From positions 1 to 46,457 of the forward strand of contig JAUNJG010000013.1 of assembly GCA_030533385.1 (NCBI GenBank): DNA of 46,457 nucleotides, read 5' to 3'. The notes below the pieces were generated by a model. The model was not told the DNA's origin. It was given only the letters and a program-made list of their open reading frames with translations, and did not search any database. Below are positions 1 through 46,457 of the stretch, in pieces. The translations under genes and the position numbers were made by a program. How positions within the stretch are numbered: the first letter of the stretch is position 1; the number at the start of each line of letters is the position of its first letter. The DNA is from Eubacteriales bacterium (lineage in GTDB: Bacteria > Bacillota > Clostridia > Lachnospirales > Lachnospiraceae).

Positions 1-2
1 CC

Positions 3-383
3 CAGGCACCGCAGGCAGCAGCTCAGGCTCCACAGGCAACGACCCAGGCTCCTCAGCAGACAGCAGCGGCAGAGCAGACCACACAGAACGCTCCAAAAAA
101 AGTAAAAGCGGTAAAGACAAAGAGACTTCCGGGCTCTAAAGTGAGAGTATCATGGAAGAGAGATAAAAAGGCAAGTGGATATCAGGTTTCTTATTCTTAC
201 AAGAAGAAATTTAATTCTAAAGTAAAACACATCAACATTAAGAAAAATAAGAAAAATAAAGTAGTTCTTTCTAAATTGACCAAAGGAAAGAAAGTGTTTG
301 TCAAGGTTCGTTCTTACAAGAAGGTAGACGGCAAGAAAGTTTACGGCGCTTACAGCAAGGTAAGTAAGATTAAAATAAAATAA
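3..383 (+). CDS. C-terminal part of a surface protein with a fibronectin-III-like domain (5' truncated)
   Basis: The reading frame is already open at the left edge, so this is the tail of a larger gene. It begins with an Ala/Pro/Gln/Thr-rich linker (QAPQAAAQAPQATTQAP-like repeats, about 30 residues). A very basic domain of about 80 residues follows, with the pattern VRVSWKRDKKASGYQVSY ... KVFVKVRSYKKVDGKKVYGAYSK. This resembles the fibronectin-type-III-like modules found at the C-termini of secreted or wall-associated proteins of gut clostridia. The linker suggests a spacer between an unseen N-terminal catalytic or binding domain and this module. Function cannot be assigned from the tail alone. 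A terminator-like hairpin follows the stop. Confidence 0.7.
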   Translation, partial: QAPQAAAQAPQATTQAPQQTAAAEQTTQNAPKKVKAVKTKRLPGSKVRVSWKRDKKASGYQVSYSYKKKFNSKVKHINIKKNKKNKVVLSKLTKGKKVFVKVRSYKKVDGKKVYGAYSKVSKIKIK

Positions 384-406
384 CGACCGATAAGCAAAGA
401 AGGACA

Positions 407-480
407 GGCTGTCGCACACAGAATGCTTCATCCGGCAGAAGTAGATGAAGAGAAAAAACGGAGGTGCGGCAGCCTTTGTA
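407..480 (+). terminator. Terminator-like hairpin after the surface-protein gene
   Basis: GGCTGTCGCAC (407-417) pairs with GTGCGGCAGCC (464-474), 11 bp with one G-U pair, and is followed by TTTGT. The 46-nt loop contains its own CTTCAT/ATGAAG hairpin. A possible upstream start of the next frame (423) falls inside this structure, which supports the later start at 522. Confidence 0.55.
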
Positions 481-521
481 TTCAGGAATATCCGGGAGAT
501 GCAAAAGGACGGAAGAAAGAT

Positions 522-1682
522 ATGGGGAAACAAAAAGGAAGAAAAATAACGGCAGTGATAGTGGCAGCCATACTGTTTATCGCTGCGTTGATATATTGTA
601 ATCAAGTAGAAAAAGTTGAGTTGGTTAGCACAGGCGGACAGAGTTATGAGAAGGCGGTGGTAAAAGAAATCATCGTGGACAACTTGCAGGAAGATGGAGA
701 GCGCTATGGAAACCAGGAAGTGATTCTGGAAATCAAGACCGGCCCGATGGCGGGGCGGGAGATGAGGGCCATCAGTCCAAACGGCACGCTGTTCGGCGCC
801 GCCTGCGAAGTGGGTATGAAGGTGATTGCCATCGTCAATGTCTCAGAGGATACAAGCTTGGTGACGGTGTACAGTCAGGACAGAACGGCGGCAATCTATG
901 GGTTTGTGTTGTTTTTTGCCCTTGTGGTCTGTCTGGTTGGAGGAAAGAAGGGCGCTAAGGCAATGATCTGCCTTGCTTTTGACGGTATTGCCATTTTTTA
1001 TATTTTATTTCCTCTGGTTTACCGAGGATTTTCTCCTGTGTGGGTGACCGTTTTCATATGCGTGCTGGCGACGCTGTTTATGATGATGATGATTGGAGGC
1101 GTGACGAGCAAGACGGTGTCGGCGACCGTCGGCACGACCTGCGGCGTGGTGGCGGCCGGTCTGTCGGCGTTAATCTTCGGACATTTTGCGGGAATCAGCG
1201 GCTATAACGTCTCGGACATTGAGACATTAAATTACATCGCCCAGCAAACCCCGATTCGTATCGGAGAGCTGTTGTTTTCCGGCATCATTTTATCGGCGCT
1301 GGGAGCCGTGATGGACGTGGGGATGTCCATCTCCTCCACCATTCAGGAACTCTATGAGACGAACCCTTCCATTGGGAAGAAGCAGTTGTTTCTTTCAGGG
1401 ATTCATGTGGGAAGGGACGTGATGGGCACGATGGTGGACACGCTGATTCTCGCCTATGCGGGAGGCGCTCTTTCTACGCTGGTCACGAACTATGCTTATG
1501 ATTTAAGTTATAATCAATTGATCAATTCTTATATTGTCGGCGTGGAAATTATGCAGGGCGTTGCGGGAAGTCTTGGCATCGTGCTGACAGTGCCGATTAC
1601 GGCCGTCGTGTCCGTAGAATTAATATACCGCCGGAAGAAAAAGAAGGAGAAGACGAAGGAGCTGGATGCCATTGCCGGGTAG
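522..1682 (+). CDS. YibE/F family multi-pass membrane protein
   Basis: A 386-residue protein. It has one N-terminal membrane segment (about residues 8-26), an extracytoplasmic domain of about 90 residues, and then seven or so hydrophobic segments. The sequence AVMDVGMSISSTIQEL and the general layout match the YibE/F-like family (Pfam PF07907); its biochemical role is unknown. The frame stays open up to 423, but that start lies inside the preceding hairpin. I chose the ATG at 522, which has AAAGGACGGAAG upstream and puts the basic stretch KQKGRK directly before the first membrane helix. The C-terminus is short and very basic (RRKKKKEKTKE). A bidirectional terminator follows. Confidence 0.75.
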   Translation: MGKQKGRKITAVIVAAILFIAALIYCNQVEKVELVSTGGQSYEKAVVKEIIVDNLQEDGERYGNQEVILEIKTGPMAGREMRAISPNGTLFGAACEVGMKVIAIVNVSEDTSLVTVYSQDRTAAIYGFVLFFALVVCLVGGKKGAKAMICLAFDGIAIFYILFPLVYRGFSPVWVTVFICVLATLFMMMMIGGVTSKTVSATVGTTCGVVAAGLSALIFGHFAGISGYNVSDIETLNYIAQQTPIRIGELLFSGIILSALGAVMDVGMSISSTIQELYETNPSIGKKQLFLSGIHVGRDVMGTMVDTLILAYAGGALSTLVTNYAYDLSYNQLINSYIVGVEIMQGVAGSLGIVLTVPITAVVSVELIYRRKKKKEKTKELDAIAG

Positions 1683-1703
1683 ATGTGATAAAAGAGTAAT
1701 AAA

Positions 1704-1746
1704 AGACAGCGTAGAAAGCATTTCTGCTCTCGGCGCTGTCTTTTTT
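1704..1746 (+). terminator. Bidirectional terminator between yibE/F gene and pyk
   Basis: GACAGCG (1705-1711) pairs with CGCTGTC (1734-1740), followed by six T. The loop can form a second AGAAA/TTTCT hairpin. An AAAA run on the left flank supplies the U tract for the minus-strand pyk transcript, so it can serve both convergent genes. Confidence 0.8.
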
Positions 1747-1796
1747 CTTTGTAATGCCCGTCATTGGTATGGGACTGTTGTTGATAATATAGATTT

Positions 1797-3215
1797 TTAT
1801 TCCACAACCTGAACCTTTAACATGTTGGTCGTTCCTGAGCGTCCGATCGGGACGCCGGAAGTGATGACGGTCAAATCTCCTTCTTTTAGATATCCCTGGT
1901 TTTTGCCGGCGGTGATGGCGCGCTCAAAGAGTACGAACACCTCCCATTCTTCTTTGAGAAGAATCGGGCGGACGCCCCAGGACAAGTTCAGCTGGCGGCA
2001 CACTTTTTCTTCGATGGCGCAGCCGATGATGTCGCAGGCCGGGCGGAACCGGGAAATCATTCTGGCGGAAAATCCACTCTTTGTGACAGTTAAAATGGCT
2101 TTGGCGTTCAAATCATAGGCCGTGCTGCAGGTGGCGTGACAGATGGCGTCCGTGACACCCGGCTGCTCGTTGAGAGTCAGATTGTTAAACCGCTTCTGGT
2201 AGTTGATGGCCTGCTCTGTGCGCAGTGCAATCTTGGACATGGTTTTCAAAGCTTCTACCGGATAGGCGCCGGCGGCCGTCTCCCCGGACAGCATGATGGC
2301 GCTGGTGCCGTCGTAGATGGCGTTGGCAACGTCGGTAGTCTCCGCCCTGGTCGGACGAGGATTTTTCATCATGGAATCCAGCATCTGGGTGGCGGTGATG
2401 ACAATCTTTCCGGCGGAACAAACTTTCTGGATAATCATTTTTTGTAAAATCGGGACGTCTTCCTCGGGAATCTCCACGCCCATGTCTCCCCGGGCGACCA
2501 TAACACCGTCGGATGCCTCGATAATTTCGTCAATATTTTCAATGCCCTCGGCGTTTTCTACCTTGGCGATGATTTTAATATCTTCCCCGCCATTTTTCTT
2601 TAAGAGCTGGCGAATCTGGCGGACGTCTCCGGCATTTCTCGTGAAGGAGGCGGCGATGAAGTCAATGTCCTCCCGGATGCCGAAAAGAATGTCCTGACGA
2701 TCCTTATCGCTTAAATACGGCATGGAAATCTTCACGCCCGGAAGGTTGACTCCTTTTCGGTTGGATATTTTTCCTCCGTTGACCGCCTGGCAGAGAGCGT
2801 CCTGTCCCTCGATGGAAAGCACTTTCAGTTCAATCAAACCATCGTCAATCAAAATGCTGGAACCAACAGAGATGTCTTTGATGAAGTCAGGGTAGGTCAC
2901 GCTGACGATGGACTCATCACCGACCACATCTCTCGTAGTCAAACAAAACTTCTGTCCTTGTTTTAGTTGGATGCTGCCGTTTTTAAAAGTTTTGATGCGG
3001 ATTTCCGGTCCTTTTGTGTCCAGAAGGCAGGCGATAGGTTTCTTGTGTTTCTTCCTGAGCGCCTTCACCTTGTCCATACGAACCTTTTGTTCCTCACAGG
3101 AATTGTGGGAAAAATTAAATCTGGCCACATCCATTCCTTCTATGACGAGCTGTTCAAGAATGTCATCCTTGTCTGTGGCCGGTCCCAGGGTACAGATAAT
3201 TTTTGTTTTTCTCAT
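1797..3215 (-). CDS. pyk: Pyruvate kinase
   Basis: Catalyses phosphoenolpyruvate + ADP to pyruvate + ATP, the last step of glycolysis. The 472-residue protein opens with RKTKIICTLGPATDKDDIL and contains the family signature IIAKVENAEGIENIDEI, with the conserved lysine and acidic residues of the active site. The metal and substrate-loop motif VMVARGDMGVEIP and ATQMLDSMMKNPRPTRAE follow. The length fits the standard A/B/C-domain enzyme. It lacks the extra C-terminal PEP-utiliser domain seen in Bacillus enzymes. It is a single gene read leftwards from its own promoter (3354-3381), converging on the yibE/F gene. Confidence 0.97.
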   Translation of the reverse strand: MRKTKIICTLGPATDKDDILEQLVIEGMDVARFNFSHNSCEEQKVRMDKVKALRKKHKKPIACLLDTKGPEIRIKTFKNGSIQLKQGQKFCLTTRDVVGDESIVSVTYPDFIKDISVGSSILIDDGLIELKVLSIEGQDALCQAVNGGKISNRKGVNLPGVKISMPYLSDKDRQDILFGIREDIDFIAASFTRNAGDVRQIRQLLKKNGGEDIKIIAKVENAEGIENIDEIIEASDGVMVARGDMGVEIPEEDVPILQKMIIQKVCSAGKIVITATQMLDSMMKNPRPTRAETTDVANAIYDGTSAIMLSGETAAGAYPVEALKTMSKIALRTEQAINYQKRFNNLTLNEQPGVTDAICHATCSTAYDLNAKAILTVTKSGFSARMISRFRPACDIIGCAIEEKVCRQLNLSWGVRPILLKEEWEVFVLFERAITAGKNQGYLKEGDLTVITSGVPIGRSGTTNMLKVQVVE

Positions 3216-3353
3216 GTTGTAATTACTCCTTGTTTTGGTTAGTACTGTTTTGTTTCGTAAACCGGGATAATCTGGCCTTCGATGGAAAAAACCATTGATT
3301 TTTCGGGCGGAGACTATCTTTCCGCCGATTTCCCGGGAAATTTTTACACATTT

Positions 3354-3381
3354 ATTTTAAAGGAAACAGACAGATTGTCAA
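3354..3381 (-). promoter_or_regulatory. Promoter of pyk
   Basis: On the minus strand, TTGACA (3381-3376), 16-bp spacer, TAAAAT (3359-3354). The transcript would carry a leader of about 130 nt that includes a GGCGGA/TCCGCC hairpin. Confidence 0.65.
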
Positions 3382-3478
3382 TGAAATTTTCGTAAATTTC
3401 TGGAAAAGAGTGTAAGAGGAGGCGTCATGCGGGACAGGATGAAGAGTTTTTTTCATATTCTGCCGAAGGTTATTTTTA

Positions 3479-3507
3479 TTGACAATGGGGGTGATGCAGG
3501 GTATTCT
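3479..3507 (+). promoter_or_regulatory. Promoter of the L,D-transpeptidase-like gene
   Basis: TTGACA (3479-3484), 17-bp spacer, TATTCT (3502-3507). It lies downstream of the alternative start at 3427. Transcription from here would exclude that start and favours translation from 3580. The divergent 364-bp gap (3216-3579) also holds the pyk promoter. Confidence 0.65.
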
Positions 3508-3579
3508 GTCAAAAAGAAAAAAGAAAGTAATTTATTGAAAAAAGTATTTTGGCAACGAAAAAAAGAGGAGGAAAAGCGA

Positions 3580-4239
3580 ATGGATAGGCATAGAATAAAA
3601 AGAACGCTGTGGACGGGAGTTTTTGCCGTGGGGATGATTGGACTGAGCGGAAGAGTGGACGCGAGAGCGGCGGATTTATCAGAATACAATATTCCGGAAG
3701 GAACAAAACAGTTGGTGCTTGTGCAGTATAAAGGGAGGAGCAGGGGACGGTGCCGCTATTATGAGAAACGAAAGAGTGGAACATGGAAGAAAAAATGGGG
3801 ATGCACCGCCTATATGGGAAGAAACGGGATACATAAAACGAGGGAGGGGGATGGGAGAACACCGTCGGGCAGATATGCGCTGGGGCAGGCTTTCGGGATT
3901 AAGAAAAATCCCGGAACGAAGATGCCTTATGTCACAGTGAATGAACAGCATTACTGGTGCGGCGATTCAGGCAGCAAATACTATAACCGGCTGATTCGCC
4001 GCGATGAAACCGGACATAGCTGTCGGGGAGAGCATCTCATAAAATACGGGGGTGCTTATCATTATTCTCTGTTTATTGAATATAATAAAGAAGGACGGGC
4101 AGGGAAGGGAAGCGCCATTTTTTTACACTGCTCCAGAGGAAGGGCGACGGCGGGCTGCGTGGCCATTCCGGAAAAGAAGATGAAGCGCCTGTTAAAAAGA
4201 TTGCGCCCGGATGCCAATCCCCAGATTATCATTGAGTGA
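3580..4239 (+). CDS. L,D-transpeptidase (YkuD-like) family secreted protein
   Basis: A 219-residue protein with a signal-peptide-like N-terminus (basic MDRHRIKR, hydrophobic WTGVFAVGMIGLSG, likely cleavage near ARA-AD). The C-terminus has IFLHCSRGRATAGCVAIPEK, which fits the YkuD-type active site (His about 183, catalytic Cys about 193, with T-x-G-C-V). Such enzymes form 3-3 peptidoglycan cross-links or attach proteins to peptidoglycan, outside the membrane. The start at 3580 has AGAGGAGG eight bases upstream and immediately yields the signal peptide. An in-frame start at 3427 with a decent Shine-Dalgarno was rejected because a good promoter lies downstream of it. Substrate and exact activity are inferred from the motif only. 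Confidence 0.75.
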   Translation: MDRHRIKRTLWTGVFAVGMIGLSGRVDARAADLSEYNIPEGTKQLVLVQYKGRSRGRCRYYEKRKSGTWKKKWGCTAYMGRNGIHKTREGDGRTPSGRYALGQAFGIKKNPGTKMPYVTVNEQHYWCGDSGSKYYNRLIRRDETGHSCRGEHLIKYGGAYHYSLFIEYNKEGRAGKGSAIFLHCSRGRATAGCVAIPEKKMKRLLKRLRPDANPQIIIE

Positions 4240-4317
4240 TGAGAGGCCGTGGGTCTGAGGTGCTGTCTTTTGGAAAGTTTATTTGGCGCTGTGGCTTTTA
4301 CGTCGGGAAAGGGCAGG

Positions 4318-4346
4318 TTGACAAATGGCAGGAGTGCGATTAAAAT
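4318..4346 (+). promoter_or_regulatory. Promoter of the DegV gene
   Basis: TTGACA (4318-4323), 17-bp spacer, TAAAAT (4341-4346), about 55 bp before the start codon. A small ACTATA-type inverted repeat follows in the leader. Confidence 0.65.
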
Positions 4347-4399
4347 AATATAGAAATAAAAACTATATTATGTAGAAAGAAAAACGAAGAGGAGTTGCC

Positions 4400-5299
4400 A
4401 TGGAATATAAGATTATCAGTGACGGATGCTGTGATTTAGAACAGGATATCATTGAGAAGTATCATTTGCATATCATCCCTTTTTATATTTCCTTTGATGA
4501 GGAGAATTATTATAAAGAAATTGAAGAGATAGGCATCCGTGAGGTGTACGACAGAATGGTGGGACAGCCGGATGTTTATCCTAAAACCTCCCTGCCGTCG
4601 GTGCAAAATTATATGGATGCCTTTGTGCATTATGTGGAACAGGGACAGCCGGTGATTTGTATTTGCTTTACGCCTTCGCTGAGCGGCTCCTACAACAGCG
4701 CCTGCAGTGCGAAGAAGATTGTCTGCGAGAAATATCCGGAGGCGAAAATAGCAGTCATCAATTCGGAGGCGGGTACGGTATCCCAGGGGTTGATGGTGAT
4801 CGAGGCGGGAAGGATGCTTCGGGACGGCGTTCCCTACGAGGAATGTGTGGACATATTGGAGCGAATGAAAAAGACGAACCGGATTTTCTTTACCGTGGGA
4901 AATGTGGATTACCTGAAACATGGGGGGCGCATCGGCAAGCTCGCCAGTCTGGCGACCAGCGCACTGTCCTTAAAGCCGCTCATCACCCTTGTGGATGGGG
5001 TCATTGAGGCGTCAGGTATTGGGAGGAGCCGCAGGAAAACGATGCAAAAGACGGTGGAGCTTATGAAAAGACATTTTAAAGAGACGGGAGAATCGCCGGA
5101 AGATTACAGTTTTTCTGTCGGGTTTGGCTATGATGTGGAAGAAGGAAAACATTTTTATGAGACGGTTTCCCGGACGGTGGAGGAGATGGTTCCGGGCAGG
5201 GAAGTCATGCTCATTCAGATAGGAGCGACCATTGCCGTGCACACAGGCCCTCATGCCCTTGGCATCGGTATCATAAAAAAATATGAACATTTTCGGTGA
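4400..5299 (+). CDS. DegV family fatty-acid-binding protein
   Basis: A 299-residue protein. N-terminal IISDGCCDLEQDIIEKYHLHIIPF and the central CFTPSLSGSYNSA and VGNVDYLKHGGRIGKLASL are hallmarks of the DegV family (PF02645). These proteins bind a single fatty acid and, in Gram-positive bacteria, act as FakB-type partners that present fatty acids to the FakA kinase for phospholipid synthesis. No fakA gene is in the window, so the FakB role is an inference from the family. It is preceded by a clear promoter and AAGAGGAGT at its start, and followed by a terminator at 5400-5431, so it is probably monocistronic. Confidence 0.88.
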   Translation: MEYKIISDGCCDLEQDIIEKYHLHIIPFYISFDEENYYKEIEEIGIREVYDRMVGQPDVYPKTSLPSVQNYMDAFVHYVEQGQPVICICFTPSLSGSYNSACSAKKIVCEKYPEAKIAVINSEAGTVSQGLMVIEAGRMLRDGVPYEECVDILERMKKTNRIFFTVGNVDYLKHGGRIGKLASLATSALSLKPLITLVDGVIEASGIGRSRRKTMQKTVELMKRHFKETGESPEDYSFSVGFGYDVEEGKHFYETVSRTVEEMVPGREVMLIQIGATIAVHTGPHALGIGIIKKYEHFR

Positions 5300-5399
5300 C
5301 GATGGGTCTTTGACCATGTGCCGCTGAAAATGGAGAGAAAAAGTGCGGGAAGAAAGCGGGAGAAGGTTCTTGTCACCCTCCTGAACCTGTGATATGATT

Positions 5400-5431
5400 A
5401 GTCGTAGCTAATTTGAGCTGCGGCTTTTTTT
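5400..5431 (+). terminator. Rho-independent terminator after degV-type gene
   Basis: AGTCGTAGCT (5400-5409) pairs along all 10 positions, with G-U pairs, to AGCTGCGGCT (5416-5425). The loop is AATTTG and a T run follows at 5425-5431. Confidence 0.75.
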
Positions 5432-5450
5432 AGGCAGACGGGGAATATCC
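5432..5450 (-). repeat. Dispersed repeat, copy 1
   Basis: AGGCAGACGGGGAATATCC is the reverse complement of the core shared with 36461-36479, 41800-41816 and 46340-46357. It lies between the degV terminator and the methyltransferase gene. Only one arm of the inverted repeat is evident here. Confidence 0.7.
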
Positions 5451-5521
5451 CTAAGTGAGACCGCAGGGGATGTCAAGGGTCATCCCTGTTTACAATTTAC
5501 AGGAAAAAGAGGAATCAATCT

Positions 5522-6382
5522 ATGTGGATAGCAGACCAATGGAAAGAATATGAAGTTATTGATTGCAGCGAGGGAGAAAAGCTGGAACGGTGGGGCAGGT
5601 ATCATCTGCTTCGTCCGGATCCGCAGGTCATCTGGAACACGCCCAGGGAAGACAGGCGGTGGAGAAAGCTAAATGCCCACTATCATCGGAGCAGGCGAGG
5701 CGGCGGCGAGTGGGAATTTTTTGATTTGCCGGAGCAGTGGGATATCCATTACAAAAATCTCACCTTTCATTTGAAGCCTTTTAGCTTCAAACATACCGGA
5801 CTGTTTCCGGAGCAGGCGGTAAACTGGGACTGGTTTTCTGAAAAAATCAGGAATGCGGGCCGTCCGGTGAAGGTGCTGAATCTTTTTGCCTACACGGGAG
5901 GAGCGACTTTGGCGGCGGCGGAGGCGGGAGCTTCCGTGACCCATGTGGATGCCTCCAAGGGCATGGTGACCTGGGCAAAAGAAAATGCGCTGGCCTCCGG
6001 CCTGAAAGAGGCTCCCATCCGATGGCTGGTGGATGACTGCGTGAAATTTGTGGAGAGAGAAATTCGTCGGGGCAATCATTATGACGGCATCATCATGGAT
6101 CCGCCGTCTTATGGCAGAGGCCCGAAGGGAGAGATCTGGAAGATAGAAGAAAAGATTTACTCCCTCGTCTGCCTGTGTGAAAAGCTTCTTTCTGAGAAAC
6201 CGCTGTTTTTCCTGATCAATTCTTATACGACAGGATTGCAGCCGGCGGTGCTTTCTTACATGCTGGGAAGTGCGGTGGCAAAGAAGCATGGAGGTGTTGT
6301 CCGGGCGGAGGAGATTGGGCTGCCCGTATCCTCCAACGGTCTGGTGCTGCCCTGCGGCGCTTCCGGAAGGTGGGAGCGGTGA
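5522..6382 (+). CDS. Class I SAM-dependent methyltransferase, RlmI/RlmK-like
   Basis: A 286-residue protein. Motif I is VLNLFAYTGGATLAAAEAGA (about residues 119-138), the acidic motif II is THVDASKGM, and motif IV is IIMDPPSYGRG (about residues 190-200). DPPSYG is typical of the RlmI-like rRNA cytosine/guanine methyltransferases. The N-terminal PUA domain of full-length RlmI is absent, so the RNA target cannot be named. The stop codon overlaps the start of the next gene in a TGATG arrangement, implying translational coupling. Its leader carries the dispersed repeat. Confidence 0.82.
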   Translation: MWIADQWKEYEVIDCSEGEKLERWGRYHLLRPDPQVIWNTPREDRRWRKLNAHYHRSRRGGGEWEFFDLPEQWDIHYKNLTFHLKPFSFKHTGLFPEQAVNWDWFSEKIRNAGRPVKVLNLFAYTGGATLAAAEAGASVTHVDASKGMVTWAKENALASGLKEAPIRWLVDDCVKFVEREIRRGNHYDGIIMDPPSYGRGPKGEIWKIEEKIYSLVCLCEKLLSEKPLFFLINSYTTGLQPAVLSYMLGSAVAKKHGGVVRAEEIGLPVSSNGLVLPCGASGRWER

Positions 6383-6891
6383 TGAAAACAAGAAAAACGG
6401 CCATGTACGGATTGTTTTTGGCGCTGGCTTTGGTGGCGGCTTATTTGGAGAGACTTCTTCCCGTCAACTTGGGAGTGCCCGGCGTGAAGCTGGGGCTTGC
6501 CAACATCGTGACGATGATTTTGCTCTACACGGTGGGAGTTTCGGGTGCAGTGGGCGTCAGCACAGCCAGGGTGCTGTTGTCGGGCATCTTGTTTCACAAT
6601 GGGTTTGCCATGGTCTATGCGGCGGCGGGGGCGGCTTCCAGTATGCTCGCCATGACGCTGCTGAAAAAGACAAAACGGTTTTCCGAGGTGGGCGTCAGCG
6701 TTGCCGGTGGCGTGTTTCATAACGTGGGACAGATTCTGGTGGCAGCGGTCGTGCTGGAGACCGGCGCTCTGTTTTATTATTTACCGATATTGATTCTGTC
6801 CGGCCTTGGGGCGGGTGTTGCCATCGGTGTTTTGAGTGGAATCCTCATAAGGAGGCTGGAGTCGGTGATTCGCCAGGCCATGGAATCCTAA
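6382..6891 (+). CDS. Gx transporter family membrane protein (EetB / heptaprenyl diphosphate synthase component I-like)
   Basis: A 169-residue hydrophobic protein with about five membrane segments. KTAMYGLFLALALVAAYLERLLPVN and GVPGVKLGLANIVTMILLY match PF07456. That family is annotated as heptaprenyl diphosphate synthase component I or Gx transporter, and I believe it includes EetB of the flavin-based extracellular electron transfer locus of Listeria. It overlaps the upstream methyltransferase stop by one base and is followed by an ApbE flavin transferase gene, a pairing that fits a flavin-linked electron-transfer role. No EetA-type (NusG domain II) gene is present here. The frame is open to a GTG at 6370, but ATG 6382 is better placed. 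Confidence 0.75.
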   Translation: MKTRKTAMYGLFLALALVAAYLERLLPVNLGVPGVKLGLANIVTMILLYTVGVSGAVGVSTARVLLSGILFHNGFAMVYAAAGAASSMLAMTLLKKTKRFSEVGVSVAGGVFHNVGQILVAAVVLETGALFYYLPILILSGLGAGVAIGVLSGILIRRLESVIRQAMES

Positions 6892-7022
6892 GAGGGGGGT
6901 GTCGGCGGAATGTCTGCGCAGCGTCCTTCCTTTAAGAGGAAGAATGTTCACGAAAAAAGACCGCCCTGCGGTGAGCGAAGGCCAGGGGCGGTTCATGTCG
7001 TTTGAGAAGGAAAAGGAAAAAC

Positions 7023-8123
7023 ATGAGAAGAAAAGAGAAGAATAAAAAATGGAAGGTGCTTGCGGCGTGGGGGCTTTTGGTTTTTCTGACCGGGTGTGCT
7101 GGAGGAGGGCTGTCCTCCAAAACGAGGCAGGAACCTGGAAGTTCTACGACAAAGGAAGAACGATTTTCCAAAACAGATTTTGTGATGGATACCGTGCTGC
7201 AAATGACGATTTATGGCCGGACTGATTACAGCGATGAAATCAAAGAGAAGCTGTCTGCGGCGGAGACGGAAGAGTTGTCCTGGAGACAGGCGGACAGCGA
7301 AGTTTTCCTGCTGAATCAAAGATGCAGCGAGGGGGAGACGGTGGAGATGACGGAAGCGTTTTCCGGCTGGGCGGAGGCTTCCCTCTCTCTGGCACAAAAA
7401 AGCGGTGGTGCTTTTGACCCCACCATCGGAAATCTCACCAGACTGTGGGATGTTGAGGGGGAGAACCCGACGGTTCCCGATAAGTCGGAGATTCAGGCCG
7501 TGATGGAGAGTGTCGGTTATGAGGCCATTAATATAGAAGGAGAGCAGCCTCAGGGAGGAAGAAGGCGGATATCCATGAAAGATGGGGTAACTCTCGATCT
7601 GGGGGCGGTAGGAAAGGGAATCGGCTGTGACATAGCCGGAGAGATTCTCGGCGGAAAACGTGATGTGCAGGGCGCCGTCATCGCCGTCGGCGGAAGCATT
7701 CTCACCTACGGAAGCAAGCCCGGCGGGGAACCTTGGAGCGTGGCCATCCGGGACCCTGAGGGTGCGGAGGGAGAGTATGTGGGCGTCATAAAGCTAGAAG
7801 GAAACGCTTTTGTCTCCACCTCCGGTGATTATGAGAAATTTTTCGTGGAGGATGGAAAGAAGTACCATCATATTATGGATCCGTCCACCGGGTATCCGTC
7901 GGAGAGCGATGTAAGCTCCGTAACCGTCGTGTGCGTGCCGGGGAAAACAAAAGGAAAGTACCCGGGGTTGTTATCCGACGGCCTTTCCACCGCCTGCTTT
8001 GTGCTGGGCACCGAGAAAGGAAAAGCACTCCTTGAAGAGTATGGCGCAGAGGGCGTGCTGATTGACAAGGAGAACAATGTGACAGTGACCGACGGCCTTG
8101 CCGGCTCTTTGGAACTGTTTTGA
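7023..8123 (+). CDS. apbE: FAD:protein FMN transferase (ApbE family lipoprotein)
   Basis: Transfers FMN from FAD to threonines of target proteins in the cell envelope. The 366-residue product starts with a lipoprotein signal (basic RRKEKNKKWK, hydrophobic VLAAWGLLVFLTGC, lipobox LTGC). Family motifs follow in order: DFVMDT, GAFDPTIGNLTRLW, DLGAVGKGIGCD, the metal site YHHIMDPSTGYPSES and LSDGLSTACFVLG. The annotated-type TTG at 7002 is in frame; ATG 7023 has AAGGAAAAGGAAA upstream and is preferred. Possible clients in such organisms include Rnf subunits and extracytoplasmic flavoproteins; none is encoded nearby. Confidence 0.9.
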   Translation: MRRKEKNKKWKVLAAWGLLVFLTGCAGGGLSSKTRQEPGSSTTKEERFSKTDFVMDTVLQMTIYGRTDYSDEIKEKLSAAETEELSWRQADSEVFLLNQRCSEGETVEMTEAFSGWAEASLSLAQKSGGAFDPTIGNLTRLWDVEGENPTVPDKSEIQAVMESVGYEAINIEGEQPQGGRRRISMKDGVTLDLGAVGKGIGCDIAGEILGGKRDVQGAVIAVGGSILTYGSKPGGEPWSVAIRDPEGAEGEYVGVIKLEGNAFVSTSGDYEKFFVEDGKKYHHIMDPSTGYPSESDVSSVTVVCVPGKTKGKYPGLLSDGLSTACFVLGTEKGKALLEEYGAEGVLIDKENNVTVTDGLAGSLELF

Positions 8124-8141
8124 AAAAAATGTAAAATGTAC

Positions 8142-8169
8142 TTGCATTTTTTTGGATTGTGTGTATAAT
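8142..8169 (+). promoter_or_regulatory. Promoter of the S10 ribosomal operon
   Basis: TTGCAT (8142-8147), 16-bp spacer, TATAAT (8164-8169), immediately after the apbE stop. It would start a leader of about 240 nt before rpsJ. Confidence 0.75.
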
Positions 8170-8175
8170 ATTAAA

Positions 8176-8416
8176 TGTTGTGTGACATGATAGCTGAGAA
8201 GCGTGAGGTTGCTGCGCATCTGCCGGACAGAGGACGCAGGTTTTCCGTGGAGCGAATGTCAAGTTAAGGAAACTGGCGACAAGTCACTGTACAAACAGTT
8301 ACAATCTACAGATGCGTAGAGACGCAGTGTGATATCAAAGATGATACACACGGAGGAGTGTACAGTCACCGCTTGTCGTACTGAAAATTAAGTGCGAAAA
8401 GGAGGCGACTTTTTTT
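8176..8416 (+). promoter_or_regulatory. Structured leader of the S10 operon
   Basis: No gene is present. CGACAAG near 8277-8283 pairs with CTTGTCG near 8372-8378, and just inside it ACTGTAC pairs with GTACAGT. Within this closed domain are GCGT/ACGC and GTGTG-A-TATC/GATA-CACAC hairpins. The multibranched fold ends about 20 nt before the rpsJ ribosome-binding site. S10 operons are commonly autoregulated by a ribosomal protein binding the leader; the ligand here is unknown. Confidence 0.5.
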
Positions 8417-8734
8417 ATGGCAAGTCAAATTATGAGAATCACGTTAAAAGCGTACGATCATCAATTAATCGATGCTTCTGCAAAGAGCATTATCGAAACT
8501 GTAAAGAAAACAGGATCCAAGGTGAGCGGCCCGGTACCGATGCCTACCAAAAAAGAGGTAGTTACCATCTTAAGAGCGGTTCATAAATACAAAGATTCCA
8601 GAGAACAGTTCGAGCAGAGAACACACAAAAGATTAATTGATATCATCACACCAACGCAGAAAACAGTTGATGCTTTATCAAGACTTGAAATGCCGGCAGG
8701 TGTTTACATCGATATCAAGATGAAAAACAAATAA
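8417..8734 (+). CDS. rpsJ: 30S ribosomal protein S10
   Basis: The 105-residue first gene of the S10 cluster. [42 protein letters not shown] is the diagnostic S10 N-terminal half, and the [35 protein letters not shown] tail is canonical. It is a 30S head protein and also the NusE partner of NusB in antitermination. AAAAGGAGGCGA sits about 10 bases before the ATG. A two-copy hairpin repeat separates it from rplC. Confidence 0.98.
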
Positions 8735-8747
8735 GAAGGTCCTATGG

Positions 8748-8838
8748 CTAGTATGATTGCCGATACGCAGTGTGCGTGGTAATCCGCTGTAGACTAGTAT
8801 GATTGCCTCTGGAGCATACAGGAGCAATCCGCTGTAGA
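8748..8838 (+). repeat. Two tandem hairpin repeats between rpsJ and rplC
   Basis: Copy 1 (8748-8793) and copy 2 (8794-8838) both begin CTAGTATGATTGCC and end AATCCGCTGTAGA. In each the ends pair (GATTGCC with GGTAATC; GATTGC with GCAATC). The interiors differ in sequence but each still forms an inner stem (ACGCA/TGCGT; TCTG/CAGG). Conserved pairing with changed sequence suggests RNA structure. Confidence 0.75.
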
Positions 8839-8856
8839 AATTAGGAGGAAGACGAA

Positions 8857-9486
8857 ATGAAAAAGGCTATTTTAGCAACAAAAATCGGTATGACTCAAAT
8901 CTTTGCAGAAGGTGGAGAGTTAATTCCGGTTACCGTATTACAGGCTGGTCCTTGTGTGGTAACACAGGTTAAAACAATGGAAAATGACGGTTACAGCGCT
9001 GTACAGGTTGGCTTCCAGGATATGAGAGAAAAATTATCCACAAAGCCAATGAAAGGTCATTTTGAAAAAGCAGGTACATCCGTAAAGAGATATGTACAGG
9101 AATTTAAGCTGGATGATGCAGAAAGCTACAGCTTAGGTCAGGAAATCACCGCTGACATCTTCGAAGTTGGTGATAAAGTTGATGCAACTGCTATTTCAAA
9201 AGGTAAAGGTTTTCAAGGTGCTATCAAGAGACACGGACAGCATACCGGTCCTAAGACACATGGTTCCAAATACCATCGTCATGCAGGTTCCAACGGTATG
9301 GCATCTGACCCATCCAAGGTTATGAAAGGCAAAAAGATGCCTGGACATATGGGCCATGTCAAAGTGACTGTTCAGAATCTTGAAGTAGTTAAAATAGATG
9401 CGGAAAACAATGTTATTTTGGTAAAAGGCTCCGTTCCGGGACCGAAGAAATCCCTTGTAACATTGAAAGAGACAGTGAAAGCGTAG
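8857..9486 (+). CDS. rplC: 50S ribosomal protein L3
   Basis: The 209-residue protein starts [33 protein letters not shown], the standard bacterial L3 opening. It contains the central extended loop with [17 protein letters not shown] and [21 protein letters not shown]. It binds 23S rRNA near the peptidyl-transferase centre as an early assembly protein. ATTAGGAGGAAG precedes the ATG. It follows the tandem hairpin repeats and lies 26 nt before rplD. Confidence 0.98.
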
Positions 9487-9512
9487 GCGCTTGAGGAAGG
9501 AGGAACTTACAA

Positions 9513-10133
9513 ATGGCATCAGTATCTATGTATAATATGGAAGGTGCTCAGGTTGGTACAATCGAGTTAAGCGATTCTATCTTTGCAGTGCCGGTAAACG
9601 AACATTTAATTCATCAGGCTGTTGTAGCACAGCTTGCAAATAAACGCCAGGGTACACAGAGCGCAAAAACCCGTGCGGAAGTACGAGGAGGCGGAAGAAA
9701 GCCGTGGAGACAGAAAGGAACAGGTCACGCAAGACAGGGTTCCATCCGTGCGCCGCAGTGGACAGGCGGTGGAGTGGTATTCGCACCGAAGCCAAGAGAC
9801 TACTCCGTAAAGATGAACAAAAAAGAAAAACAGCTCGCTATGAAATCTGTTTTGACTGAGAAAGTCAATGAAAATAAATTCATCGTGCTGGATGAGTTAA
9901 AGCTGACAGAAATCAAGACAAAACAGGTGAAAGCGGTTTTAGATAATCTGAAAGTTGAGAAGGCTCTGATTGTGACAAAGGAAAAAGACGATGTTGTGAT
10001 CAAGTCCGCAAACAACTTACCAAAAGTAAAAACGGCTGCTCTGAACAACATCAATGTATATGACATTCTCAAATACGACACAGTGGTTGTTACAAGAGAA
10101 GCAGTTGCAACGATTGAGGAGGTATACGCATAA
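9513..10133 (+). CDS. rplD: 50S ribosomal protein L4
   Basis: A 206-residue protein. The long basic loop AEVRGGGRKPWRQKGTGHARQGSIRAPQWTGGGVVFAP is the L4 signature that lines the nascent-peptide exit tunnel. In several bacteria L4 also represses its own S10 operon through the leader RNA; whether it does so here is unknown, but a structured leader exists at 8176-8416. GGAAGGAGGAAC precedes the start. The stop overlaps the rplW start (TAATG). Confidence 0.98.
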   Translation: MASVSMYNMEGAQVGTIELSDSIFAVPVNEHLIHQAVVAQLANKRQGTQSAKTRAEVRGGGRKPWRQKGTGHARQGSIRAPQWTGGGVVFAPKPRDYSVKMNKKEKQLAMKSVLTEKVNENKFIVLDELKLTEIKTKQVKAVLDNLKVEKALIVTKEKDDVVIKSANNLPKVKTAALNNINVYDILKYDTVVVTREAVATIEEVYA

Positions 10134-10432
10134 TGGCAGATTTAAAATATTATGACGTCATTTTAAAACCAGTCGTTACAGAAAAAAGTATGACTGCTAT
10201 GGCAGAAAAGAAATATACATTCTATGTAAATCCGGACGCAACCAAGACACAGGTAAAAGAAGCTGTGGAAAAAATGTTTGAAGGAACAAAGGTTGCTTCA
10301 GTCAACACCATGAACGTAAAGGGCAAAAAGAAAAGACGCGGTATGGTTTACGGAAGAACTGCCGCAAAGAAGAAAGCCATCGTTCAGCTCACAGAGGAGA
10401 GCGCAGATATTCAGGTATTTGAAGGTCTGTAA
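10133..10432 (+). CDS. rplW: 50S ribosomal protein L23
   Basis: A 99-residue protein. YYDVILKPVVTEKSMTAMAEKKYTFYVNPDATKTQVKEAVEKMF is canonical L23. It sits at the tunnel exit and is the docking site for trigger factor and SRP. Its start codon overlaps the rplD stop by one base, indicating translational coupling. A 71-nt gap with no gene separates it from rplB. Confidence 0.97.
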   Translation: MADLKYYDVILKPVVTEKSMTAMAEKKYTFYVNPDATKTQVKEAVEKMFEGTKVASVNTMNVKGKKKRRGMVYGRTAAKKKAIVQLTEESADIQVFEGL

Positions 10433-10503
10433 AAGATAACTATTGCAAACTATACGCATAAAAGCGTGATACTAAATATTCGGAGACGAAAGGAGAGACA
10501 GTA

Positions 10504-11346
10504 ATGGGAATCAAAACTTATAACCCATATACACCTTCCAGAAGACATATGACCGGTTCTGATTTTTCAGAGATTACAAAAACCACCCCTGAAAAATCCC
10601 TGACATATTCTTTAAAAAAGAATTCCGGTCGTAACAATCAGGGTAAAATCACAGTAAGACATCGCGGAGGCGGCGTCAGAAGAAAATACAGAATGATCGA
10701 CTTTAAGCGCAACAAGGACGGCATTCCGGCTAAGGTTGTTGCCATTGAGTACGATCCAAACAGAACAGCAAACATCGCTTTGATCTGCTATGCGGACGGC
10801 GTAAAATCCTACATTATCGCACCGTACAAGCTGGAAGTTGGCGCTACACTGATGAACGGACCGGAAGCAGAAATCCACGTTGGAAACTGCCTGCCGCTGG
10901 CAAACATCCCGGTTGGTACGGAAGTTCACAACATAGAGCTGTATCCGGGAAGAGGCGCACAGATGGTTCGTTCCGCCGGTAACTCTGCACAGCTTATGGC
11001 AAAGGAAGGAAAGTACGCAACTTTGAGACTTCCATCCGGCGAGATGAGAATGGTACCTTTAAACTGCCGCGCAACCATCGGCCAGGTTGGCAACATCGAC
11101 CATGACCTGATCAACATTGGTAAGGCGGGACGGAAGCGTCACATGGGTATTCGCCCAACAGTCCGCGGTTCCGTTATGAACCCGAACGACCATCCACACG
11201 GTGGTGGTGAAGGTAAGACCGGTATCGGACGTCCGGGTCCATGTACTCCATGGGGTAAACCTGCTCTGGGTCTGAAGACCAGAAAGAAAAACAAACAGTC
11301 CAATAAGATGATTGTAAGAACAAGAGACGGAAAAAACGTGAAATAA
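10504..11346 (+). CDS. rplB: 50S ribosomal protein L2
   Basis: The 280-residue product has the L2 opening [20 protein letters not shown], the RNA-binding region [23 protein letters not shown], and the C-terminal [19 protein letters not shown] with the conserved histidine needed for peptidyl-transferase activity. It joins 23S rRNA domains at the subunit interface. GAAAGGAGAGAC precedes the ATG; rpsS starts 14 nt downstream. Confidence 0.98.
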
Positions 11347-11360
11347 ATAGGAGGTAACAC

Positions 11361-11642
11361 ATGGCTCGTTCATTGAAAAAAGGACCATTTGCTGATAAAA
11401 GCTTATTAAAAAAAGTAGATGAGATGAATAAGTCCGGCGACAAGAGCGTGATTAAAACATGGTCTCGCCGCTCGACCATTTTCCCGACCTTCGTTGGTCA
11501 TACATTTGCCGTACATGACGGAAGAAGACATGTGCCTGTATATGTGACAGAAGATATGGTAGGACATAAATTAGGAGAGTTTGTTTCCACCAGAACTTAC
11601 AGAGGCCACGGCAAAGACGAGAAGAAGAGTAAAGTAAGATAG
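11361..11642 (+). CDS. rpsS: 30S ribosomal protein S19
   Basis: The 93-residue product begins [23 protein letters not shown] and contains [42 protein letters not shown], diagnostic of S19, a 30S head protein contacting S13 and the A-site finger. ATAGGAGGTAAC precedes the start. rplV follows after 26 nt. Confidence 0.98.
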
Positions 11643-11668
11643 TGATAGACTGAAAGGAGGGTTCATCC

Positions 11669-12055
11669 ATGGCAAAAGGACATAGATCCCAAATAAAAAG
11701 ACAGAGAAATGCGAATAAAGATACCAGACCATCTGCAAAGCTTTCTTACGCAAGATGTTCTGTGACAAAAGCTTGTTTCGTTCTGGATGCCATCAGGGGC
11801 AAGGACGTGGAGACAGCTTTGGGTATTTTAGAATATAATCCAAGATATGCATCTGAAATCATTTGCAAATTATTGAAATCCGCCATCGCAAATGCGGAGA
11901 ACAATAATGGAATGAGCAAAGAGAACCTTTACATTGCAGAGTGTTATGCAAATAAAGGACCGACAATGAAAAGAATCAGAGCCAGAGCACAGGGAAGAGC
12001 TTACAGAATCGAGAAAAGACAGAGCCACATCACTATTGTTCTGGATGAAAGATAA
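11669..12055 (+). CDS. rplV: 50S ribosomal protein L22
   Basis: A 128-residue protein. [41 protein letters not shown] and the beta-hairpin region [29 protein letters not shown] identify L22, whose extended loop lines the exit tunnel. The N-terminal 15 residues ([15 protein letters not shown]) are more basic than in many orthologues, which is common in clostridia. GAAAGGAGGGTT precedes the ATG. Confidence 0.97.
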
Positions 12056-12066
12056 GGAGGTTTACA

Positions 12067-12729
12067 ATGGGACAGAAAGTTAATCCTCATGGTTTAAGAG
12101 TCGGAATCATCAAGGATTGGGATTCAAGATGGTATGCAGACAAGGATTTTGCAGACAATCTTGTAGAAGATGATAAAATCAGAAAATATATCAAGAAAAG
12201 ATTATACAGCGCAGGAATTTCCAGAACAGAGATTGAGAGAGCTTCCGGCCGCTTAAAACTTATCATTCACACTGCGAAGCCGGGTGTCGTTATCGGACGT
12301 GGCGGCTCCGCAATCGAGGAATTAAAGAAAGAGCTTCAGAAACTGACAGACAAGAAGCTCATGATTGAAATCAAAGAAGTAAAAAGATACGATGTAGATA
12401 AAGATGCTCAGCTGGTGGCAGAGAACATCGCACAGCAGTTGGAAAACCGTATTTCCTTCCGTCGTGCCATGAAATCCTGCATGCAGAGAACCATGAGAAA
12501 TGGCGCTTTGGGTATCAAGACTTCCTGTTCAGGACGTCTGGGTGGAGCAGATATGGCTCGTACAGAGTTTTACAGCGAGGGAACCATTCCTCTGCAGACA
12601 TTGAGAGCAGATATTGATTATGGTTTTGCAGAAGCCGACACCACATACGGAAAAGTTGGTGTGAAGGTTTGGGTTTACCATGGTGAAGTACTTCCTACAA
12701 AGGAAACTAAGGAAGGGAGCGATAAATAA
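12067..12729 (+). CDS. rpsC: 30S ribosomal protein S3
   Basis: The 220-residue product starts [23 protein letters not shown] type-II KH domain holds the GxxG motif in [15 protein letters not shown] (about residues 72-86), and the C-terminal domain includes [34 protein letters not shown]3 lies at the mRNA entry channel and takes part in mRNA unwinding. The stop overlaps the rplP start (TAATG). Confidence 0.98.
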
Positions 12730-13169
12730 TGTTAATGCCTAAAAGAGTGAAACGCCGTAAACAGTTCCGTGGCTCCATGGCTGGAAAGGCGACAAGAGGA
12801 AATAAAATTACTTACGGAGAATATGGAATCGTTGCCCAGGATCCGGCATGGATTAAATCCAACCAGATTGAGGCAGCCCGTATCGCAATGACCCGTTATA
12901 TGAAGCGTGGCGGTAAAGTTTGGATCAAGATTTTCCCGGACAAGCCGGTTACAGCAAAACCTGCGGAAACTCGTATGGGTTCCGGAAAAGGTTCTCTGGA
13001 GTATTGGGTAGCAGTCGTAAAACCGGGACGCGTAATGTTTGAAGTTGCGGGAGTACCTGAAGAAACAGCGAGAGAAGCTTTGCGTCTTGCAATGCACAAG
13101 TTGCCAGTAAAATGTAAAATCGTTTCTCGTGCAGAGTTAGAAGGCGGTGATAACAGTGAAAAGAACTAA
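12729..13169 (+). CDS. rplP: 50S ribosomal protein L16
   Basis: A 146-residue protein. [36 protein letters not shown] and [10 protein letters not shown]-type C-terminal blocks ([37 protein letters not shown]) identify L16, which contacts the A-site tRNA elbow. I kept the ATG at 12729, overlapping the rpsC stop; ATG 12735 (MPKRVK) is possible. The 3' end overlaps rpmC by 14 nt. Confidence 0.97.
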
Positions 13170-13362
13170 GTATGTAGAAGATTTAAGAACAAAATCCATC
13201 GCAGAACTTAATGATGAATTAGTAGCTGCTAAAAAGGAATTATTCAATTTAAGATTCCAGAACGCAACAAACCAGTTAGATAACACCAGCAGAATCAAAG
13301 AAGTCAGAAGAAACATTGCCAGAATTCAGGGAATTATTGTAGAACGCAAGGATGCTGAGTAA
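13156..13362 (+). CDS. rpmC: 50S ribosomal protein L29
   Basis: A 68-residue protein beginning [58 protein letters not shown], a two-helix L29 near the tunnel exit. The start is a GTG at 13156 with GAAGGCGG nine bases upstream; an in-frame GTG at 13147 is too close to that site. The gene overlaps the end of rplP by 14 nt. Confidence 0.95.
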
Positions 13363-13381
13363 TCGGAAAGGAGGAATTGTT

Positions 13382-13636
13382 GTGGAAAGAAACCTGAGAA
13401 AGACTCGTGTAGGTCTCGTGACAAGCGACAAAATGGATAAGACAATCGTTGTCAGCGTTACTGATAACGTAAAACATCCTTTGTACGGTAAAATCGTAAA
13501 AAGAACGTATAAATTAAAAGCACATGATGAGGAGAATCAGTGCAAGATCGGTGATAGAGTAAAAGTTATGGAGACAAGACCGTTATCCAAAGACAAGAGA
13601 TGGAGACTGGTTGAGATTGTTGAAAAAGCTAAATAG
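13382..13636 (+). CDS. rpsQ: 30S ribosomal protein S17
   Basis: An 84-residue protein. [79 protein letters not shown] is a full-length S17, an OB-fold primary 16S rRNA binder. The start is GTG 13382, eight bases after GGAAAGGAGGAA. The frame stays open upstream into rpmC, but that extension has no family match. Confidence 0.96.
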
Positions 13637-13659
13637 TTAGCACGGAAGGAGATAAGAGC

Positions 13660-14028
13660 ATGATCCAACAAGAATCAAGACTTAGAGTTGCTGACAATAC
13701 GGGAGCAAAAGAACTTCTTTGCATCCGTGTGCTGGGCGGCTCAACAAGAAGATATGCTAATATCGGTGATATTATCGTTGCTACGGTTAAAGATGCAACA
13801 CCAGGCGGTGTTGTGAAGAAGGGCGACGTTGTGAAAGCCGTTGTTGTTCGTACAAAAAAAGGCGCTCGCCGTAAAGACGGTTCCTATATTAAATTTGACG
13901 AAAATGCTGCTGTAATCATTAAAGATGATATGAACCCAAGAGGAACCCGTATTTTTGGACCGGTTGCCAGAGAACTTCGTGAAAAGAAATTCATGAAAAT
14001 CGTTTCCTTAGCACCGGAAGTATTATAA
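13660..14028 (+). CDS. rplN: 50S ribosomal protein L14
   Basis: The 122-residue product begins [28 protein letters not shown], and carries [52 protein letters not shown] and [15 protein letters not shown], all diagnostic of L14, which forms bridge B8 and is the docking site for RsfS. GGAAGGAGATAA precedes the start. Confidence 0.98.
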
Positions 14029-14040
14029 GGAGGTATTTTC

Positions 14041-14349
14041 GTGGCTCAGAAGATTAAAAAAGACGATATGGTAAGAGTGATTGCCGGTAAAGATGTCGAT
14101 AAAGAAGGAAAGGTAATCGCCGTTGACGCAAAAAAACACAGAGTAATCGTGGAAGGCGTTAATATGCTTACAAAACATACAAAACCTAGTATGCAGAATC
14201 AGGCTGGCGGAATCGTTCATCAGGAAGGACCGATTGACGTGTCCAACGTAATGCTTCTTCACAAAGGTCAGCCAACCAGAGTTGGTTTCAAATTTGTTGA
14301 CGGCAAAAAAGTACGTTTCGCGAAATCCACTGGTGAGGTTATTGACTAA
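14041..14349 (+). CDS. rplX: 50S ribosomal protein L24
   Basis: A 102-residue protein starting at a GTG with AAGGAGGTAT upstream. It has an N-terminal KOW motif (KKDDMVRVIAGKDVDKEGKVIAVDAKKHRVIVEGVNMLTKHTKP) and ends in the usual VGFKFVDGKKVRFAKSTGEVID. L24 initiates 50S assembly. rplX follows rplN after only 12 nt. Confidence 0.97.
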   Translation: MAQKIKKDDMVRVIAGKDVDKEGKVIAVDAKKHRVIVEGVNMLTKHTKPSMQNQAGGIVHQEGPIDVSNVMLLHKGQPTRVGFKFVDGKKVRFAKSTGEVID

Positions 14350-14372
14350 TTTAAGAGAGGAGGCTGACAAAG

Positions 14373-14912
14373 TTGAGTAGACTCAAAGAAATGTATGACA
14401 GCGAAGTAAAAGCTGGCATGATGAAAAAATTTGGCTATAAAAATGAAATGCAGATTCCAAAGCTCGTAAAGATTGTTGTCAATATGGGTGTTGGTGACGC
14501 AAAAGAAAACCATAAATTATTGGATGCAGCTGTAAAAGATATGCAGACGATCACAGGTCAGAAGGCAGTCATCTGTAAAGCGAAAAAATCAGTTGCGAAC
14601 TTTAAATTAAGAGAAGGAATGCCTATCGGTTGTAAGGTTACATTAAGAGGCGAAAAGATGTATGAATTTGCTGATCGTCTTATCAACCTTGCTTTACCTC
14701 GGGTACGTGACTTCAGAGGTGTAAATCCTAACGCATTTGACGGAAGAGGTAATTACGCACTTGGTATCAAGGAACAGCTTATCTTCCCTGAGATTGAGTA
14801 CGATCAGGTAGAAAAGGTCAGAGGTATGGACGTAATTTTCGTTACGACAGCACAGACCGATGAGGAAGCACGCGAGTTACTTACGTTATTCGGAATGCCA
14901 TACGCAAAATAG
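14373..14912 (+). CDS. rplE: 50S ribosomal protein L5
   Basis: The 179-residue product uses a TTG start ([42 protein letters not shown]), with GAGAGGAGGCTG upstream. The [42 protein letters not shown] block confirms L5, the central-protuberance protein that binds 5S rRNA and contacts P-site tRNA. It is translated 15 nt ahead of rpsN. Confidence 0.97.
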
Positions 14913-14927
14913 TTAGGAGGATTTCTA

Positions 14928-15113
14928 ATGGCTAAAAAAGCAATGAAAATCAAACAGCAGCGCAAACAGAAATTTTCTACAAGAGAATATTCTCGCTGTA
15001 AAATTTGTGGCCGTCCACATGCTTATCTTAGAAAATACGGAATTTGCAGAATTTGCTTCCGTGAATTAGCATACAAAGGTCAGATCCCTGGAGTGAAAAA
15101 AGCAAGCTGGTAA
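14928..15113 (+). CDS. rpsN: 30S ribosomal protein S14, zinc-binding type Z
   Basis: The 61-residue form of S14 keeps four cysteines at 24, 27, 40 and 43 (CKICGRPH ... CRICFREL). This is the zinc-containing type usual in clostridia, not the longer zinc-free paralogue. It ends in [25 protein letters not shown] precedes the ATG. Confidence 0.98.
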
Positions 15114-15140
15114 AATGAATCAGGAAGGAGGCAATTTAAT

Positions 15141-15542
15141 ATGACAATGAGCGATCCGATTGCAGATATGCTTACAAGAATCCGTAACGCAAACACTGCA
15201 AAGCACGATACCGTAGATGTTCCTGCATCTAAAATGAAACTTTCCATCGCAGAGATTCTTCTGAAAGAAGGATACATTAAAAGCTTCGATTTAATCGAAG
15301 ATGGTATGTTTAAGACAATCCGTATCACATTAAAATACGGTGCAGATAAAAACGAAAAAATTATTTCCGGTCTGAAGAAAATTTCCAAACCGGGTCTCAG
15401 AGTTTACGCTAACGCTGAAAATCTTCCGAGAGTGTTCAATGGACTGGGCGTAGCTATCATTTCCACCAACAAGGGCGTTGTGACGGACAAGGAAGCTCGC
15501 GCCATGAACGTGGGTGGCGAAGTACTCGCATTTGTTTGGTAG
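15141..15542 (+). CDS. rpsH: 30S ribosomal protein S8
   Basis: The 133-residue product starts [49 protein letters not shown] and ends with [26 protein letters not shown], standard S8. It binds the 16S central domain; in E. coli S8 is the translational repressor of the spc operon. A 9-bp hairpin follows before rplF. Confidence 0.98.
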
Positions 15543-15580
15543 AATCACTGAATATTATATAGATACAACTGCTGAAAACA

Positions 15581-15602
15581 GAAAAGACCCGCTGGTCTTT
15601 TC
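15581..15602 (+). other. Perfect 9-bp hairpin between rpsH and rplF
   Basis: GAAAAGACC (15581-15589), loop CGCT, GGTCTTTTC (15594-15602), in an 82-nt gap in an otherwise tightly packed cluster. There is no T run beyond the stem, so it is more likely a processing or translation-control element than a full terminator. Confidence 0.6.
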
Positions 15603-15624
15603 CGACAATTTAAGGAGGTGCGCT

Positions 15625-16167
15625 ATGTCACGAATTGGTAGATTACCTGTAGAGATTCCTGCTGGCGTTGAAGTGACGATTGCAGAGAATAATGTAGTGA
15701 CTGTAAAAGGTCCTAAGGGAACACTCACCGAGAGTCTTCCTGTGGAGATGGACATTAAAAAAGAAGAAAACCGGGTGATTGTCACAAGACCGAACGACTT
15801 AAAGAAAATGAAATCTTTGCACGGTCTGACAAGAACCCTGATTGCAAATATGGTAACAGGTGTTACAAAAGGATATGAAAAAGTTCTGGAAATCAACGGT
15901 GTTGGTTACAGAGCGCAGAAACAGGGCAAAAAACTGATTCTCTCCCTTGGTTATTCTCATCCTGTAGAGATGGAAGACCCAGAAGGTCTGGAGTCCGTTC
16001 TGGAAGGACAGAACAAGATTACCATCAAAGGTATTGACAAGCAGAAGGTTGGTCAGTACGCAGCCGAAATTAGAGAAAAGAGAAAACCGGAGCCATATAA
16101 GGGCAAAGGTATCAAGTACGCTGATGAGGTTATCAGACGTAAGGTTGGTAAGACAGGTAAGAAATAA
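15625..16167 (+). CDS. rplF: 50S ribosomal protein L6
   Basis: A 180-residue protein. The ATG at 15625 has TTAAGGAGGTG seven bases upstream and yields [36 protein letters not shown]; the frame is open much further upstream but without homology. The ends [29 protein letters not shown] are diagnostic. L6 lies near the GTPase-associated centre. Confidence 0.98.
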
Positions 16168-16183
16168 TTAGGAGGACGTAAGA

Positions 16184-16552
16184 ATGATTAGAAAAAAATC
16201 AAGAAGTGAAGTTCGTGTTAAAAAACATAGAAGACTTCGTAACCGTATTAGCGGAACCGCTTCTACTCCACGTTTGGCCGTATTTAGAAGCAACAATCAT
16301 ATGTACGCTCAGATTATTGACGACGTCGCTCAGCACACTCTCGTTTCTGCTTCTACCGTACAGAGCGAAGTAAAAGCAGACTTGGAAAAAACAAACGATG
16401 TTGCGGCAGCAGCACATCTGGGAACAGTGATTGCAAAACGGGCTTTGGAAAAAGGTATCACTACCGTCGTATTTGACAGAGGTGGATACATTTACCAGGG
16501 TAAAGTTCAGGCACTCGCAGATGCAGCCCGCGAAGCTGGACTGAAATTCTAA
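16184..16552 (+). CDS. rplR: 50S ribosomal protein L18
   Basis: A 122-residue protein. Basic N-terminus [46 protein letters not shown] and C-terminal [28 protein letters not shown] identify L18, which delivers 5S rRNA to the central protuberance. ATTAGGAGGACG precedes the start. Confidence 0.97.
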
Positions 16553-16567
16553 CAAGGAGGATATAAC

Positions 16568-17071
16568 ATGAAGCGTGAATTAATTGATGCAAGTCAATTA
16601 GAATTGCAGGAAACTGTAGTAGCAATCAAACGTGTTACTAAGGTAGTAAAGGGTGGACGTAATATGCGCTTTGCTGCATTAGTAGTAGTTGGTGATAGAA
16701 ACGGTCATGTTGGAGCTGGTTTGGGCAAAGCCATCGAAATTCCTGAAGCAATCCGCAAAGGAAAAGAGGATGCCATGAAAAAACTGGTGAAGGTACCGGT
16801 AAACGAAGCCGGTTCTATTCCACATGATTTCATCGGAAAATTCGGCAGCGCATCCGTACTGCTGAAGAACTCTCCGGAAGGTACCGGTATCATCGCCGGC
16901 GGCCCTTCCCGTGCCGTTTTGGAGCTGGCAGGATACAAAAACATCCGTTCCAAAGCATTAGGCTCCAACAACAAACAGAACGTGGTTATGGCAACCATCG
17001 AAGGTCTGAAAAACATTAAGACTCCGGAAGAGGTTGCAAGACTTCGTGGAAAATCCGTTGACGAACTCTAA
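16568..17071 (+). CDS. rpsE: 30S ribosomal protein S5
   Basis: A 167-residue protein. The double-stranded-RNA-binding N-terminal part ([43 protein letters not shown]) and [43 protein letters not shown] identify S5, involved in decoding accuracy and mRNA entry. CAAGGAGGATAT precedes the ATG. Confidence 0.98.
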
Positions 17072-17086
17072 AAGGAGGGATGAAAG

Positions 17087-17269
17087 ATGGCAGATAAATT
17101 AAAAATCACATTAGTTAAGTCTCCTATCGGTGCGATCCCAAAACATAAAGCAACGGTGAAAGCGTTAGGACTTAACAAAGTAAACAAGACAGTTGAAATG
17201 CCTGATAACGATGCGATTCGTGGCATGATTTGGCATGTAAAGCATCTGGTAAAAGTAGAAGAAATTTAA
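17087..17269 (+). CDS. rpmD: 50S ribosomal protein L30
   Basis: A 60-residue protein: [56 protein letters not shown] matches the bacterial L30 in full. It is preceded by AAAAGGAGGGAT and placed between rpsE and rplO as usual. Confidence 0.96.
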
Positions 17270-17293
17270 TTGCAGATAAGGAGGTACCCGTAA

Positions 17294-17737
17294 ATGAATT
17301 TATCCAATTTACATCCTGCTGCAGGTTCTAAACACAGCGATGCTTTCCGCGTTGGCCGTGGTCACGGTTCAGGAAACGGAAAGACTGCAGGCAGAGGACA
17401 AAAAGGCCAGAAGGCTCGTTCCGGCGGAAAAGTTCGCGTAGGTTTTGAAGGCGGACAGATGCCTTTATACAGACGAATCCCTAAGAGAGGATTCACATGC
17501 ATCAATACCAAGCACATCATCGGAATCAATGTTTCCGAGCTGGAAAGATTTGATGCAGACAGTGTTGTTACTGTTGAGACGTTGAGAGAGGCCGGATTGG
17601 TGAAAAACTCTTTTGATGGTGTAAAAATTCTTGGAAATGGAGATTTGAGCAAAAAGCTTACAGTTCAGGTGAACGCTTTCTCAAAAGGCGCTGTTGCCAA
17701 AATTGAAGCTGCTGGCGGAAAAGCCGAGGTGATTTAA
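17294..17737 (+). CDS. rplO: 50S ribosomal protein L15
   Basis: The 147-residue product starts MNLSNLHPAAGSKHSDAFRVGRGHGSGNGKTAGRGQKGQKARSGG, the unstructured Gly/basic arm of L15, followed by GFEGGQMPLYRRIPKRGF. L15 is a late assembly protein of the 50S. The stop overlaps the secY start (TAATG). Confidence 0.97.
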   Translation: MNLSNLHPAAGSKHSDAFRVGRGHGSGNGKTAGRGQKGQKARSGGKVRVGFEGGQMPLYRRIPKRGFTCINTKHIIGINVSELERFDADSVVTVETLREAGLVKNSFDGVKILGNGDLSKKLTVQVNAFSKGAVAKIEAAGGKAEVI

Positions 17738-19050
17738 TGTTTGAAACTCTCAGAAATGCTCTGAAAGTAAAGGACATCAGAAAAAGACTCCTGTTCACAT
17801 TCTTCGTTCTGATTATAACAAGACTGGGCAGTCAATTGCCGATTCCGGGAATTGACAGCGCCCAGATTAGTGAATATTTGAATTCTCTTTTGGGAGATTC
17901 TTTTAATCTGTTGAATTCCTTTACCGGCGGCTCGTTTGAATCAATGTCTGTTTTTGCATTGAACGTAACGCCGTACATCACATCTTCCATTATTATCCAG
18001 CTTCTCACCATCGCCATTCCGGCGCTGGAAGAGCTGCAAAGAGATGGGGAAGATGGACGCAAGAAGATAAACAATATTACAAGATTTGTAACGTTGGGAT
18101 TGGCTCTTTTGGAGAGCGCCGGTCTTGCTATCGGTTTTGGAAGGCAGGGGTTGCTTTCGGATTTCAGCCCTCTGGTTGTAACAGAAATGATTGTGTGTCT
18201 GACCGCAGGCGCAATTTTTGTCATGTGGCTGGGAGAACAGATTACAGATAAGGGAATCGGAAATGGTATTTCCATCATTCTTCTGATTAACATCGTCTCC
18301 CGCATACCGAGTGATTTTTATGGCTTATACCAGAAGTTTATCGAAGGAAAACAGATTGGCAACATTGTGATTGCCCTGGCAGTCATCCTTTTTGTCATCG
18401 TCGGAACCTTCGTGTTTACCATTCTTTTGAATGATGCAGAAAGAAAAGTTCCGGTACAGTATTCCAAAAAACTTCAGGGAAGAAAACAGATTGGCGGACA
18501 GGGTTCCGTTTTGCCTATCAAGGTGAACACGGCGAGCGTCATTCCTATCATCTTTTCCTCCTCACTGCTACAGTTTCCACTGGTGATCAAACAGCTGGTG
18601 GGAGCGAATCCTGACGGGATTCCGGGATTTATTTTTGATTGTCTGAATCAGGCGAACTGGTGCAGTCCGGAGCATCCGGAGCGTTCCGTGGGATTGGTAG
18701 TATATCTTTTGCTCACCGTATTATTTGCATATTTTTATACCTCCATCACTTTCAACCCGCTGGAGATTGCAAACAATATGAAAAAGCAGGGTGGTTTTAT
18801 TCCGGGAATCCGTCCGGGTAAACCTACGGTGGATTATCTTACCAGGATTTTAAATTATATTATTTTCGTTGGAGCCATCGGCCTGTGTATCATCGCAGTC
18901 ATTCCGATTTTCTTCAATGGATTTTTCGGGGCGAATGTTTCCTTCGGAGGAACGTCCCTCATCATTATCGCCGGCGTTGTGCTGGAAACAATCAAACAAA
19001 TTGAGTCCCAGATGCTTGTAAGACACTATACAGGTTTTCTGAGTGATTGA
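17737..19050 (+). CDS. secY: Protein translocase subunit SecY
   Basis: The 437-residue, ten-helix central channel of the Sec translocon in the cytoplasmic membrane. LGSQLPIPGIDSAQISEYL, the second-helix MSVFALNVTPYITSSIIIQLL, and EQITDKGIGNGISIILLINIVSRIP are SecY signatures. It overlaps rplO by one base and closes the first part of the cluster. Unusually for a clostridial spc operon it is followed by a strong terminator and a foreign operon, not directly by adk. Confidence 0.98.
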   Translation: MFETLRNALKVKDIRKRLLFTFFVLIITRLGSQLPIPGIDSAQISEYLNSLLGDSFNLLNSFTGGSFESMSVFALNVTPYITSSIIIQLLTIAIPALEELQRDGEDGRKKINNITRFVTLGLALLESAGLAIGFGRQGLLSDFSPLVVTEMIVCLTAGAIFVMWLGEQITDKGIGNGISIILLINIVSRIPSDFYGLYQKFIEGKQIGNIVIALAVILFVIVGTFVFTILLNDAERKVPVQYSKKLQGRKQIGGQGSVLPIKVNTASVIPIIFSSSLLQFPLVIKQLVGANPDGIPGFIFDCLNQANWCSPEHPERSVGLVVYLLLTVLFAYFYTSITFNPLEIANNMKKQGGFIPGIRPGKPTVDYLTRILNYIIFVGAIGLCIIAVIPIFFNGFFGANVSFGGTSLIIIAGVVLETIKQIESQMLVRHYTGFLSD

Positions 19051-19062
19051 TAGATGAAAAAG

Positions 19063-19119
19063 AAAGCTGTCATTGCATGTTCACAGCAGTTTGCTGTGGG
19101 ATGCAGGGGCAGTTTTTTT
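19063..19119 (+). terminator. Terminator after secY
   Basis: CACAGCA (19082-19088) pairs with TGCTGTG (19092-19098) over a GTT-centred loop, extended by TGCAT/ATGCA and CTG/CAG pairs, then seven T at 19113-19119. Confidence 0.75.
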
Positions 19120-19357
19120 CGTTGATAAAAGACAAAGAGTTCTTTTTGAAGGGTAATATTTTGTCTTATTTGGCAAACTGATAAAAATGTATAATTTACA
19201 ATTTGGTAAAAATGCGGTAATATATATGCATAGAAACAAGCGATAGATGACAGGTGTATTTGTATATTTTAGTAAAATGTACAACCTTTTTTTGTGCGTA
19301 TTTATACAATAGACCTCTCAGTTATCCTATGGGCAAAGCAAATGGAGGTAAAATATC
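19120..19357. other. AT-rich gap before the FAD oxidoreductase operon
   Basis: The whole gap after secY is 307 bp (19051-19357), the secY terminator occupying its start. The remainder is AT-rich with no coding frame that I can support. It must hold the promoter of the following operon; several A/T-rich hexamers are present but none gives a convincing -35/-10 pair. AAATGGAGGTAAA precedes the next start. Confidence 0.5.
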
Positions 19358-20800
19358 ATGTATGACATTATTGTAATTGGTGCTGGAGTTACCGGTACTT
19401 GTATCGCCAGAGAGCTTTCAAAGTACCAGGTAAAAATGTGCGTCATCGACAAGGCGGATGATGTGGCATCCGGAACTTCTAAGGCGAACAGTGGTATTGT
19501 CCACGCAGGGTATGACTGCAAGCCGGGAACGTTGATGGCGAAGTTAAATGTTCGCGGAAATGAGTTGTTATACCAGCTGGCGGAGGAACTGGATTTCCCG
19601 ATTAAGAAAAATGGTTCCCTGATCGTCTGTACGGTGGAATCAGAGCGTGGAAAATTAGACCAGCTGTTAGCACAGGCCGATGCCAATGGTGTGCCGGATG
19701 CAAGAATCGTAGAAAGAGAAGAGCTTTTATCCATGGAGCCAAATCTGACTCCAAATGCTGTTGCTGCATTGTATGTTCCTACCGGTGGAATTATTTGCCC
19801 ATTCAATCTTGCCATCGCAATGGGTGAAAATGCCGCTGTGAACGGCTGCGAGTTTAAATTTGAGACAGAAGTGCAGGATATCGTGAAAAAGGACGGTTAC
19901 TATGAGGTGGTGACCGACAAAGGCACTTTTGAGGCGAAAGGTGTGGTCAATGCTGCCGGTGTTTACGCCGACAAAATGCATAACATGGTAAGTGAAAATA
20001 AAATGACCATCGTTGCCCGCAAGGGTGAATATCTGCTGATGGACAAAGAACTGGGTGATTATTTCAGCGCCACCATCTTCCCTCTGCCAGGACCGATGGG
20101 CAAAGGTGTTCTGACTGCTCCTACCATCCACGGTAATATGTTTGTTGGGCCTTCCGCGACGGACATCGAGGATAAAGAGGGAGTCAACACCACACAGGAT
20201 ATCATCAACGATTTGGTTAGCAAGGCATCTGCGAGCCATCTGACAAAAGACCGCCTGCCGATGGGCAAGGTGATTACCTCCTTTGCAGGTCTTCGTGCCC
20301 ACGAAGCAAACCATGAGTTCATTGTGGAAGAAGTGGCGGACGCGCCGGGATTTTTCGATGCAGCAGGTATCGAATCTCCGGGTCTGACCAGTTCTCCGGC
20401 CATCGCAGAGATGTTGGTAGGTATTATCCAGGAAAAATATCACTTCCCTGTGAATGAAAACTTTGTGGCAAAACGAAAAGGTATCGTTCACATGGAAGAT
20501 TTGACCTTAGAAGAAAAGAACGCATTAATCAAAGAAAAACCGGAATACGGCAGCATCGTATGCCGCTGTGAGATGGTGACAGAAGGCGAGATTATGGACG
20601 CCATCAACCGTCCGATCGGAGCAAAATCACTGGATGGCATCAAACGTCGTACCCGTCAGGGCATGGGTCGCTGCCAGGCTGGTTTCTGTACTCCAAGGAC
20701 CATGGAAATTCTTTCAAGAGAGCTTGGTATTCCTATGACAGAAATCACCAAAAAAGGTGAAGGTTCCAACATGTTAGTAGGAAAAATTAAAGAAGACTGA
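19358..20800 (+). CDS. GlpA-like FAD-dependent dehydrogenase with C-terminal BFD-type Fe-S domain
   Basis: A 480-residue protein. N-terminal Rossmann motif DIIVIGAGVTGTCIAREL (FAD binding), then a DAO-fold body, then from about residue 395 IVCRCEMVTEGEIMDAI ... RRTRQGMGRCQAGFC, a BFD-like [2Fe-2S] domain with paired cysteines. The architecture is that of the anaerobic glycerol-3-phosphate dehydrogenase large subunit and related oxidoreductases. With the next two genes it forms the GlpA-like/NADH-oxidase-like/DUF1667 operon known from clostridia and Thermotoga. Glycerol-3-phosphate is the likely substrate but is not proven; no glpK or glpF is present. Its position inside the spc operon is atypical. 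Confidence 0.85.
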   Translation: MYDIIVIGAGVTGTCIARELSKYQVKMCVIDKADDVASGTSKANSGIVHAGYDCKPGTLMAKLNVRGNELLYQLAEELDFPIKKNGSLIVCTVESERGKLDQLLAQADANGVPDARIVEREELLSMEPNLTPNAVAALYVPTGGIICPFNLAIAMGENAAVNGCEFKFETEVQDIVKKDGYYEVVTDKGTFEAKGVVNAAGVYADKMHNMVSENKMTIVARKGEYLLMDKELGDYFSATIFPLPGPMGKGVLTAPTIHGNMFVGPSATDIEDKEGVNTTQDIINDLVSKASASHLTKDRLPMGKVITSFAGLRAHEANHEFIVEEVADAPGFFDAAGIESPGLTSSPAIAEMLVGIIQEKYHFPVNENFVAKRKGIVHMEDLTLEEKNALIKEKPEYGSIVCRCEMVTEGEIMDAINRPIGAKSLDGIKRRTRQGMGRCQAGFCTPRTMEILSRELGIPMTEITKKGEGSNMLVGKIKED

Positions 20801-20837
20801 GGAAGACTGAGATTGAAAGAAAGGGAGGATTTATACT

Positions 20838-22112
20838 ATGAAATCATATGATGTCATAATCGTCGGCGGAGGCCCGGCCGGACTTGCTGCCGCTATCGCT
20901 GCTAAAAAAGAAGGAATTGACAGTATTTTAATTATCGAGAGAGATAATCAGCTCGGTGGTATTTTGAACCAGTGTATTCACAACGGATTCGGTCTTCACA
21001 CCTTTAAGGAGGAACTGACAGGTCCGGAATATGCATCCCGCTTCATCGACCAGGCGGCGGAGCTGAACATTGAATATAAATTACATACCATGGTTTGCGA
21101 CATCTCCAAAGAGAAGGTTGTCACAGCCATGAACCGTGAGGAAGGTATTGTGATGTATCAGGCAAAGGCAGTTGTCCTTGCCATGGGATGCCGGGAAAGA
21201 CCGCGTGGAGCGCTGAACATTCCGGGATATCGTCCGGCAGGTATTTACTCCGCCGGTACTGCACAAAGGCTTGTCAACATGGAAGGATTTATGCCGGGTA
21301 AGAAGGTTGTTATCCTCGGTTCCGGCGATATCGGCCTGATTATGGCAAGACGTATGACCTTCGAGGGTGCGGACGTTCAGGTTGTGGCAGAGGTTATGCC
21401 ATATTCCGGCGGATTGAAGAGAAATATTGTACAGTGTCTTGACGATTACGACATTCCGTTGAAGCTTAGTCACACGGTCATCGACATCGAAGGAAAAGAC
21501 CGTCTGACGGGTGTGACCATCGCCGAGGTAGGACCGGACAGAAAGCCAATCCCGGGAACAGAGGTTCATTATGACTGTGATACCTTGCTTCTCTCCGTTG
21601 GACTGATTCCGGAAAATGAGTTATCCAAACAGGCGGAGGTGGAGATGAATCCTGTCACCAACGGCCCTCTGGTGGATGAGAGTCTGGAGACCAACATTGA
21701 CGGTGTGTTTGCCTGCGGTAACGTGCTTCATGTTCACGACCTGGTGGACTACGTTTCCGAGGAGGCAGGTCTGGCAGGTAAAAATGCGGCCAGATACATC
21801 AAAGAGCGCTACGGAAAAGAAGAAGATAAATCAGGTAAGGTGATTGACATCAAGGCGGTGGACGGTGCCCGCTATACCGTGCCTACCACCATCCATCTGG
21901 ACAACATGGATGATATGCTCACGGTACGCTTCCGTGTAGGAAATGTATTTAAGAACAGTTACATCAGTGTGTACTTCAACGACGAGAGAGTTCAGCATCG
22001 TAAAAAACAGGTCATGGCTCCTGGCGAGATGGAACAGATTATTCTCAAGAAGAAAGCTCTGACAGAGTTTGAAGGTCTTGAAACTATCACTGTAAAGATT
22101 GAGGAGGAGTAG
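20838..22112 (+). CDS. FAD-dependent oxidoreductase (pyridine nucleotide-disulfide type), partner of the GlpA-like protein
   Basis: A 424-residue protein. Two dinucleotide-binding motifs are visible: DVIIVGGGPAGLAAAIAAKK (residues about 4-23, FAD) and KKVVILGSGDIGLIMARRM (about 153-171, NAD(P)H), with GVFACGNVLHVHDLVDYVSEEAG near the C-terminal FAD contact. There is no CxxC redox-active disulfide at the usual site. It probably passes electrons between the GlpA-like flavoprotein and NAD. It lies 37 nt after the first gene, with AAGGGAGGAT before its start, and is read together with DUF1667. Confidence 0.85.
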   Translation: MKSYDVIIVGGGPAGLAAAIAAKKEGIDSILIIERDNQLGGILNQCIHNGFGLHTFKEELTGPEYASRFIDQAAELNIEYKLHTMVCDISKEKVVTAMNREEGIVMYQAKAVVLAMGCRERPRGALNIPGYRPAGIYSAGTAQRLVNMEGFMPGKKVVILGSGDIGLIMARRMTFEGADVQVVAEVMPYSGGLKRNIVQCLDDYDIPLKLSHTVIDIEGKDRLTGVTIAEVGPDRKPIPGTEVHYDCDTLLLSVGLIPENELSKQAEVEMNPVTNGPLVDESLETNIDGVFACGNVLHVHDLVDYVSEEAGLAGKNAARYIKERYGKEEDKSGKVIDIKAVDGARYTVPTTIHLDNMDDMLTVRFRVGNVFKNSYISVYFNDERVQHRKKQVMAPGEMEQIILKKKALTEFEGLETITVKIEEE

Positions 22113-22119
22113 TGTTATC

Positions 22120-22485
22120 ATGGAAAAAAGAGAATTGACATGTATTGGATGTCCTCTCGGATGTCAGATTACAGTTACAATGGACAATGGTGAAATTACA
22201 GATGTTGCCGGATATACCTGCCCGAGAGGGGAGAAATATGCAAGAGAAGAAGTGACGAACCCGACCCGCGTGGTGACTTCCATCGTGAGAGTCAACGGCG
22301 GAAATCTTGCGGCAGTATCGGTGAAGACAGAAAATGTGATTCCAAAAGACAAGATTTTCGACATCCTGGCAGAGATCAAGCCGGTTGTTGTGAAGGCTCC
22401 TGTAAAGATTGGTGACGTCATTGTAGAAAATGTGGCGGATACCGGAGTCAATGTCATTGCCACAAAGAATATTGAGGCAGTATAA
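22120..22485 (+). CDS. DUF1667 family protein with CxxC-rich N-terminus
   Basis: A 121-residue protein. Its N-terminal CIGCPLGCQITVTM and GYTCPRGEKYAREE resemble the cysteine pattern of Fe-S binding regions of molybdopterin oxidoreductases (PF07892). It invariably accompanies the two upstream flavoproteins in this operon type, where it is thought to be a small electron-transfer or assembly subunit; its activity is unknown. ATG 22120 was chosen because the cysteine block begins six residues later. The stop of the upstream gene lies 7 nt before it. A terminator-like hairpin follows. Confidence 0.85.
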   Translation: MEKRELTCIGCPLGCQITVTMDNGEITDVAGYTCPRGEKYAREEVTNPTRVVTSIVRVNGGNLAAVSVKTENVIPKDKIFDILAEIKPVVVKAPVKIGDVIVENVADTGVNVIATKNIEAV

Positions 22486-22504
22486 GATTTAAAAAGCAGT
22501 TTAC

Positions 22505-22534
22505 ACAATGCAGGCAGATTTCTGTCTGCATTGT
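22505..22534 (+). terminator. Terminator-like hairpin closing the FAD operon
   Basis: ACAATGCAG (22505-22513) pairs with CTGCATTGT (22526-22534), with an inner CAG/CTG extension. The T run after it is weak (CATTTG). The 269-bp gap to adk contains no gene; CCTGTA near 22673 and TACAGG near 22719 could close a leader hairpin for adk. Confidence 0.55.
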
Positions 22535-22754
22535 CATTTGCCGGGCATAAGAGCAGGAAAAGGCCTGGTGCGGAACGTCCGTGTGGGGGAATCGGACAGG
22601 ACGCAAAATGTCACGCTGTATTTTTTGCTTGTGTTGGCAGTAAAAAAGAGGTAAAATAAAAATGATTACAGTCCTGTATCTTTGAAAAGAATTGCAGAAG
22701 AAATAACTTTTCGGCGTACAGGGGATTATTATCAGACAGATGGAGGTTATTGTT

Positions 22755-23396
22755 ATGAAAATCGTGATGTTGGGTGCGCCGGGAGCCGGAAAGGGAACGC
22801 AGGCGAAGATGCTTTCTGAAAAATATGGGATTCCTCATATTTCTACCGGGGATATTTTTAGAATGAATATTAAAAATAACACGGAGCTTGGAAAGAAGGC
22901 GAAAGGCTACATGGATGCGGGACAGCTGGTGCCGGATGAACTGGTGGTAGATTTGGTGGTAGATCGAATCAAGGCAAAGGATTGTATGCAGGGATTCATA
23001 CTGGATGGCTTCCCAAGGACGATTCCTCAGGCGGAGGCATTGGATTATGCCCTGAACAATCAAAATGAAAAAATAGATTATGCCATCAACGTGGATGTGC
23101 CGGACGAGCATATCGTTGAGCGGATGTCAGGGCGCAGGGCCTGTTCGGATTGCGGAGCTACCTATCATGTGGTGACGATTCCGAGCAAAAAAGAAGGAAT
23201 CTGCGATGTCTGCGGCGGAACACTTGTTTTAAGAGAGGATGATAAGCCGGAGACTGTCAAAAAAAGACTGGAAGTGTATCACGAGCAGACGAAGCCGTTG
23301 ATTGACTACTATAATAAGAAGGAAAACCTTCTGAAAGTGGACGGCACGCAGGGAATTCAAGTTGTATTTGAGGAGATTACAAAAGTGCTTGGATAA
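22755..23396 (+). CDS. adk: Adenylate kinase
   Basis: Interconverts ATP + AMP and 2 ADP. The 213-residue, long-form enzyme starts [20 protein letters not shown] (P-loop at residues 7-15), has [14 protein letters not shown], and a LID domain with four cysteines (CSDCGATYH ... CDVCGG) that bind zinc, as in many Gram-positive enzymes. ATG 22755 is eight bases after GATGGAGG; the open frame to 22740 is not needed. It resumes the spc gene order after the inserted FAD operon. Confidence 0.97.
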
Positions 23397-23436
23397 GTAC
23401 ATAATCTGATTGGAGAGATGTTTGCTTCAATCATAA

Positions 23437-23490
23437 AAGGGGATGCTATAAAGGGAGTGTCATGCACGCTTTCTTGCGGCAGCCCCTTTC
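23437..23490 (+). other. Hairpin between adk and map
   Basis: AAAGGGG near 23437-23443 pairs with CCCCTTT near 23484-23490, enclosing a weaker GAGTGT/ACGCTTTC stem. It fills much of the 130-nt gap. It may attenuate or process the transcript; there is no strong T tract. Confidence 0.45.
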
Positions 23491-23526
23491 CATGTGTTAC
23501 AAAAAATAAGAGAAAAGGAGATAAAA

Positions 23527-24291
23527 ATGGCGATTTCGATAAAAAATGACCATGAAATTGATTTGATGCGCACAGCAGGACAAATTCTGGCAAAGGTGCA
23601 TTATGAATTAAAAAGAGAGCTGAAAGAAGGGATGACGACGAAGGATGTGGATCGATTGGGGGAAGAAATTATCCGAAGTTATGGGTGCATCCCGAATTTT
23701 TTAAATTATAACGGTTATCCGGCATCCATCTGCGTGTCTGTCAACAACGAGGTTGTACATGGAATCCCCAACGATGTCCGTCGCTTAAAAGAAGGTGACA
23801 TCGTCAGCCTGGATGCGGGCCTCATATATAAGGGATATCATTCCGATGCGGCGAGAACCCACGGCATTGGGGAGATTAGCGAGGAGGCCGCAAAACTGAT
23901 TGCGGTGACGGAACAATCTTTCTTTGAGGGGGTCCAATACGCAAAGCCGGGCAATCATCTGGTGGACATTGCGAGGGGGATTCAGTCTTATGCGGAGAAC
24001 AACGGGTTTTCCGTGGTGCGAGATTTGACGGGGCATGGTATCGGAAAGGCGCTTCATGAGGAGCCGGAAATCCCGAACTTTGTCCGCAGGCGCCGGGGTG
24101 CCAGGCTGCAAAAGGGCATGACCCTCGCCATCGAGCCGATGATTAATGCGGGAAGTTATGACGTTTGGTGGCTGGAGGATGACTGGACTGTCGTGACTCG
24201 AGATGGTCGCCTTTCCGCCCATTATGAGAATACGATTGCCATCACTGACGATGGATACGAGATTTTGACCCTGCATCCGGAAGAAAGATAA
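23527..24291 (+). CDS. map: Type I methionine aminopeptidase
   Basis: Removes initiator methionine from nascent proteins. The 254-residue product has the metal ligands in order: SLDAGLIYKGYHSDAARTHGIG (two Asp), DLTGHGIGKALHEEPEIPNF (His), AIEPMINAG (Glu) and YENTIAIT (Glu). The ATG at 23527 has AAAAGGAGATAA upstream and gives MAISIKNDHEIDLMRTAGQIL, the usual type I opening. Frame open to 23494 not used. Confidence 0.97.
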   Translation: MAISIKNDHEIDLMRTAGQILAKVHYELKRELKEGMTTKDVDRLGEEIIRSYGCIPNFLNYNGYPASICVSVNNEVVHGIPNDVRRLKEGDIVSLDAGLIYKGYHSDAARTHGIGEISEEAAKLIAVTEQSFFEGVQYAKPGNHLVDIARGIQSYAENNGFSVVRDLTGHGIGKALHEEPEIPNFVRRRRGARLQKGMTLAIEPMINAGSYDVWWLEDDWTVVTRDGRLSAHYENTIAITDDGYEILTLHPEER

Positions 24292-24340
24292 CGTTGTTTT
24301 ATCACTTTTTTAAAAGTTTTACTTGTATCGGAGAGAATTT

Positions 24341-24619
24341 ATGTTAGAATATAAATTAGGATATTTTGCCACTTCCCTGTGTGGTCATGATAAAGGAAGG
24401 TTATACATGATTGTTGAGGAGGAAGGCGAAATGGTTGGATTATGCGATGGCGTCCGTCGATGCCTTGCCAATCCCAAAAAGAAGAAAAAGAAACATATTC
24501 AGATGATGCGCTCTGAGGAAACGGCACAGGCTTTTTTGTCCATCGTAGAGTCGAAAGAAGCGGACAGCCTCATTAGAAATGCGCTGAGAGCGGCGAAGGA
24601 GCAAAAAGAACAAAATTAG
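24341..24619 (+). CDS. KOW-domain RNA-binding protein
   Basis: A 92-residue protein. LEYKLGYFATSLCGHDKGRLYMIVEEEGEMVGLCDGVRRCLANPKKKKKKHIQ is a KOW-like module of the L14e/L6e/L27e type, followed by a helical tail. Small proteins of this kind sit between map and infA in many clostridia; a ribosome-linked RNA-binding role is presumed from location only. ATG 24341 is eight bases after CGGAGAG; an in-frame TTG at 24323 is less likely. infA starts 10 nt after its stop. Confidence 0.75.
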   Translation: MLEYKLGYFATSLCGHDKGRLYMIVEEEGEMVGLCDGVRRCLANPKKKKKKHIQMMRSEETAQAFLSIVESKEADSLIRNALRAAKEQKEQN

Positions 24620-24629
24620 GAGGTAAAGT

Positions 24630-24848
24630 ATGTCAAAGTCAGATGTTATCGAAGTGGAAGGAAGGGTAGTGGAAAAGCTTCCAAACGCCATGTTTAAGGT
24701 AGAATTGGAAAATGGCCATCAGGTGCTTGGTCATATCAGCGGAAAGCTGCGCATGAATTTTATCAAGATTTTGCCTGGCGACAAGGTGACCATCGAGCTT
24801 TCCCCATATGACTTAACAAAAGGCAGAATTATCTGGAGAGATAAATAG
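24630..24848 (+). CDS. infA: Translation initiation factor IF-1
   Basis: A 72-residue OB-fold protein: [71 protein letters not shown]. It binds the 30S A site during initiation. TTAGGAGGTAAA precedes the start. A terminator follows it, overlapped by a promoter for the next block. Confidence 0.98.
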
Positions 24849-24870
24849 AAATAGAAGTAAAAAGAGATAA

Positions 24871-24910
24871 AAAGCAAGCAGATTTCTTTATTATTTTGTG
24901 CTTGCTTTTG
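24871..24910 (+). terminator. Terminator after infA
   Basis: AAAAGCAAGCA (24870-24880) pairs with TGCTTGCTTTT (24899-24909), 11 bp, with the T's inside and after the stem. Its right arm contains the -35 of the following promoter. Confidence 0.75.
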
Positions 24911-24930
24911 TCATAAAGTAGTGATATAAT
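24902..24930 (+). promoter_or_regulatory. Promoter for rpmJ-rpsM-rpsK-rpsD-rpoA-rplQ
   Basis: TTGCTT (24902-24907), 17-bp spacer, TATAAT (24925-24930). The -35 lies within the 3' arm of the infA terminator. Confidence 0.7.
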
Positions 24931-24963
24931 ATTCGCTGAACGTTTTGGAAAGGAGAGATTATC

Positions 24964-25077
24964 GTGAAGGTCAGAGCATCAGTAAAGCCTATCTGTGAGA
25001 AATGCAAAGTCATCAAACGGAAAGGCGCAATCAGAATCATTTGCGAAAATCCAAAACATAAACAGAGACAGGGATAA
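24964..25077 (+). CDS. rpmJ: 50S ribosomal protein L36
   Basis: A 37-residue protein starting at GTG 24964, with AAAGGAGAGAT upstream. Its Cys11, Cys14, Cys27 and His32 (CEKC ... CENPKH) form the zinc site of the standard L36. It is too short for most gene finders. It lies just after the new promoter, and 280 nt before rpsM. Confidence 0.95.
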
Positions 25078-25357
25078 GTATTAATTCAGGCGCCGTCACG
25101 GCGGCCGGAGATTAAAATGTACTTGCTCTTTGTTATGTCATTGGTTACAGTCTTCTATATGATATAGAGCGCTGTACGACATTGCCACCGTCATGGCAAT
25201 TAATTTTAATAAGCGGCTGCGGTAGACAGAGGTTTACCGATTTTATTATAAGAGATTATTTTTTGAAACAAGGTTCGATGAGAGACACGTTAGTCATTTC
25301 ACCGTACTGCGGTAACGATGGATCGATTCGAAAAAGATATTTAGTGGAGGTGCACAC
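25078..25357 (+). other. 280-nt non-coding gap between rpmJ and rpsM with hairpins
   Basis: I see no supportable gene here. ATTGCCA (25181-25187) pairs with TGGCAAT (25194-25200), and GCCGT/ACGGC forms a small hairpin near 25092-25102. Such a long gap inside the alpha operon suggests an RNA leader or an extra promoter. AGTGGAGGTGCA precedes rpsM. Confidence 0.5.
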
Positions 25358-25726
25358 ATGGCTCGTATTTCGGGTGTTGATTTACCTAGAGAAAAACGTG
25401 TAGAAATCGGTCTTACTTATATTTATGGAATTGGCAGAACAAGTGCAAACAAGATTCTTGAAGCAGCAAATGTAAATCCGGATACTCGCGTTCGTGATTT
25501 GACCGACGATGAAGTTCGTCGCATCAGCGAGATTATCAATCAGGATTACAACGTGGAAGGTGACCTGCGTCGTGAGATTGCAATGAACATCAAGCGTCTT
25601 CAGGAAATCGGATGCTACAGAGGTATCCGTCACAGAAAAGGTCTTCCGGTTCGCGGACAGAAGACTAAGACCAACGCAAGAACTCGCAAGGGTCCTAGAA
25701 AAACAGTTGCAAACAAGAAAAAATAA
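25358..25726 (+). CDS. rpsM: 30S ribosomal protein S13
   Basis: The 122-residue product starts [34 protein letters not shown] and ends in [29 protein letters not shown]13 is a head protein contacting P-site tRNA and bridging to L5. A 120-nt gap with a CTTATG/CATGAG-type hairpin separates it from rpsK. Confidence 0.98.
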
Positions 25727-25846
25727 GTGTGGACGTTCGTTTCACACTCTCCTTATGTCTGCGTAAAAGCATAGCGGCATGAGGATGATGCAAGCAGAGA
25801 AAAAGTATTATTGATAGATTAAATATCCTACAGGGAGGTTTCGCCA

Positions 25847-26242
25847 ATGGCAAAGAAAGTCGCTAAAAAGGTGACGAAAAAACGTGTCAGGAAAAATGTT
25901 CAGCATGGACAGGCACACATTCAGTCATCCTTTAATAATACAATTGTAACATTAACTGACTCTGAAGGTAACGCTCTTTCCTGGGCAAGTGCAGGAGAGA
26001 TGGGATTCAGAGGCTCCAAGAAATCTACACCATACGCTGCACAGATGGCAGCAGAGGCAGCAACAAAAGCAGCTCTCATTCACGGTCTGAAAACTGTGGA
26101 AGTTATGGTAAAAGGTCCTGGCTCAGGCAGAGAGGCAGCAATTCGTGCCCTTCAGGCGTGTGGCCTTGAAGTGACAAGCATCAGAGACGTTACTCCGGTA
26201 CCGCATAACGGATGCCGTCCGCCAAAGAGAAGAAGAGTCTGA
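25847..26242 (+). CDS. rpsK: 30S ribosomal protein S11
   Basis: A 131-residue protein. [49 protein letters not shown] and [44 protein letters not shown] identify S11 of the 30S platform, near the E-site and Shine-Dalgarno helix. CAGGGAGGTTTC precedes the ATG. Confidence 0.98.
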
Positions 26243-26258
26243 TAGGAGGTAAGTTAGA

Positions 26259-26852
26259 ATGGCAATTGATAGAACTCCGGTCCTGAAAAGATGCAGGTCT
26301 TTAGATATGGACCCAATTTATTTGGGAGTAAATAAAAAATCAAACAGAAAATTGGTTCGTTCCAGCAGAAAGATTAGCGAGTATGGTCTTCAGCTTCGTG
26401 AAAAACAGAAAGCGAAGTTCATCTACGGAGTGCTGGAAAAACCTTTCAGAAACTACTATGCAAAAGCGGAGAGAATGAAAGGACTGACCGGTCCGAACCT
26501 GATGACTCTTCTTGAGTGCAGACTGGACAACGTTGTGTTCCGCATGGGATTTGCGAGAACAAGACGTGAGGCAAGACAGATTGTGGGACATAAGCACATT
26601 CTTGTGAACGGAAAATGTGTGAACATTCCATCTTATAGAGTAAATGTTGGCGATGTGATTGAAGTGAAGGAAAGCAAGAAATCCATGCAGAGATTCAAAG
26701 ACATCGCAGAGGCTACCAACGGAATTCTCGTGCCGGCATGGCTGGACGCAGACGTGGAAAGCTTCAAAGGACAGGTGAAGGAGCTTCCTGCAAGAGATAT
26801 GATTGACGTTCCTGTCAATGAGACATTGATTGTCGAGTTGTACTCCAAATAA
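26259..26852 (+). CDS. rpsD: 30S ribosomal protein S4
   Basis: A 197-residue protein. It has the S4 RNA-binding domain ([52 protein letters not shown]) and the N-terminal [23 protein letters not shown]4 nucleates 30S assembly and is the usual autoregulator of the alpha operon. It is followed by a perfect 14-bp hairpin before rpoA. Confidence 0.98.
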
Positions 26853-26864
26853 TAATGATTCTTC

Positions 26865-26899
26865 CAATTGAATGCCTGTGTTTTTCAGGCATTCAATTG
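26865..26899 (+). other. Perfect 14-bp hairpin between rpsD and rpoA
   Basis: CAATTGAATGCCTG (26865-26878) pairs without mismatch to CAGGCATTCAATTG (26886-26899) around the loop TGTTTTT. No T run follows, so it is not a classic terminator; it may be an RNase site or mRNA stabiliser setting rpoA levels. Confidence 0.75.
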
Positions 26900-26939
26900 T
26901 GGTATGCATAAGGTTATCCTAAAAGGAGGGGTCCCATTC

Positions 26940-27899
26940 GTGTTTGATTTCGAAAAACCAAGAATTGAAATAGCAGAAATTTCAGAAGACAATAAATATG
27001 GTCGTTTTGTGGTGGAACCGCTGGAAAGAGGTTATGGAACAACTTTAGGTAACTCCTTGAGAAGAATCATGTTGTCCTCCTTACCGGGGGCTGCCGTAAG
27101 CGCAGTAAAAATTAAAGGTGTCCTGCATGAGTTCAGCTCCATTCCGGGAGTGAAAGAAGATGTCACTGAAATCATCATGAATATCAAAGATTTGGCCATC
27201 AAAAATAACAGTTCTTCCAATGAGCCGAAACATGCGTTTATTGAGCTGAGCGGAGAAGGCGTTGTCACGGCCGCAGATATTCAGGTGGACAGTGATATCG
27301 AAATCGTGAATCCGGATTTGGTTATCGCCACTTTAAATGGTGGTACAGACAGCCATTTTGAGGCGGAGCTGACCATCACGAAAGGACGGGGATATGTCGG
27401 TGCAGATAAAAATAAGACAGAAGACCAGTCTATTGACGTGATTGCGGTCGATTCGATTTATACGCCGGTGGAGAGAGTAAATCTTGTGGTGGAAAACACT
27501 CGTGTTGGTCAGATTACAGACTTTGATAAGCTGACTCTTGATGTCTTCACGAACGGTACGCTGGCGCCGGACGAGGCTGTCAGTCTCGCGGCAAAGGTAC
27601 TTAGCGAACATTTGAATCTTTTCATTGATTTGTCTGAAAATGCAAAGGTTGCAGAGGTGATGGTGGAGACTGCCCAGGATCCGGTGGATAAGGTTCTGGA
27701 AATGAACATTGACGAGCTGGAATTATCCGTGCGTTCTTATAACTGTTTAAAGAGAGCGGGTATCAATACCGTAGAAGAATTGACGAACAAGACGCCGGAA
27801 GATATGATGAAGGTGCGTAACCTTGGCCGTAAGTCACTGGAAGAAGTGCTGGCAAAATTAAAGGAGTTGGGATTATCCCTGAACTCTAGCGAAGAATAA
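26940..27899 (+). CDS. rpoA: RNA polymerase alpha subunit
   Basis: A 319-residue protein with a GTG start nine bases after AAAAGGAGGGG. The N-terminal assembly domain includes [23 protein letters not shown]. The C-terminal domain (about residues 250-315) includes [45 protein letters not shown], the UP-element and activator-binding helix-hairpin-helix. The frame is open upstream to 26868 through the hairpin but that part has no homology. Confidence 0.98.
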
Positions 27900-27965
27900 G
27901 AAATAGACCCGCCTAGGCTGAAGGGAAAGTAAGCATGGCGAAAAATTATCAGGAGGTCCATTACC

Positions 27966-28502
27966 ATGGGAAAATATAGAAAATTAGGCAGAACATCCAA
28001 CCAGAGAAAAGCTTTGTTACGCAATCAGGTAACACAGCTGTTATATCATGGAAAAATCCGCACGACAGAGGCAAAGGCAAAAGAGATTCGCAAGATTGCA
28101 GAAGGTCTGATTGCTCTGGGCGTGAAAGAGAGAGACAACTTTGAGGTTGTTAAGGTTCAGGCTAAAGTTGCAAAGAAAGACAGCGAAGGCAAGAGAGTAA
28201 AAGAGGTGGTAGACGGTAAGAAAGTTACCGTATATGACACCGTAGAAAAAGAAATCAAAAAAGATCTGCCTTCCAGACTTCATGCAAGACGTCAGATGTT
28301 AAAGGTTTTATATCCTGTGACAGAAGTTCCGGCTGAAGGAAAAGGAAGAAAAGCCAATACCAAAAAGGTGGATTTGGCACAGAAAATCTTTGATGAGTAC
28401 GGTCCAAAATATGCAGAGCGTAACGGTGGTTACACAAGAATCGTGAAGATTGGACAGCGTAAAGGTGACGCTGCCATGGAAGTTCTCATCGAGCTTGTAT
28501 AA
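27966..28502 (+). CDS. rplQ: 50S ribosomal protein L17, long form
   Basis: The ends are canonical: YRKLGRTSNQRKALLRNQVTQLLYHGKIRTTEAKAKEIRKIAEGLIALG at the start and YAERNGGYTRIVKIGQRKGDAAMEVLIELV at the end. At 178 residues it is about 55 longer than typical L17 (about 120). The extra length lies after residue 55 (a Lys/Glu/Val-rich stretch containing VKVQAKVAKKDSEGKRVKEV) and after VLYPVTEVP. L17 lies near the tunnel exit, so the insert would be solvent-exposed. It is the last gene of the cluster. Confidence 0.96.
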   Translation: MGKYRKLGRTSNQRKALLRNQVTQLLYHGKIRTTEAKAKEIRKIAEGLIALGVKERDNFEVVKVQAKVAKKDSEGKRVKEVVDGKKVTVYDTVEKEIKKDLPSRLHARRQMLKVLYPVTEVPAEGKGRKANTKKVDLAQKIFDEYGPKYAERNGGYTRIVKIGQRKGDAAMEVLIELV

Positions 28503-28516
28503 TAGAGATAAAAAAC

Positions 28517-28560
28517 ATCTTGGGGCATCCTCTTACCGAGGATGCCCCAAGATTGATTTT
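28517..28560 (+). terminator. Terminator of the ribosomal cluster after rplQ
   Basis: ATCTTGGGGCATCCTC (28517-28532) pairs perfectly over 16 bp with GAGGATGCCCCAAGAT (28538-28553), loop TTACC, then TGATTTT. Confidence 0.85.
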
Positions 28561-28667
28561 ATGTCTCGATGAAATATTGTGGATGCAGAATAAGCAGTCC
28601 TCCACTTCAAATGTGCAGGGCATGAAGTGGGAATGTCCGATTTATTTTTGATGGCATGGCAAGGTGG

Positions 28668-29372
28668 CTATGCCGTTTTTTCTTGTCGTTTTTGCATGTT
28701 TGACCAGTTGATAAACCCGTAAATGTCGTTGGCCAAAAACATGAGAAAGCAGATGACAACAGACAAATAAGAAATATCTGTAAGAGCTGCCATTGTCCAC
28801 AAGAGAATCAAAACGATATCATTGGCAGCGTAGGCTACAGCGAAAAAAGGGCTTCTGCGAAAGGTCAGATAGACGGCGAGAAAACTGGTCGTGACAGATA
28901 CGGTGCTTGGTATAATATTCGCAGTGTGAAAGGCCGACAAAATAAAGTAAAAAATATAGGTAATGACGGCGGTGAGGAGAATCATGAAGATAACTTCCGG
29001 TCGCTTCAATCGGTTCACCCGAACTTCTGCCCTGTTTCCCTGGTAAGGATTTTTCATCCATGAAATCAGCGCGAAGACCGCCATGGGAGCAGTCATTCCA
29101 AGATAAGTTATCATTTCTCCATAGTAGGAAAATGTAAAGGAAATCATTCCGTATAACAGGCTGAACACGACCATGAGGAACTGTCCAAAAGGATTTCCCT
29201 TCGCATTAAAAATGAGCGAGGTGACGCCAATGAGAGATGCAGCCAAAGTCAAAAAATTTTTCCGATCAAACAGAAGAAAAGAGATGAGTATGAAGATGAC
29301 CGAGATGCTCCATAACAAAATCTCTGTTTTTGTAAAATAATTAAAAAAAGCTTTCGTTTGTTTTCCTGTCAT
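28668..29372 (-). CDS. pnuC: PnuC-family nicotinamide riboside-type transporter
   Basis: A 234-residue membrane protein with seven predicted helices. The C-terminal ANDIVLILLWTMAAL and MFLANDIYGFINWSNM carry the ND..W and NDxxGxxxW motifs of PnuC (PF04973). PnuC proteins facilitate uptake of NAD precursors such as nicotinamide riboside; relatives carry riboflavin or thiamine, so substrate is inferred. The adjacent pncA gene on the same strand supports an NAD-salvage role. It has its own promoter (29592-29621) and a structured leader. Confidence 0.85.
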   Translation of the reverse strand: MTGKQTKAFFNYFTKTEILLWSISVIFILISFLLFDRKNFLTLAASLIGVTSLIFNAKGNPFGQFLMVVFSLLYGMISFTFSYYGEMITYLGMTAPMAVFALISWMKNPYQGNRAEVRVNRLKRPEVIFMILLTAVITYIFYFILSAFHTANIIPSTVSVTTSFLAVYLTFRRSPFFAVAYAANDIVLILLWTMAALTDISYLSVVICFLMFLANDIYGFINWSNMQKRQEKTA

Positions 29373-29591
29373 ATTAATTCCTCCATATTCTATATATCGT
29401 CAGAGTTCTTTGTTCCGGCGGCCTGATTGCCGCTGGGGCGGACATCCATGGAACTTGCTGATGAAAGAGAGATTCCTCTTCGGCGGGATAAAAATAAGCA
29501 TCCTTTTGCACATCTTCTAAGACCTAACGATGTGCAAACGAATGCTCGTACGCTTTCTACCCGGTGGCAGAATCAATCTATATGTTTCGGA
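29373..29591 (-). promoter_or_regulatory. Structured leader of pnuC, candidate riboswitch
   Basis: About 210 nt between the promoter and pnuC with no gene. On the minus strand TTTGCACATC (29538-29529) pairs perfectly with GATGTGCAAA (29514-29505), stacked on AGCAT/ATGCT. A second hairpin GCGGC/GCCGC lies at 29418-29433, and a CTGCC/GGGTAG stem near 29556-29570. A T-rich stretch follows the large stem. I do not recognise a known riboswitch consensus. Confidence 0.45.
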
Positions 29592-29621
29592 ATTATAGCA
29601 CACACCTGAATATAAAGTCAA
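29592..29621 (-). promoter_or_regulatory. Promoter of pnuC
   Basis: Minus strand TTGACT (29621-29616), 18-bp spacer, TATAAT (29597-29592). The -35 overlaps the end of pncA. Confidence 0.7.
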
Positions 29622-30169
29622 GGGGTGGCAGGTGATTCATGAAGGATGGCTATCTGGCAGCTTTTCATCGTCTGCAAGGCTGCCTGATGGGCGCTTGGAG
29701 TGACTCCGGCGCAGCAGGCAGCGTCCACCTGCATGGGAACGTCGGGCATAAATGCCTTTAACATGAGCGCATTGCTCACCACGCAGATATCGGTGCAAAG
29801 GCCGATGAGTTCTATGGAATCAAGGGGAGTTTTCCCATGAATTTCCCGGAGTGTTCGGGCAAGCTCCGTGGAACCGAAAGTGTTTTTCTGAAAGATGGGT
29901 GCGTCCGACTGCTCTCTAAGCTCTTTGATTTGGGGAATCAATTCCCATCCGGCACTATTTTGGATACAATGTTCCACCGGAAGATGTTTTCCTTCCTGGG
30001 TCGAGAGGTAGTCTGCCTCATGAGTATCTTGGGTGTAAAAAACGGTGCCATCAAAATTTTTAATTTTTTCCAGGACGGCGGGAACGATAGCCTGTGCCTC
30101 GGCGGTGCCGAGGGCGCCGTCCACGAAGTCCTTTTGCATGTCCACTACGATTAAACAGGAATGTTTCAT
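29618..30169 (-). CDS. pncA: Nicotinamidase (isochorismatase-fold cysteine hydrolase)
   Basis: A 183-residue protein. The catalytic triad is visible as Asp10 (VVDMQKDFVDG), Lys95 (FQKNTFGS) and Cys129 (GLCTDICVVSNAL), with metal ligands Asp48, His50 and His67 (TQDTHEADY, PVEHC). This pattern is that of nicotinamidase, which converts nicotinamide to nicotinic acid for the NAD salvage path. The neighbouring pnuC transporter supports that. It is read leftwards from a likely promoter at 30221-30249; AAGGAGGAC precedes the ATG. Confidence 0.85.
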   Translation of the reverse strand: MKHSCLIVVDMQKDFVDGALGTAEAQAIVPAVLEKIKNFDGTVFYTQDTHEADYLSTQEGKHLPVEHCIQNSAGWELIPQIKELREQSDAPIFQKNTFGSTELARTLREIHGKTPLDSIELIGLCTDICVVSNALMLKAFMPDVPMQVDAACCAGVTPSAHQAALQTMKSCQIAILHESPATP

Positions 30170-30220
30170 AGAGAAGTCCTCCTTGGTGATTGGTGATATA
30201 TTGTGTGTAAACGTTGCCTA

Positions 30221-30249
30221 ACTATACCATATCGGAAAAAGAAAAACAA
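30221..30249 (-). promoter_or_regulatory. Promoter of pncA
   Basis: Minus strand TTGTTT (30249-30244), 17-bp spacer, TATAGT (30226-30221). Confidence 0.5.
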
Positions 30250-30251
30250 TG

Positions 30252-30285
30252 TTTACTTTCCACAAAAGAAAGAGTATGTTAGAAT
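30252..30285 (+). promoter_or_regulatory. Probable promoter of the ECF transporter genes
   Basis: TTTACT (30252-30257) and TATGTT (30275-30280) at 17 bp, or TTTCCA (30257-30262) and TAGAAT (30280-30285) at 17 bp with a TG two bases before it. Both are weak; the position divergent from pncA makes a promoter likely. Confidence 0.4.
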
Positions 30286-30305
30286 CTATAAAAAGCGATG
30301 AAATG

Positions 30306-30338
30306 AGGCAGGCGTGTTCGGATGCCAACCGTCTGCCT
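30306..30338 (+). repeat. Dispersed repeat, copy 2
   Basis: AGGCAG (30306-30311) and CTGCCT (30333-30338) are the ends of an inverted repeat containing GCGTGTTCGGAT, shared with copy 4 (36453-36464). It lies 20 bases before ecfA1. Confidence 0.6.
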
Positions 30339-30357
30339 AATCAAAGGAAACAGTAAA

Positions 30358-31203
30358 ATGAAAATGATAGAAGCACTCAATCTCATATTCAAATATAAAT
30401 CATATGTCCAAAATCAGGAAATGCCGGAGGAAACGCTTGTGCTGGATAACGTGAGTCTGTCCATAGAGAAGGGAGATTTTGTGGGCATTCTCGGTCACAA
30501 CGGTTCGGGAAAGTCCACGCTGGCGAAGGCGCTCACGGCTCTGTTAAAGCCGTCTCAGGGAGCGGTCTATGTAAAACAGATGGATTCCTCCCTGGAAGAA
30601 AACGTCATTCCCATCCGGAGGACGGCGGGAATGGTATTTCAAAATCCGGATAATCAGCTTGTGGGAAATCTGGTGGAAGAAGATGTGGCATTTGGGCCGG
30701 AAAATCTGGGGGTTCCTACAGAAGAGATCTGGAAGAGAATTTCCGCAGCGCTGGAGGCGGTGGGAATGACAGCCTACAGGCAGTCGGTTCCCCACAGCCT
30801 GTCCGGCGGACAAAAGCAAAAGATTGCCATCGCAGGAATTTTAGCCATGGAGCCGGAATGTATCGTGTTTGACGAGCCAACTGCCATGCTGGATCCAAGA
30901 GGCCGGAAGGAAGTGCTGGATGCCGTACATTTTCTCAATAAAGAAAGAGGAATCACCGTCTTGTACATCACCCATCATATGGAAGAGGTGGAGGATGCAG
31001 ATTGGTTGTATGTGATGGACAGAGGGCGTGTTCTGTGGAAAGAGAGGCCGGAAGTCCTGTGGGAGAAGGAAGAGGAGTTGATGCGCTGTGGGATTCGTCT
31101 GCCTTTTTATCGGGATTTGATTTGGAGGCTGCGAAAAAAAGGGGTGGAGATTCCAAAGACAGTGCAATCAGAGGAGGCATTGTTGGAATATCTGACCCGA
31201 TAA
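30358..31203 (+). CDS. ecfA1: Energy-coupling factor transporter ATPase EcfA1
   Basis: A 281-residue ABC ATPase. Walker A is GILGHNGSGKST, the signature is SLSGGQKQKIAIAGIL, Walker B is CIVFDEPTAMLDP, and the switch histidine is in YITHH. With EcfA2 and EcfT it forms the shared module that powers uptake of vitamins through separate S-components, at the cytoplasmic face. The ATG at 30358 (MKMIEALNLIFKY) follows AAAGGAAA; an upstream ATG at 30322 lies within the dispersed repeat and is unlikely. Confidence 0.95.
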   Translation: MKMIEALNLIFKYKSYVQNQEMPEETLVLDNVSLSIEKGDFVGILGHNGSGKSTLAKALTALLKPSQGAVYVKQMDSSLEENVIPIRRTAGMVFQNPDNQLVGNLVEEDVAFGPENLGVPTEEIWKRISAALEAVGMTAYRQSVPHSLSGGQKQKIAIAGILAMEPECIVFDEPTAMLDPRGRKEVLDAVHFLNKERGITVLYITHHMEEVEDADWLYVMDRGRVLWKERPEVLWEKEEELMRCGIRLPFYRDLIWRLRKKGVEIPKTVQSEEALLEYLTR

Positions 31204-31251
31204 CCCTTTTTGAGGAGGAATGATTACCGCTATCAGGTATCAGGAGAGATT

Positions 31252-32136
31252 ATGGGACTTGCGTTGAAAAATATTTCTTATCAATATAAAGATCAGGGAA
31301 ACGAAAATAAATATGCGTTGCAAAAGGTGAGCTTTTCCATGGAAAAGGGAGAATATGTAGCGTTGATTGGACATACCGGATCAGGGAAGTCTACTCTGAC
31401 CCAGCATCTGAATGGGCTGCTTCGTCCGACGTCGGGACAGTATTTTTTTGATGGAGAGGATGTATATGGAGAGCATTTTTCTATGAAAATGCTTCGGCAG
31501 AAGGTGGCTCTCTGTTTCCAATATCCTGAATATCAGCTTTTTGAGGAGACGGTGTTAAGGGACATTGCCTTTGGGCCTGCCAACATGGGATATGGCAAAG
31601 AAGAAAGCGAAAAAAAGGCCCGGGATGCCATGAAGTTGGTCGGCCTGTCTCCCGAGTTGGAGAGGGCGGCGCCCTTTGCCTTGTCAGGCGGACAAAAAAG
31701 GCGGGTGGCACTGGCGGGAATTTTATCAATGGAGCCGGACTATCTGATTTTGGATGAGCCGGTGGCCGGGTTGGACGGAGCGGGAAAGGAGCAGTTATTC
31801 GGGCTGTTGGAACATCTTCGCAGGGAAAACAATCTGGGAATTCTTCTCGTTTCTCATGACATGGACGATGTGGCAAGCTATGCAGATCGGGTTTTGGTCA
31901 TGTCCGAGGGCCGGCTGGTGATGGATGGAAAGAAGGAAGAAGTCTTTTCCAGGGAAGAGATGCTTAGAGAGATGGGACTGGATGTTCCACACTCTGTGCA
32001 TTTCTATCACAAACTGCGGGAGAGAGAATATTTCAGAGAAAATAAGGATGGTCTGCCTATGACAGCAGAGGCGTTGGCACAAGATATAGCGGAGGAATGG
32101 CATGATTCGAGACATGACGTTGGGACAATATTATAA
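31252..32136 (+). CDS. ecfA2: Energy-coupling factor transporter ATPase EcfA2
   Basis: A 294-residue ABC ATPase starting MGLALKNISYQYKDQGNENKYAL, with Walker A LIGHTGSGKST, signature ALSGGQKRRVALAGIL, Walker B YLILDEPVAGLDGAG and LVSHDMDDV. It forms the heterodimer with EcfA1. ATG 31252 follows CAGGAGAGAT. The 3' end overlaps ecfT by 35 nt, so the two are translationally linked. Confidence 0.95.
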   Translation: MGLALKNISYQYKDQGNENKYALQKVSFSMEKGEYVALIGHTGSGKSTLTQHLNGLLRPTSGQYFFDGEDVYGEHFSMKMLRQKVALCFQYPEYQLFEETVLRDIAFGPANMGYGKEESEKKARDAMKLVGLSPELERAAPFALSGGQKRRVALAGILSMEPDYLILDEPVAGLDGAGKEQLFGLLEHLRRENNLGILLVSHDMDDVASYADRVLVMSEGRLVMDGKKEEVFSREEMLREMGLDVPHSVHFYHKLREREYFRENKDGLPMTAEALAQDIAEEWHDSRHDVGTIL

Positions 32137-32908
32137 GGGGGATTCTGTGATACACCGTCTGGATGCCCGGGTGAAACTGATGGGGACGCTGTTGTTTGTC
32201 GTCACGTTGTTTTTGCCGAAATCGCCGGCCGCTCTTTTGTCAGCCACGTTATTTCTGGCAGGGGTCACGGCATTGTCAAAGGTGCCTCTCTCCATGCTGA
32301 TTCGGGGCGTGAAGCCGCTGTTGTTTCTTATTATATTTTCGGCGGGAGTAAACCTTTTATTCACTCCGGGCGAGACGATAGTGCAGTGGGGATTTTTACG
32401 CATTACAAAAGAAGGCCTTCGATTGTCAATCTACCTTGTGATACGATTGGTTTATCTGGTGGTCGGATCTTCTATCATGACATTCACCACCACGCCGGGG
32501 CGTCTGGCAGACGGCCTGGAAAAATCCCTGGGCTTTTTGACGAAAGTTCGCATCCCTGTCCATGAGTTGGCCATGATGATATCGATTGCGCTCCGATTTA
32601 TTCCCGTCCTGACGGAAGAACTGGACAAAATCATGAAGGCACAGATGTCCAGGGGGGCAGATTTTGAGAGTGGAAGCCTCATGCAAAGAGCAAGACAGAT
32701 GATTCCCATCCTGGTGCCCTTGTTTGTTTCTTCTATACGGAGGGCTTCGGATCTGGCACTTGCCATGGATGCCCGATGTTATAATGGAGGAATCGGGAGG
32801 ACGAAGCTAAAACCTCTGCGATATGAAAAGAGGGACTATGCGGCCTATGGCGTGCTGGGAGTCTATACTGTCTGGATGGCAGGCTGTGCATTTTTCCTGA
32901 GAGCCTGA
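32102..32908 (+). CDS. ecfT: Energy-coupling factor transporter transmembrane protein EcfT
   Basis: A 268-residue membrane protein. It opens IRDMTLGQYYKGDSVIHRLDARVKLMGTLLFVVTLF. The coupling motifs MKAQMSRGADFESG and ALAMDARCYNGG (Ala-Arg-Gly-type sequences) contact the ATPases. It binds interchangeable S-components and couples ATP hydrolysis to uptake. It overlaps ecfA2 and precedes truA by 85 nt, an order conserved across Firmicutes. Confidence 0.95.
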   Translation: MIRDMTLGQYYKGDSVIHRLDARVKLMGTLLFVVTLFLPKSPAALLSATLFLAGVTALSKVPLSMLIRGVKPLLFLIIFSAGVNLLFTPGETIVQWGFLRITKEGLRLSIYLVIRLVYLVVGSSIMTFTTTPGRLADGLEKSLGFLTKVRIPVHELAMMISIALRFIPVLTEELDKIMKAQMSRGADFESGSLMQRARQMIPILVPLFVSSIRRASDLALAMDARCYNGGIGRTKLKPLRYEKRDYAAYGVLGVYTVWMAGCAFFLRA

Positions 32909-32993
32909 TGCATGCTTTTCAAAGGTGGAACGAGAAAAACGCATGGAAAATGGAAAATAGTAAGTAGAATATAGAAGATGACGGAGCATATCA

Positions 32994-33749
32994 ATGAAAC
33001 GATTTAAATTGGTGGTTGCCTATGATGGCACCGATTACAGCGGCTGGCAGGTACAGCCTTCGGCGAAAACCATAGAGGGAGTCCTCAATGAAGAACTGAG
33101 TAAGCTTACCGGAGAGCAGATTGTGGTGATGGGAGCCAGCCGCACCGACGCAGGCGTACACGCTTTCGGAAATGTGGCCGTGTTCGATTCGGAGACGCCC
33201 ATACCCGGAGAAAAACTGCTGTTTGCCTTAAATCCCCGCCTTCCCGAAGATATCCGCATCGTGGAGTCCGAGGAGGTGGCCGAAGATTTTCATCCAAGAT
33301 TTTGCGATACGAGAAAGACCTATGAATACCACATCTGTACCGGGCGGGTTTTGTTCCCGACCAAAAGACTGTACAGTCATTGGACGCCGAGGCATCTGGA
33401 TGTGCAGGCGATGAGAGAAGCGGGAAAATTTCTGGAAGGGGAACATGATTTCAAAAGCTTTTGCGCCGCCGGCGCCCAGGTAAAGACGACAGTTCGCACT
33501 GTCACAAAGGTGGAGGTGGAGGAATGTTCCTCCGGAGAATCTGTCGGGCAGGAGATTGTGATTCGCATACAGGGCGAGGGCTTCCTCTATAATATGGTTC
33601 GCATTATCAGCGGAACGCTCATGAAGGCGGGATATCACATGTGGCCTCCGGAGCACATGAAAGAAATCATGGAGGGTCGTGACCGGAGTCTTGCCGGCGA
33701 GACGGTGCCGGCCAACGGGTTATTTTTAAAAGAGATTGAGTATTTATAA
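32994..33749 (+). CDS. truA: tRNA pseudouridine(38-40) synthase TruA
   Basis: A 251-residue protein. Catalytic Asp52 lies in GASRTDAGVHAFGNVAVFD. The family blocks YEYHICTG, HDFKSFCAAGAQVKTTVRTV and GEGFLYNMVRIISGTLMKAG are present. It converts U38-40 of the anticodon stem to pseudouridine. A degenerate dispersed repeat lies just after its stop. Confidence 0.97.
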   Translation: MKRFKLVVAYDGTDYSGWQVQPSAKTIEGVLNEELSKLTGEQIVVMGASRTDAGVHAFGNVAVFDSETPIPGEKLLFALNPRLPEDIRIVESEEVAEDFHPRFCDTRKTYEYHICTGRVLFPTKRLYSHWTPRHLDVQAMREAGKFLEGEHDFKSFCAAGAQVKTTVRTVTKVEVEECSSGESVGQEIVIRIQGEGFLYNMVRIISGTLMKAGYHMWPPEHMKEIMEGRDRSLAGETVPANGLFLKEIEYL

Positions 33750-33756
33750 TCAGGTC

Positions 33757-33779
33757 GGACAGATGGGAAATATCCGAAC
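33757..33779 (-). repeat. Dispersed repeat, degenerate copy 3
   Basis: GGACAGATGGGAAATATCCGAAC resembles the reverse complement of copy 4's right part (about 19 of 23 bases). It lies eight bases after truA. Confidence 0.45.
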
Positions 33780-33819
33780 TTGTATTAGAATGTGCGGGGC
33801 GTTCTATCATTGTAAAAAA

Positions 33820-33833
33820 ATGGAACGTTCCAT
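33820..33833 (+). promoter_or_regulatory. 14-bp palindrome upstream of rplM promoter
   Basis: ATGGAACGTTCCAT is a perfect palindrome ending 17 bp before the -35 (33851). Similar TTGTAAAAAAAT and TGGTAAAAAAAAT stretches flank it. It looks like an operator or UP-element region; no regulator can be named. Confidence 0.45.
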
Positions 33834-33850
33834 AATGGTAAAAAAAATCA

Positions 33851-33879
33851 TTGACACTGTATGGAGAATATTATATAAT
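33851..33879 (+). promoter_or_regulatory. Consensus promoter of rplM-rpsI
   Basis: TTGACA (33851-33856), exactly 17 bp, TATAAT (33874-33879): a perfect sigma-70/SigA consensus, about 160 bp before rplM. Confidence 0.85.
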
Positions 33880-33900
33880 ATCAAAATGTGGTATGCAAAT

Positions 33901-33936
33901 AAAATGTATCTCAAAAGCCCCGGGATGCATTTTTTT
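33901..33936 (+). terminator. Attenuator-like terminator in the rplM leader
   Basis: AAAATGTATCTC (33901-33912) pairs over 12 positions (two G-U pairs) with GGGATGCATTTT (33922-33933), then T's to 33936. It begins only about 15 nt after the expected transcript start. A second stem, AATGTGA/TCACATT, lies near 33957-33998. Together they could be the L13-type autoregulatory leader described in Firmicutes. Confidence 0.65.
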
Positions 33937-34041
33937 CATAAACCTGTATGACAGGAAGAATGTGATGGAGGGTCCGGACAGCCAGGAAGTCACATTTACA
34001 AACGTAAAAGATTTGGATTTTGACAGGAGGAGAATAAACTC

Positions 34042-34476
34042 ATGAAAAGTTTTATGGCTAGCCCATCTACCATTACAAGAGATTGGTATGTAGTTGACGC
34101 TACGGGACATACATTAGGACGTTTGGCGTCTGAAGTTGCTAAGGTATTAAGAGGAAAAAATAAACCGATTTTCACACCACACATGGATTGCGGTGATTAT
34201 GTGATTATCGTAAACGCTGATAAAATCAAAGTGACCGGTAAGAAAATGGAACAGAAGGTTTATTACAATCACAGCGATTACGTTGGCGGAATGAAAGAAA
34301 CCACATTAAAAGAAAAATTGGCGAAAAAGCCAGAACAAGTTCTTGAACTTGCCGTAAAAGGTATGCTTCCAAAAGGACCTCTCGGAAGACAGATGTACAA
34401 AAAATTATTTGTATATGCTGGACCGGACCACAAACACGCTGCACAGCAGCCGAAAGAGTTAGAAGTGAGATATTAA
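34042..34476 (+). CDS. rplM: 50S ribosomal protein L13
   Basis: A 144-residue protein. [64 protein letters not shown] and [33 protein letters not shown] identify L13, an early 50S assembly protein. ACAGGAGGAGAA precedes the ATG. It is transcribed with rpsI from a consensus promoter through an attenuator-like leader. Confidence 0.97.
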
Positions 34477-34494
34477 TTTAAGGAGGAAAAGTAA

Positions 34495-34887
34495 GTGGCT
34501 ACTACAAGATATTACGGAACTGGCAGAAGAAAAAGCAGTGTTGCAAGAGTTTACCTCATGCCTGGTACTGGCAAGGTGACTATCAATAAAAAAGATATGG
34601 ATGATTACTTTGGTTTTGAAACCTTAAAAGTGATCGCTCGTCAGCCGCTGGAGCTGACATCCACAGCAGATAAATTTGATGTTCTGGTCAATGTTCACGG
34701 CGGCGGATACACAGGACAGGCCGGCGCTATCAGACATGGTATCTCCAGAGCCTTGATTGAGGCGGATCCGGAGCTTCGTCCGGTATTAAAGAAAGCCGGA
34801 TTCTTGACTCGTGACCCTCGTATGAAGGAGAGAAAGAAATACGGTCTCAAAAAAGCTCGTAGAGCGCCGCAGTTCTCCAAACGTTAG
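34495..34887 (+). CDS. rpsI: 30S ribosomal protein S9
   Basis: A 130-residue protein with a GTG start after [43 protein letters not shown] and the C-terminal tail [18 protein letters not shown], whose last Arg reaches the P-site tRNA, are standard S9. Its 3' flank with the terminator is duplicated 805 bp downstream. Confidence 0.97.
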
Positions 34888-34960
34888 GCATTTATCTGCG
34901 AACCAAAACGTCTATTGTTTATGTATGAAAACCCACAGACTTCGAGTTTGTGGGTTTTTT
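34888..34960 (+). repeat. 73-bp direct repeat, copy 1 (with rpsI terminator)
   Basis: It matches 35693-35765 at 70 of 73 bases. It contains ACCCACAGAC (34931-34940) pairing over 10 bp with GUUUGUGGGU (34946-34955), then T's: the rpsI terminator. A TATACT hexamer follows each copy at the same distance (34978-34983; 35783-35788). Confidence 0.9.
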
Positions 34961-34961
34961 T
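34931..34961 (+). terminator. Terminator of rplM-rpsI
   Basis: The 10-bp stem ACCCACAGAC/GTTTGTGGGT closes the loop TTCGA and is followed by an uninterrupted T run to 34961. Confidence 0.85.
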
Positions 34962-35023
34962 AATAAGAGTAATGTGGTATACTTGTAATATCCAAGGCAT
35001 GTTTTATGAATGAGGAGGAAGGT

Positions 35024-35287
35024 ATGATGCCGGAAATAGCATTGTTTTATGGGATTAGGGTAACCATGTATTACGATGACCATAATCCGCCGCATTTTCA
35101 TGCAGAATATAATGGAAATCAAGCATTAATAGAAATAGATGCAGCGAGAGTTATAAAGGGGGCACTGCCGTCAAGACAATTAAAGCTAATTTTAGCATGG
35201 TGTGTTTTGCATCAGGATGAATTGATGCAGAACTGGGAATTATCAAAAGACGGAAAGCCAATGAATCGAATTAATCCGTTGGTGTAG
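35024..35287 (+). CDS. DUF4160 domain protein, putative toxin-antitoxin-like component
   Basis: An 87-residue protein. PEIALFYGIRVTMYYDDHNPPHFHAEYNGNQALIEIDAARVIKGALPSRQLKLILAWCVLHQDELMQNWEL fits DUF4160 (PF13711), including the conserved PPHFHA block and the C-terminal W..H..EL..NW. Members are usually paired with a DUF2442 gene, as here (14 nt downstream). The pair has been suggested to be toxin-antitoxin-like, but function is unproven. The start is ATG 35024 or 35027, both just after GAGGAGGAAGG. It lies inside a cassette bounded by 73-bp repeats. Confidence 0.85.
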   Translation: MMPEIALFYGIRVTMYYDDHNPPHFHAEYNGNQALIEIDAARVIKGALPSRQLKLILAWCVLHQDELMQNWELSKDGKPMNRINPLV

Positions 35288-35301
35288 CAGGAGGTGATTA
35301 T

Positions 35302-35577
35302 ATGTTTCCTAAAGTAGTACAGGTGGTACCAACGAAGGAATATTCTGTATATGTGTATTTTGAAGATGGTAAAATCGTGTGTTACGATATGTCTCAAATG
35401 CTTGAAAAAGAAGTGTTTCAACCATTGAAAGATATTGACATTTTTGTAGAGACTTGTACGGTGCTGAATGATACGCTTGCGTGGGACATCGATAAGAACC
35501 GTGATAATACAACATGCTTAGATATTGACCCGTTTGTACTGTATGCATTACCTATGGCAGAGGAGAGAATTGCGTAA
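35302..35577 (+). CDS. DUF2442 domain protein, partner of DUF4160
   Basis: A 91-residue protein. PKVVQVVPTKEYSVYVYFEDGKIVCYDMSQMLEKEVFQPLKD and the C-terminal LAWDIDKNRDNTTCLDIDPFVLYALP match DUF2442 (PF10387). It is read 14 nt after DUF4160 with AGGAGGTGAT before its ATG, so the two are one operon. Which of the pair, if either, is toxic is not known. The following 115 nt to the second 73-bp repeat is non-coding. Confidence 0.85.
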   Translation: MFPKVVQVVPTKEYSVYVYFEDGKIVCYDMSQMLEKEVFQPLKDIDIFVETCTVLNDTLAWDIDKNRDNTTCLDIDPFVLYALPMAEERIA

Positions 35578-35692
35578 TATATGGATTGAAGACAGTATGC
35601 TTAGATATGAATATATATGGGTAACTAACACGTAAATGACAAACAACATAGAAATGGCGTATTTACGGTGCCAGGAATTATGCAAGCGATAA

Positions 35693-35765
35693 GCAGTTAT
35701 CCGCGAACCAAAACGTCTATTGTTTATGTATGAAACCCCACAGACTTCGAGTTTGTGGGTTTTTT
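35693..35765 (+). repeat. 73-bp direct repeat, copy 2
   Basis: Three differences from 34888-34960. The bases just before it (TGCAAGCGATAAG) resemble the rpsI 3' end (TCCAAACGTTAGG) and in that frame read Cys-Lys-Arg-stop against Ser-Lys-Arg-stop, hinting that the homology includes a decayed rpsI tail. It retains a complete terminator (ending 35765). Confidence 0.88.
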
Positions 35766-35847
35766 GTATTTGAATATTGTGTTATACTAAGATTAATAAA
35801 TCTATCGTGCAAGGGAGGTTTTGCATCAAATGGGGGAGTTCATGCAA

Positions 35848-36312
35848 ATGAATAAGCTTGAGAAAATAGAAATTACAAAACAGGCGAAGGAAAGATTAGT
35901 AGAACGCGGAATAAAAATAGACGATGTAATTCATTGTACTGATACGGGGGAGATAAAAAAATTAGATTTCGATTTTTCGATATGTAAGGTGAAAGATTAT
36001 TCCATGATTGATCTGGAGAAGGAGTACTGTTTTACGGGAACCACCGATGAGGAAAAATCTTTGGTATGTATAACCGAAGATGTGCCGAAAAATGTGGTGG
36101 AACGTGATGACGGCTGGAAAGCCTTTCGGATAGAAGGAGTATTGGATTTTTCTCTTGTGGGAATTTTATCCCGGATTTCTACCCTGCTGGCGGAGCAGAA
36201 GATACCGGTGTTTGCCATATCTACCTTTAACACAGATTATATTCTGACAAAAAAAGAAAATTATGGGCGGGCTCTGGATGTTTTGAGAGAAAACGGATAT
36301 CTCATCAGATAA
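35848..36312 (+). CDS. ACT-domain protein with a DUF4258-like N-terminal extension (apparent fusion)
   Basis: A 154-residue protein from ATG 35848, nine bases after GGGGGAG; starts at 35821 (TTG), 35830 and 35842 are alternatives. Residues about 37-154 (DFDFSICKVKDYSMIDLEKEYCFTG ... DGWKAFRIEGVLDFSLVGILSRISTLLAEQKIPVFAISTFNTDYILTKK) match the ACT_7-type stand-alone ACT proteins, which probably sense small ligands. Residues 5-35 (EKIEITKQAKERLVERGIKIDDVIHCTDTGEI) are not normally part of that family. They resemble the start of DUF4258 proteins, often found near toxin-antitoxin genes. The join lies close to the second 73-bp repeat. Confidence 0.7.
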   Translation: MNKLEKIEITKQAKERLVERGIKIDDVIHCTDTGEIKKLDFDFSICKVKDYSMIDLEKEYCFTGTTDEEKSLVCITEDVPKNVVERDDGWKAFRIEGVLDFSLVGILSRISTLLAEQKIPVFAISTFNTDYILTKKENYGRALDVLRENGYLIR

Positions 36313-36427
36313 ATATCGGATGCAGTTGCTCCTATATATAAATAAATTATTTATATTTCAGTATTGATACTTCAGACTGTTTGTTTTTGTACCATGTAAG
36401 ATGAATGGAATACAACTGAAAATGACC

Positions 36428-36479
36428 AGACAGGGAATATCTGCCCGCTCAGGCGTGTTCGGATATTCCCCGTCTGTCT
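36428..36479 (+). repeat. Dispersed repeat, copy 4 (longest)
   Basis: AGACAGGGAATATC on the left is an imperfect inverted copy of GATATTCCCCGTCTGTCT on the right (36462-36479). The middle contains AGGCGTGTTCGGAT shared with copy 2. It ends 23 bases before the Ogt-type gene. Confidence 0.7.
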
Positions 36480-36502
36480 AAGATAAGACGGAGGGGTAAA
36501 GA

Positions 36503-37021
36503 ATGGAGAAGCACACGAAAAAGCTGTCGTTGCCAACACATTATGTTTGTTCTTACGATTCCCCGTTGGGGAGCCTGCTCCTGGAGAGTGATGGGGAAGC
36601 ATTGGTGGGCCTTTGGTTCGGGGAAAAGAGATACTTCCCCAACGCAGTAAAAGCAGAAAAAGAACTTCCTGTGTTTCGGGAAACAAAAGAGTGGCTGAAT
36701 CTGTATTTTCAGGGCCGGGAGCCTGACTTTATGCCAAAGCTCCGGCTTTCAGGAACAGAATTTCGCATGGAAATATGGCAGATGCTTATGCAGATTCCCT
36801 ACGGAAAAACTGTGACATACGGGGAGCTGGCAAAAGCGGTCGCCAAGAAAAGAAAGATAAAAAGCATGTCTGCCCAGGCGGTGGGAGGAGCAGTGGGGCA
36901 TAACCCTATTTCCATCCTCGTTCCCTGCCACCGGGTTATGGGCGTCAATCACAATCTGGTCGGTTACGGCGGAGGCCTGCACAATAAAATCGCCCTGCTG
37001 CAGCTGGAAAAAGCCTTATAG
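36503..37021 (+). CDS. ogt: Methylated-DNA--protein-cysteine S-methyltransferase
   Basis: A 172-residue suicide DNA-repair protein that takes O6-methyl from guanine. The acceptor Cys142 is in the strict motif PCHRV (LVPCHRVMGVNHNLVGYGGG). The helix-turn-helix part FRMEIWQMLMQIPYGKTVTYGELAKAV and the N-terminal RNase-H-like domain precede it. Ogt versus Ada-C naming cannot be settled from sequence alone. GACGGAGGGGTA precedes the start. Confidence 0.93.
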   Translation: MEKHTKKLSLPTHYVCSYDSPLGSLLLESDGEALVGLWFGEKRYFPNAVKAEKELPVFRETKEWLNLYFQGREPDFMPKLRLSGTEFRMEIWQMLMQIPYGKTVTYGELAKAVAKKRKIKSMSAQAVGGAVGHNPISILVPCHRVMGVNHNLVGYGGGLHNKIALLQLEKAL

Positions 37022-37056
37022 TACAGTTATCTAAAAGCCACTATGTCTGATAATAA

Positions 37057-37206
37057 AAAAACCCAGCCGCCTCATATATGTCCGGCGTGTACAGTCTTTG
37101 GAAAATAGTTGTTTGATGAACGACGGGCCGATAAGTCCGACAGTCACAAACTGATGTTTTTCAAAGGGTGAACACAGGATATATGTGAGTAGTCTGGGTT
37201 TTATTC
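37057..37206. repeat. Long imperfect inverted repeat between ogt and asnS
   Basis: The left arm AAAACCCAG-CCGC-CTCATATATGTCC ... CTTTGGAAAA and the inverted right arm ending CATATATCC-TGTG ... AGTCTGGGTTTT pair over most of about 50 bases each. A central CGGGCCG region continues the fold. The outer CCCAG/CTGGG with T runs on both sides can act as a bidirectional terminator for the convergent genes. It could be a MITE-like element. Confidence 0.55.
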
Positions 37207-37211
37207 ATAAT

Positions 37212-38603
37212 CTACAATTCGCAATTCCCCACAGTCCTTGGGAATGGAATCACATCTCGGATATTGCTCATGCCGGTCAAATACATGACGCAGCGCTCAA
37301 AGCCCAGGCCGAACCCGGCGTGTCTGGCGGAGCCGTATTTACGCAAATCCAGATAAAAACTATAATCTTCCTCTTTTAATTTTAATTCCTTCATGCGGGT
37401 CAGCAGCTTGTCATAGCTGTCCTCTCTCTGACTTCCGCCGATGATTTCCCCGATGCCGGGAACCAGGCAGTCCATGGCTGCCACGGTTTTTCCGTCCTCG
37501 TTCAACTTCATATAGAAAGCTTTGATTTCCTTAGGGTAATCGGTGACGAAAACCGGACGGCAGAACTCTTTTTCTGTCAGAAATCGTTCGTGTTCCGTCT
37601 GCAAATCACAACCCCAGCTTACTTTATACTCAAATTCATCATTATGCTTTTCCAAAATGGAGATGGCGTCTGTGTAAGTCACATGGGCAAAGTCGGACTC
37701 GGCCACATGGGTCAGACGTTCAATCAAGCCCTTGTCCACAAATTGATTGAAAAATTTCATTTCCTCCGGTGCCTGCTCCAAAACATACCGAATCACATAT
37801 TTTAACATCTGTTCCGCCAAAATCATGTTATCTTTCAAATCGGCAAATGCCATCTCCGGCTCAATCATCCAAAATTCCGCGGCGTGTCTGGTGGTGTTGG
37901 AGTTTTCCGCCCGGAAGGTAGGGCCAAAAGTATAAATGTTTTTGAATGCCATGGCGTAGGCTTCCCCGTTGAGCTGGCCGCTCACCGTTAAATTGGTCGG
38001 TTTGTTAAAGAAATCTTTGCTGAAATCCACGGCGCCTTCTTTTGTCTTTGGAATATTATTCAAATCCATGGTAGTCACCTGGAACATTTCGCCGGCGCCT
38101 TCACAATCACTGCCGGTGATTAACGGCGTGTGTACATAGACGAAATCCCGTTCCTGAAAGAAATTATGGATGGCGCAGGCGATGAGGGAGCGAACCCGAA
38201 ACACTGCCTGGAAGGTGTTGGTTCTCGGGCGGAGGTGAGAGATGGTCCGCAGGTATTCAAAGCTGTGCCGCTTTTTTTGCAGCGGATAGTCCGGTGCGGA
38301 AGCGCCTTCCACCGCCACGGAGGAAGCCTGAATTTCAAAAGGCTGGCGTGCCTGGGGGGTTGCCACGAGTGTGCCGGTGATGATGAGCGAGGCCCCCACG
38401 TTCTGATGGCTGATTTCAGAAAAGTTGGAAAGAGAATCGGAGTAAACGACCTGTAAAGTTTCAAAAAAAGTACCGTCGTTGATGACGAGAAAGCCAAAGG
38501 TCTTAGAATCTCTTTTGCTTCGGAGCCATCCGCCGATGGTGACCTCCTGATTCATATATTTGTCCTGATTTCTGTAGATTTCTCTGATTGATATTAAATC
38601 CAT
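37212..38603 (-). CDS. asnS: Asparaginyl-tRNA synthetase
   Basis: The 463-residue class IIb enzyme has an N-terminal OB-fold anticodon-binding domain ([24 protein letters not shown]), class II motif 2 ([25 protein letters not shown]) and motif 3 ([27 protein letters not shown]). It charges tRNA-Asn in the cytoplasm. It is read leftwards; AAAGGAGCTTT precedes the start. No T-box leader is visible upstream; instead a pair of tandem 20-bp repeats lies 47-87 bp before the gene. Confidence 0.97.
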
Positions 38604-38650
38604 GGGAAAGCTCCTTTCCTTTCGTTTTATCTGGCCTATAGTCTACTATA

Positions 38651-38690
38651 TTTAACAGGATAGTGCAACATTTAACAAGATAGTATAGCA
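38651..38690. repeat. Two tandem 20-bp repeats upstream of asnS
   Basis: TTTAACAGGATAGTGCAACA (38651-38670) and TTTAACAAGATAGTATAGCA (38671-38690) match at 16 of 20 positions. They lie in the presumed asnS promoter region and could be paired operator sites. The remaining gap (38604-38816) has no gene I can support. Confidence 0.6.
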
Positions 38691-38816
38691 GGCAGAGGAG
38701 GGCGCTTTGCATTGTAGGGAGAGGGACTTTGCACCTCTGTTTTTTGTCCGCCTGCCCGGGGTGTTCCGTATTTTTGAGAGAGGGAACCCAGTCGGGGAAG
38801 ATGCGGCGCAAAAAAA

Positions 38817-38841
38817 GCCGACATCCAAAAAAGATGCCGGC
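38817..38841 (-). terminator. Terminator of the flavin reductase-rubredoxin gene
   Basis: On the minus strand GCCGGCATC (38841-38833) pairs with GATGTCGGC (38825-38817), a T run follows (38816-38810), and another AGAGAA/TTCTCT hairpin precedes it. Confidence 0.8.
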
Positions 38842-38880
38842 AAAAAGAGAGAATGTTCTCTTTGTCATTCCGTATGAAAA

Positions 38881-39495
38881 TCAGGAGACTACCTTTTCAA
38901 AATCGGCTGCCCCGTGTTTGCACAGCGGGCAGATGAAGTCAGCCGGAAGCTCTTCTCCCTCATACACATATCCACATATTTTACAGACCCAGGTCGTCTT
39001 GGAAGACTTAGGAGCGGCAGGAGCCGGTTTGATGTTGGACTGGTAATAGGAATAGGTGGTGGAAGGGTCGTCTGTCAGCTTTTCTCCGTCGGTGACATCG
39101 GCGATGAACATGGTATGAGTGCCCAAATCTACGGTCTGAACGACTTTGGCGGACATCCATGCATTCGTACCTTCCGTGATATAGTAAAGACCGTTGGAAG
39201 CTCTTTTTGCTGCCGCATAGTCCGCAAACTTATTCACGTCCCGTCCGCTCTGGAATCCGAAATGCTTAAATGTGTCAAAGCTTGCCTTTTCAGAGAGGAT
39301 GGAAACGTTGAATTCTCCCGTTTTCATAATCATATCGTGGGTATAGTTGGTTTTATTTACGGTCAGGGAGATGCGGTTTGGAGTGTTTGTCACCTGGGAA
39401 GCTGTGTTTGTAATGCATCCGTTATCTTTCTCTCCATCTTTCGCTGTCACAACGTACAGGCCGTATGTTAATGAAAACATAACGCTCATATCCAT
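38881..39495 (-). CDS. Flavin reductase domain fused to rubredoxin (high-molecular-weight rubredoxin type)
   Basis: A 204-residue protein. Residues 1-150 are a flavin reductase-like FMN domain (SLTYGLYVVTAKDGEKDNGCITNTASQVTNTPNRISLTVNK). Residues 169-204 form a rubredoxin with the FeS4 cysteines 171, 174, 189 and 192 (WVCKICGYVYEG ... CPLCKHG). A short Ala/Pro/Lys linker joins them. Such proteins carry electrons from NAD(P)H to oxygen- or NO-detoxifying flavodiiron proteins in acetogenic and related clostridia. The start at 39495 (MDMSVMFSLTYG) follows GAAAGGAGAAAT; upstream frame without homology not used. Confidence 0.9.
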   Translation of the reverse strand: MDMSVMFSLTYGLYVVTAKDGEKDNGCITNTASQVTNTPNRISLTVNKTNYTHDMIMKTGEFNVSILSEKASFDTFKHFGFQSGRDVNKFADYAAAKRASNGLYYITEGTNAWMSAKVVQTVDLGTHTMFIADVTDGEKLTDDPSTTYSYYQSNIKPAPAAPKSSKTTWVCKICGYVYEGEELPADFICPLCKHGAADFEKVVS

Positions 39496-39665
39496 AATAA
39501 TTTCTCCTTTCGATTTGTATGTAGAATGTATACAAGCATGTCTGCCATGCTTGTGGTGAACTGTGAGAAAGGGCGACACAGACAGCCGGGACTGTGAGCG
39601 TGCCTTTTCGCCGGGGATAGCCCCGGGCAGAACCTCTGTCAAAATGAGAGGCGCTTTTGCGTTAC
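39496..39665 (-). promoter_or_regulatory. Structured leader of the flavin reductase-rubredoxin gene
   Basis: About 165 nt with no gene. On the minus strand CCTCT/AGAGG, the perfect CCGGGG-CTAT-CCCCGG hairpin (about 39612-39627), a CTCACAG/CTGTGTC-type stem and AAGCATG/CATGCTT can form. No known riboswitch consensus is recognised. Confidence 0.45.
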
Positions 39666-39694
39666 ATTATATCAGATATCAATGAAATGTTCAA
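39666..39694 (-). promoter_or_regulatory. Promoter of the flavin reductase-rubredoxin gene
   Basis: Minus strand TTGAAC (39694-39689), 17-bp spacer, TATAAT (39671-39666). Confidence 0.7.
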
Positions 39695-39869
39695 CGATAA
39701 AAACAGGAATGATTCTCAGAAAGGGAACGGAAATGGTTTCTGTCTGTCATTTTCCCAGGCGAAACTGGCGGTGTAAAAATGCTTGTTTCATGGAAGAAAC
39801 TATGATATCTTGGTATTCTGAATGATAACGGAAAAAAGAGGAAAGATGGAAAGGGAGGGGAACAGAGAG
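39695..39869. other. Gap before tcdA
   Basis: The divergent gap holds the preceding minus-strand promoter. Rightwards, AT-rich sequence near 39780-39815 probably contains the tcdA promoter, but I cannot assign hexamers with confidence. Confidence 0.35.
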
Positions 39870-40670
39870 ATGGAACATCGATTTTCCCGCACGGAGTTGT
39901 TAATCGGAGCGGAGGGGATGGAGCGGTTGAAAAGGGCGAAGGTTGCCGTGTTTGGCGTTGGCGGCGTGGGCGGCTATGTGGCGGAGGCGCTGGCGAGAAG
40001 CGGCATCGGAGCTTTTGCCCTCATTGATAAGGACAGAGTGAGCCTCTCCAATATCAACCGGCAGATTATCGCCACGGAGGACAGCATAGGGAGAAAAAAG
40101 GTGGAGGTCATGAAGGAGCGGATTCTCTCCATCAATCCGGAGGCGCAGGTGCAGCAATACCCGGTATTTTATCTGCCGGAGTGCGAAGAGCAATTTCCTT
40201 TTGACCAGTGGGATTATGTGGTGGATGCCGTCGATACGGTGACGGCGAAAATAGATATCGTGTTGCAGGCACAGCGAAGAAAGATTCCGGTCATCAGCAG
40301 CATGGGCGCCGGGAATAAATTAAATCCTGGGATGTTTGAGGTGGCAGATATTTATCAGACGAGCGTCTGCCCGCTGGCCAGGGTGATGCGGCGGGAATTA
40401 AAAGCAAGAGGAGTAAAGAGGTTAAAGGTCGTTTACTCGAAAGAAAAAGCCATAAAGACCGGAGCGAGCGTGCCGGGAAGCGTGGCCTTCGTGCCGTCGG
40501 TGGCGGGACTGATGATTGCCGGAGAGGTCATAAAAGATTTATTAAAAGAATCTCCTTCCCGGACAGGACTGCCGGGAGATGGCGGGAGGCAGTCCCCACA
40601 GTTTGAAAAAGATGGCGGAAGGACGGAAGGACGAAGCGAGAAAAAAGGAGGACGGGATGGAAGTGATTGA
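39870..40670 (+). CDS. tcdA: tRNA threonylcarbamoyladenosine dehydratase
   Basis: A 266-residue E1-like protein. The ATP-binding VAVFGVGGVGGYVAEALARSGIGAFALIDKDRVSLSNINRQI and SSMGAGNKLNPGMFEVADIYQTSVCPLARVMRREL match the TcdA/YgdL branch of the ThiF/MoeB family, which cyclises t6A37 in tRNA to ct6A. Start chosen at ATG 39870, after GGGAGGGGAACAG; 39846 is possible. The last 34 residues are a Gly/Arg/Lys-rich low-complexity tail that reads across the hydE ribosome-binding site and overlaps hydE by 14 nt. Confidence 0.88.
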   Translation: MEHRFSRTELLIGAEGMERLKRAKVAVFGVGGVGGYVAEALARSGIGAFALIDKDRVSLSNINRQIIATEDSIGRKKVEVMKERILSINPEAQVQQYPVFYLPECEEQFPFDQWDYVVDAVDTVTAKIDIVLQAQRRKIPVISSMGAGNKLNPGMFEVADIYQTSVCPLARVMRRELKARGVKRLKVVYSKEKAIKTGASVPGSVAFVPSVAGLMIAGEVIKDLLKESPSRTGLPGDGGRQSPQFEKDGGRTEGRSEKKGGRDGSD

Positions 40671-41715
40671 TAAGCTTTTGGCAGGACAGCGGCTCTCTGA
40701 GAGAGAGTTTCTTCTCCTGTTGGAACAGAGAAAACAGCCGGAGGTGTGCCGCAGGCTCCGGGAGGAGGCAGAGAGACTTTGCCTTAAGAACTTTGGGACA
40801 AAAGTGTACATCCGGGGGCTGATAGAATTTACGAATTATTGCAAAAATAATTGCTATTATTGTGGGATTCGGCGAGGCAACGGGGGAGTGAAGCGGTACC
40901 GCCTGACGAAGGAGGAGATACTGGACTGCTGCCGTGAGGGTCATCGCCTTGGATTTCGGACTTTTGTGCTGCAAGGAGGCGAGGACCCGTGGTTTAGCGA
41001 TGAACGGATGGTAGATATCATAGAGACGATAAAAGGCAGATATCCTGATTGTGCGCTGACGCTCTCTGTGGGAGAAAAAGAAAAGGAGAGCTACCGGAAG
41101 TTTCGGGAGGCGGGAGCGGACCGGTATCTGTTGCGCCACGAGACGGCTGATGTGGACCATTACGGGGTGCTTCATCCCCGGGAAATGAGCCTGGCTCACA
41201 GGATGCAGTGCCTGAAAGATTTAAAAGAGCTGGGGTTTCAGGTGGGAGCCGGATTTATGGTACAGTCGCCGGGGCAGGAACTAAAAAATCTGGCGAAGGA
41301 TTTGTTTTTTTTGCAGGAGTTTCGCCCGGAGATGGTGGGGATGGGGCCTTTCATTCCTCATCATGAAACAAAGTTTGCCGCAGAGCCGGCAGGCAGCATG
41401 GAGCTGACTCTCTTCCTATTGTCAGTGATACGGATTATGCTGCCGGAGGTGCTTCTTCCGGCGACGACGGCCCTCGGAACGCTGGGGGAGGGTGGAAGAG
41501 AGCGGGGACTGCTGGCAGGCGCCAACGTCATTATGCCGAATCTGTCCCCGGAGAAAAATCGGAAAGATTACAGCCTTTATGACAATAAAATCGCCACCGG
41601 GGAGGAGGCGGCGGAAGGCCTGGAAGCTTTGAAAAAAAGCGTGTCTGCCGTCGGGCGCTCCATCGTGTTTGAGCGGGGAGATGCTCCGGGTCTGGGAAAT
41701 CTGAAGAGACCGTGA
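40657..41715 (+). CDS. hydE: [FeFe]-hydrogenase H-cluster maturase HydE (radical SAM)
   Basis: A 352-residue protein. The radical-SAM cluster cysteines are 62, 66 and 69 (YCKNNCYYC), followed by FRTFVLQGGEDPW, YLLRHETAD, GAGFMVQSPGQE and GMGPFIPHHETKFA, all typical of HydE. It takes part in assembly of the di-iron subcluster with HydF and HydG, which are not in this window. Its presence implies an [FeFe]-hydrogenase elsewhere. ATG 40657 follows AAAAGGAGGACG; the frame is open upstream in tcdA but without homology. Confidence 0.93.
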   Translation: MEVIDKLLAGQRLSEREFLLLLEQRKQPEVCRRLREEAERLCLKNFGTKVYIRGLIEFTNYCKNNCYYCGIRRGNGGVKRYRLTKEEILDCCREGHRLGFRTFVLQGGEDPWFSDERMVDIIETIKGRYPDCALTLSVGEKEKESYRKFREAGADRYLLRHETADVDHYGVLHPREMSLAHRMQCLKDLKELGFQVGAGFMVQSPGQELKNLAKDLFFLQEFRPEMVGMGPFIPHHETKFAAEPAGSMELTLFLLSVIRIMLPEVLLPATTALGTLGEGGRERGLLAGANVIMPNLSPEKNRKDYSLYDNKIATGEEAAEGLEALKKSVSAVGRSIVFERGDAPGLGNLKRP

Positions 41716-41790
41716 GGAAGCGTCCGCCCCGGCACCACAGGGAAGTCTTTTATCCTTCCCGATGCAGACCTGGAATTGCTTTGTCAGTCT

Positions 41791-41816
41791 GGCAGACGGA
41801 TATTCCCCGTCTGCCT
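41791..41816 (+). repeat. Dispersed repeat, copy 5 (near-perfect hairpin)
   Basis: GGCAGACGG (41791-41799) pairs perfectly with CCGTCTGCC (41807-41815), loop ATATTCC. It lies about 90 bp before the next gene, in the 191-nt gap after hydE. Confidence 0.75.
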
Positions 41817-41906
41817 AGCCAAAAACAGAGGTTTATGTTATGCTTAAGTCATAGATACATGAAATTCCCTCTTGGGGGAGATTGAGAAGTTAAATGAGGT
41901 GAGTCT

Positions 41907-42497
41907 ATGAAAAAAAGAGTGATTACGATCGGACGAGAGTTTGGCAGCGGCGGCACGACCATAGGAAAAAAGGTGGCGCAGGAGTTGGGCATGGAGTTTT
42001 ACAATAGAGACATCATAAAAAATATTGTAAAAGAAACAGGCCTTCGGGAGAAATATGTGGAGCATTATGCAGAGTTTGCCCCTTCCGCAGACCAACGCTT
42101 TGCTTTTTCTTTTGTGGATTTAGAAGATGAAGAGTCTTCTCCGTTAAAGCGGATGTGGGTGGCGAGAAATAAGATTATCCGTCAGTTTGCGGAGGAAAAG
42201 CCCTGCGTGATTGTCGGAAGTTGTGCGGATTACATTTTGAGGGACAGAGAAGACTGCCTGAACGTGTTCCTGTATGCGGACGAGAAAACCAAGGAGGAGA
42301 GAATCCGGGAGATTTACGGGGAAGTTCTGCTGAGAGAAAAAAATCGAGTGCATGAGATGGACGTGAAAAGAAGCCTGAATTACAAGTATTTCACCGGCAG
42401 GGACTGGGGCAAGGCGCAAAATTATGATTTGGCCTTAAACAGAGGAAGTCTCGGCATCGAGAAATGCGTGGAGTTGATAGTGAGAGCGGCACAATAG
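41907..42497 (+). CDS. Cytidylate kinase-like family protein
   Basis: A 196-residue P-loop kinase: KKRVITIGREFGSGGTTIGKKVAQELGMEFYNRDIIK, then CVIVGSCADYILRDREDCLNVFLYADEKTKEERI and a C-terminal YDLALNRGSLGIEKCVELI. This is the CMP-kinase-like family (PF13189) common in clostridia beside a genuine cmk; its substrate has not been established. ATGAGGTGAGT precedes the ATG, and galE follows after 19 nt, so they may be co-transcribed. Confidence 0.88.
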   Translation: MKKRVITIGREFGSGGTTIGKKVAQELGMEFYNRDIIKNIVKETGLREKYVEHYAEFAPSADQRFAFSFVDLEDEESSPLKRMWVARNKIIRQFAEEKPCVIVGSCADYILRDREDCLNVFLYADEKTKEERIREIYGEVLLREKNRVHEMDVKRSLNYKYFTGRDWGKAQNYDLALNRGSLGIEKCVELIVRAAQ

Positions 42498-42516
42498 AAT
42501 AAGGAGAACATACAAA

Positions 42517-43530
42517 ATGAAAATTTTAGTGACCGGGGGAGCCGGATATATCGGAAGTCATACCTGTGTGGAGTTATTAGAAAACGGGTATGACACGGTG
42601 GTGGTGGATAACCTTTACAATGCCAGCGAGGAGGCGGTGCGCCGGGTGGAAACCATCACAGGAAAAAAGGTTACGTTTTATGAGGCGGATCTTTTGGACA
42701 AAGAGGCGCTGGAGCGCATTTTTAAAAAAGAAAGACCGGAGGCAGTCATTCATTTTGCCGGGTACAAGGCGGTGGGAGAATCGGTGGAAAAACCGATCGA
42801 ATACTACCATAACAACATCACGGGAACCTTAATGCTCTGCGATGTGATGCGCAGGCATGACTGTAAGAGCATCGTGTTTAGCTCCTCTGCCACCGTTTAT
42901 GGCGACCCGGCCTTCGTACCGATTACGGAGGAATGTCCGAAAGGTACGATTACCAATCCTTACGGGCAGACCAAGGCGATGATTGAGCAGATTCTGACGG
43001 ATATTCAGGTTAGCGACCCGGAGTGGAGCGTGACGCTGCTTCGCTACTTTAATCCGATCGGCGCCCATAGTTCCGGCTTGATCGGGGAGGACCCGAAGGG
43101 GATTCCGAACAATCTGGTTCCTTATATTGCAAAAGTTGCCGTGGGAAAGTTGGAGAAGCTTGGTGTATTTGGCAATGATTATGATACTCCCGACGGGACG
43201 GGAGTCCGGGATTACATTCATGTCGTGGATTTGGCAGCAGGTCATGTCAGCGCACTGCGGCACATGAAGCCGGGGGTGAGCATCTACAACCTTGGAACCG
43301 GGCAGGGCTACAGTGTGTTAGACGTGGTGAAGGCTTACGGGAAAGCCTGCGGCAAGGAGATTCCGTATGAGATAAAACCGAGAAGAGCCGGAGATATCGC
43401 AACCTGTTACTCTGACCCGTCCAGGGCAAAAAGAGAGCTTGGATGGGAAGCGAAGTATGGAATTGAAGAAATGTGCAAAGACTCTTATCATTGGCAGAGC
43501 CAAAATCCGGATGGATATGAAACGAAATAG
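42517..43530 (+). CDS. galE: UDP-glucose 4-epimerase
   Basis: A 337-residue extended SDR: VTGGAGYIGSHTCVEL (NAD binding), SSSATVYGDPAFVPITE (Ser about 124), and the catalytic Tyr-Lys pair in NPYGQTKAMIEQI, and GTGVRDYIHVVDLAAGHV. It interconverts UDP-glucose and UDP-galactose for the Leloir pathway and envelope sugars. It is followed by a long GC-rich terminator. Confidence 0.95.
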   Translation: MKILVTGGAGYIGSHTCVELLENGYDTVVVDNLYNASEEAVRRVETITGKKVTFYEADLLDKEALERIFKKERPEAVIHFAGYKAVGESVEKPIEYYHNNITGTLMLCDVMRRHDCKSIVFSSSATVYGDPAFVPITEECPKGTITNPYGQTKAMIEQILTDIQVSDPEWSVTLLRYFNPIGAHSSGLIGEDPKGIPNNLVPYIAKVAVGKLEKLGVFGNDYDTPDGTGVRDYIHVVDLAAGHVSALRHMKPGVSIYNLGTGQGYSVLDVVKAYGKACGKEIPYEIKPRRAGDIATCYSDPSRAKRELGWEAKYGIEEMCKDSYHWQSQNPDGYETK

Positions 43531-43578
43531 AGTTCTTTGTTGGTAAGGGAAAAAGCCGTGACGGAAAACGGCATAGAA

Positions 43579-43636
43579 AACCGGGGCTGCGCCGCGAGAC
43601 AGCAAAAAGAAGGGGCGCAGCCCCGGTTGGGTTTTA
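43579..43636 (+). terminator. Terminator after galE
   Basis: AACCGGGGCTGCGCC (43579-43593) pairs perfectly over 15 bp with GGCGCAGCCCCGGTT (43614-43628), 20-nt loop, then GGGTTTT. Confidence 0.75.
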
Positions 43637-43654
43637 AGAGAAAGGAAGATGACC

Positions 43655-45445
43655 ATGAGAGTGGAATTACAGGCACTGCGCCGCCGCATGGAAAAGAGGG
43701 GCGTGGATGGCTGCCTGATTATGACTGACGATTTTCACGGTTCTGAATATGTGGGCGGTTATTTTAAATCCAGAGAGTATATTTCCGGATTTACGGGGTC
43801 TGCGGGAACTTTGGTCGTGCTGAAAGAGGAGGCCGGACTTTGGACTGACGGACGTTATTTTTTGCAGGCGAGACAGCAGCTAAAGGACAGCGGCATCGTT
43901 TTGTATCCTATGGGTGAACCGGGGGTTTTGACCGTGGAGGAATTTCTTTGTGAAAAGATGAAAGCCGGACAGACGCTGGCCTTTGATGGACGGTGCGTTA
44001 TGGCCAGCTATGCCCGAAAGATCAGAAGTGCATTGTCCAGGCAGGGGACGGACGTCTGCGGCGATTGGGATTTGCCGGGAGAGGTCTGGGAAAACCGCCC
44101 GGCTCTTTCCTGCCAAAAGGTGTGGCAGCTTGAAAAAAAGTACGCCGGAAGAACAGTGGGAGAAAAATTAAAGGACATCCGGTCTTTTATGAAAGAACAA
44201 AAAACTGCCTGGTTTTTGTCCGCCTCCCTGGAAGACATCTGCTGGACGTTGAATGTGCGAGGCAATGATGTGGAATGTACGCCGGTCGTGCTTTCCTACC
44301 TTCTGGTGGGAGAAAGCAGAGTGATATGGTATGTGCAAAGAAAAGCTGTCTGCGCCCAAATTGAGAAAGATTTGGAAAAGGACGGCATCGAGATCAAGGA
44401 ATATGGGCAGGTATTTTCGGACGTGTCCCGGCTTCCTGCCGGCAGCAGCCTCCTTTGTGACAGCGGGCGCGTCAACGAGGCTTTGTGGAGTTGCATACCC
44501 GAAAGGGTGATGGTGGTGGACAAAAAAAATCCCACGGAGCTGCTAAAGGCGGTGAAAAATCCCGTGGAGGTGGAAAATGAGAGAATTGCTCACCGGAAAG
44601 ATGGGGTGGCTGTCACAAAATTTATCCATTGGGTAAAGAAGAAGGCCGCCGGGAAGACGGTGACGGAGAGGAGCGCCGCCGACAGGCTGGAGCGGTACAG
44701 GGAGGAACAAGAAAATTATGTGGGGCCTTCCTTTGCACCGATTATGGCGTACAAAGAACATGGAGCCATCGTGCATTATTCCGCCGGGGAGCAGTCGGAT
44801 GCGTCGCTGTCCGGAGATGGATTTTTGTTGTCTGACACCGGGGGACATTACCTGGAAGGAACGACGGACATAACAAGAACCATCGCCCTCGGCAAGATTG
44901 GCAGGGAGGAAAAGGAGCTGTATACCGCCGTGCTGAGAGGACATATTCAGCTGGCGGATGTCAGATTTTTAAAAGGATGTACCGGAGGAAACCTGGATGT
45001 ACTGGCCCGTGCGCCGCTCTGGGAGAAAGGGTATGATTATAACCATGGAACCGGCCATGGCGTGGGATACCTTTTGAGCGTTCATGAAGGACCAAATAGC
45101 TTCCGCTACCGTTCCTCGGCAAAAAAAGGAGCGGATTGCGTGCTGGAGGAGGGGATGATAACGTCCAATGAGCCGGGAGTTTACCTGGAAGGGCGATTTG
45201 GAATCCGGCTGGAAAATCTGATGGTGTGCAAAAAAGACGGAGAAAATGACCATGGAAACTTTCTGAGGATGGAGCCTCTGACTATGGTCCCTTTTGACAG
45301 GGAGGCGATTTTGCCGGAGCAGATGACCGAAAAAGAATTGTCCTGGCTGAACAGGTATCATCAAAAGGTGTATGATGCGCTGGCGCCATATCTCTCGGAA
45401 GAAGAAAAAGAATGGCTCCGGAAGGAGACGGCGCCTTTTTCATAA
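43655..45445 (+). CDS. Aminopeptidase P family (M24B) metallopeptidase
   Basis: A 596-residue protein of the long, three-domain XPNPEP1 type. The C-terminal pita-bread domain shows the metal ligands in LLSDTGGHYLEGTTDITRTIALG (two Asp), NHGTGHGVGYLLSVHEGP (His), TSNEPGVYLEG (Glu) and IRLENLMV (Glu). It hydrolyses an N-terminal residue followed by proline in cytoplasmic peptides. ATG 43655 has AAAGGAAG nine bases upstream, better spaced than ATG 43649. It converges on the next gene. Confidence 0.93.
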   Translation: MRVELQALRRRMEKRGVDGCLIMTDDFHGSEYVGGYFKSREYISGFTGSAGTLVVLKEEAGLWTDGRYFLQARQQLKDSGIVLYPMGEPGVLTVEEFLCEKMKAGQTLAFDGRCVMASYARKIRSALSRQGTDVCGDWDLPGEVWENRPALSCQKVWQLEKKYAGRTVGEKLKDIRSFMKEQKTAWFLSASLEDICWTLNVRGNDVECTPVVLSYLLVGESRVIWYVQRKAVCAQIEKDLEKDGIEIKEYGQVFSDVSRLPAGSSLLCDSGRVNEALWSCIPERVMVVDKKNPTELLKAVKNPVEVENERIAHRKDGVAVTKFIHWVKKKAAGKTVTERSAADRLERYREEQENYVGPSFAPIMAYKEHGAIVHYSAGEQSDASLSGDGFLLSDTGGHYLEGTTDITRTIALGKIGREEKELYTAVLRGHIQLADVRFLKGCTGGNLDVLARAPLWEKGYDYNHGTGHGVGYLLSVHEGPNSFRYRSSAKKGADCVLEEGMITSNEPGVYLEGRFGIRLENLMVCKKDGENDHGNFLRMEPLTMVPFDREAILPEQMTEKELSWLNRYHQKVYDALAPYLSEEEKEWLRKETAPFS

Positions 45446-45514
45446 AAGAGGATCCAGACCTGGTGCGCCGGGAGAAAAAATTTCTCAGAGATTGACTGGT
45501 CAGGTTGAAAAGGA

Positions 45515-46237
45515 TTATAAAAACCCTCCGTCAAAGCGCAGCACCTGCCCCGTCAGATATTCCGGTGATTCGGTAATTTGATAGCAAAAGGCGGCGGCTT
45601 CCTCCGGGGAGGCGAAACGTCCCATAGGGATTTCTTCTGCCAATGCCTCCCGCTCCTCGACGGAAAAGCACTGGTTCATGGCAGTGTCAATGACACCCAG
45701 GCTGACGGCGTTTACGGAGATGTGGGAGGGGGCAAGCTCCTTTGCCAGCGCCCTGGTCAAAGCGTTGACAGCTCCCTTGGAGGCAGAGTAGGCAGCTTCG
45801 CAGGAGGCGCCGGTCTCCCCCCAGATGGAGGAGATGTTTAAGATGCGGCCCTTTTTTTTGTGTACCATGTGGGGAATCACAGCCCGACAGGTAAAAAAGA
45901 CCGAGTCCAGATTGGTCTGCATAAGCCTGCGCCACTGGACGGTGGTCATGTCAGACAAAAGACCGATGTGGGAGATGCCCGCATTGTTGATGAGCAAGTC
46001 TACGCTCCCATAAGCAGAGAGGGCGCGGGAGACCAGCGCACTGGCGCAGTCCTCGGTGGAAATATCTCCAAAGACAGTTTCGACCCGGGTCATGGAAGAA
46101 AGTTCCCGGGCAGCGGCATCCAGCGCCTTGCGGTCGTGTCCGCCGTTTATGGTAAGATTCCATCCTTCGGCGGCGTACTGTCTGGCCAAAGCCAGGCCGA
46201 TGCCTCTGGAAGAACCGGTGATGATTACAGATTTCAT
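45515..46237 (-). CDS. ymfI: SDR oxidoreductase, EF-P 5-aminopentanone reductase-like (YmfI type)
   Basis: A 240-residue classical SDR: IITGSSRGIGLALARQYA (cofactor), LLINNAGISHIG, and catalytic Ser-Tyr-Lys in NISSIWGETGASCEAAYSASKGAVNALTRALAKELAPSHISVNAVSLGVIDTAMN. The SIWGETGASCEAAYSASKGA block is characteristic of the YmfI subgroup, which reduces the 5-aminopentanone group on elongation factor P; FabG-like activity is the alternative. It is read leftwards; AAGGAGAGTAT precedes the start. Confidence 0.8.
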   Translation of the reverse strand: MKSVIITGSSRGIGLALARQYAAEGWNLTINGGHDRKALDAAARELSSMTRVETVFGDISTEDCASALVSRALSAYGSVDLLINNAGISHIGLLSDMTTVQWRRLMQTNLDSVFFTCRAVIPHMVHKKKGRILNISSIWGETGASCEAAYSASKGAVNALTRALAKELAPSHISVNAVSLGVIDTAMNQCFSVEEREALAEEIPMGRFASPEEAAAFCYQITESPEYLTGQVLRFDGGFL

Positions 46238-46330
46238 TACGATACTCTCCTTATTCCTATAAAATGTGGGGATATGTCAAAATCCCGTCGGTGTGATGCT
46301 GCCAATCCTGCGGGCAGGAAAGGATGAGAC

Positions 46331-46357
46331 GGGCAGATAGATATTCCCCGTCTGCCT
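46331..46357 (+). repeat. Dispersed repeat, copy 6
   Basis: GGCAGAT (46332-46338) and GTCTGCC (46350-46356) flank AGATATTCCCC. On the minus strand a TATAAT hexamer (46365-46360) lies directly ahead of it, so in the leftward SDR transcript the repeat would be at the very 5' end. Confidence 0.7.
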
Positions 46358-46457
46358 AGATTATAATAGCATCTCTTCCGTTTTTCCGCCAGAGGCTCAG
46401 CGCTGTTTGTGTCAAGTAAACGTTGGCAACTTTTCTTTTGTTTTTCTTTCAAATGTT

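Follow-up and report, generated by a model that had tools for sequence, protein, structure and literature searches.

What kind of DNA lies between two nearly identical terminators behind rpsI, and how was it brought there? The window (the whole stretch of DNA analysed, 46,457 nucleotides) comes from a gut bacterium of the Lachnospiraceae in which the DNA behind rpsI, an essential ribosomal gene, holds two small toxin-antitoxin packages in tandem. A previous reading, made from the sequence alone (the sequence-only reading), had proposed the insertion of a small gene cassette at the 3' end of rpsI. That outline stands, as does the terminator adjoining rpsI, while both the anatomy and the mechanism needed revision. 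We consider it probable (roughly 0.6) that the locus is an array of two small toxin-antitoxin cassettes at the attachment site of rpsI phages, moved by a phage integrase. The packages are bordered by the sequence of the phage landing site, which suggests that such packages collect where viruses land.

The repeat that drew attention to the locus consists of two 73-bp copies, identical at 70 of 73 positions and spaced 805 bp apart, as had been described; compared with 20 base-shuffled versions of the 3.5-kb region, the same 73-mer gave top matches of just 31-37 of 73. Similarity between the copies reaches around 111 nt at 86% identity. The claims that a TATACT hexamer lies equally far from each copy, and that the DUF4160 and DUF2442 genes are the only ones between them, were confirmed as well (Table 1). 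A whole-genome search found no copies of the repeat in the window's genome beyond these two, so that it is not an ordinary genome-wide terminator. The proposed search for the repeat elsewhere covered 99 genomes (the window's own and 98 relatives, 23 of them congeners), and the other matches were limited to pieces of 35 nt in G038 and 28 nt in G093. The rplM-rpsI region is flanked by a pair of intergenic 22-nt inverted repeats, 91% complementary, at 33758-33779 and 36457-36478.

Table 1. Features of the rpsI locus and of the array behind it, in coordinates of the window.
Feature	Position	Strand	Basis and remarks
rpsI (ribosomal protein S9)	34495..34887	+	130 codons and stop; PF00380, E 3.2e-52
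rpsI 3' end CAGTTCTCCAAACGTTAG, putative attB side of the array	34870..34887	+	core-like sequence, also present in the right ends of elements and in phage attP
Copy 1, left end of cassette 1, terminator CCCACAGAC-GTTTGTGGG-T run	34888..34960	+	repeat comparison and cross-genus alignments
TATACT, promoter -10-like	34978..34983	+	aligned cassettes of other genera keep TATACT with TGTG before it
DUF4160 gene, DhiT-like toxin, intact	35006..35287	+	PF13711, E 9.9e-26; likely start 35024 or 35027
DUF2442 gene, DhiA-like antitoxin, intact	35302..35577	+	PF10387, E 3.7e-8, 33.9 bits, cut-off 23.9
Arm-type direct repeats GTAACTAAC-ACGTAAATGACAAA	35621..35643	+	right-end alignment; within R1 match 35618-35692, 64.1 bits (training row, not independent)
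Right attachment core GGAATTATGCAAGCGATAA	35674..35692	+	other cassettes (in their right ends) and phage attP have it at the same position
Copy 2, left end of cassette 2, terminator	35693..35765	+	R2; collinear with the DUF4258 cassette of G146
TATACT, promoter -10-like, of cassette 2	35783..35788	+	sequence; alignment with G146
Truncated DUF4258 gene, N-terminal part only	35848..35949	+	74% identity to residues 1-38 of the G146 DUF4258 protein
ACT-domain gene, in-frame partner of cassette 2	35950..36312	+	ACT_7, E 2e-18; whole frame 35821-36312

Judged from these features, the segment is cassette 1 of a two-cassette array, with a core resembling the rpsI end at its right. A complete cassette is predicted to consist of a core, a terminator with promoter, toxin-antitoxin genes, arm-type direct repeats, a spacer and again a core; in cassette 1 the direct repeats are GTAACTAACACGTAAATGAC, downstream of DUF4160/DUF2442. 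The promoter-like sites that putatively drive the cassettes are read from the conserved TATACT and TGTG. Between the ends found in the window there are genes of toxin-antitoxin type only, and none for integration or transfer.

The two genes of cassette 1 were recognized by Pfam, the DUF4160 product with 90.2 bits (cut-off 23) and the DUF2442 product above its own cut-off, with the toxin gene first. The NCBIfam DhiT equivalog model gave 81.2 bits, below its curated cut-off of 100, and the pair was therefore filed as DUF4160/DUF2442 and not as a DhiT equivalog. The same two domains form dhiTA of Dickeya dadantii, an experimentally tested toxin-antitoxin system (PMC8198452), and a table in PMC12654330 includes a DUF4160/DUF2442 pair. 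The domain pair and the toxin-first order are common to DhiTA and the window, whereas the window genes do not overlap, their toxin stays under the DhiT cut-off, and the window cassette has an attachment site, a feature not mentioned for DhiTA in the available part of that report (PMC8198452). The window pair probably works like DhiTA, and its toxin would be active in this host.

The state of the pair was compared among nine rpsI-linked copies, that of G431 being linked by its contig ends; copies too decayed or cut by contig ends (L030, G444, G262, G376 and G398) were left out. DUF2442 was full length and free of stops in all nine, whereas DUF4160 was complete and stop-free in three (the window, G431 and G429), and the other six had either a stop (three) or no N-terminal part (three). 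That the toxin is lost while the antitoxin is kept fits a toxin-antitoxin pair. Outside the nine, DUF2442 has decayed too in L030 and G444, where, as in G262 and G376, decayed remnants are present. Pairwise dN/dS of DUF2442 was about 0.04-0.17 where it could be computed, a rough figure because synonymous sites are near saturation; dN/dS pairs with the G429 DUF4160 copy were excluded, as that pair was misaligned. In a DUF2442 tree of 22 rows (two of 24, with less than 70 residues, were dropped) the rpsI-linked copies cluster, none of 500 shuffles giving as low a value. They form one group in just 27% of the bootstrap trees, and the tree does not single out one origin for these copies.

Copy 2 had been taken for a simple target-end duplication, and this did not hold. 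From the terminator into the gene, the DNA from copy 2 onward aligns with the DUF4258/YgiT cassette of G146, and the two diverge near 35950. This collinearity with an intact DUF4258 cassette of another genus rules out a plain duplicate of the rpsI end and makes copy 2 the left end of a second cassette, which extends to around 35950, past the end of the segment first described. The frame that follows encodes a 163-residue ACT fusion protein, in which 18 of 20 other homologue matches start at residues 36-47 (the others at 5 and 114), and whose DUF4258 match lies just below the Pfam cut-off (24.6 against 25 bits). Cassette 2 is, on our reading, a DUF4258 cassette that was truncated and now continues in frame into the ACT gene; a deletion may have cut it and joined it to this gene. 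The C-K-R-stop before copy 2 is indeed present, at 35681-35692, although the end of an attachment-site core is a better reading of it than a decayed rpsI tail. Elsewhere in its genome (C100) the window's bacterium encodes another ACT homologue, which has no DUF4258 part.

Seven right ends from seven genera (the window, G146, G038, L025, G240, G269 and G323) could be aligned as arms, spacer and core. The direct-repeat pattern has nine matches in six of 299 family genomes. Eight of these follow rpsI or an rpsI tail; the remaining one, in G240, lies apart from rpsI, inside an apparent histidine-kinase frame. The reversed pattern had no match in the 299 genomes. A sequence model of the right end built from the seven aligned rows (R1) was run on 397 genomes, and matched 17 places in 16 genomes at E <= 2e-5, six of them training rows and 11 new. 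Eight of the 11 (G429, G249, G383, G323, G363, G245, G334 and G200) share contig and strand with rpsI or an rpsI tail and lie 0.7 to 39.9 kb downstream of it. For the other three (G431, G398 and G256), rpsI is on another contig, less than 150 nt from that contig's end, and the right end is within 1 kb of the end of its own contig. The next matches below the line, in G311 (3.2e-5) and G323 (1.3e-4), are likewise in these arrays. R1 matches up to E 0.05 occur in 80 of the 397 genomes, and the weaker ones were mostly not followed; the E-value lines for R1 and for the left-end model R2 (2e-9) were set after the lists had been seen. In a further set of named rpsI loci, the best 80 of a longer list, R1 matched at E < 1e-4 in L025 (a training row), L066, L068 and L042 (two places). 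Since only the best 80 were covered and many of them end soon after rpsI, counts from the named loci are lower bounds. The same search gave no R1 right end in 10 congener loci.

The left end was modelled as terminator plus promoter (R2), a model that matches the window at 34919-34987. At E <= 2e-9 it matched 14 places in the 397 genomes, six training rows and eight new ones, and all eight (G400, G429, G262, G376, G444, G135, G371 and G398) are behind rpsI or an rpsI tail; matches up to E 0.01 occur in 76 genomes, the weaker ones mostly not followed. In G135 and G371 the terminator sits behind rpsI and our queries found no cassette gene, which argues that the left end is not cassette-specific. 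Weaker matches in G060, G237 and G367 give a similar picture, with the terminator behind rpsI and no cassette gene found. The terminator is probably of a native rpsI type that these cassettes carry; the terminators of ToxN, CptN or zeta cassettes are of other kinds. Left arms are absent from the window, where a single arm site was found at E <= 1, whereas phage left arms do score in the same search. Because the window cassettes are without them, a circle formed by a single cassette might be an incomplete substrate.

The distribution of the pair at rpsI was then considered. Within the genus, a complete or partial rpsI was found in 21 of 24 genomes, including the window's own. In the 19 congener rpsI loci examined, of which 17 reach more than a few bases past the gene (G002, a partial match, was left out; two loci end a few bases past rpsI and G022 about 80), no pair was seen behind rpsI, and the DNA there varies among these species. 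According to the sequence-only reading, an insertion would be contradicted by repeats and pair in all relatives, or by a terminator spread over the genome. Neither is the case, since the pair is patchy in the genus and the repeat is no genome-wide terminator. In other genera the pair is directly behind rpsI. DUF2442 matches were found in 28 of 299 family genomes, and rpsI was seen in five of the 28 (the window, G146, G038, G269 and G314), with the loci viewed over about 1.5 kb per side; L025 and L030 also carry the pair behind rpsI. Four more cases (G400, G444, G262 and G376), some of them remnants only, emerged from the left-end search. In G146, a terminator and a promoter behind rpsI lead into DUF4258 and a zinc-finger gene of YgiT type; direct repeats and a core similar to the rpsI end come next, and then DUF4160/DUF2442, preceded by a second terminator and promoter. 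The order of the cassettes is thus swapped, with DUF4258 before DUF4160/DUF2442 in G146 and the reverse in the window. A congener, G018 (L107/L131, C56), has a DUF4160/DUF2442 pair, with 63% identity in DUF2442, at a place where rpsI was not seen. The congener G006 (L126) has the last bases of rpsI a second time, 84 bp further on, and no gene separates the two copies; this may be a scar or a minimal insertion.

The same right end is found with different cargo in other Lachnospiraceae, DUF4258/YgiT, CptN, zeta and ToxN being present singly or paired behind rpsI. Some of these cargo families are known for anti-phage action. L042 has CptN followed by a zeta toxin and L066 a ToxN cassette; by eye, a zeta toxin was recognized in G249, a broken ToxN-like frame in G323, and in G269 a CptN-like gene that a decayed repeat separates from the pair following it. 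At a guess, very short frames in G311, G240 and G323 might encode type I toxins; NCBIfam gave a single match on them, far below the cut-off. An Rfam search of six loci for type III antitoxin RNAs yielded just an unrelated T-box. In G200 (L274, C33), the 5.8-kb insert at rpsI has genes for a type I methylase, specificity and Abi_2, with a HicB-like frame near its right end, and HicA/HicB are just inside the right end of the integrase-bearing prophage of G383.

Which recombinase could act on these ends? The sequence-only reading saw no recombinase, and none is encoded at the locus, i.e. there is no integrase gene between rpsI and the ACT gene in the window; for the mechanism it left without explanation, a candidate can now be named by association, the tyrosine integrase of phages whose target is the rpsI 3' end. 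The window's genome encodes two PF00589 tyrosine recombinases, both on other contigs, one of them a 36% relative of the L175 integrase. On sequence grounds, there are two groups of integrases that use the rpsI 3' end, those of ICE-like elements and a phage type (the L175 group). In G311, 61.6 kb separate the intact rpsI from an 18-codon rpsI tail, which immediately follows two tyrosine integrase genes; relatives of this ICE-type integrase lie ahead of an rpsI tail in G429 and G334. The left end of the ICE-type element has different repeats, as judged by eye, and the ICE-type integrase was thus not supported as the owner of the cassette arms, which go with the L175-type group. The ICE-like spans, from the intact rpsI to the second tail, cover approximately 55-62 kb in G311 (C2:205543-267546; L177, L223-L226) and G429 (C88:38028-93380; L258, L277), and in both the tail is preceded by a tyrosine integrase gene pair; a ParA-type gene is at the left end in G311. 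ICE-like left ends are also present behind rpsI in the congeners G020 and G022, and behind the cassette in L025.

In the L175 phage contig the integrase gene ends at GTAACTAACACGTAACTAACAAA, and its own target is probably not rpsI, since a tRNA-like sequence is nearby. Full-length integrases of this group were found behind rpsI in G383 and G245 and behind an rpsI tail in G334, in prophages whose right end is 35-40 kb further on, with endolysin-type genes before it. Truncated ones are present in the half-decayed elements of G363 and G323. A tyrosine recombinase regular expression had no match behind rpsI in 123 loci and was too strict, because protein comparison then found an L175-type integrase or a fragment of it behind rpsI in at least six of the best 80 named loci. 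When viral contigs were scanned with the G383 integrase, eight relatives were obtained. One of them, L332, has a joined attP, consisting of the last phage gene, right arms, spacer, core, terminator, left arms and integrase, and L333 resembles it with diverged arms. In L331, L336 and L338, rpsI is joined to the phage left end, and L334, L335 and L337 extend no further than the integrase. Over the same 75 positions, R1 gave 64.1 bits for the window, a training row and hence not an independent score, and 42.6 bits for L332, which was not a training row. In its arms and core, the cassette right end thus corresponds to one half of attP in temperate phages with the rpsI 3' end as their target. Rpsl-site phages (L332, G383, G245) and window cassettes have right arms, spacer, core and target in common, and differ in that the cassettes are without integrase, left arms and phage genes. 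A DUF2442 scan of the viral contigs had no match, so that carriage of DUF4160/DUF2442 by a phage was not seen.

Beyond the anatomy of the cassettes, the right end they have in common, the attP of the phages, phage use of the rpsI 3' end and the differing order of the arrays, all of which can be read in the sequences compared, we infer that the cassettes move, by a cis or a trans route. A phage integrase would move them, most likely in cis and possibly in trans. In the cis route, a phage integrating at rpsI would place its own right end before the cassette; if the phage then excised with the distal right end of the cassette as attR, the cassette would go with it, and a subsequent excision through the phage's own attR would leave a bare cassette behind rpsI. 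This route, if correct, explains why right arms are present without left arms. Because rpsI is essential, the insertion site must stay functional, and every insertion would rebuild the rpsI 3' end with a terminator behind it. The toxin-antitoxin function, as addiction and/or as anti-phage defence, may help to retain the cassette. More tentatively, and with the odds somewhat against it, the rpsI 3' end of the Lachnospiraceae could be an integron-like store in which integrase-less cassettes with a phage half-attachment site, moved by the integrases of phages of that site, pile up and fill a phage landing site with growth-arrest modules.

The main rival to transport of cassettes by a phage integrase is independent prophage decay, i.e. 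repeated integration of prophages at rpsI followed by separate deletions, with the toxin-antitoxin genes next to the right end surviving as an immobile, CIME-like leftover. HicA/HicB inside the G383 prophage end and the truncated integrases of G363 and G323 speak in its favour, as do the CIME decay and accretion at rpsI known in streptococci (PMC5357655, PMC5704250). However, cassettes with different cargo and from different genera have one and the same left junction, terminator plus promoter without phage left arms, and this counts against prophage remnants because independent deletions should leave varied left edges; neither was DUF4160/DUF2442 found in a phage, as judged from the DUF2442 scan. 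We regard this origin as rather unlikely.

Models without site-specific recombination fare worse. Homologous exchange of rpsI-end fragments, or a tandem duplication of the tail that brought the genes, is conceivable because the window copies are near-identical over 73 nt and similar over 111 nt and because the terminator type occurs behind rpsI without cassettes, yet it leaves unexplained a short core with arms at a fixed distance that is common to phage attP; outside the window, moreover, the likeness of cassettes to rpsI covers just 15-20 nt or so, at the core. We consider it improbable. Hardly any weight is left for an ancestral pair inherited vertically behind rpsI and lost by most lineages: its presence there in several genera, with many copies decaying, would agree with such a history, but within the genus only the window has it among the rpsI loci examined, and cargo, order and neighbours vary at the same site.

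If transport by a phage integrase is correct, toxin-antitoxin and defence genes would spread as bare cassettes through a phage recombination system, and the question of why toxin-antitoxin modules gather at the ends of phages and islands would become testable. The succession of arms, spacer and core offers a searchable signature for such arrays.

Several of these components are already known from the literature, namely the rpsI site, tandem accretion, and CIMEs or decayed islands (PMC5357655, PMC5090054, PMC5341023, PMC7487436, PMC5704250, PMC12904643). Mobile elements at the rpsI 3' end include streptococcal IMEs and ICEs (IMESag-rpsI), the McRImecD islands of Macrococcus, a group B Streptococcus prophage and ICE_RhoA2-183_rpsI of Roseburia (PMC5090054, PMC5357655, PMC5341023, PMC7487436, PMC12904643). 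As far as described there, they resemble the elements reported here in target, tyrosine integrases, direct repeats of the rpsI end and tandem accretion, and IMESag-rpsI carries a toxin-antitoxin system, as the window cassettes do. In contrast, they measure 9.5-18 kb and have an integrase, whereas the window cassettes are about 0.8 kb long and contain toxin-antitoxin genes only. CIMEs are described as decayed ICEs or IMEs that keep attL and attR and can be mobilized in cis (PMC5704250). Like them, the window cassettes are without integrase and transfer genes, have attachment-type ends and lie in tandem at one site; they differ from the CIMEs of that source in their phage-like right end, and in that units with unchanged boundaries and varying cargo are found in several genera. 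With respect to CIME-type ends, the window has a right end with arms and core and, on the rpsI side, a core without arms; no ICE or IME genes are left beside its phage-like right end. Arrays of integrase-less toxin-antitoxin cassettes with phage half-sites at rpsI were not found among the open literature matches listed.

Integron gene cassettes form large arrays rich in toxin-antitoxin modules. They share with the window small tandem cassettes at one site, each ending in a recombination-type site, whereas the window cassettes each have a promoter-like site and a terminator, end in phage half-attachment sites and have no adjoining integrase.

Other genes and insertions were also observed behind rpsI. 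In L050 and L054, serine-recombinase-like genes recognized by regular expression and by eye are located 0.1-1.9 kb behind rpsI, on the minus strand. In L031 (Lachnoanaerobaculum sp. ICM7), 2.66 kb with a Schlafen/AlbA_2-type gene (4393-7060) separate two rpsI tails, and this stretch also has a fragment related to the ICE-type integrase.
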